Shown: positions 1 through 37,075 of the stretch, piece by piece
How the letters are laid out: each line of letters starts with the position of its first letter
How positions within the stretch are numbered: position 1 is the first letter of the stretch
DNA from: Terriglobia bacterium
GTDB lineage: Bacteria > Acidobacteriota > Terriglobia > Bryobacterales > Bryobacteraceae
Length of the DNA stretch: 37,075 nt
Assembly: GCA_020073345.1 (NCBI GenBank)
Contig: JAIQFI010000051.1
Span: forward strand, 1-37,075
Reading direction: 5' to 3'
Made by a program: the position numbers and the translations under genes
Notes under the pieces: model-generated
What the model was told of the DNA's origin: nothing
Databases searched by the model: none
What the model saw: only the letters and a program-made list of their open reading frames with translations

Positions 1-125
1 ACGACGACGGCTCGCCGCACCCGCGCGTATAACTCCACTGTGTACACCTCTCCGGTGTTCCACAAAACATAAGCCTATGGGAATGTTCGATGGAACCAGT
101 CTCCTGGCGGTCTGGTTTTGCTCCG

Positions 126-166
126 CCAGTTAAGCCGCTCACGCGGCGTTTACTGGTCTATTTTGC
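126..166 (+). terminator. Candidate terminator hairpin at left edge
   Basis: An imperfect inverted repeat runs from 126 to 156. Outer arms CCAGT/ACTGG and inner arms GCCGC/GCGGC enclose a TCAC loop, with one mismatch and one bulge, and TCTATTTT follows. It could end a plus-strand gene lying left of the window, or be an integrase arm site near the HTH gene. The rest of 1-229 shows no convincing gene. Confidence 0.35.
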
Positions 167-229
167 ATCCGGCGCTTATAGTATGCCGCCGGAATAGGGC
201 AGGGCAGGGGGCAGCCGATCCATCGTAAG

Positions 230-526
230 ATGGATCGACCCGCCATGGCCCGCGACAAAGGACCGTACACGACGATCACAACTCCCGAGATCGCGCAGCG
301 CCTCGGATTGAGCGAGGAAACCGTCTACGGAATGCTCAAGGCCGGAGAGATCCCCAATATCCGCCGCCGCCACCTGTTCATCGTCTCCCGCACGGCCTAC
401 GAACAGTGGGAAGCCACAATCGGCAACCCCGGCGCCACGTCCCGGCCCGTGACAATCACGAGCGGCGCTGTCTACGGCCCCATCAGCAGCAGCCAGATCC
501 TGTCCGACAAAAAACCTGAAAAATAG
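230..526 (+). CDS. Excisionase-like helix-turn-helix DNA-binding protein
   Basis: A small (98 aa) protein with one MerR/excisionase-type winged helix (HTH_17 pattern) at about residues 15-60. TTPEIAQRLGLSEETVYGML forms the helix-turn-helix, followed by the usual wing ending in a Trp near AYEQWEA. The C-terminal 35 residues look disordered. Proteins of this kind act as recombination directionality factors or small regulators. It lies 38 bases before a tyrosine integrase on the same strand, which suggests a Xis role (inference). The start could be ATG 230 or the in-frame ATG at 245; neither has a clear ribosome binding site. Confidence 0.8.
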   Translation: MDRPAMARDKGPYTTITTPEIAQRLGLSEETVYGMLKAGEIPNIRRRHLFIVSRTAYEQWEATIGNPGATSRPVTITSGAVYGPISSSQILSDKKPEK

Positions 527-534
527 CGGAATCG

Positions 535-546
535 GCTAACGGGAAT
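535..546 (+). repeat. 12-bp repeat shared with tRNA-Glu (candidate att core)
   Basis: GCTAACGGGAAT occurs here, 18 bases before the integrase ATG, and again in the same orientation at 3867-3878 inside the acceptor and T-arm of the tRNA-Glu gene. Tyrosine integrases often recombine in exactly that part of a tRNA, and their att site often lies next to int. The repeat is short, so chance is not excluded. Confidence 0.35.
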
Positions 547-564
547 TGTGTGTAGAATCCTGTC

Positions 565-1761
565 ATGGCCATTCGCAAACGCACGTGGAAAACGGCCGCC
601 GGAATGAAGACCGCGTGGTCTTATGTATTCGACGCCCCCGGATCAACCCGTCAAAACCGCAACCAGATCTTCGAAAGCGGATTCGCGTCCAAGAAGGAAG
701 CGCAGGATGCCGAAACCGCCCGCCGTGTCCGGGCGCAGCGGGAATTCGATCTGGGCAAGGACACGCCGGCGGAAGTGCCCGGATCGTTACAGGGCTTGTT
801 GACCGAATTCTTCACCGAGCACGGCGCGAAATCTCTGGCACCGAAAACACTGGCGCGCTACCGCGAGATGGTCCCGTATCTCGACGGCGATTTATTGGCC
901 ATGCCCATACCCGCCATCAAGCCCTTGCACCTCACACGTGAATGGAACCGGCTACTGACCGCCGGGGGCAGGGGCCGCCGGGCGGGAAAGCCCCTCAGCC
1001 GCAAGACCGTGCGCAATATCGCGGGGCTGTTATCGAGCGCCTTCACGCGTGGCCTGCGATGGGGTATCGCGCAGATCAATCCCGTGCCCGCCTCCGATCC
1101 GCCGGTCCCGAAGAAAAAGGAAGGCATCGCCCTAAGCATCGAGCAGGCCGATCAGCTCATCGCGGGCGCAACCGCGCCGTGGGGCATGAACGTCTTTCTG
1201 GAGCTGGACGCCGCGACCGGGGCGAGGCGAGGGGAGCTGCTGGGGCTTCAATGGTCGGATCTCAATGGCAATCACCTGACGATCGGCAGGTCATTGTCGC
1301 AGGTCGGGCAGGAGGTTTTCCTGAAAGAACCCAAGGGCAAGAAATTCCGGGTCATCACGATTCCACCCACGGCCCTGAAAAAGCTTCACGCCCACCGTAA
1401 GGCGCAGGAACCGTACCGCCAGCATTTCGGCCGCAGTTATCAAGGGGATTATATTTTCTGCAATCCGGACGGCTCGCCCCTGAAGCCGGACACGGTGTCG
1501 GCCTCGGTGTCGCTGCTGTTCCGCACCCTCAACTTGCCGAAAGGAGCCAGCCTGCACAGCCTGCGTCATACTCACGGCTCGCACCTGCTAGCCGCCGGTG
1601 TGCCAATCACGGATGTCAGCAAACGCCTCGGCCATGCCAACCCCCATGTGACGGCCACGGTCTACGCTCACGCGCTGCCCGGCCACGACGATCAGGCCGC
1701 CGATGCGTGGGAGAAGTTTCAGAGGAATGGAAGACCTGCTAAGGTCCGACGGCGGAGGTAA
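565..1761 (+). CDS. Site-specific tyrosine recombinase (phage-type integrase)
   Basis: A 398-aa integrase of the lambda family that cuts and rejoins DNA at attachment sites. Residues about 1-65 resemble an arm-binding domain, 75-175 the SAM-like core-binding domain, and 190-385 the catalytic domain. The active-site set is complete: R221 in TGARRGE, a Lys near 257 in the KGKKFR hairpin, H331-x-x-R334 in HSLRH, H357 in LGHAN, and nucleophile Y367 in VYAHAL. There is no good ribosome binding site before ATG 565, but TAGAAT at 553-558 could be a -10 box giving an almost leaderless mRNA. The stop codon directly follows a GGAGG that serves the next gene, so the two are probably co-transcribed. Full length and apparently intact. 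Confidence 0.95.
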   Translation: MAIRKRTWKTAAGMKTAWSYVFDAPGSTRQNRNQIFESGFASKKEAQDAETARRVRAQREFDLGKDTPAEVPGSLQGLLTEFFTEHGAKSLAPKTLARYREMVPYLDGDLLAMPIPAIKPLHLTREWNRLLTAGGRGRRAGKPLSRKTVRNIAGLLSSAFTRGLRWGIAQINPVPASDPPVPKKKEGIALSIEQADQLIAGATAPWGMNVFLELDAATGARRGELLGLQWSDLNGNHLTIGRSLSQVGQEVFLKEPKGKKFRVITIPPTALKKLHAHRKAQEPYRQHFGRSYQGDYIFCNPDGSPLKPDTVSASVSLLFRTLNLPKGASLHSLRHTHGSHLLAAGVPITDVSKRLGHANPHVTATVYAHALPGHDDQAADAWEKFQRNGRPAKVRRRR

Positions 1762-1766
1762 GTTTA

Positions 1767-2471
1767 ATGGCGATCAATGGGCACAGAAGTGGACAGAAGC
1801 CTAAGATAAACGCCTTCATCTCCTACTCGCATGAGGATCGCAAATTCGGTGCCGAAGCCAAGGCCGTTTTGGCCGAAATCGGCATCGGCGCGTTTCTGGC
1901 CCATGATGATCTGCATGTATCCGAGGAGTGGCGCGCCCGCATCATCGAAGAGCTGCAGCGCTGCGATCTATTCGTTCCGTTACTGAGCGCCAACTTTCTC
2001 ACATCGAAGTGGGCGCCTCAGGAAATCGGCTTCATCATTTCGCGGCCTCAAGTGGCCATTGCTCCCATCTCGCTCGACGGCACCACGCCTTTCGGCTTCA
2101 TCTCTCACGTTCAGAGCCGCAAGATCACCAAGGACGGCATTACCCGTGAGCTTCTCATTGAGCCGCTCGCCCGGCGGATGCCGCGCCAGATTTTGCCCGG
2201 CCTGATTCAGCTTGCTGGAAAGGCAGGCAGCTTTCGTTCCGCCGAAGCATTGATGGCCCCGCTCGTTCCTCACTTTCCGATTTTTACGACTGACGAGGCG
2301 CAGGCCCTCGCAGCTGCTTCTGTCGAGAACGGCCAAATCTGGCTGGCGGCCCTGTGCAAGACCGAGTACCTGCCCGAATTCGTTCATCACCAGGGCAAAA
2401 ACATCGACGCGAAGACGCTGCGCGCGCTCAACTACCAGATTGAACACGGCGAATGGTATAAGGGCGATTGA
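1767..2471 (+). CDS. TIR-domain protein
   Basis: A 234-aa protein with an N-terminal TIR domain at about residues 13-120. It shows KINAFISYSHEDRKF, then FLAHDDLHVSEEW, LLSANF (S74) and W82-x3-E86, a layout common in bacterial TIR proteins. TIR domains cleave NAD+ or make cyclic-ADP-ribose signals in anti-phage defence, or act as adaptors. In the helix after W55 the residues are R56-A57-R58, where I expected the catalytic Glu of NADase TIRs; the only nearby acids are E53-E54. Activity is therefore uncertain. Residues 120-234 match no domain I know. GGAGG at 1754-1758 lies inside the end of the integrase gene, 8 bases before this ATG. The stop overlaps a possible TTG start of the next gene. Confidence 0.88.
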   Translation: MAINGHRSGQKPKINAFISYSHEDRKFGAEAKAVLAEIGIGAFLAHDDLHVSEEWRARIIEELQRCDLFVPLLSANFLTSKWAPQEIGFIISRPQVAIAPISLDGTTPFGFISHVQSRKITKDGITRELLIEPLARRMPRQILPGLIQLAGKAGSFRSAEALMAPLVPHFPIFTTDEAQALAAASVENGQIWLAALCKTEYLPEFVHHQGKNIDAKTLRALNYQIEHGEWYKGD

Positions 2472-2506
2472 TCTTTCTGCCGCGCGTGCTAGTTGATGAA
2501 TCGACT

Positions 2507-3805
2507 ATGGCAACAAGGAAGCGGACTGTGCCCAAACGGACGAAGAAACAGGTCAAGCGCAAGACGGCAAGGTCCGCGCGGGCGAAGGCTTCAGTCAAAG
2601 CGCTGCCGCCCGACGAACCAGAGATTCTCTCGCTCTGCATCAGCTGCGCCAAGCACCCCGCTCTGAAATCCTTCGTCAAGCGATGCGGGGAAAAAGGACA
2701 CGAGTGCGGCATCTGCCACCGCACTGACCAACTCGCCTCGCCACCGTCTGTTCATACTGCGCTGTCCTCGCTCGTGCGCGCCCTTGTGAGGTTTTACTAC
2801 GACGAGTGGATCTACAACGGACACTGGGGTGGGGACGAGGAGCCCGAAGCGCTCCTGTGCCACGAGAACGCAATTGTCGAGCATGCCAAGACGCCCGGAT
2901 TTACCCGCACGGCTCAGGATTCAGAAGTGTTTCTCACGACCCTCTTTGATCCGCCATATCCCGACTATGACAAGGGAATCGCTGTCTACGCCGGCCATCA
3001 TGACGGAATAGGACGCTTGCCACCGATGAGCGCGATTAGTACGTCCATGTCGCCCGTCTACAGAGGCATTAAGGACCGTCTGAAGCACGAGAACTACTTC
3101 GAGATCCAGGACGAGTTTGAGAAACGCCTAGCCACCTTCGATTCAGAGCTTGCTGCCGCTCTGCCAGCGGGGACGGTCCTGTTCCGTGCGCGACAGGGGG
3201 TCGCGCGACGGTATATCCGTGGTTTTGGCTGGGAAGCTGAGACGATCTATCAGCCCTACCTCGGCAAGGAGATCGGTGCACCACCGCCGCCGCGAGCGAC
3301 CGCCGGACGATTGAACAGGGAAGGTGTATCATTCCTCTATCTCGCCACCGACGAAAAGACCGCCGCTGCCGAGCTACGCCCGCATCCCGGACATTACCTA
3401 TCCGTTGCCGCGTTCCGCAGCACGAAAAATCTTCGTGTGATCGACTTCGGCGCGATCGACATCGGAAGCTTTTCCTCCTCGGACGTACGCCTTGATATGT
3501 TCTACCTTGGACACACGATCAGCCGCGAGATCGGCCTGCCGATCATTCCCGAAGAACGGCATCGCTATAGCATCACGCAACTGCTGGCCGACATCGTGCG
3601 CCGTCGTGGTTTCGATGGCATCCGGTTCCCGAGTTCACTCGGCACAGGTTCGAACTATTGCATCTTCAAACCCGCGCTGTTCAAGGCCCAGGACCGCTCA
3701 GCCAAGGTCGTGTACATCAAGCGCCTGCACTACGACATCGAGAATGCTGCTCACCTGATCAAGCCCACTGAGGACGATACGGAATTGCCCGGATCGGGTG
3801 ATTGA
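2507..3805 (+). CDS. RES-domain protein with zinc-ribbon/HEPN-like N-terminus
   Basis: A 432-aa protein. The N-terminus is basic. CISC and CGIC pairs then form a probable zinc ribbon leading into the domain often seen before RES domains (HEPN/RES N-terminal type). The RES domain covers about residues 220-405. Its three defining residues are visible: R227 in LFRARQG, E289 in AAAELRPHPG, and S376/S377 in RFPSSLG. RES toxins such as MbcT destroy NAD+ by phosphorolysis or hydrolysis and normally pair with an Xre/MbcA antitoxin. None is encoded here. A TTG at 2468 overlapping the TIR stop (TTGA) would add 13 residues and couple the two genes; I prefer ATG 2507. The neighbours (TIR, integrase) suggest a defence role (inference). 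Confidence 0.85.
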   Translation: MATRKRTVPKRTKKQVKRKTARSARAKASVKALPPDEPEILSLCISCAKHPALKSFVKRCGEKGHECGICHRTDQLASPPSVHTALSSLVRALVRFYYDEWIYNGHWGGDEEPEALLCHENAIVEHAKTPGFTRTAQDSEVFLTTLFDPPYPDYDKGIAVYAGHHDGIGRLPPMSAISTSMSPVYRGIKDRLKHENYFEIQDEFEKRLATFDSELAAALPAGTVLFRARQGVARRYIRGFGWEAETIYQPYLGKEIGAPPPPRATAGRLNREGVSFLYLATDEKTAAAELRPHPGHYLSVAAFRSTKNLRVIDFGAIDIGSFSSSDVRLDMFYLGHTISREIGLPIIPEERHRYSITQLLADIVRRRGFDGIRFPSSLGTGSNYCIFKPALFKAQDRSAKVVYIKRLHYDIENAAHLIKPTEDDTELPGSGD

Positions 3806-3815
3806 TTTCTAAAAT

Positions 3816-3835
3816 GTGTGAGCAAGTGTGAGCAA
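3816..3835 (+). repeat. Tandem 10-bp repeat between RES gene and tRNA
   Basis: GTGTGAGCAA occurs twice head to tail, 10 bases after the RES stop codon and 24 bases before the tRNA-Glu 3' end. Short direct repeats beside an attachment site may be integrase arm-binding sites, but nothing else here tests that. Confidence 0.5.
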
Positions 3836-3859
3836 TATGTCTGTAACTTATTGAAAACT

Positions 3860-3934
3860 TGGTAGCGCTAACGGGAATCGAACCCGTATTTGAGCCTTGA
3901 GAGGGCTCCGTCCTAACCGTTAGACGATAGCGCC
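3860..3934 (-). tRNA. tRNA-Glu (anticodon CTC)
   Basis: Read on the minus strand this folds as a full cloverleaf. The 7-bp acceptor stem is GGCGCTA with TAGCGCT (one G-U at the first pair). It has a D-arm GTCT/GGAC, an anticodon stem GAGCC/GGCTC around the loop CTCTCAA (anticodon CTC, reads GAG), a T-arm ACGGG TTCGATT CCCGT, discriminator A and an encoded CCA at 3862-3860. It lies 21 bases downstream of the beta-repeat gene on the same strand. Its 3' end faces the integrase-TIR-RES module, the side on which tRNA-integrating elements sit. Confidence 0.97.
3867..3878 (+). repeat. 12-bp repeat inside tRNA-Glu (second copy of candidate att core)
   Basis: Identical to 535-546. On the tRNA it spans the 3' half of the T-arm and part of the acceptor stem, a frequent crossover position for tyrosine integrases. 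The two copies would delimit a 3.3-kb segment containing only int, TIR and RES. Confidence 0.35.
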
Positions 3935-3955
3935 ATTTACCTCAGTATACGATGT

Positions 3956-5632
3956 TCACTGCGCTCGCAGAACTTTTACGTTGAACGCAATCCTCTGCTG
4001 GCTGCTGACACCTACCGTCACCGCCATACCCGTGGTTCGGCATCCGTCCAGGCCGTTGGGATCGTAGACATCGCAGGGAGGATCGTCCAGCCACGCTACC
4101 AGCGTGTAGTTTCCCGGCGGAATCCCGGCGATCTGGAAAATGCCATACTCGTCCGCGGCCGTCTCGCGATAACTCTGCAGGTGGTCCGCCGGCGAGTCCG
4201 GAATCAGGACCATGCTGGCCCCACTCCACACATCCCCGTTGGGCCCGAACACGCGGCCGTCGAGCCGTCCTCCGCGCGAATCCAGCACGATTTCGAACGG
4301 AACGCTGTCGCCCACGGATCCAGCCAGGCCCAGTGCGCGCACGTCCGTGCCGTTCACTCGCACCGCGGAAACGTAGAAATTGTCCGGCAGATTCCGCACA
4401 AAGACGTCGTAGGTTTCCTCGGGCATCAAGGTGACGGTGAACTGCGCCGCTGTGTTTCGCGGATTCGCTTCGGCAATCGCACCTCGCTCGCTGCGCGGTT
4501 CGAGCGTCACGCGGAGCGCGGAATTCGAACGCGCGTCCGGTGGGTTCGGACTCCCCTCGATGCGAAAGACGCCCTTCACGTCGCGGGCGGGTAACGCCAG
4601 CAGGCTCACGTCGCCGACGTCCTGGTCGGCAACGGTCAGAAACGTCCGTCCGATGACCCGGCGACCCTCGTCGGTGCCATCGGCCCATACCTGGTACGAT
4701 CCCGGCGTAACTTCCCGGATGGTGAAATTGGAGTCCTTATCGAATTCGGCGCGCACGGGTAACGGCAGTGTCCCCGTGTTGCCGGCATCCACGCGCTCCA
4801 GAAAGATAGTAGCGGTGCTCATCGCCAGGCCGGTGACGCCGTCGGTGACGCGCCCTCGTATGGAGGCCTTTCGGACTGCCTGCAGAAATAGATTGATGCC
4901 GCCGATCTCGCTGCCGGGGCCCGCGTGGATTGGCACCGCCTCGTCGAGTTTCAGCGTGTCGGGATAGAACGTGGTCGCGTAGGTGTTGCTGGGAATCTCA
5001 CGGCGCGAATCGTCCACGGACGGCTGATCCTGATATTCCCGCGTCGAGGGCGCTTTCTCATACACGGCGGCCACGTAGTACGATCCGGGCGCAAGACCGT
5101 AAATCCGGTAATCTCCCTGATCGTCGGTCATCGCGCTGCGAACCGCGGTGAATCCATGACGGCCGCGCAGGTGATATTCACGGTAGAGCTGCACCGGCAC
5201 GCCCACCGCGGGATCGCCGTCGTTGAACCGGACCTTTCCAGCCAGCGTCGCCCACGGCTTCAGGCGAAATGTCGCCTGGGAAATCACCTGTCCGGAGTCG
5301 ATGAAAAAACGCGGCGGCATGCGCAGTATTCCGCGCACAAAGACGGATGTCTCCAGGTAGCCGTCGCGCTGCGCGGTGAGCGAATAGGCTCCGCGCGGGA
5401 TATTCCGGAGTTCAAAGACTCCTTTGTCATCGGCAGCCGCACCGAGGGTGGGAGCGCCGGCCTCCAGCGGCCGGAGGACCACACGGGCGCGGCTGAGCGG
5501 CGCTCCGTCGGAATCGCGCAGGACGACGCCGGTGATTCGGCCGCCGGTGACGGATTCAGCCGTTGGTGCTCGGAGCGGCAGATTCTGCGCCCATACCGCG
5601 GCGCCGGCCAGCGCCAGGACCCAAGTCCGCAT
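3956..5632 (-). CDS. Secreted carboxypeptidase-regulatory-like repeat protein
   Basis: A 558-aa exported protein of unknown job. Residues 1-15 form a signal peptide, MRTWVLALAGAAVWA, with a likely cut after the AWA. The body contains four recognisable beta-sandwich repeats of the carboxypeptidase-regulatory/CnaB type. Each runs from a GxV/GRV strand through a D-x-G-x-F/Y turn to a PGxY-type end; examples are DDKGVFELRNIPRGAYSL, DDQGDYRIYGLAPGSYYV, VTPGSYQVWA and YGIFQIAGIPPGNYTLVAW. No catalytic peptidase domain or TonB barrel follows, so it is probably a binding or scaffold protein at the cell envelope. Such stand-alone repeat proteins are abundant in Acidobacteriota. The gene is separated from its neighbours by about 110 bases upstream and runs into the tRNA. 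Confidence 0.85.
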   Translation of the reverse strand: MRTWVLALAGAAVWAQNLPLRAPTAESVTGGRITGVVLRDSDGAPLSRARVVLRPLEAGAPTLGAAADDKGVFELRNIPRGAYSLTAQRDGYLETSVFVRGILRMPPRFFIDSGQVISQATFRLKPWATLAGKVRFNDGDPAVGVPVQLYREYHLRGRHGFTAVRSAMTDDQGDYRIYGLAPGSYYVAAVYEKAPSTREYQDQPSVDDSRREIPSNTYATTFYPDTLKLDEAVPIHAGPGSEIGGINLFLQAVRKASIRGRVTDGVTGLAMSTATIFLERVDAGNTGTLPLPVRAEFDKDSNFTIREVTPGSYQVWADGTDEGRRVIGRTFLTVADQDVGDVSLLALPARDVKGVFRIEGSPNPPDARSNSALRVTLEPRSERGAIAEANPRNTAAQFTVTLMPEETYDVFVRNLPDNFYVSAVRVNGTDVRALGLAGSVGDSVPFEIVLDSRGGRLDGRVFGPNGDVWSGASMVLIPDSPADHLQSYRETAADEYGIFQIAGIPPGNYTLVAWLDDPPCDVYDPNGLDGCRTTGMAVTVGVSSQQRIAFNVKVLRAQ

Positions 5633-5679
5633 CTTTAAAGCATGACGCAGGAAGGCCCCGGTGCGTGGAAGGCTACAGC

Positions 5680-5704
5680 TGCGTGGAGGCTAATGTGCTT
5701 CCGC
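5680..5704. repeat. 25-bp imperfect repeat, copy 1
   Basis: This 25-bp stretch matches 6604-6628 at 20 positions in the same orientation, and all five differences are transitions. The core GGAGGC-TAATGT-GCTTCC can fold as a short hairpin, counting a G-U pair. It lies between the YflT-like gene and the beta-repeat gene. Confidence 0.45.
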
Positions 5705-5742
5705 AACAGGGCCATCGAGGACGTTTTCGTTTGCTTTGAATG

Positions 5743-6180
5743 TCAGGTTTCACCTGCCAAGTGTTCGATTCCACTAAACGAGTAGTAGCGGGCGACTGTA
5801 GGGTGCCTGGGCTGGAGGGATTTCCACGCCTCAATTTTGACCTGCTCGGTAGGACAGTGCACGGCGACGAACGCGGCGCCCTTCTTCGCCGCCGCCAGAT
5901 CTTTATCTGCGTACAAGGCCTCAGTTCCAAAGATTCGGGACAACTCCGTCATCAACACTCCCCACAGTCCATCTTTGAGCAAGTGGTCTTCGGCGAACCG
6001 GACCACCTCTTCACCGGGCACAGAGATCACGTCTTCATCCATAAGACCAGCGTGAATGAGTTCCTTTTTGGCGCGGTCGGCGTCCACGAGATTCTCAAAG
6101 ACTGCCAGAATGCAGTGTTTCGGATAGAAGACGCCGAACTCGACGTCTTTGTTTTTGAAGAATGTGGCTAATCGGCTCAT
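5743..6180 (-). CDS. YflT-like (general stress protein 17M type) domain protein
   Basis: A 145-aa soluble protein. Residues about 20-60 (HCILAVFENLVDADRAKKEL, then AGLMDEDVISV) resemble the YflT/general-stress-17M domain, which has a beta strand, a helix and the GF/GLxxxDIS-like turn. The remainder is unassigned. ATG 6180 is chosen because it overlaps the stop of the 25-codon reading frame before it (TGATG), which implies coupling; a GTG at 6204 would add 8 residues. It lies downstream of csbD, so a general stress role is likely (inference). Function is otherwise unknown. Confidence 0.7.
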   Translation of the reverse strand: MSRLATFFKNKDVEFGVFYPKHCILAVFENLVDADRAKKELIHAGLMDEDVISVPGEEVVRFAEDHLLKDGLWGVLMTELSRIFGTEALYADKDLAAAKKGAAFVAVHCPTEQVKIEAWKSLQPRHPTVARYYSFSGIEHLAGET

Positions 6181-6257
6181 CACGTGGACGTCGCGCCTCC
6201 CCACACCAGGCCGACCAGACCCAGTGCAATTAGGATCATCCCAAGGGTCTTGTTCAT
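6180..6257 (-). CDS. 25-residue membrane microprotein
   Basis: A 25-codon reading frame fills the gap between csbD and the YflT-like gene exactly. Its ATG directly follows the csbD stop (TAGATG) and its TGA overlaps the next start (TGATG). The peptide begins MNKTLGMILIALGLVGLVWG and is essentially one transmembrane helix with a Lys at residue 3. The opening resembles the first helix of DUF3185-type two-helix membrane proteins (from memory), so it may be a shortened relative. The exact fit and the clean hydrophobic helix argue for a real gene. It has no separate ribosome binding site, so translation probably depends on csbD. Confidence 0.6.
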   Translation of the reverse strand: MNKTLGMILIALGLVGLVWGGATST

Positions 6258-6437
6258 CTATTTCTCGAAGACCCTTTCGATCTGGCCGACTTTCTTCTGG
6301 ATCTTGCCGGCAAGTTTTTCGTCCTGACCTTCGGCGGCTAGCGTTGGATCGTTGGTGACTTGTCCCGCCTTCAGTTTAACTCTGCCTTTCATTTCATGAA
6401 GCTTGCCGGTGATCTGGTCCTTCGTGCTCGGTTCCAT
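6258..6437 (-). CDS. CsbD family stress-response protein
   Basis: A 59-aa, highly charged small protein of the CsbD family, induced by general stress in many bacteria; its biochemical role is not settled. The family pattern is clear: KDQITGKLHEMKGRVKLKAG, then a predicted helix with AAEGQDEKLAGKIQKKVGQIE. ATG 6437 is fixed by an ideal AGGAGG ribosome binding site ending 6 bases upstream (6447-6442). It leads a compact three-gene unit with the microprotein and the YflT-like gene. Confidence 0.92.
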   Translation of the reverse strand: MEPSTKDQITGKLHEMKGRVKLKAGQVTNDPTLAAEGQDEKLAGKIQKKVGQIERVFEK

Positions 6438-6603
6438 GTTTCCTCCTCTTGACTCGGATCTTGGCCGAACCTCAACATGGACTGAGCTTTCGAAGGCCAC
6501 TGTTCACACAGGTTTTGCGCGCGATTCCATCACCACAAGATATCGAGTGACCAGGATGGTCAGGTCGGAGAACTCTGACGATGTGCGCGCTGAGACAACT
6601 CGG

Positions 6604-6628
6604 TGCGCGGAAGCTAATATGTTTCCAC
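6604..6628. repeat. 25-bp imperfect repeat, copy 2
   Basis: Partner of 5680-5704. The core GGAAGC-TAATAT-GTTTCC keeps the same hairpin, with the sequence changes giving G-C, A-T or G-U pairs. It spans the stop codon (6614-6616) of the amino-acid permease gene, so the two copies flank the csbD trio. Confidence 0.45.
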
Positions 6629-8011
6629 GGCCGGATTTTCAGGCGCCCGCGACCGCAGCCGCAAATGGTAGACCAGCGCTCCGGTCGCCAGCGTGATCCC
6701 CGTGGCCAGCGCGATGTAAGGCTTCAGCACGATGCCCTGGTAGGTCATCCACGCGCCCACCAGGATGAACAGCACCGGAAACAAGGGATAGGCGAAGCTC
6801 ACTACGCGCAGTTTCTGCCAGCCAGGCTTCCGCCGGAACAGGAACATCGAAATCACGCTCATCACGGTGAAGAAGTTCAGCGTGATGCCGATATACACCA
6901 CCAGTTGCGGAAACGGCGTCAGCGTCATCAGCATGGTGCAGACCCCTTGCGCCACAATCGCGGCCACCGGAGTATGGAATCGCGGATGCACCTTGCCGGC
7001 GATAGCCGGAAACGCTCCGTTGCCCGCCATGGCGTAGTACACGCGCGGGCCGATGGTCACCATCGCGTTCACCGTCGACATCAGCGAAAGCGCCATCAGC
7101 CCGCTGAAGATTCCGGCGATCTCCGGTCCGAACAGGCGCGAGGCCGCGAAAGCTCCGACGGCTTCTTTCCCCTTCATATCCTCGAGCGGAGCCGCGTAGA
7201 TAAAAACGAGATTCAGCAGAAGATACAGCGTTGTGACCAGCGCCGTGCCGATTCCCAGCGCCAATGGCAGCGTGCGCGCGGGCTGCCGCAGTTCCTCGGC
7301 CACGTAGGTGGCGGCGTTCCAGCCGCTATAGGCGACGTAAACCCACACCAGGCTGATGGCGAACTGGGCGATCAGCGGTGTGGCCACATCGCGTGTGGCG
7401 GTGGTCGCGAAGTGCGACGCGCTTCCGCTGCCCAGCGTGAAACCCAGCACGATGAACGCCAGCAGCACCAGGACCTTCGCGCCCGTCAAAACGTTCTGCA
7501 CGCGGGCCACGCGCTGCACTCCGAAGACGTTTAGAATCGTGAAGACGGCTACCAGCCCGCAGGCGACGGCTTGCGCGCCTCCCAGCCGGATGGCCCACTC
7601 GCCCGAGCCGGCGATCACCGGAGCGTTCTCCTGGCTCAGGGCGGGGAAGAAGTGTCCCAGATACTCGGAGAAGGCCAGCGCCGCCGCGGCGATGGGAGCG
7701 GAGAAGCCCGCGAAGAAGGAAGCCCAGCCGGTCATGAATCCCCAGGTGGGGCCGAAGGCCCTGGTCAGATACACATATTCGCCGCCGGAGCTGGGGAAGT
7801 TGACGCCGAGTTCGGAATAACAGATGGCGCCGAGGAAGGCCACCACGCCGCCTACGACCCAGATGCTGAGAACCAGATTCGGGGAACCGAGCTGGCCTGC
7901 CAGGAAACCGGTTCCGGTAAAGATCACCGTTCCGATCATGTTGGAGACGACCAGCGCTGTGGCGCTGATCAAGCCTAGCTGGCGGAGAAGTCCGGCTTTT
8001 CCGGCGGTCAC
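6614..8011 (-). CDS. APC-family amino acid permease
   Basis: A 465-aa integral membrane protein with about 12 hydrophobic segments spread over its whole length. The first segment carries the family signature GLISATALVVSNMIGTVIF, where the G-S/T-x-I-G-x-G-I-like stretch lines the substrate site. The second hydrophobic region, AICYSELGVNFPSSGGEYVY, matches the conserved E-L-G-x-x-x-P-x-S-G-G-x-Y motif of LAT/APC transporters. It probably carries amino acids by proton symport or exchange at the inner membrane; the substrate cannot be read from the sequence. The start is GTG 8011. It lies 34 bases after the SEC-C protein gene and may be the last gene of that long run. Confidence 0.92.
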   Translation of the reverse strand: MTAGKAGLLRQLGLISATALVVSNMIGTVIFTGTGFLAGQLGSPNLVLSIWVVGGVVAFLGAICYSELGVNFPSSGGEYVYLTRAFGPTWGFMTGWASFFAGFSAPIAAAALAFSEYLGHFFPALSQENAPVIAGSGEWAIRLGGAQAVACGLVAVFTILNVFGVQRVARVQNVLTGAKVLVLLAFIVLGFTLGSGSASHFATTATRDVATPLIAQFAISLVWVYVAYSGWNAATYVAEELRQPARTLPLALGIGTALVTTLYLLLNLVFIYAAPLEDMKGKEAVGAFAASRLFGPEIAGIFSGLMALSLMSTVNAMVTIGPRVYYAMAGNGAFPAIAGKVHPRFHTPVAAIVAQGVCTMLMTLTPFPQLVVYIGITLNFFTVMSVISMFLFRRKPGWQKLRVVSFAYPLFPVLFILVGAWMTYQGIVLKPYIALATGITLATGALVYHLRLRSRAPENPAVETY

Positions 8012-8045
8012 TATCTATAGTTTACGAGTTATAAGCGGTTCAGGG

Positions 8046-9539
8046 TTACGCGCCGTGGCACTTTTTGTATTTCTTGCCGCTGCCACAGGGACAGGGATCG
8101 TTGCGGCCGACTTTCCCCGCGCCTACGGGCGGAGGCTCCGGATCCTCTTCCAATGCGTCGGGATCTTCCGCTGCGAACACGGGATCCAGTCCTGCGAGGC
8201 GCAAACGCTCGTCCAGTGCGAACATCACCAGCTCCGCCTCGCTGGATGACAGATGCGCGATCGTGTCGATCTTCCGCAGCATGCCGCGGATCCGGCCGCG
8301 CGTAGTCTCGCCGGGCATCGCCAGTGCGTAAGCGAACAGTGCGTCCTCGCGCAGGTCTTCGAAATCGCCCTCGCGATCGAAGTAGCTTGCGATCCGGTCG
8401 GCATAACGGGTGAGCTGGAAATATCCCGCGCCGCGCAGCGCTTGCCGGACGATTTCTTTCTTCGGGTCGCCCAGATGCTGCGGAAAGAAACGGGCGTAAG
8501 GCTTCCACAGCGAGCGCCACATGGATTCGAGCGCTTTCGCGCGAGCCACAACGCCGTTTTCCTCGTACAAAGCCTCGATCGCCTTATTGGCGTCGTCCCG
8601 GTCCGCGACCGCATACAGCCCAACGGCGGCACCGCCGCGCTCCGCGACATCCCGCGAGGTATCGTTGAGGACCGTCAGCATCGCGTCGCGAATCCCCGCG
8701 TCTTCCGTCGCATCCGCCAGGGATTCCCAGGCGCGCCCGCGAACTTTCGGGTCCGGATCGGACTGTGCCAGTCGGAATAGAGCTACCCGGGTCTTGGGAT
8801 CGAGCTCCTGATTGAAAAAGCTGTGGGCCGCCGCGGCACGAATCTCCGCATCCGGAGACTCGATTAACTGCATCCGTTCGGACCCGCTGAGAACTTCAAA
8901 GGCCGGCAGCTCGCGTTTCGGATACTCCGCCATGATGTCGAACGGAATCGGCTCGTAGATTGGTTCGGGCTGATCCAGTTCCTCGAGCGCGTGCTGGAGA
9001 TCGCGGCGTAACTCGACATCCTCCTCGGGAATTTCGACCAGCATGGTTTCGAGCGCGGGTCTTGCGGCCGGATCGTGATACAGCTCCAGGCACAGCGCGC
9101 CATCGCGGGCGTCGAATTGGAGCCTGTCCAGCAGCAGCGCCAGAACGCGCGGATCGTGAACGCGCAGCCCGGCCAGCAGAAACGCGATATCGGAGCCCTC
9201 CTCCTCGCCCAGCTCTTCGTAGAGTTTGAGGAGCGGTTCGACCGCGCGCTCGCCGAATGGCAGAAGCGTTTGCACCAGCTCGTCGTTCACATCTTCGTGG
9301 GTGCGTCGTACGACGTCGATCAGGAAATCGAGCGATTCAGGCGTGCCCCAATGGTGAAACAGATCCACCAGCAGCGGATCAAGATCGATGCGGTCTTTTT
9401 CATGAGAAACGCGTGCGAACGCGAGAACGTCCAGCACCGCTTCCGGACCGCCATCAAGGATGGATTGAATCAGGAGCTTGTCGACACCTAGCCGCCCTTG
9501 TGCGGCTTCGCGCAATAACTCCCCGGCACTGGCGGTCAC
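8046..9539 (-). CDS. HEAT-like repeat protein with C-terminal SEC-C zinc motif (DUF1186-like)
   Basis: A 497-aa cytoplasmic protein. Most of it is helical and acidic, with HEAT-like pairs such as residues 95-160 and [17 protein letters not shown]. The region resembles the DUF1186 type of proteins (from memory). The last 20 residues contain [18 protein letters not shown], a complete SEC-C motif (C-x-C-x8-C-H) like the zinc tail of SecA, where it helps contact partner proteins. The function of such proteins is not established. The start is GTG 9539, only 9 bases after the rplI stop, which suggests it is translated from the ribosomal-protein transcript. Confidence 0.82.
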
Positions 9540-9548
9540 CGTGTGCTG

Positions 9549-9995
9549 CTACTCTTCTTTCACCACGTGCACCGGGATGTCGATGGACACATCCTTATGC
9601 AAGCGCACGGTCACTTTGAAATCGCCCAGCGTCTTGATGGGATCTTCCAGATGGACCTTCTTGCGGTCGATGGTATAACCCAGTTTTTCGAGCCCCACCG
9701 CCACGTCGTTCGCCGTCACCGATCCGAACAGCTGATCGTTCTCGCCGGCCTTCTGGAAGATGGTCACCGATACCGCGGCCATCATCTTGCCCAGATCCTG
9801 CGCCTCGGTGATCTGCTTGGCCTCGCGGCGGAGGTGCGCCTGGCGCTCCTGCTCCACGATTTTCTTGTTGGATTCGTTAGCCGCCACAGCCAGCTTTCGC
9901 GGCAGCAGGAAATTGCGCGCATAGCCCGCGGCGACCTTCACTACTTGGCCGCGCTGGCCCAGCTTGTCGATATCTTCTCTGAGGATGATTTCCAT
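9549..9995 (-). CDS. rplI: 50S ribosomal protein L9
   Basis: A 148-aa protein, the normal length for L9, which binds 23S rRNA at the base of the L1 stalk and spans out over the small subunit. The N-terminal RNA-binding domain carries GQRGQVVKVAAGYARNFLLP, the family signature. A long connecting helix (about 40-75) and the C-terminal domain follow. It is the third of the clustered rpsF-rpsR-rplI genes and starts 22 bases after rpsR. Confidence 0.98.
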   Translation of the reverse strand: MEIILREDIDKLGQRGQVVKVAAGYARNFLLPRKLAVAANESNKKIVEQERQAHLRREAKQITEAQDLGKMMAAVSVTIFQKAGENDQLFGSVTANDVAVGLEKLGYTIDRKKVHLEDPIKTLGDFKVTVRLHKDVSIDIPVHVVKEE

Positions 9996-10017
9996 GATGT
10001 TACCTATGTGGCGTTAC

Positions 10018-10317
10018 CTAAATGCTGGTCGCAAACGGCACCAGCGCGATGTTGCGAGCCTGCTTGATGGCTTCCGCCAGCCGCCGTTGATGCGGCGCGC
10101 ACACGCCTGAAATCCGCCGCGGCGTAATCTTGCCGCGCTCGCTGATGAAGGAGCCGAGCAGCCGGACGTCCTTATAGTTGATGTCGTCGATCTTATCCAC
10201 GCAGAACCGGCACAGCTTCTTGCGCCGGAAATACTGCTTCTTTCCACCCAGGGCCTTGTCGCCGCCGGTGGGTCTCGATGAACCGCTGATGGGTCTTCCG
10301 CCTCGTTGTTCCGCCAT
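10018..10317 (-). CDS. rpsR: 30S ribosomal protein S18
   Basis: A 99-aa S18, which pairs with S6 on the platform of the small subunit. The core shows [11 protein letters not shown], then DYKD-like [18 protein letters not shown] and [20 protein letters not shown]. It keeps C36-x2-C39 and C73-x2-H76, the zinc-binding form of S18. The first 25 residues are a Gly/Arg-rich extension compared with the usual 75-80 residues. It lies 9 bases after rpsF, with no ssb between them. Confidence 0.98.
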
Positions 10318-10326
10318 ATTGTCCTC

Positions 10327-10821
10327 TTACGATTCCTTGGTTTCCGCGACGGCGGCGACCGCGCCCGCTTCTGGGACGCCTGGCGCCGCTGCAGCCGGTG
10401 CAGCAGGCATCGCTGGCGCAGTGGGTAAAGATGGCCCGGGGGCTGGCTGCATCGGTGACGCCATGGGCGGCGGTGGAGGCCTGCGGGCGGCGCGCTTGTC
10501 GCGCTGCTTCTTCCGCTTCTCTATCTTTTTGGTCTTCTCGTCGATGCGGACCGTGATGAACTTGATCACCATGTCCGTCACGCGCATGCGCCGCTCGATT
10601 TCTTTCACCAGCTCGGGTGACGAGCTGAACTGGAGCAGCACGTACACGCCCTCGTTATACTTCTGCACGCGATAGGCCAGCTTGCGGGTGCCCCACTTGT
10701 CGGCTTTCTCGACCGTGCCTTTTCCGTTGGTGATCAGCTCCTTGAGCTGGCCGATATACGCGTCCACTTCTTCTTCCGGCGCGTCCGGCTTGACGATGAA
10801 CAACTCCTCGTAAACTCTCAT
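10327..10821 (-). CDS. rpsF: 30S ribosomal protein S6 with Pro/Ala-rich tail
   Basis: A 164-aa S6, partner of S18 in the central domain of 16S rRNA. Residues 1-95 are the usual fold ([58 protein letters not shown]). A basic stretch, [17 protein letters not shown], and about 50 residues rich in Pro and Ala follow, making it much longer than the typical 95-135. The ATG overlaps the stop of pth (ATGA), so the two are probably translationally coupled. Confidence 0.98.
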
Positions 10822-11411
10822 TCTTCCTCTGGTTTTAAGCCTTGAGCGCGACGATTATATTTCGTCATGGCCTGTGCGGCGCCCTCAGCGATTATGAATT
10901 CGACGGCCTCCGCTGCGCGGCCCACCGTCTCCTCCACGTCTTGTTTTTGTGCTCGCTTAAACGGCGCGAGCACGAACTTCTCTCCGTCCACTGCATTTCC
11001 CGGGTGGATTCCCAGGCGAACCCGGACAAACTCGTTCGTTTCCAAACTGCCGATCAGACTCTTCACTCCCTTGTGTCCCGCCGCAGATCCTTTCATCCGG
11101 ATCCGCAGCGACCCCCACGGAAGATCGAGCTCGTCATACACCACAATCAAGCGGTCGGGTTTCAATTCGTACCGCTCGAGCAGCCCTCGTACCGCCGGAC
11201 CGCTCAGATTCATATACGTCTGCGGCTTAGCCAGCGCCAAGCCCCTTCCACCAACTGCGCCCAACCCCACTAATGAGGTATTCTCTTTCCGGCTAACTCG
11301 AATCGCGTGCGACTCTGCCAGCCGGTCGATCACCATGAAGCCCAGGTTATGCGGCGTGTTTTCGTATTCCTCGCCGGGATTGCCAAGGCCGACAATGAGA
11401 AACTCGACCAT
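10818..11411 (-). CDS. pth: Peptidyl-tRNA hydrolase
   Basis: A 197-aa enzyme that frees tRNA from peptidyl-tRNAs dropped by stalled ribosomes. The family signature [20 protein letters not shown] includes the catalytic H21 and N11. [10 protein letters not shown] contains the conserved Asp that orients the His, and [13 protein letters not shown] binds the tRNA end. Length is normal. It lies between rplY and rpsF in the same direction, and rplY-pth adjacency is widespread. Confidence 0.98.
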
Positions 11412-11444
11412 ACTGGCCCCTGGACCCTGGCGTCCGGCCGCTGC

Positions 11445-12137
11445 CTATTTCTTCTTCTTCTCTTCGGCCGGGGCTTCGCCCTCCTCTTCCTTCTTGCCCT
11501 TCTTGATGACTTCCGGTTCTGCCACAGCCGCCGGTGCTGCTTCCGCTCCCGCAACCGGCGCGACCACCTCTTCCGCCTTCATGGCGACCACGTGCGAAAT
11601 CACTGCTTCGGGCTGGCTCACCAGCCGGACCGAGCCGGGTAGCGGCACATCGCTGGCGCGCACGGCCTGGCCCATTGTCAGATGAGCCACATTCACGGTC
11701 AGTTCATCGGGGATCTCGTTCGGCAGGCACTCGACTTCGATTTCGCGGGTAATCACTTCGTGCAATCCGCCCTGGAGCTTGACGCCTTCCGGTTCGCCCA
11801 ACGTATGCACGGGAACTTTCACGATCAGCCGCTGCGTCAGGTCGATGCGCTTCATGTCGATATGCAGCAGCGTGTCCTTGACCGGATCCCGCTGCCAGTC
11901 GACGATCATGACCGGCGTATTTTCGCCGTCCTTCACCGCCAGGTGAAAGATGGTGTTGTGACCGGTCTTGCTGTGCAGGATCCGGACCATTTCCTTGGGA
12001 TTAACAGCTACGGTCAGCGTCTCCTTGCCGGTTCCGTAAACGACCGCCGGCGCTGACCCGCGCGCGCGCAGCCGGCGCGCTTCGTTTTTCCCGCGTAAAC
12101 TCCGCGGCTCGGCCGCGATCGTAATATCGTTTGCCAT
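11445..12137 (-). CDS. rplY: 50S ribosomal protein L25/CTC (TL5 type)
   Basis: A 230-aa two-domain L25 of the CTC/TL5 kind that binds 5S rRNA. Residues 1-95 are the L25 domain (AEPRSLRGKNEARRLRARG; SAPAVVYG), about 96-190 the TL5 C-terminal beta domain (ECLPNEIPDELTVNVAHLTM). A final 40-residue tail is rich in Ala, Glu and Lys. ATG 12137 is supported by GAGAAGAG directly upstream, rather than a longer upstream reading frame that would overlap prs. The prs-rplY-pth order is common in bacteria. Confidence 0.96.
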   Translation of the reverse strand: MANDITIAAEPRSLRGKNEARRLRARGSAPAVVYGTGKETLTVAVNPKEMVRILHSKTGHNTIFHLAVKDGENTPVMIVDWQRDPVKDTLLHIDMKRIDLTQRLIVKVPVHTLGEPEGVKLQGGLHEVITREIEVECLPNEIPDELTVNVAHLTMGQAVRASDVPLPGSVRLVSQPEAVISHVVAMKAEEVVAPVAGAEAAPAAVAEPEVIKKGKKEEEGEAPAEEKKKK

Positions 12138-12166
12138 ACTCTTCTCTCGTCTCTCTAAACAAATCT

Positions 12167-13111
12167 CTACACGAATAATGTGCTGACCGATCCATCCTCG
12201 TGGATCGATTGGATCGCCTTGGCCAGCAGCGGCGCGACCGAAAGCTGCTTGATGCGGTCGCAATTGTCCGCCTGCCCGCACAACGGAATGGAATTGGTCA
12301 CCACTACTTCCGTAATCTCCGAACTCTCAATTCTCTCTACCGCCGGCCCCGAAAGCACCGCGTGCGTCGCGCACGCCCGGACACTGCGGGCGCCCTGCTC
12401 GAGCAACGCTTCGGTCGCTTTCACCAGCGTCCCGGCCGTGTCGATCAAATCGTCCACGATCAGGCAATGCTGTCCGCTCACATCACCGATGATGTGCATC
12501 ACCTCGGCTACATTCACATCCGTCCGCCGCTTATCGATGATCGCCAGGGGCGAATCCATGCGCTTGGCGAAGGCCCGGGCGCGTTCCACGCCGCCCGCAT
12601 CCGGCGAAACCACCGTCAATCCCTCGCCACCCAGCTCGCTGAAGTAATCCACCATCACCGGAGCCGCAAACAGGTGATCCACCGGGACATCGAAGAACCC
12701 TTGTATCTGAGCCGCGTGTAGGTCGAGCGCGAGAACACGATCGGCCCCGGCCCGCTCAATCAGGCTCGCCACCAGACGGGCCGAAATCGGCATGCGCGGC
12801 CGGTCCTTGCGATCCTGCCGGGCATACCCATAGTAGGGTAGCACTGCCGTGATGCGTTCCGCCGAGGCGCGCTTCAAGGCGTCCATCATCAGCAGCAGTT
12901 CCATCAGGTTCGTATCCACCGGTCTACAAGTGGGTTGCACCACGAAGACGTCCGCGCCCCGCACGTTTTCCTGGATCTGTAGATGCACTTCGCCGTCGGA
13001 GAACTGCTTTACGTTCGCGACCGCCAGTGGGCAACCGAGTTCGTAGCAGATCTCTTTCGCCAGAACGGGATTGGCGTTGCCCGTGAAGACCTTGAAGTGG
13101 TTAAACCTCAT
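12167..13111 (-). CDS. prs: Ribose-phosphate pyrophosphokinase (PRPP synthase)
   Basis: A 314-aa class I PRPP synthase that makes PRPP from ribose-5-phosphate and ATP, feeding purine, pyrimidine, His, Trp and NAD synthesis, including the neighbouring apt reaction. Visible sites are [14 protein letters not shown] (ATP loop, about 93-106), [11 protein letters not shown] (130-140, cation and ribose-phosphate binding), and the PRPP loop [12 protein letters not shown] (218-229). ATG 13111 is chosen over an ATG at 13138. It overlaps the ispE stop as ATGA and gives the usual N-terminus, [18 protein letters not shown]. Confidence 0.97.
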
Positions 13112-14103
13112 TTTTCGTACCGGCTGTGCAGCGGCCATAAGCTTTGGTCAGTCCGAATATGTTGGCGTAACTGCCTCCGCCAGAGCCGTTGATAGCTCCC
13201 GCGGTTGACCAACGCCGCCGGCATGACCAGGTACCTCCCGAACACCCGATTCCCCTTCAAAACCGCTTCCGCCCCATCCCGCTCCGCGCGCGAACCAAAG
13301 ATCGCGAAGATCGCCGAGCCGCTCCCGGTCATCCTCACGCCGGGCCGCGCCCCACTCATGCCTAACTGCGACAACTTTCGCGCAATCGTCTGGAGCTGGG
13401 GAAACTGGCGGAAAACGACCGCCTCGAAATCGTTCGCGCTGAACGGACTTGCCGCCCCCGCCGAGTGCTCACTCGCCAGCACTCGAACAAAGGCTCGGAA
13501 ACCATTAATTCTACTAGACGAATCGTTTGCAGTCAAACCCCGTCTGAGGGCTTGGTAAGCCGGACCTGTAGCCACATGCAATCCGGGAGAAATGACCAGC
13601 AGCGGCTCGGGTTTTAGGTCCGCTAATTCATAGACTTCGGTACCCCGGCCGATTCCCACCGCCGCGCCTCCGGTCAGGAAGAAGGGAACATCACTGCCGA
13701 GCTCCGCCGCGATTCGCTCCGCATCCAGCGGGCTTTTATAAGAGTGTCCCGCAAGCACCGGGAGTGCGAGAAGCACCGCGGCCGCGTTCGACGATCCTCC
13801 TCCCAACCCGCCACCCATGGGGATTTTCTTGCGGAGCCGGAAATGCACTCGCGCATGAATCTTGAGTTCATCCAGCACGGCTTGTGCGGCTTTCAGCACC
13901 AGGTTGCCGGGAATCGCCAGCGGGTCGTCGATCGAAATGTCCGTGCGCCGCGCCCGTTCGTATTCGATATCGATCGTATCGGCCAACGAAATGGTCTGAA
14001 AGACCGTACGCAACTCGTGGAAGCCGTCGGTGCGTTTGTGCAGCACGCGCAGATCGAGATTGATCTTCGCCAGGGATTTGATGGTCGCCCGCCGGCTCGG
14101 CAT
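13108..14103 (-). CDS. ispE: 4-diphosphocytidyl-2-C-methyl-D-erythritol kinase
   Basis: A 331-aa GHMP kinase that phosphorylates CDP-methylerythritol in the non-mevalonate isoprenoid pathway. It has [20 protein letters not shown] at the start, the ATP-binding [15 protein letters not shown] at about 95-109, and [12 protein letters not shown]. The catalytic domains end near [12 protein letters not shown]. The last 35 or so residues, rich in Arg and Gln, are an extension beyond the usual IspE end and carry the reading frame up to the prs start (ATGA overlap). The ATG directly follows the apt stop. Confidence 0.96.
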
Positions 14104-14619
14104 TTAGTAATGCAGGAGGGTTTGCACGTCGTAGCCGGGCAGCTTATCACGGCCCTTCAGCCCGTCCAGCTCGATGACGAAACTTAATCCGGCCACTTTA
14201 CCGCCGAGTTTCTCCACCAGCTTGGCGGCGGCCGCGGCCGTTCCGCCGGTCGCCAGCACATCGTCCACGATCAGAACATTGTGCCCGGACTCGATACCGT
14301 CGCGATGAACTTCCACGGCGTCAGTGCCGTATTCGAGCGCATACTCGACGCGCTCTGTGGGCGCCGGCAGCTTCTTGGGCTTGCGCATCGGCACGAACCC
14401 GGCGCTGAGCGCGTACGCCACTGCGGGCGCGAAGATGAATCCTCGCGCCTCAATTCCTACAACCCGGTCGATACCGTGGCCCGCGAAATGCGCGCGCAGG
14501 GCGTCGATCACCGCCCGGAAGCCGCTGGGATGTTTGAGTAGCGTGGTGATGTCGTAGAACAGGATGCCGGGCTTGGGATAGTCGGGAATCTCGCGGATTA
14601 GACTCTTCAGTTGATTCAT
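14104..14619 (-). CDS. apt: Adenine phosphoribosyltransferase
   Basis: A 171-aa purine-salvage enzyme that makes AMP from adenine and PRPP. It shows [18 protein letters not shown] at the N-terminus, [17 protein letters not shown], and the PRPP-binding loop [13 protein letters not shown] at about 115-127. ATG 14619 gives the standard length and N-terminus. A TTG at 14658, overlapping the acylphosphatase stop, would add 13 residues that do not resemble the family. The enzyme uses the product of prs, encoded two genes downstream. Confidence 0.97.
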
Positions 14620-14644
14620 TCCGGGGGCTGGTTTGGCGGATGGA

Positions 14645-14917
14645 TTAGCGGATGTCAAACCCTATAATTCTAGCATCGACGCTCGAATCTTCTACTTCAA
14701 CGCCACGCACTTCCCCGGCTGGCGGACCCTTCCGGAGTCGTGCTTCAAAATCCTCCAGCAGGCGCGCCGGACCCGCTGCGTACGCTTCCACCCGCCCATC
14801 CGACAAATTGCGAACCCAGCCTTTCAGCCCCAGTTCCCGTGCGACGCGAATAGCGAAATAGCGGTAGCCTACGCCTTGCACCTGCCCGGATATCCAGAAC
14901 CTACGCGCTCGCATCAT
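14645..14917 (-). CDS. acyP: Acylphosphatase
   Basis: A 90-aa acylphosphatase that hydrolyses acyl-phosphates such as acetyl- or carbamoyl-phosphate. The family signature [20 protein letters not shown] includes the catalytic R19, followed by [12 protein letters not shown] with the catalytic N37. Two Met codons open the frame (14917 and 14914). It appears to be the first gene of the long minus-strand run through apt, ispE, prs and the ribosomal protein genes. A 13-bp perfect hairpin lies just upstream. Confidence 0.96.
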
Positions 14918-14927
14918 TAACTTGGCC

Positions 14928-14940
14928 GGTGATTTTCACC
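14928..14940. promoter_or_regulatory. Perfect 5-bp inverted repeat before acyP
   Basis: GGTGATTTTCACC has 5-bp arms around a 3-base loop, 10 bases upstream of the acyP start. The minus-strand copy places GGTGA, the only purine-rich run near the start, inside the hairpin. This could hide the ribosome binding site or be a dimeric operator in the divergent acyP/permease spacer. The role is inference only. Confidence 0.3.
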
Positions 14941-15105
14941 ATTTTACTTGCCTCGGGTGTCCTCTGTTCACTGTCCGTTCCTGGAACAGCCCGTCGCGGA
15001 AATGGGCTTGCGATAGCGCGTGACTGTTTGTTTATCATCAGGTTAGACACGGCATCGCGTGTGCTTGATCCGCAGATCAGATTATGACTGGAAAGGAGAG
15101 GCGCA

Positions 15106-17610
15106 ATGCGTGAGTTCCAGTGGTTTGAAGGGATTCTGGTCGACCTGCGACAAGCCCTTCGATCCTTTCACCGGAGTCCGATATTTGCGCTCGCTGCCCT
15201 GGGCTGCCTGGCCCTCGGAATTGGCGCGAACATACTCATCTTCAGTCTGGTGAACGCCATACTGGTCCGCTCGCTCCCTTTTCCGGACGCGGACCGCCTG
15301 GCCATGGTCCGTTTCACTCCTCCCAACCAGCCGGATCAGAAGCTCGGTACTAACTCGGGAAGTTATTTCTTTATTCGCGAGCACAATCGCGTCTTCCAGA
15401 GCATGGGGGCGCTGCGCATCACTGGCTTTAGTGTCGCGACGGAGGGCGGCGAATCCGGCCGGCAGTGGATACAAGGCGGCTGGGTTTCACCGGGTCTCAC
15501 CGACACCATGGGCGTCAGTCCCATGATGGGGCGTTGGTTCGCTAAGGAAGACAACGCCTTTAACATCGTCATTAGCTACGGACTCTGGCAGCGCATGTAC
15601 GGTGGCCGTCAGGATGTCCTGGGTAAGAAGCTCTTTCTGGATGTGGTTCCCGCGACCATCGTGGGCGTGATGCCGCGCGGGTATCAGACGATGAATCCCG
15701 ACATCGATCTGTGGCGGCTGCAGCCCGACGAGAATCTGGCGAACGCGCTGCGCAGTCCCAACCGCGTCTTCAATTTGTTCGCGCGTCTCAAGCCCGGCGT
15801 AACTGCCGAGCAGGCCCAGCGGGAGCTGAGCGCCATCGAAGGTCCTCTCAGCCAGGAATACGAAATGAACCGCGGATGGGGCATCAAGGTAGACACCCTG
15901 CGCGATGCCTATGTCGGCCACCTTCGCCGGCCGCTGCTGGTGTTTCAAGGCGCGGTGCTCATCCTCCTGTTGATTGCCTGCGCCAACGTGGCCGGATTGC
16001 TGCTCGCGCAGGCTACCACGCGGCATAAAGAAATAGCAATGCGGGCCGCGCTGGGGTCCACTCGGATCCGCGTGGTCCGTCAGCTTCTCACTGAAAGCGT
16101 TCTGCTTGCGCTCGGGGGCGGCGTCCTGGGGATGGCTTTAGGCTGGGCCGGTTTGCGCTTGTTCGCGGTTCTGGCGCCTGCGGTGCTGCCCGGCGCCGGC
16201 GATGTCGAGCTGAACCTGCCGACGTTCGCTTTCGCCGTGCTCCTTTCGCTCGCCACCGGGGTGATCTTCGGTGTGATTCCCGCACTGCAGATCTCGCGCC
16301 CGGACTTGATGGAAGTTCTCCGCGATTCTTCCCGCAGCACCACGGCGGGTGGTGCAGGGCAGAGGATGCGCGGCGCATTTGTAGTGGTGCAGGTGGCCCT
16401 TTCGCTGGTTCTGCTGATTGGCGCGGGCCTCCTGACCCACAGCCTGCTGCGGCTGAATATGGTCCAGCCCGGGCTGGAGCCGCACGGCCTGGTCACTTTC
16501 CAGATTCCATATTCGCGGACGCTCTACCGTGGCGGCGCGGGCAATACGCCGACTGGTGGTTTGCTGGTGGAGATGAGTCCGCGGCTCAACCAGCTTACCG
16601 AACAGGTTCGCGAGCGCCTGGCGGCCCTGCCCGGCGTCGAGTCGGCCACCATCGCCACTACGCCGCCTCTGGGAGGACCGGCTCGCCGGTTTAACTTCCA
16701 CAAGCCCGGCCAGAATCTCAGTGACTCGGAACAGGAAGCCTGGAGCGCGGAATGGTATCCGGTCAGCTCAGGCTATTTCCACACGCTTAAAATTCCGCTG
16801 ATGCGCGGCCGTGAATTCACGATGGACGATTCCGACACCGCCCGCCCCGTAGCGATCATTAACGCCGCCATGGCACAGCGTTTCTTTCCCAACGAGGACC
16901 CGATCGGACAACAATTTACATCCGACCTGTTGTACGACCAGCCGCGTGAGATCGTCGGCATCGTGGGCGACGTGCGCCAGGACCGCTATCAGTATGCGCC
17001 TCAGCCGCAGATGTATGTCCCGCGGGCCCAGTTGCCGCCGAAGATGGATATGACGCTCAGCTTCGACATTCTGGTGGCGACGTTTCTGGTCCGGACCAAC
17101 AGCGATCCAGCGACGCTGGTCCCCTCGCTGCGCAAGGCCGCCGCCGACGTGGATCGCAATCAGGCCATCAACAACGTGCTCACCGTGGAGCAGTACGCCG
17201 CAGGGCAGCTTCAGGATCTGAAACACTACGCCATCCTGTTGAGCATTTTCGGTGGTATTTCCGGGTTGCTTTCCTTCGTGGGGCTGTTCGGAATTATGGC
17301 TCATGCGGTAAGCCAGCGGACCAACGAGATCGGAATCCGGGTCGCCTTGGGCGCAAGCTCGGGCTCAGTGCTGGGCTTGATCGCGCGCCAGGGACTGATT
17401 CTGGTTGCGGCCGGCATGGTGGCCGGCGTGATGGCGTCTACGGCGCTGACGCAAGCGATCGCGCAATTCCTGTGGGGCGTGACGGCCACCGATCCGCTGA
17501 CCTTCGGCCTGGTGCTGGTGGCCATGGCGGTGGTCGCCTTGCTGGCGTGCTACATTCCGGCGCGCCGGGCGTTGCGCATCGATCCGATGAACGCGCTGCG
17601 GTGGGAATAA
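15106..17610 (+). CDS. MacB/FtsX-type permease (ADOP-like), without ATPase
   Basis: An 834-aa inner-membrane protein with two MacB-PCD/FtsX halves. An N-terminal helix at about 27-52 precedes a periplasmic domain (53-270), then a four-helix FtsX group at about 278-440 (LILLLIACANVAGLLLAQAT; EIAMRAALGSTRIRVVRQLL). A second periplasmic domain (445-700) and a C-terminal FtsX group follow (GLFGIMAHAVSQRTNEIGIR; VALGASSGSVLGLI). It ends ARRALRIDPMNALRWE, the standard end of such permeases. No ABC ATPase is encoded nearby, as in the acidobacterial duplicated orphan permeases. These are thought to act in macrolide- or peptide-type export, but the substrate is unknown. GGAGAGG 6 bases before ATG is a good ribosome binding site. 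Confidence 0.92.
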   Translation: MREFQWFEGILVDLRQALRSFHRSPIFALAALGCLALGIGANILIFSLVNAILVRSLPFPDADRLAMVRFTPPNQPDQKLGTNSGSYFFIREHNRVFQSMGALRITGFSVATEGGESGRQWIQGGWVSPGLTDTMGVSPMMGRWFAKEDNAFNIVISYGLWQRMYGGRQDVLGKKLFLDVVPATIVGVMPRGYQTMNPDIDLWRLQPDENLANALRSPNRVFNLFARLKPGVTAEQAQRELSAIEGPLSQEYEMNRGWGIKVDTLRDAYVGHLRRPLLVFQGAVLILLLIACANVAGLLLAQATTRHKEIAMRAALGSTRIRVVRQLLTESVLLALGGGVLGMALGWAGLRLFAVLAPAVLPGAGDVELNLPTFAFAVLLSLATGVIFGVIPALQISRPDLMEVLRDSSRSTTAGGAGQRMRGAFVVVQVALSLVLLIGAGLLTHSLLRLNMVQPGLEPHGLVTFQIPYSRTLYRGGAGNTPTGGLLVEMSPRLNQLTEQVRERLAALPGVESATIATTPPLGGPARRFNFHKPGQNLSDSEQEAWSAEWYPVSSGYFHTLKIPLMRGREFTMDDSDTARPVAIINAAMAQRFFPNEDPIGQQFTSDLLYDQPREIVGIVGDVRQDRYQYAPQPQMYVPRAQLPPKMDMTLSFDILVATFLVRTNSDPATLVPSLRKAAADVDRNQAINNVLTVEQYAAGQLQDLKHYAILLSIFGGISGLLSFVGLFGIMAHAVSQRTNEIGIRVALGASSGSVLGLIARQGLILVAAGMVAGVMASTALTQAIAQFLWGVTATDPLTFGLVLVAMAVVALLACYIPARRALRIDPMNALRWE

Positions 17611-17775
17611 TGAATCTCCCAAGAAGTTCTCCTGACACCTTTCCGCCCCTTCTCAGGTTGACGGGTGTATCATTGCAAATGCCAGGGAGATACGCTGGCA
17701 ATTCGGGTTAATTGTCGCCGATAGGGTAGCCTGGCGACCTTCTCGGCGCCGTGAGAGACCGGAGGAGGACGTAGT

Positions 17776-18495
17776 ATGAGCATCCATGTGCACGTCCGTG
17801 TGGGGGTCGAATGGATCAACGATTTCCATCCGACTACGTGCCACCAAAACGATCTGAGTTACTGCGACGACCAGGTGGTTGGCTTCTACAACCACATGGG
17901 CAGTCACGGCCACGTCCAGGTGTTTAACTGGGGTGACGACAACGCGTGGGAGACCGATTTCCGTCACCCCGATTTCGGAGGGGACTCCCTCAACTGGAGC
18001 GACGACGTTCATTTCTGCATGGTCAATGATCATGGCGGGAATTCCGCGAACATCGTGAGCTTCTATTTTTCTAACGCGCACACCAATTGCTCGGTGCCTT
18101 CCACGAAGATGCGGCTCGGCAAAAAGAATCTGAAATGGATCGCAGCCCTGGGTTGCGATGCCGTGCTCAATACCGATGCCGCGCATATCCTGGCCGTGTG
18201 GGGCGGACCGATGCAGGGCGTTCACATCGTTTGCGGATACATTGGAACCGCGGCCGATTCCTCGTGGACCGCCGGCCTGGGAGGGGATTTCGCCGACGAT
18301 ATTTGCGGTGGGGACACCATCGCCGGCTCGTGGGTTTCGCGCGCCTATTCGTTTTGGACCGGTGACGACTCCATCGCCATCGCGGCTGGCGTAACGCGAG
18401 ATGATGCCATCAACCGCCGGGAAAGCGAAAACCTGGACTGGCGGGATCTGAATGTTGCGGCCACCAATTGGCTTGCCTGGAAGTATCGAACCTGA
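17776..18495 (+). CDS. DUF6345-like protein, candidate caspase-fold (clan CD-like) protein
   Basis: A 239-aa protein with no signal peptide, rich in His, Asp, Asn and Trp. The order of motifs resembles DUF6345 proteins (from memory): an HG pair, H86-G87 in CMVNDHGGN; then LGKKNLKWIAALGC with C127; then MQGVHIVCGY and a final GSWVSRAY. The 41-residue spacing between H86 and C127, each after a hydrophobic strand, is like the His-Cys dyad of caspase/gingipain-fold peptidases. That link is my inference and no activity is known. H102 is an alternative His. The GGAGGAGG ribosome binding site (17761-17768, 7 bases before ATG) is near-perfect, so the protein may be made in quantity. Two unknown genes follow in the same direction. 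Confidence 0.72.
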   Translation: MSIHVHVRVGVEWINDFHPTTCHQNDLSYCDDQVVGFYNHMGSHGHVQVFNWGDDNAWETDFRHPDFGGDSLNWSDDVHFCMVNDHGGNSANIVSFYFSNAHTNCSVPSTKMRLGKKNLKWIAALGCDAVLNTDAAHILAVWGGPMQGVHIVCGYIGTAADSSWTAGLGGDFADDICGGDTIAGSWVSRAYSFWTGDDSIAIAAGVTRDDAINRRESENLDWRDLNVAATNWLAWKYRT

Positions 18496-18515
18496 GACGG
18501 ATTAGGAGCAACGCC

Positions 18516-19391
18516 ATGGCTGACATCAAGGTAACTGGAAAGCTTATTCCCACGCCCCGCGGACCGGTGCGTATCTATCGTTTGAAACCGCCCAGCGTAA
18601 ACGAGAAGGCCGTTCGGTCGCTGGCACGACTGCTCGGCATGCAGGCGGACGCGAAGTCCGGCACGCTGCGGAGCGATGCGGACAAGCTGAGCTATTCTCA
18701 AGGACTTCTCGAGTTGACCATGTACCGGGCCTCCGGGGGAGTCCGCTTTATCGATCGAGCGCGCTGGCAGGTGGATGATCGCAAGTCGGACTTGAAGATT
18801 GAGGATGCGGCGGCCAGCCGGCTCGCGCAGAACTTCGTCAAGAAATACAAGCTCGCTCCCGCTGGGGAGACAAAGTTTCTCAAAGCGGCGCGTCTCCACG
18901 TCGGGGAAGCGACCCAGGGGGGCAAGGAAGCTTCCGATCGCATTATTGACGTGGGAGTCGCGCTGCAACGCATTGTCGACAAGATTCCAGTCGATGGCCC
19001 GGGTGGGAAAGTCGTTGTGTATATCGATTACGAACGTCGTGTGACCGGGCTCGAACGAATCTGGCGCGAGCTCGCCGGGGTGTACCGGCGTGGCGAGTCT
19101 TATCGAACTCCGCAGAATGCGCTGGATGATATGGAGGCTCACTTTAAGGCCAAGCGGGGCATCATCGAGGTGCAGGAAATTCGATTCGGATATTTCGAGG
19201 ACGGTTGGCACGGCAAGCAGCAATACCTCCAGCCGGCCTACATGATTTTCGGGATGCTGAGCTCACCCGACGGCAGCATTCGTAAGCGGACCATATACGT
19301 CGCGCCCGCGCTTTCCAATGCGGTCGGCCGTATTACTCCGCCGTTGGAGACCAAGCCTGCGCAGCGAGCGCGGCCAGCGGCGTCCTATTGA
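18516..19391 (+). CDS. Unknown protein with PepSY/propeptide-like pattern
   Basis: A 291-aa cytoplasmic-looking protein that I do not recognise as a named family. Its secondary-structure rhythm resembles propeptide or PepSY-type domains. An early segment, PPSVNEKAVRSLARLLGMQA, is followed by strands and a helix with AASRLAQNFVKKYKLAP. Then GKVVVYIDYERRVTGLERIW, a helix ending in LDDMEAHFKAKRG, and RFGYFEDGWHGKQQYLQPAY leading to RTIYVAPAL. This last layout, with alternating strand-helix and LxPxY, is typical of inhibitory or regulatory propeptides. Because it directly follows the DUF6345-like gene, it may be a separate inhibitor or chaperone for it (inference). ATG 18516 has AGGAG at 18504-18508; a start at 18468 would overlap the upstream gene. 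Confidence 0.65.
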   Translation: MADIKVTGKLIPTPRGPVRIYRLKPPSVNEKAVRSLARLLGMQADAKSGTLRSDADKLSYSQGLLELTMYRASGGVRFIDRARWQVDDRKSDLKIEDAAASRLAQNFVKKYKLAPAGETKFLKAARLHVGEATQGGKEASDRIIDVGVALQRIVDKIPVDGPGGKVVVYIDYERRVTGLERIWRELAGVYRRGESYRTPQNALDDMEAHFKAKRGIIEVQEIRFGYFEDGWHGKQQYLQPAYMIFGMLSSPDGSIRKRTIYVAPALSNAVGRITPPLETKPAQRARPAASY

Positions 19392-19438
19392 CACCGGGAA
19401 GCGGAGAGGTCGTACCTTTGGGAGAGGTTGAAGCTAGG

Positions 19439-19906
19439 ATGCGCCCTGGCAACTTTTCCCAGACGGGATTTCTCGGACCTGACGAAAGCCTCCGCCAAGT
19501 CCTCGATACCGATGCTCGCGCGCTCGATGAACTGGGCGTGAGCGCACATATGATGGCGCAGCAACTGGGTGAGCTTTTGGAAGCGGCGCTCGCGTCCAAA
19601 AACACGGCGACGCGTGTCGGACACTATGATGTCCGCGTGCAGCGTTATAAGGGCCCCCAGATTTGTCCATTCGCGCCGAATCCGCATGAAAATCCCTGCC
19701 CGGGAGCCGGCGGCATGCGGCTGGCGTCGATCGATTGGGATATCCGGAATACCCGCAACCGGGTTCGGCTTTCCGGGCCCGGTCTGATCGTTCATCTGAT
19801 CGACGCGCATACCTTTTTTGAAGGGCTTCAATCGCCATATCGCGTCGCCCCACACGCACTTGCGGAACTCCTGGAACTCGGCCCCTTCTCCCCTCCTTCG
19901 CGCTGA
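19439..19906 (+). CDS. Conserved-looking protein of unknown function
   Basis: A 155-aa protein. An N-terminal helical part has LGVSAHMMAQQLGELLEAAL. The second half is compact, with GHYDVRVQRYKGPQICPFAP, a second Cys in NPCPG (C76 and C87), and LIVHLIDAHTFFEGLQSPYR. The HLI-x-x-H-x-FFEG-x-x-SPYR run looks like a conserved family core, but I cannot name the family. ATG 19439 is preceded by GGGAGAGG at 19420-19427. A TTG at 19388 that overlaps the stop of the previous gene (TTGA) would add 17 residues and couple the two. It is the third member of the cluster begun by the DUF6345-like gene. Confidence 0.6.
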   Translation: MRPGNFSQTGFLGPDESLRQVLDTDARALDELGVSAHMMAQQLGELLEAALASKNTATRVGHYDVRVQRYKGPQICPFAPNPHENPCPGAGGMRLASIDWDIRNTRNRVRLSGPGLIVHLIDAHTFFEGLQSPYRVAPHALAELLELGPFSPPSR

Positions 19907-20069
19907 TGCGCATCAAGCACATCCAATCACCAATCTCTCAGCAATTTCCTCCTGTCCTTTTCAACGACTTGCGCTCCTGATGTCCTTCCTTGCACCTTCC
20001 CGAACTCGAACCTTGTAATGGACCTGCTCCGCGATCAGCGTGAGCGGAACGCCCCTGAAAGGAGACAGT

Positions 20070-20150
20070 TTGAACGAAAACTTGAACGAAAACTTCAAGA
20101 GAGCTCGTCCCTTTGATTTCAATCACTTACTGGGTTCGTTTTGTCGCTAG
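20070..20150 (+). CDS. Possible 26-residue leader peptide before the kinase-like gene
   Basis: A 27-codon frame starting with TTG has a strong ribosome binding site, AAAGGAGA, 4 bases upstream (20058-20065). It begins MNENLNENFKRARPFDFNHL. The first 24 bases after the initial T-T are two exact copies of a 12-bp unit (GAACGAAAACTT at 20072-20083 and 20084-20095), giving NEN-LNEN. Its stop overlaps by 10 bases the TTG start used for the kinase-like gene, which has no ribosome binding site of its own. It may couple or control translation of that gene. It could also be a chance frame. Confidence 0.35.
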   Translation: MNENLNENFKRARPFDFNHLLGSFCR

Positions 20151-21883
20151 GTGTTTTTGCGCCGGGGGGCGCCGCGCGACTGCCTCATAATAGAGTCATC
20201 GTGGGAGACGGATCCATTCTACCGGTCCCGTTGTTGCTCACCGGCGTAGCCGTACTCGCCGTCCTGGCAGGCGGCTGGTGGATTCGTGAGCGCCGTCTTG
20301 GCGCCCAGCGGCGCGCCATGCGGGCCCTGCACGCCTTGAGCGAGGACATCATCTCCGCCTCCTCGCCGGCGGAAATCGCGGAAATCCTGGCGGCCAGACT
20401 GCCCGAGGCCACTCGGGCAACCTCCCTCAATCTGTATTTGTACAACCGGCGCAGCAAGGCCCTGGAACGCGTGCCCACGGCCGCTGATCCGGAGCCGATG
20501 GCGGCGCCTGTCGATTCGCCTCCGGATGGTCTCGCCAGCGCGGCGGTGGTCTGTTTCCGCAACCGGACCCAGCTCAACATCCCGGATGTGCGCCGCAGCC
20601 CTCTGGTGAAAGTCGGGCCGAAAATGAGCCTGCCGCGCGCTGCCTTGTTTGTGCCTCTGATGGCGCAGCACGAGGTGGTCGGAGTCCTGGAAGTTCATAA
20701 TGACCGCAAGCTGGGTTACTTCAAGCCGGAGGAACAGGCCGCGGTTCATCATCTGGCCAACCAGGCAGCGGCTTCGCTGAAGCTTCAGGAGCAGCAGGCC
20801 ATGCGGGAACATATGTTCCGAAGCGACAAGCTGGCCGCTACTGGACAACTGATCTCGGGGGTCGCCAGCGATCTTCGCGCTCCCCTGGATAGCATCGTTC
20901 AATTGGCCGAGTCCCTGGCGGCGTCCGCGGGAGAGTCGGATCCGGAAGGAGACTTACACCGTTTAACGGCCGAGGCCAATCGAGCATCCGAAATCGTGTG
21001 GCGCTTAGTGTCCTTCGCCCGGCAGGACCAGTCCGCTCCCCAGCGCGTGAATTTGAACGGGCTGGTGGCCGGTCTGGTTCGTTTTCGTGAACCGGAGTGG
21101 CACGTGCTCGGATTGCGTGCTCAGTCTCAAGTGAGCCCCGGGACGGCCGAGGTAGCCGGAGTCGAAAGCCAGATCGAACAGGTCTGCCTAAACTTGCTGG
21201 TGTATGCCGAACAGCGCGCCGCCGCATCCGGGCCCAAGATCCTCACCGTCAAGACCAGTGTCTTGGCCGGCCGGGCCTTGGTGGAAATCGACTACTCCCC
21301 GCCGGAGGGACCCGACGCGGAGCCGGATCCATTCGCGGACCTGACGCTGGCCGGAACCGGTGGGCCTGGCCTGGAAGTCTGCCTGGGGATCGTGAGAAAC
21401 CACGGTGGCGATGCGCGGCTGCGGCGCCGGTCAGGGTTGTCCGGATTTGAAATCGAACTGCCCTTGGCCTCCGCGCCCGCCGAGCCCGTCCGTTCGATTG
21501 GCACAACTGGCCAGCCCGTGCGCTCGTTAACTCTGATGCTGGTGGAGCCCGACATGCCTGCGCAGCGTGGATTGGTAACCTCGCTCGGATCGAAGGGGCA
21601 TCGCGTGGTGCCCTCCGCCGCGGAAGCCGCCGGGGACATCGTGCAGCGCCTGCGCTTCGACGCCGTCCTCTGGGCGGTGCGGTCGGGCCGCAGCGGTTGG
21701 AGCGAGTTTCACGACCGGTACCGTGCCTCCATCCCGGCGTTCGTGCTGATCGCCGACCGGTATGATCAGGAACTGGCGCAAGGCTTGGCGCCGCGCGGCG
21801 GGTTTCTGTTGTCGCGCCCGATCCAGGACAAGAAGCTCACCGAGATTTTGCGGGAAATCGCCGCTCGCGCGCCGCAGGACTAA
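20141..21883 (+). CDS. GAF-containing hybrid histidine-kinase-like protein with lost catalytic residues
   Basis: A 580-aa protein with one membrane helix (about 26-48) and a GAF-like sensor (about 60-220). A kinase-type dimerisation region (225-300), an ATPase-like domain (305-460) and a receiver-like domain (470-575) follow. The key residues are missing. The H-box reads VASDLRAPL, so the phospho-His is S243. The N-box reads NLLVYAEQ, with Y355 for the Mg-binding Asn, and the DxGxG box reads DYSPP. In the receiver, LMLVEPD keeps the acidic pair but the phospho-Asp site in FDAVLWAV is A512, and the switch Lys is Arg in LLSRP. It is probably a phosphorylation-independent signal or scaffold protein. 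Start TTG 20141 is uncertain; GTG 20201 is an alternative. Confidence 0.8.
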
Positions 21884-24504
21884 GATCGTGACGCGAGCTG
21901 CTTCAGCACATACGGCAGAATGCCGCCGTTGCGATAATACTCGGCCTCGACCGGCGTGTCAACGCGGGCTTTTGCCTCGAACGTCTTGCCGTCAGCCGTC
22001 ACCCGCACGCGCGACTTCCCGCACGAATCGACCGCGGCGGGAACGCCTTCGATGGAGAACGATTCGAATCCCGTCAAGCCCAGCGATTCGCGGTTCTGCC
22101 CCTCCAGAAACTCGAGCGGCAGAACGCCCATGCCCACCAGGTTGGAGCGATGAATGCGCTCGAAGCTCTCGGCGATCACAGCTTTCACGCCCAGCAACAG
22201 AACGCCCTTCGCAGCCCAATCGCGCGAGGAACCGGATCCATATTCCTTCCCCGCGATGATGAGCAGCGGGACGCCTTCCTTCTGGTACTTCACCGAGGCG
22301 TCGTAGATGAACATCTGCTCTTTGGAAGGCACATGTGTAGTCCAGCCGCCTTCGGTGCCCGGAGCCATCTGATTCCGCAGGCGAATGTTGGCCAGCGTGC
22401 CGCGGACCATCACCTCATGATTGCCGCGCCGCGCGCCGTAGGAGTTGAAGTCGCCCGGCTTCACGCCCAGCGAAATCAGGTAGTGTCCGGCCGGGCTGTC
22501 TTTGGCGATGTTGCCGGCGGGCGAAATATGATCGGTGGTGATGGAATCGCCCAGAACCGCCAGCGCCCGCACGCCGCTGAAATCCTTGACGTGCGTCGCC
22601 GGATTGACCAGATCGTCGAAGTATGGAGCGCGCTTAATGTAAGTAGACGCTTCATCCCACTGGTAACGGTCGCCCGCCGGAACCTTGATCGCTTTCCATT
22701 GAGCGTCGCCCTCGAAGACCTGCGAATACTGCTTGGCGAACATCTCGCGCCTGACCGACTTCTTCACGGCCGCCTGCACTTCCTGATCGGTCGGCCAGAT
22801 GTCGCGCAGGTAGACCTTCTTGCCGTCCTTACCCTCTCCGAGGGGCTCATTGATCAGATCCATGTCCACGCGCCCGGCCAGAGCGTACGCCACCACCAGC
22901 GGCGGCGACGCGAGATAGTTGGCCCGCACCAGCGGGTTCACCCGGCCTTCGAAGTTGCGATTGCCGGAAAGCACCGCGGCCACGGTCAGCTTCTCCTTGG
23001 TCACCACCGAGCCGACTTCCTCCGGCAGCGGTCCGCTATTGCCAATGCAGGTGGTGCATCCGTAACCCACCAAATGGAACTTCAACTGTTCCAGATAAGG
23101 CATCAATCCGGCGTCCGCCAGGTAGTCAATAACTACTTTAGATCCTGGCGCTAAGCTGGTCTTAACCCAAGGCTTAGACTTCAGGCCGTGCTCTACGGCT
23201 TTCTTTGCGAGAAGGCCCGCTGCCACCAGCACCGAAGGGTTCGAAGTGTTGGTGCAACTGGTGATCGCCGCGATCACCACGCTGCCATCTTGAATGGTCG
23301 GCGTCTTCTTGGGTTCAGCCCCTAGCGAGTCCAGGAAGTTCTTCTTCACATCGGGAAGATTGATGCGATCCTGCGGGCGCTTCGGTCCCGCCAGCGACGG
23401 CACTACGGTCGAAAGATCCAGCGACAGCGTGTCGGAGTACACCGGATCCGGCGCGCCGTCCACACGGAACAGCCCCTGCTCGCGAGCGTAAGCCTCCACC
23501 AGCTCGATTTGCTCCGGAGCGCGGTTAGTCATCCGCAGATAATCGAGCGAAGCGTTGTCGATGGGGAAGACCCCGATGGTCGCGCCGTATTCAGGCGCCA
23601 TGTTGGAGATGGTGGCCCGATCCGCCAGGCTCAGCGCGCCGACGCCATCGCCGTAAAACTCGACGAACTTTCCGACCACTCCCTTCTTACGCAGCATCTG
23701 CGTAACCGTCAGAACCAGATCGGTAGCAGTCGCGCCCTCGGGTAATCGTCCGTGCAGTTTGAACCCGACTACGGCAGGCAGCAGCATCGTCGCGGGCTGG
23801 CCGAGCATGCACGCCTCGGCTTCAATCCCGCCGACGCCCCAGCCGACCACGCCGAGTCCGTTGATCATGGTGGTGTGCGAATCCGTGCCGACGACGGTAT
23901 CGGGATACGCGCTGCCATTGTTGTGGAAAATCACCGGCGCCAGGTATTCGAGATTCACCTGGTGAACGATGCCCGTATCGGGCGGCACGGCGCGGAAGTT
24001 GCGAAAAGCGGATTGTCCCCAGCGCAGAAACGCATAGCGCTCGCCATTGCGCTGGTATTCGAGCAGAGCATTGGCCGCGAACGCACCGCTATTGCCGAAC
24101 TCGTCGACCTGCACGGAATGGTCGATCACCAGATCCACGGGGATCAGCGGATTAGCTTTCTTGGGATCAGCGCCCATTTTCGTGAGGGCGTCGCGCATGG
24201 CGGCGAGATCAACGACGCAAGGGACGCCGGTGAAGTCCTGGAGCAGGACACGTGCCGGCCTGAAGTTAATCTCAGTCGCCGGGGCCTTGGGATCCCACTT
24301 CGCGACATATTCGATGTCGGATTTCTTGACAGTGGTCCCGTCTTCAAAACGCAACAGGTTCTCGAGAAGAATCTTGATCGAGTAGGGGATGCGGGAAAGC
24401 TGGGCGATTCCGGCCTTCTCCAGCGCCGCAAGGCGAAAGATCTCGTACTCCTTGCCGCCGGCCTTGAGCTTGCCTGCGGCGCCAAAGGAATTCTGACTTG
24501 TCAT
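21880..24504 (-). CDS. acnA: Aconitate hydratase (AcnA type)
   Basis: An 874-aa TCA-cycle enzyme that converts citrate to isocitrate through a [4Fe-4S] cluster. It shows [17 protein letters not shown] near the N-terminus, [20 protein letters not shown], and the cluster ligands in [14 protein letters not shown] and [13 protein letters not shown]. The C-terminal swivel domain has [20 protein letters not shown] and [20 protein letters not shown]. Length is typical of the AcnA/IRP1 branch. ATG 24504 is chosen since the longer upstream frame adds residues unlike the family. Its stop overlaps the stop of the convergent kinase-like gene (CTAA). Confidence 0.97.
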
Positions 24505-24541
24505 GGATGTCTTTATCTTATCCCGAGAGTTTATCGCGCCC

Positions 24542-26485
24542 CTACATATATTCCGGCACGTCGATTCCAAGCACGCCAAGCGTGTGTTCCAACTGCGCTC
24601 GGAAGTAGGTCGTCAGCCACAGCAGGAAGGTCTTCTTCTCTTTATCGGTTTCCGTGACGACGGGGAAGTCCTGGTAGAACGTGCTGAACGCCTGGGCGAG
24701 CTGGAAAGCATAACGCGCCACGTGTGCGGGTTCGCCGCTGGTCACTGCCTGCTCGATGGCGGCATCGGCTTTCGATGCTGTCAGGACGGCTTGCCAGAGT
24801 CGTTCATCCGTGAGCTGGCGGGAGATGGCCTCGCGAGTGAGGTCGGCTTGAAAGTCCGGAAGCTTTTCGCCACGTTCTCCCAGTTTCCCCAGGATCTTGG
24901 CTGCGCGAACCGCGGCGTACTGCACGTAAACTCCAGTTTCGCCCGTGAAGCTCAGCGCCTCGGCGAAATCGAACGCGATGACAGAATTGCGGGTGTACTT
25001 CAGCATGAAGTAGCGCAGGGCGCCGACCGCGATCTTCGTGGCTACTTCCCGGCGCTGCGCGTCCGGATCGTCTGGATGGCGCGAGGTAACTTCTTCCAGC
25101 GCCTTTTCGATCAGCTTATCGATCAGATCGTCGGCCTTGACGCCCAGTCCTTTGCGGCCGGAGACCTCGACGTAAGGCCGTTTTTTGTCTTCGTCCGACA
25201 GCTCGATTCCCATCTCGATGCAGGTGCGCGGCGAGAGCGCGACCATTTCGTAGGAAAAGTGGATGCTGGCGTCGGCCTGTTTTTCGAAACCCAGCGCTCG
25301 CAGTCCCGCGACGACCACGTCCTGCAAATAAGACTGGCGTGAATCGATGACGTTGTAGACGCGAGCGCCGCGGCCGAACGACGGCGACCCCGTTTGCGGC
25401 TCCGAGGTCGACGCCCACACCTGGTGCCCATCCGGATACTTGTGCCACGGGCGATAGTAGAAATCCTTACCCAGCAGGCCGAATTTCCAAAGCTGATAAG
25501 CAATGTCCTTGCCGACGTATGTCACCGTGCCGTTCGACCGGACGATGACTTTACTATCTTCTTCGTCGTCCGAACTCTTGAAGGCCGAAGCCGGCATCAC
25601 CCAGCAGCCCCTGTTCTTGCCCTCACCCTCGAAGTGGATCGCCTTGCGTTCCTTTAGCAGCTCGAACGCCTGGGCCCAGAATTTGAGATGCAGGATCTCG
25701 CTTTCGCGCGGCAGGACGTCGTATTCGATATTGAGGCGATACATCGTCGCCAGGTGCGCGCGGACGATGGCGTCGGAGACCAGGTGAGCCAGCTCCGACG
25801 TGGCTCCTTCGCCTGATTCGATCGCGTGCAAGGTCGTCTTGCGCCATTCAAGCGCCTCAGGATGGTCGGCGTAGTAGGTCGACATGCGCGCGTAGAGATC
25901 CCAGCACACATAATCGAAACGCGTGGTTTCGATGAGCGTCCGGACCGCGGCGGGCGATTTCTTTTCCAGGTGCTCGAAGGCGGCCACCACGTCAGCCACC
26001 TGCACGCCGGTGTTGTCGATGTAATTCTGCACTTCCACGTTGCGGCCGGCGGCGCGCAGCATGCGGACGAAAGTATCGCCGAGGATGGCGTTGCGCAGGT
26101 GCCCGATATGGGCGGCCTTGTTGGGATTGATGTTGGTGTGCTCGATGATCGTCTTATCCGCTTCGACGCTGGTTCCCTGCGTCTCACCTCGAAGCAGGGA
26201 ATCTCCGTAATAACCCCGGTCGAGCCGCACATTCATGTAGCCGTTGCCCGCGATCTCGATTGCGGCGATACCTTCGATCGCGCCGACGGCGTTGGACAAC
26301 TCCCCCGCGATCGCCTTGGGGGCTTTCTTCAACTGCCGCGCGAGCTGGAACGCCGCGGGCAGGGCGATTTCCCCGAAAGACGCCTGTTTGGGCTGTTCCG
26401 TCGAGACTGGGTCACTCACGCCGTAAAGCGCGCTAATCTTCGCGGCAAACGCCTCCGCGATCCGTTTTTCCAGGAGATGAAACAT
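24542..26485 (-). CDS. argS: Arginine-tRNA ligase
   Basis: A 647-aa class I synthetase that charges tRNA-Arg. The N-terminal Add-1 domain begins [17 protein letters not shown]. The catalytic core has [20 protein letters not shown] with HIGH at 116-119. In place of KMSKS it has [13 protein letters not shown], as is usual for one large branch of ArgRS. The DALR anticodon-binding domain closes the protein ([20 protein letters not shown]). A TTG at 26503 would add six residues; ATG 26485 is preferred. It lies 37 bases upstream of acnA on the same strand and is divergent from the ferredoxin gene. Confidence 0.97.
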
Positions 26486-26532
26486 GAAGAACCAGTATGG
26501 CAAGGCCGTCGTCCTCGCCGCATGCCGCTAGA

Positions 26533-26952
26533 ATGGAGGTAGTGCCCAAGGTTACGTTCGCCAATCTCGACAAGACGGTCGAATTCGAATCGGGAAAGCT
26601 GCCGTACCAGGAGCACGGAAAGCCCGAGTCGATTCTAGACGTCGCGCTGAACTTCGGCATTCAGCTGGAACACGCTTGCGGTGGGGTGTGCGCGTGCACC
26701 ACCTGCCATGTCCACGTGAAAGCTGGAGAACAGAACCTGGTGCCGCCGGAGGATGACGAACTGGACCGTCTGGATATGGCCGCCGATCTTCAGCTCAATT
26801 CTCGTCTCGGCTGCCAGGCGGTGATCAAGGGCGACATCACGGTCGACATGCCGGCCTGGAACCGCAATTACGTAAGTGAGGGCGGCGGATCGATGAATCT
26901 CGGCGACGCAATCCCGCCTCCCAAGAACACCGTCACTTCAGTAACTGAATGA
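26533..26952 (+). CDS. fdx: 2Fe-2S ferredoxin, ISC/adrenodoxin type
   Basis: A 139-aa one-electron carrier. The [2Fe-2S] ligands are C49-x5-C55-x2-C58 in HACGGVCACTTCHVHV and C94 in LGCQAVI, the spacing of the Fdx/adrenodoxin family that serves iron-sulphur cluster assembly. The C-terminal 35 residues, past DITVDMPAWN, are longer than in E. coli Fdx. No other isc or hscAB genes lie nearby. ATG 26533 gives a sensible start; the upstream ATG at 26497 overlaps the argS start. It is convergent with, and overlaps by 20 bases, the matrixin-like gene. Confidence 0.9.
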   Translation: MEVVPKVTFANLDKTVEFESGKLPYQEHGKPESILDVALNFGIQLEHACGGVCACTTCHVHVKAGEQNLVPPEDDELDRLDMAADLQLNSRLGCQAVIKGDITVDMPAWNRNYVSEGGGSMNLGDAIPPPKNTVTSVTE

Positions 26953-27523
26953 GCCTTGCCCGATCCTGAGGCGAGATCCCCGAGTTCTTTGCGATATCCG
27001 CACGTGCGCCCAGCTTACGCCGGTACCGGCCGAAATACTCGCGAATGTCGCCTTTGTCGTATCCGAAGAAATACATGATGTCGGCGAAGTCGGCCGTATG
27101 CGATAGCCCCAGCGCGTGGCCGGTCTCGTGAAGGCAGGTGAGATACACGATGGTTTCCCGCATCAGGGCGTCCTGAGACGCCGCCGCGAAAATGTCCGCT
27201 CCCATGGCGCGCAGGTCCGGTCGGACGTACACTTCCGCTCCGCGCATACCGTCGATGACGAACGCGCGAGTCTCGCCATACTGGCCCTGTTCGGAATCGG
27301 CCCAGTGCACTCGGATGTTCGCCCGAGATAGCTGCTCGGTTTTTTCCAGATGCAGGTTTCCATTCGAGGCTGCTTGCCAGGCTTCGAGCGCCCAGTCCGC
27401 GAGCTGGACGTCGGCCTTCTGGCACGCCGTTTCCGGCCGCGTGCAAGGTTCGATCCAGTAGCGCAGATCGATGCCGTATGCGGAGCAACTCGCGAGAAGA
27501 AGGATTGTAAGACGCAGCTTCAT
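26933..27523 (-). CDS. Exported matrixin-like zinc metalloprotease
   Basis: A 196-aa protein with a signal sequence MKLRLTILLLASCSAYG, cut either as a lipoprotein at the LASC box (C13) or by normal processing after AYG. The metzincin zinc site is complete: H122-E-T-G-H126-x5-H132 in LHETGHALGLSH, with the Met-turn M140 in ADIMYF. This indicates a small extracellular or periplasmic endopeptidase of the M10-like group. No propeptide cysteine switch is evident. ATG 27523 overlaps the stop of the upstream lipoprotein gene (ATGA), so the two are probably co-expressed. Confidence 0.88.
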   Translation of the reverse strand: MKLRLTILLLASCSAYGIDLRYWIEPCTRPETACQKADVQLADWALEAWQAASNGNLHLEKTEQLSRANIRVHWADSEQGQYGETRAFVIDGMRGAEVYVRPDLRAMGADIFAAASQDALMRETIVYLTCLHETGHALGLSHTADFADIMYFFGYDKGDIREYFGRYRRKLGARADIAKNSGISPQDRARLIQLLK

Positions 27524-28440
27524 TTTGGTTTCGCTGGCCCCAACCACAGTTCCAGCAGGGGACTCACCAAATCTTCCGGCTCCTCGATGTGGATGTTGAC
27601 CTTGTGAGAGTCCTGGGTGATGCGCAAGCCGTCGAGCATCCGGCCTTTTTCCGGCTGCTCCTTTCCTGGCTGGGCTTGGGGAATCGCCAGCCGCGCCAGG
27701 CCCGCCAGCGCCCGCAGCGCATCATAGAGACTCTTGGCGTCCTGGTCGCTGCCGCAAGTTCCCGTGGCTAGTCCGTTGATTCCGGTGCGCAAGTCCAGGT
27801 ACATCGAGCCCGACTGAATCGACGCGATGATCTTGTTGAAGTTGGCCATGTCTCCCGGAGCGTTGAACGGAAGCTTGGCCACGCCTCCGCCGTACACCGT
27901 CCAGAACACCGCCTCGGCGGGCATCACCTTGAGCTGCTCGGCGAGGTTGGAGGGCGGCCCGGTGCTTTTGCCTTTGTTGTCGATCAGCGACCGCAGCGCG
28001 GGTGTGGGACCCAAGCCGATGACCGTAGGGCTCACTAGCAGGACTGCTTCGCGTTCGTCGCCCACCAGGTTGTAGCCCTTATAGCCGAATCGTGTCGATC
28101 CGGGGCGCTCGATGCGCGGCTCGGCTTCGTCGGCGAACTTGCCGCGTCCCAGAACGACGCTCTGTTTTCCGTCGGAGATCAGCAACAGCTCCCACAGATC
28201 CTGGCGACGGACCTGCAAGCCGATTTGTTTGGGGAAATCATCGATCAGAGGAACCGTTCGGTTGGCCAGGTGTTTCTGATAGATGGGCGTTTTCTGGAGC
28301 TGGTCCAGGCGCGCGCCGGCTAGCAGGATCGTGTCGGGAGGAATCAGCGATGACAGCGCAGGATCGATTTTCGGACCCGGGATTGTTTTGACGCAGCCCG
28401 CGAGAGCCAAGGCTAGGATGATCAGGCCGCTCGTTTTCAT
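27520..28440 (-). CDS. Lipoprotein of unknown function
   Basis: A 306-aa predicted lipoprotein. The signal MKTSGLIILALALAGC has the lipobox LAGC with lipidated C16. The mature part starts with IDPALSSLIPPDTILLAGAR and is then alternating strand and helix without catalytic motifs I recognise. It repeats a pattern of a strand plus GLG-like turns seen in proteins that measure a score against a threshold. ATG 28440 overlaps the M19 peptidase stop, and its own stop overlaps the matrixin start, so it sits inside a coupled three-gene unit of exported proteins. Confidence 0.8.
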   Translation of the reverse strand: MKTSGLIILALALAGCVKTIPGPKIDPALSSLIPPDTILLAGARLDQLQKTPIYQKHLANRTVPLIDDFPKQIGLQVRRQDLWELLLISDGKQSVVLGRGKFADEAEPRIERPGSTRFGYKGYNLVGDEREAVLLVSPTVIGLGPTPALRSLIDNKGKSTGPPSNLAEQLKVMPAEAVFWTVYGGGVAKLPFNAPGDMANFNKIIASIQSGSMYLDLRTGINGLATGTCGSDQDAKSLYDALRALAGLARLAIPQAQPGKEQPEKGRMLDGLRITQDSHKVNIHIEEPEDLVSPLLELWLGPAKPK

Positions 28441-29639
28441 TTTCCGGCGGCCGCCTCCACCGCTCGCATCACCCGCAAAAAGTTTCCGCCGTAGATCTTG
28501 CGAATGTCTTCCGCCGAGTATCCCTTCTCGAGCAGCACGCGGGTCAGATTCGGGTACTTCGAAACATCGTCCAGCCCGATAGGCGTGCAACTCACACCGT
28601 CGAAATCTCCGCCCAGGCCGATCGCGTCAATCCCGGCAATCTTGCGGATGTGATCGATATGATCCACGACGTCGGCGAGCGTCGCCCGCGAGAGTCCCAT
28701 CTCCTTGCGAAGCTTCTCAGACAGGATCTGCCGATCCGGCTCGCTCAGGTTCTTGCCCGCCGTTTCCTGGGCCATACGGGCATCCAGAGCCTTGGTGTCG
28801 GCCGCGTCGTTATCGCGGAATTTCTGCGAGATGAAGCCGCAATAGAAGTTCACCTGCACCACGCCGCCCTTCTTAGCCAGGGCCATGATCATATCATCGG
28901 TCATGTTGCGCGCGTGGCTGGTCAGCGCCCTGCACGATGAATGTGACGCGAAGATCGGCGCCTTGCTGGCCTCCAACGCGTCCCAGAAGGTCTTGTCGGC
29001 GACATGCGAAATATCCACCATCATGCCCAAGCGATTCATCTCGCGGACCACCTGCTTGCCGAAATCCGTCAGGCCGTCGTGGTGCTTGACCTGGGCGTCG
29101 GTCACATCGCCCGAGGAATCCGCCCAGTTATTGGTGTTGGAATGCGTCAGCGTCATGTAGCGCACGCCGAGATCGTAATAGTCGCGCAGCAGCCGGAGGC
29201 TGTCTTCGATGGCATGTCCCCCCTCGATCCCCATCAGCGCCGCGATCTTTCCCTTCCGGTGCGCTTCTTCGATGTCCTTGGCGCTGGTCGCCAGCACGAA
29301 GTCGTTGGGATAACGGTCGACGATGTCGTGCCGGACTGTGTCGATCATCTGCAGCGTCCGGTTGGCTGACCGGTTGCCGTTCACATACGAGGCCGCCACG
29401 TAGACCGCGAAGAATTGCGCCCCGACGCCGCCTTCCTTGAGCCGCCCGATGTCGGTGTGGCCGGTACCAGTGCGCGATCCAATGTCGAATCCTTCCACGG
29501 TGCGGCTGGGAACGTCGTTATGGGTATCGATGAGGAGCGTCGAACGGTGAACTCGCATGACCTCCGCGTCGGTTACCGTCTTGGTTTGCCCTCCGGCGAG
29601 CATTGCGGTAACCGCAGCCAGGAGCAGGCGCGTCCTCAT
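28437..29639 (-). CDS. Membrane dipeptidase (M19, renal dipeptidase family)
   Basis: A 400-aa exported metallopeptidase. A signal peptide covers about residues 1-18 (RTRLLLAAVTAMLAG). The binuclear zinc site is complete: H40-x-D42 in LIDTHNDVPSR, the bridging E139 in GIEGGHAIE, H212 in DISHVADKTF, and H233 in ASHSSCRALT; the conserved Asp lies in GGDFDG. It cleaves dipeptides, including D-amino-acid-containing ones in this family, and may feed peptide or peptidoglycan turnover in the periplasm. It leads the lipoprotein and matrixin genes and is divergent from the DUF5117 protease. Confidence 0.95.
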   Translation of the reverse strand: MRTRLLLAAVTAMLAGGQTKTVTDAEVMRVHRSTLLIDTHNDVPSRTVEGFDIGSRTGTGHTDIGRLKEGGVGAQFFAVYVAASYVNGNRSANRTLQMIDTVRHDIVDRYPNDFVLATSAKDIEEAHRKGKIAALMGIEGGHAIEDSLRLLRDYYDLGVRYMTLTHSNTNNWADSSGDVTDAQVKHHDGLTDFGKQVVREMNRLGMMVDISHVADKTFWDALEASKAPIFASHSSCRALTSHARNMTDDMIMALAKKGGVVQVNFYCGFISQKFRDNDAADTKALDARMAQETAGKNLSEPDRQILSEKLRKEMGLSRATLADVVDHIDHIRKIAGIDAIGLGGDFDGVSCTPIGLDDVSKYPNLTRVLLEKGYSAEDIRKIYGGNFLRVMRAVEAAAGK

Positions 29640-29716
29640 CAGTATCTACTGTAACAACTTGATAGAATGTGCCCATCCGGTTGTGCATTGAGATGGTGTC
29701 GGTTGGAGGTTTCCAG

Positions 29717-32305
29717 ATGACGCGCCTGATCCTTCTTGGCGGTTTGTGTTTCACAGTCCTTTCTCTGCAAGCGCAGGATGAACCCGCGCCCACTCCTCCC
29801 GCGGATATACCCGCGACGACACCCGTGGCTCCCGCGGCCGGCGGGGGACGTGGAGGCGCAGCGGCCACCGAACCCCGTCCCTACGACCGCGTGATCACCA
29901 AGGACGCCAAGACCTCCGAGGGAATCTTCAAGGTCCACAAGATTCGCGAGCGCGGAGCGGACACGTACTACTACGAGATCCCGCCGTCCGAGCTCGGCAA
30001 GGATTTCCTGTTCGTCGCCCAGATTGCGCAAAACACGATTGGCGCCGGCTACGGGGGCCAGACGGTGAATCAACTGGTGGGACGCTGGGAGCGGCGCGAG
30101 AATCGCGTATTCCTGCGCGAGATGACTTACGACATCACGGCCGATCCGGGCGAGCCGATCGCCAAGGCCGTTCAGGCCGCCAATAATCCGTCCATCGTCA
30201 TGTCGTTCCCCATCGCGGCATTCGGTCCGAACGAAGCGCCGGTGATTGACGTCACGCGGCTGTTCTTGAGCGACGTGCCGGAGATGAGCGCGCGCGCCCG
30301 CGTTCGAGGCCGCGGAATGGATGCCAGCCGCAGCTACATCGAGAAGGTCACCGCGTTTCCGGCTAATATCGAAGCCGAGTCCACGCAGACCTTCACTTCG
30401 CCGGTCGATCAGCAGGGAGCGGGCGGCGGACGCGGCGGCCCTCAGGGCGGCATGCGGCCCGGATCGGGAACCGTCGTGGTGCATTTCAGCATGGTGAAGC
30501 TTCCCGAAAAGCCGATGATGCCGAGGCTCGCGGACGCCCGCGTCGGCTACTTCACCACTTCGACCATGGATTTCAGCCGCCCGGAGCATCGGGCCGAGAC
30601 GCGCACGTTCGTCGCCCGCTGGCGTCTGGAGAAGAAAGATCCGACGGCAGCGGTGTCCGAGCCTGTGAAGCCCATCGTGTATTACCTGGATCCGGCCACG
30701 CCCAAGAAGTGGGTGCCGTATTTGAAGAAGGGAATCGAGAGCTGGCAATCGGCCTTTGAAGCCGCGGGATTCAAACACGCCATCATCGCCAAAGAAGCGC
30801 CCACGCCGGAAGAAGATCCCACCTGGAGTCCCGAGGATGTGCGCAATTCCGTGGTTCGCTGGCTGCCTTCCACCACCGAAAACGCGAGCGGTCCGCACAT
30901 TTCCGACCCGCGCACGGGCGAGATCCTGAACGCGGACATCCAGTTCTATCACAACGTCCAGCAACTGGTGGAGGATTGGTATTTCGTGCAGGTCGGCCCG
31001 CTCGATCCGCGCGCGGCGAAACTTCCGTTACCGGATGACTTGATGGGCGATCTGCTCAGCTTCGTGGTGGCGCATGAAGTCGGCCACACGCTTGGGCTTC
31101 AACACAACATGAAGGCCAGCTCGATGTATCCGGTGGAGAAACTGCGTGATCCGGAATGGCTCAAGACCATGAGCCACACGCCGTCGATCATGGATTATTC
31201 GCGCTTCAACTACGTGGTTCAGCCGGAGGATAAGATCGATCCCAAGCTGCTGATCCCCGGGATCGGGCCGTATGACAAGTGGGCCATCCACTGGGCCTAC
31301 GCGCCGATCAACGACGCCAATGTTTCCGACGACGAGAACAAAACCCTGGATACCTGGGCGCGCGAGCAGGAGAAAACACCCTGGCTCCGGTTCAATACCG
31401 ATCGGGCCCAAGGCGCAGACTCAGGAGAGAATACGGAGGCGGTGGGCGACGCCGACGCGGTGTACTCCACGGGTCTGGGCTTGAAGAACCTCCAGCGTGT
31501 GATGGACAACCTGCTGGCTGCGACCACGCACGAGGGCCAGGACTGGGACGACTTGCGGACCGTCTATGGTCGCGCGGTGGGCCAGTGGGCCAACGAACTG
31601 GGTCACGTCACGCAGATCGTCGGAGCCTACGACTCTTTCGAAAAACACGGTGGCCAGGACGGTGTGCGGTTCACGCTGGTTCCCAAGGCTCGCCAGGCGG
31701 CCGCCGTGAAATTCCTGAATGAAAACGCGTTTGCGACTCCCACCATGCTTCTGCGACCAGAGGTGTTGCGGCGCATCGAGCCAGCCGGAGCCCTGGCCCG
31801 CATCCGCACGGCGCAGTTGCAGGTGTTGAACTCGCTTCTGTCCACGCAGCGCTTTGGCCGCTTAGTCGAGCAGGAAGCCATCGATGGCGCTGCCGCGTAC
31901 CGCCCCTCGGAATTTCTAGCCGATCTCCGCAAGGGGATTTTCGGCGAGATCTACGCGCCTTCGGTGAAGATCGACGCTTACCGCCGCAATCTGCAGCGCG
32001 CGTATCTCGACCTGATTTCGACTCGCCTGAACGGCGCGCAACGCGTGAATGACGACCAGCGTCCCATGTTCCGCGGCGAGCTGAGGACCATCGCGGCCGA
32101 CGCCGGCACTGCGCTGGCGCGGACCACCGATCGCGACTCGCGGCTGCATCTGGAGGACATGCGCGATCAGATCGCCAAGATACTGGATCCGAAGTTCCAG
32201 TTGGTCAATCCGACGCCGGCACCGGCGATTATCCTGCCGCTCAGCACGTCGGACGGGCGTGGCGACATATTCTGTTGGACGGACTACGCGATCCGCGTCG
32301 AGTAG
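29717..32305 (+). CDS. Large exported zinc-dependent metalloprotease (DUF5117/DUF4953 type)
   Basis: An 862-aa secreted protein. Residues 1-19 ([20 protein letters not shown]) are a signal peptide, then a Pro/Ala/Gly-rich linker. Residues about 60-230 resemble the DUF5117 domain that precedes the catalytic part in this family. The zinc site is H453-E-V-G-H457 with H463 in [20 protein letters not shown], with [10 protein letters not shown] as the Met-turn. DUF4953-like sequence follows to the C-terminus. The substrate is unknown; relatives are common in Bacteroidota and Acidobacteriota. GGAGG at 29704-29708 supports ATG 29717. Confidence 0.93.
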
Positions 32306-32306
32306 C

Positions 32307-32717
32307 GTGGATTCCCTGCGCTTTACCTGTCAGCGCGGGTGCATTAACTGCTGCGACCAGGAGGGCTTCGTCTACCTGACGGAGTCCGACCTCAAGCGCG
32401 CTGCGAAATTTGTTGGGATGTCCGCGCGTGCGTTCGCATTGAAGTATGTCTATAAGACCCGCCACCAGATGCGCTTCCGCAAGCCACCAGAAAAGCAGTG
32501 CCCGTTCCTGGAAGGCCACGGCTGCTCGATTCATCCCGCCAAGCCGACCCAGTGCCGGACGTTCCCGTTCTGGCCGGAGCTGGTCGAGAGCAAGCGTGAA
32601 TGGAATCGCACAGCGAAATATTGCCCAGGGATAGGAAAAGGTCCGCTGATCCAGATCGGTACGGCGATGGAGATCGCCGAGGAGCAACGCCGGGCTTACC
32701 CGGACATGTACAGATAA
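32307..32717 (+). CDS. YkgJ-family cysteine-cluster protein
   Basis: A 136-aa protein with the YkgJ Cys pattern: C8-x3-C12-x2-C15-C16 in FTCQRGCINCC, then C-x-F in QCPFLEGHGCSIH, and TQCRTFPFWPE plus KYCPG. These cysteines probably bind zinc or an iron-sulphur cluster. The function is not established. The likely start is GTG 32307, two bases after the protease stop; an ATG at 32259 would overlap that gene by 47 bases. The stop abuts the convergent SDR stop. Confidence 0.88.
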   Translation: MDSLRFTCQRGCINCCDQEGFVYLTESDLKRAAKFVGMSARAFALKYVYKTRHQMRFRKPPEKQCPFLEGHGCSIHPAKPTQCRTFPFWPELVESKREWNRTAKYCPGIGKGPLIQIGTAMEIAEEQRRAYPDMYR

Positions 32718-33428
32718 CTACTTCTGGCTGAGCCCGCCGTCGACTGCCAACACTTGCCCGGTGATGAAGTTCGAGGCGGTCAGGAAGAACACTACTGCGT
32801 CGGCGATCTCATCCGCAGTTCCCGCGCGACCCGCGGGCGTTTTCGCGATCAGCCGTTTCACCCGCTCGTCAGGCTCTCCGAACGGGATCACCCCGGGCGC
32901 CACGGAGTTGACCGTGATCTTCGGCGCCCAGGCCTGGGCGAGCGCCTTCGTCAGATGAATCACGCCGGCCTTCGATGCACAGTAATGCGCGTGATCCGGC
33001 CACGCACGGATCCCGCCCAACGAACTGATGTTCACGATCTTTCCACCGGCGCCCGCGAGCATGCGCCTCGCAGCCTGCTGGCAGCAGAAGAACGTAGCTT
33101 TCAGATTTACCGAATGGATGAAGTCCCAGTCGAACTCGGTGATTTCGAGCGGATCGATGCGAGTGTATCGTGCCGCGTTGTTGACCAGCCCGTCCAGCTT
33201 TCCGAAATGCTGCTGGACTTCCGCAAACAGCCGCTCGATCTCACCGACCTTCTCCAGGTCCGCCCGAAATAGCGGAGCATCGCCACATTCCTTCGCAGTC
33301 GCGCGAGCCTCGCCTTCAGACGAAGAATAATGAATTGCCACCCGAGCACCCTCTTTTGCGAGGCGCAGCGCGATCCCGCGGCCGATGCGCTTCGCCGCTC
33401 CCGTAACTAAAACGACCTTCCCATTCAT
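32718..33428 (-). CDS. Short-chain dehydrogenase/reductase, pteridine-reductase-like
   Basis: A 236-aa NAD(P)-dependent oxidoreductase with a classical Rossmann fold. The cofactor motif is TGAAKRIGRGIA (residues 9-20), with RIG as in pteridine/FolM-type reductases. NNAA is at 83-86. The catalytic residues S135/S136 (VNISSLGG), Y149 and K153 (HYCASKA) are present. The substrate cannot be told from the sequence. It is the last gene of a coupled run and its ATG overlaps the MFS stop (ATGA). Confidence 0.9.
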   Translation of the reverse strand: MNGKVVLVTGAAKRIGRGIALRLAKEGARVAIHYSSSEGEARATAKECGDAPLFRADLEKVGEIERLFAEVQQHFGKLDGLVNNAARYTRIDPLEITEFDWDFIHSVNLKATFFCCQQAARRMLAGAGGKIVNISSLGGIRAWPDHAHYCASKAGVIHLTKALAQAWAPKITVNSVAPGVIPFGEPDERVKRLIAKTPAGRAGTADEIADAVVFFLTASNFITGQVLAVDGGLSQK

Positions 33429-34717
33429 ATCGTGGGATCTCCATGTACCTCGACCTCTTGCGGCTCGACTCCGGCCAAAGCAGGCTCCGGCAACTTACCG
33501 CTGAGGTTACCCCAGCCCCAGAAGATCGCGGTGGTGGAACTCAGGACGCCCGCTCCCAGGCCGATCATGCGGGGACTCACGTGATCCGAGAGCAATCCAG
33601 CGATAGCCATGGACACCATCATAGTGGCCCAGGTCCAGGTCTCGATGGTGGAGAAAACTCGCCCCCGGAAGTCATTCGAGACATGCCGCAGAAGCTGCCC
33701 AGTGTTCAACACGGAGCTTACGGCTACCGCCGCGCGGGAAAGCGCGATAAAAAACAGCGCACCCGCGAACGTCGGCGCCTGGCTGAACAGAACGTAGGAG
33801 CCGCCATGGACCACGTAGCATAGTGAGATCACGCGCTTATAGGTCTCAAACTGGATGCGTTTGCCAATATAGTTGGCAAAAAGAGCCCCGCACACCAGCC
33901 CGATGCCCGCGCATCCCCAGATGACGCCGATCCCCGCCGGGCCGCGCTGGAAAACGACCTCACCGAAAATGCTGAACAGAATCTGCGCCGCGCCGCCGCC
34001 GGTGGCCCACCCGACTCCCACCAGCCCGACACCTAAGATCAGAGGTGTTGCGCGCATGTAGCGCAGGCCCTCGGTGTATTCGTGCCAGGGCCGGACGACG
34101 TGACTCTCGGTAAGAGTATCGCGACCGGACCGGAAGCCGCGCGGCCCGCGGAGCTGCCAGATGCACAGTGCCGAAAACAAAAAGGAAAACGCATTGAATG
34201 CGAATGCGAGCGTGTAGCCGAATCCCGCGACCGAAGTCCCGCCGAGAAAAGCCCCGATCACCAGCGTGGTCCATTGCGTCAGTTGCGTCAGCGAATTCGC
34301 GGTGTGTAACTCATCTTTGCTGGCGATCGACGGGAGAATGGCTGCCCGTCCGCTGGTGAAGAACGGTGACGCGAACATCAGGCATCCGCTGAGCAAGTAG
34401 AGGAGCCCGGTGCGACCTGCTGGGATGCCGAAGATGAACAACAGCGCGATCACCGCCCGGACCAGGTCGCTGGTGATCATCAGGCGCTTGCGGTCCATGC
34501 GATCGAGCAGGACGCCCGCGATGGGCCCGCCCAGCATCACCGCGAACCCTCGCGCCAGCAGGATTCCGGCTACCACCAGGCCGGATCGGGTATTGGCCAG
34601 CACCAGGCTGAACACGGCGATGTTGTTATAGTGATCGCCGACCTCGCTGACCACTTGTCCAATCCACGTGTAGCGGTAATTGCGGTTGGAGCGCAGCAGA
34701 CCCGCGAAGCCGGTCAC
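33425..34717 (-). CDS. MFS transporter
   Basis: A 430-aa integral membrane protein with about 12 helices, of the MFS_3/enterobactin-exporter-like group. LDRMDRKRLMITSDLVRA after the second helix is the loop 2-3 motif of MFS (G/D-x-x-D-R-x-x-R-K/R). It is probably a proton-driven exporter of a small molecule. The start is GTG 34717, overlapping the stop of the racemase gene (GTGA), so it may export or import a product of that pathway (inference). Confidence 0.9.
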   Translation of the reverse strand: MTGFAGLLRSNRNYRYTWIGQVVSEVGDHYNNIAVFSLVLANTRSGLVVAGILLARGFAVMLGGPIAGVLLDRMDRKRLMITSDLVRAVIALLFIFGIPAGRTGLLYLLSGCLMFASPFFTSGRAAILPSIASKDELHTANSLTQLTQWTTLVIGAFLGGTSVAGFGYTLAFAFNAFSFLFSALCIWQLRGPRGFRSGRDTLTESHVVRPWHEYTEGLRYMRATPLILGVGLVGVGWATGGGAAQILFSIFGEVVFQRGPAGIGVIWGCAGIGLVCGALFANYIGKRIQFETYKRVISLCYVVHGGSYVLFSQAPTFAGALFFIALSRAAVAVSSVLNTGQLLRHVSNDFRGRVFSTIETWTWATMMVSMAIAGLLSDHVSPRMIGLGAGVLSSTTAIFWGWGNLSGKLPEPALAGVEPQEVEVHGDPTI

Positions 34718-35829
34718 GTGAGGGTTTCCTCCCGGGCGGTCACGTGGCGCAGATAGTCGCGGTCTACCTCATAACCGAAGCCGGAGGCTTCGGGCACGCT
34801 GATGGTTCCTCGCGGCGAAACTTCCACGGGCGGGGAGATAATGTCGCGCGCCCAGTATCGTTTGCTGGCCGAGACGTCTCCGGGCAAGACGAAGTTCGGC
34901 AACGTCGAGAGCGCGATATTATGCGCGCGCCCCACGCCCGATTCAAGCATGCCGCCGCACCAGACCGGGATGCTGTGAGCCTGCGCCAGGTCATGGATGC
35001 GCAGAGCTTCCCGGAACCCGCCCACGCGGCCGAGCTTGATGTTGATGATCCCGCACGCCTGGAGACGGATCGCCTGTTCGGCATGATGCACGGTTCGAAT
35101 ACATTCGTCGAGGCAAATAGGGGTCTCAAGCTGCGCTTGAAGGGCCGCGTGATCGACGATTTCGTCGTGCGCCAGCGGCTGCTCGATCATCATCAGGTGA
35201 AACTCGTCCAGTTCCCTGAGCCGATCCGCATCGGCGAGCGTATACGCTGAATTGGCGTCTGCCATCAAGCGGATTGAGGGGAATGCTCTTCGGACTTCGC
35301 GCACCACGTCGACATCCCAACCCGGCTTGATCTTGACTTTGATGCGCTGGTAACCGGCGGCGACTTCCTTCTCGATGGTCTGGAGCAACTGCGGTACGGA
35401 ATCCTGAATTCCGATCGATACGCCGCAGGCGATCTCCTTGAACCAGCCTCCTCCGATTTGTTCCCACAAGGGTACGCCGTTTAGCCGGGCTTCCAGATCC
35501 CACACCGCGGCTTCCACTCCGCCGCGAGCCATCAGATGTCCGCGAATGTGCGCGCTACGATCGGCAACCTCCGCCGCGTTCTCGAATGAAACGTTCAGCA
35601 CGCGCGGAGCCACGTAGTTGCGCACAATCATCCAGGCCGCGTCGGTCCACTCTTCGTTGTAGAACGGATTCTCGCCGCAGGTGACCTCGCCCCATCCCGA
35701 TACACCCTGGCTGACGACCTCCACCAGAATGATTCTGCGGTGCGTGGTCCGGCCGAAGCTGGTTTCGAAGAAATGCACCAGCGGCATGGCGATTTCCCGC
35801 AGGACGATTCTTTCTATTTGGATGGCCAT
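34714..35829 (-). CDS. Enolase-superfamily OSB synthase / N-succinyl amino acid racemase
   Basis: A 371-aa enzyme of the muconate-lactonising subgroup. The active site is intact: K164-x-K166 in RIKVKIKPGWD, metal ligands D191 (MADANSAY), E216 (IEQPL) and D241 (CLDE), and the second Lys K265 in IINIKLGRVGG. The sequence fits the OSBS/NSAR family, whose members make o-succinylbenzoate in menaquinone synthesis, racemise N-succinyl amino acids, or both. With a GNAT gene directly upstream and no other men genes here, an amino-acid-racemase role is likelier (inference). It overlaps the GNAT gene by 16 bases. I leave the symbol blank. Confidence 0.93.
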   Translation of the reverse strand: MAIQIERIVLREIAMPLVHFFETSFGRTTHRRIILVEVVSQGVSGWGEVTCGENPFYNEEWTDAAWMIVRNYVAPRVLNVSFENAAEVADRSAHIRGHLMARGGVEAAVWDLEARLNGVPLWEQIGGGWFKEIACGVSIGIQDSVPQLLQTIEKEVAAGYQRIKVKIKPGWDVDVVREVRRAFPSIRLMADANSAYTLADADRLRELDEFHLMMIEQPLAHDEIVDHAALQAQLETPICLDECIRTVHHAEQAIRLQACGIINIKLGRVGGFREALRIHDLAQAHSIPVWCGGMLESGVGRAHNIALSTLPNFVLPGDVSASKRYWARDIISPPVEVSPRGTISVPEASGFGYEVDRDYLRHVTAREETLT

Positions 35830-36491
35830 GGCGATAGCAAATACGTTCCGCCGTCACCGGAGCGCTCGAAACCGGTCACGGCGAGTCCATCGGCAAAATG
35901 ACGCTGCAACTCGCGAGCCAGCGCCTCCTGCGAATCGAGAGTCTTTGCCGGGGGCAGGGAAACACGCGCAGCAGCCGGCGCCTTGTCACCCGCATGCTCA
36001 GCGATCCACCATTCGGCAATGCACCGGTCCGTGGGCAGACCGCCGTCCAAGGGGTTCGTTCTGATGCCGTACATATTGGAGACGTAGCTCCGCACGATGG
36101 CGCCCAGGCGCTCCAGGTTGAAATACGCGTTCTTGGCCTCGAACGGGTCGAAGCTCCACTCGATTAATCGAATCCCTCGCGCCAATGCATCTTCGCGTTG
36201 GGCGAGCTTGAGCATTTGGCCCACGCCGGCATCGCGATAATCGTTCAGTACTCCCAGCATGTGGCTGTGAAGATACTGGATTCCGGTATCTCTCTTGATG
36301 CCGGGAATGGCCAGCAGGAATCCAGCCATGCGGACGCCGTCGAACGCTCCCAGAGTCTGGCCTCCGATACGCGAGGCGACGACGAAGAAACGGACCGGCA
36401 ACAATTCCAGATCGTCGAAGCCCCAAATGAGCTTTTGCAGGCGGACGGCTTCGGCGAACTCGGCGTGCCCGGAAAGCGCGCGGACGTTCAT
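35814..36491 (-). CDS. GNAT-family acetyl/succinyltransferase (COG3375-like)
   Basis: A 225-aa predicted N-acyltransferase. It has a GNAT core with LLPVRFFVVASRIGGQTLGA, then HSHMLGVLNDYRDAGVGQML, in which the R-x-x-G-V-G loop binds the acyl-CoA pyrophosphate, and RGIRLIEWSFDPFEAKNAYF. Proteins of this type are found next to OSBS/NSAR racemases, where one was shown to be a succinyl-CoA:D-amino acid N-succinyltransferase. Its ATG overlaps the mazG stop (ATGA). The substrate is inferred only from context. Confidence 0.85.
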   Translation of the reverse strand: MNVRALSGHAEFAEAVRLQKLIWGFDDLELLPVRFFVVASRIGGQTLGAFDGVRMAGFLLAIPGIKRDTGIQYLHSHMLGVLNDYRDAGVGQMLKLAQREDALARGIRLIEWSFDPFEAKNAYFNLERLGAIVRSYVSNMYGIRTNPLDGGLPTDRCIAEWWIAEHAGDKAPAAARVSLPPAKTLDSQEALARELQRHFADGLAVTGFERSGDGGTYLLSPWPSK

Positions 36492-37075
36492 ACGCGTCGT
36501 TTATCTTCGTGCCGCTTATCCTCGTGCCGTTTCGCCTCTTGCCAAAGACCTTCCATTTCTTCGATGGTGGCCTCTTTCGGCGACTTGCCCTGCGCTTCCA
36601 AGCCTTTTTCGACGTGCTCAAAGCGGCGGCGAAACTTGCCGTTGGTCCCGCGCAGCGCCTGCTCCGGGTCCACTTTCAGAAACCGGGCAATGTTCACGAT
36701 CACGAACAGCAGATCGCCGATTTCGTCTTGCAGAGCTTCTTGCGATCCGGCTTGACGCGCGCCATCTAATTCTTTGAGCTCCTCGCGGAGTTTTTCGAGA
36801 ACCTCATCGACGTTGTTCCAATCGAATCCGGCGCCGGCCGCGCGCCCCGCAATCTGTTTGGCTTCCATCAGGGCAGGGAGGCTACGCGGAACACTTGCCA
36901 AGAGGCCTTTCGGCCTCACTTTTTCTGTGGCTTTGATCTCGTCCCACTTTCGAACCACATCGGCGGCCGTTTTCGCGTCGCCTTTGCCGAACACGTGCGG
37001 ATGACGCCGGACCAGCTTGCTGTTGATGGCCTCGATCGCGTCGGTGACATCGAAGTGTCCGGCCTCTTTCGCCAT
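36488..37075 (-). CDS. mazG: Nucleoside triphosphate pyrophosphohydrolase MazG (N-terminus off window)
   Basis: The last 195 or so residues of MazG, which hydrolyses NTPs to NMPs and pyrophosphate as a house-cleaning and stress enzyme. Present are the end of domain 1, AINSKLVRRHPHVFG, and the full domain 2 with KLREELKELDGA and DEIGDLLFVIVNIARFLKVD, the E-E/E-D metal sites. Whole MazG is about 260-270 aa, so the frame continues past 37075; the Met at the edge is probably internal. The C-terminus ends in a tandem KRHED-KRHED-KR tail made by a 15-bp duplication (36501-36530). It opens the five-gene overlapping run. Confidence 0.95.
   Translation of the reverse strand: MAKEAGHFDVTDAIEAINSKLVRRHPHVFGKGDAKTAADVVRKWDEIKATEKVRPKGLLASVPRSLPALMEAKQIAGRAAGAGFDWNNVDEVLEKLREELKELDGARQAGSQEALQDEIGDLLFVIVNIARFLKVDPEQALRGTNGKFRRRFEHVEKGLEAQGKSPKEATIEEMEGLWQEAKRHEDKRHEDKRRV

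Follow-up and report, generated by a model that had tools for sequence, protein, structure and literature searches.

The window analysed here, 37,075 nucleotides in length, is the whole of contig C26 from genome G000. Near its left end, four plus-strand genes encoding an excisionase-like helix–turn–helix (HTH) protein, a tyrosine integrase (int), a TIR protein and a RES protein are faced by the 3′ end of a minus-strand tRNA-Glu gene (Table 1). The int, TIR and RES reading frames are open and colinear, and an alternative start for RES is the TTG at position 2468. The integrase is intact, with R221, H331, R334, H357 and Y367, which we take to be its catalytic positions, all present; it lies beside the tRNA gene, at a distance of 2.1 kb from the tRNA 3′ end that is larger than in its relatives. 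The two-gene insertion sequence that ends the contig is presumably IS21-like. It has five further copies in the same genome, one of them partial, and the copy on contig C5 continues into a reading frame with Mu-transpos_C_2 and rve matches. The hexamer TAGAAT upstream of int reads TACAAT in G005, a genome of the same genus. Since it ends 6 bases before the int ATG (window positions 553–567), int may be transcribed without a leader.

Table 1. Features at the left end of the window, with the basis for each assignment
Feature	Position	Strand	Basis or remark
End of two-gene insertion sequence	1–181	minus	Includes first transposase codons, to about position 65; contig stops inside
HTH gene, excisionase-like	230–526	plus	HTH_17; NCBIfam excise model above cut-off
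12-bp match to tRNA T-arm	535–546	plus	Within int promoter region
TAGAAT, possible −10 box of int	553–558	plus	Read from window/G005 alignment; putative promoter role
Tyrosine integrase, 398 aa	565–1761	plus	Phage_integrase (Pfam)
TIR protein, 234 aa	1767–2471	plus	TIR_2 (Pfam); ThsB-like PADLOC matches
RES protein, 432 aa from ATG	2507–3805	plus	RES (Pfam); alignment of four
Arm-word pair, GTGTGAGCAA twice	3816–3835	plus	Starts 44 nt from core
27-bp att core, tRNA-Glu 3′ end	3860–3886	plus	Putative; free copies in relatives
tRNA-Glu (ctc), docking site	3860–3934	minus	ARAGORN

When the tRNA region was searched for in 61 genomes, numerous short stretches matching the tRNA 3′ end turned up in addition to tRNA genes, and from these matches we deduce a core of 27 bp, TGGTAGCGCTAACGGGAATCGAACCCG. 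A 23-base form of the core, with at most two mismatches, is present in 55 of the 61 genomes, mostly as the tRNA itself, and its reversed control is found in none. We then surveyed direct repeats of 7–11 bases at 34 core sites, 14 of them in tRNA genes and 20 free. To the left of the core, a pair of repeats with a period of 10 starts 40–48 nt away at 21 of the 34 sites (random windows, 55/947); where the pair is missing from its usual place, two sites have repeats elsewhere and 11 have none. To the right, a pair with a period of 11 starts 124–132 nt from the first base of the core at 16 of the 20 free cores, at none of the 14 tRNA cores and in 34 of 960 random windows; L036, one of the free cores that lack it, has too little DNA on that side. 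Element ends are thus marked by word pairs of about 10 nt at near-fixed distances from the core. The words differ among elements and several recur at left and right ends alike, as expected of integrase arm sites, and we infer that the word pairs have this function. Some right ends (L023 at 4954, L030, L082 and L004) have an extra copy of CTAACGGGAATC about 45 bp upstream of the core in place of the word pair.

The sequence-only reading of this DNA has tRNA-Glu as the docking site of a tyrosine-integrase element whose TIR and RES genes lie to the same side of the tRNA as the integrase, and this description holds. It also placed the element between two copies of a 12-bp sequence, as a minimal unit of 3.3 kb containing only int, TIR and RES and leaving the HTH gene outside. 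The repeat itself, GCTAACGGGAAT, is exact at both 535–546 and 3867–3878. Just 26 of 2000 dinucleotide shuffles of positions 181–3859, and none of 18 native control stretches from the rest of the window, contain a direct 12-mer in common with the 75-nt tRNA; the repeat is uncommon, yet not compelling as a single match picked from the whole window. Against such a unit, positions 215–1723 align to the HTH–int region of G005 in one stretch with 76% nucleotide identity, running through position 535, and the window's CTAACGGGAATT corresponds to CTAACGGGTTTT in G005, so that the 12-mer is not kept; beyond this sequence G005 has a conserved promoter-like stretch and then the int start. A boundary at 535–546 is contradicted by this colinearity and by the lack of conservation of the 12-mer. 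Nor does the HTH gene behave as an outside neighbor: it sits a short way upstream of int, in the same orientation, in eight of nine comparable relatives (L027, L043, L044, L046, L047, L048, L057 and L059, but not L049). The count takes in relatives of at least 46% identity in which the start of int is complete and the DNA before it is available, and it omits L045, L058, L035 and fragments, which are truncated. The free copies in relatives, moreover, display the 27-bp core, a second copy of which, with matching words, is found on another contig of G000 at C25:35697. We therefore consider the 3.3-kb element extremely improbable. A different role for the 12-mer, compatible with our main explanation, is that it is not a chance match but works in autoregulation, as a core-like site for the integrase within the int promoter. 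Part of it, CTAACGGG, is kept at the equivalent place in G005, so a regulatory role is possible, and the KplE1 paper describes overlap of int promoters with att sites, and int autoregulation, as widespread (PMC2951348). The final bases of the 12-mer match are not conserved in G005, however, and the site is absent from the int-upstream stretches of eight other relatives, which makes this role quite unlikely.

The data favor the earlier fallback, which puts the true left end outside the window. In G000 the core occurs exactly twice, in the tRNA of the window and as an exact 27-bp repeat at C25:35697. The exact pair GTGTGAGCAA N0–3 GTGTGAGCAA also occurs twice, at C26:3816–3835 and C25:35824–35844; overall it is present at eight places in six of the 61 genomes, with no occurrence of the controls. 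The C26 pair starts 44 nt to the left of the core, as in G049 (right-end spacing), and that of C25 begins at a distance of 127 nt from the start of the core, as in G005 C70 and G021 C210 (left-end spacing). The C25 arm is 79.7% identical to that of G005 C70 over 128 bp, and G005 has an 80%-identical integrase at its own tRNA-Glu. Because core and word pair each occur twice in G000, and adjoin one another both times, C25:35697 most likely represents the left end of the window's element. The DNA between the two ends would comprise 1.7 kb of C25, in which a methyltransferase gene lies, then a gap and then the insertion sequence. The C25–C26 link is unassembled, because the insertion sequence ends the contig at 1–181; no end overlap and no bridge were found between the two contigs. 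The competing possibility is that C25 holds the left end of a different, neighboring element and that the window's own left end lies on unassembled DNA. Relatives do hold several core-bounded units with differing arms, and the lack of overlap is in line with this idea, as is an assembly of 98 contigs at 97.5% completeness. The exact word pair is nevertheless confined in G000 to these two places, each with the expected spacing, and we give the neighboring-element alternative only a small chance of being correct.

Apart from itself, the C25 tail has only two partial matches in its own genome. Seven C25 proteins have no match at other tRNA-Glu or core sites, beyond weak ones (33–37%) of a single repeat-rich protein to L077 and L073. 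Besides the missing overlap, several observations count against C25 as the left end. Apart from the core and a few adjacent bases, nothing in the other 22 genomes of the genus corresponds to the C25 left flank, and hence no empty site is seen among them. In G016 C150 and G018 C148, GTGTGAGCAA pairs occur with no core where one would be expected, so the word pair is not an infallible mark of an end, and the pair in G018 C31 is 99 nt from its core. The period-10 pair, too, is missing from its usual place at 13 of the 34 sites.

The position of the TIR and RES genes is best seen by comparison with the integrase relatives. The integrase match ends about 71–128 bp from the core at nine loci (L027, L046, L035, L043, L057, L023, L050, L045 and L055), and at a tenth, L111, the int reading frame ends about 40 bp from it. 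In one survey of 17 loci, six have a core near int, the L050 core having three mismatches; the remaining loci have no core within 1.5 kb or are associated with another tRNA (tRNA-Ser for L051, tRNA-Gly for L054). In the window, TIR and RES (about 2.05 kb) occupy the interval between int and core, and their GC content is 57–59% vs 62% for HTH–int. The plainer reading is that the TIR–RES block was inserted between int and its arm sites; loss of the block in the relatives is a possible alternative. Among viral contigs we found no relative of the integrase. Among the relatives examined, it would be unusual for an integrase gene to be separated from its own arm sites by captured cargo.

Both cargo proteins have features of their families. 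The TIR protein has Glu86, presumably the catalytic position, in the sequence SKWAPQE, and its C-terminal part is predicted to be helical with low confidence. Its structural model is poor (mean pLDDT 58); a fold search with this model ranks TIR domains first, none at an E-value of 0.001 or better. The RES protein has R240, R242, E302 and S389, which we assume to be catalytic, and cysteine pairs near the N terminus, but its model is unusable (mean pLDDT 32). Sequence searches of the PDB, at the limits used, matched neither protein. The best TIR relative is a 71% match (68% over the whole alignment) in an Acidobacteriaceae MAG that has no HTH, int or RES match; at an E-value of 1e-25 it is the only match in 396 genomes of the phylum. 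Five plasmid records match TIR at 29–36%, and viral contigs and phages yield none. RES matches 150 records of the plasmid collection (43, 37 and 35% for the top three) and eight viral contigs, among which four match over almost the full length at 31–39%. Matches to the RES domain only are found in two other genomes of the 396 and in three of 250 class genomes, and the RES scan of genome contigs found nothing.

From their families, TIR and RES are candidate NAD+-attacking defense proteins, both families acting on NAD+ (PMC9503650). They could form one two-gene mobile defense system, in which TIR would be the sensor or signal maker and RES the NAD+-consuming effector. This idea concerns the cargo and is compatible with our main explanation. 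Apart from the shared substrate, it is favored by the ThsB-like matches of TIR and by the adjacency of the genes on the same strand, with a 35-bp gap or, depending on the start chosen, overlapping stop and start. However, the 71% relative of TIR occurs by itself, PADLOC gives no match for RES at an E-value of 0.1, and no TIR match at an E-value of 0.01 lies near the tested RES loci, which comprise four records, four genomes of the class or phylum (one of them, L115, itself without a hit) and eight viral contigs. No second TIR–RES pair is found among the genomes and records searched, so the pair is unsupported as a conserved system. A joint system is thus possible but doubtful. In the listed titles and abstract openings by which the literature was judged, we recognized no report of the TIR–RES pair or of the tRNA-Glu family.

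The wider family includes many units that differ in their relationship to the integrase. A profile of the window's integrase family over 25 free-core stretches matches three (L023, L078 and L110) and leaves 22 without. The general Pfam integrase model, applied to ten genomes, has none on the eight other G005 free-core contigs among the matches listed. G021 C210 and G000 C25 do have a Pfam integrase match elsewhere on the contig, so ‘integrase-less’ means here that the window's integrase family is not close by. Complete units of this type are 1.7 kb (G018), 2.0 kb (G034) and 2.6 kb (G030) in length. The last is in tandem with a 10.2-kb unit that has an integrase, an order seen in G030 only. Core-bounded units of G018 and G030, which belong to different genera, encode proteins that are 71% identical (L103 314–1621 and L023 2498–3865); the L103 copy has no Pfam or PADLOC match. 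A defense scan covered nine proteins picked by choice rather than as a census. Six proteins near G005 free cores match models for Cas1, Cas4, DrmD, a phospholipase effector, a PD-T4-6-like kinase and a UvrD-type helicase, among others, and the C25 methyltransferase matches mad2; the G034 and G018 cassette proteins in the scan have no match.

Free cores are numerous, with varied words and mixed cargo, in G005 (L071–L079), G009 (L080–L082) and G012 (L083–L084). These loci are mostly without the window's integrase family nearby, and some have defense-gene matches. G005 has ten free cores on nine unjoined contigs. Two of them, on C31 (L076 at 7470 and 8214), are inverted and 0.7 kb apart, which could reflect a misassembly, an inversion or the presence of two sites. 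With cores spread over nine contigs and an inverted pair among them, G005 does not fit a simple tandem order cleanly.

We consider it likely that window positions 1–3886 are the right-hand part of a larger tRNA-Glu element whose left end is probably on C25, with TIR–RES as inserted cargo. In our model, the element would recombine the 27-bp core at the tRNA-Glu 3′ end, the HTH protein and the tyrosine integrase acting as the recombination pair, and the integrase is assumed to bind the core together with element-specific arm-word pairs of about 10 bp at both ends. The left end would be at C25:35697, with the insertion sequence and an assembly gap between C25 and the window. The TIR–RES block of 2 kb would have been inserted between int and the right-end arm sites; it is read in the direction of int, may be co-transcribed with it and may have a role in defense. 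A more far-reaching idea is that the tRNA-Glu locus is an integron-like docking array, in which one or a few resident HTH–integrase units would acquire and shuffle small integrase-less cassettes sharing the core and words, each integrase unit reading its own arm word and several cassettes carrying defense genes, and that the window has captured TIR–RES inside its own integration module. We regard this as rather unlikely.

In the larger-element model, what appeared to be a minimal element becomes a member of a family with readable ends. The near-fixed distances of the arm words may be used to pair element ends across contig gaps and to assign integrase-less units to an integrase, and mobilization in trans of small, partly defense-bearing cassettes becomes directly testable.

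In the accretion/CIME model of ICESt1-type elements, recombinase-less att-bounded units are reportedly found next to recombinase-bearing ones. That arrangement is also seen here, in G030, and the model is cited inside a paper that describes a close precedent, the ssrA islands of Dehalococcoides (PMC3146451). These islands are in tandem and bounded by copies of an RNA-gene 3′ end; some have an integration module and 15 do not, the latter being proposed as cis-mobilizable. The ssrA islands use serine recombinases (DsiB/DsiA), whereas the window has a tyrosine integrase and an HTH protein at tRNA-Glu, with TIR–RES as cargo. Tycheposons (PMC10872708) are like the window in being tRNA-bordered cargo elements with a tyrosine recombinase, but their tRNAs and hosts are others. 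For the cargo, the likeness to Thoeris is the TIR_2/ThsB-like domain; Thoeris has a ThsA partner, whereas the TIR neighbors here are int and RES, with no PADLOC match to ThsA. The likeness to RES-Xre toxin–antitoxin systems is the RES domain with its R, E and S positions. There, however, an Xre antitoxin adjoins RES, whereas the RES gene of the window has TIR upstream and the putative arm sites and tRNA downstream, and its product has an N-terminal part that is additional to RES-Xre toxins. The window is thus best filed as a further member of the known elements bounded by tRNA or other RNA genes, the unusual part being the position of its cargo.
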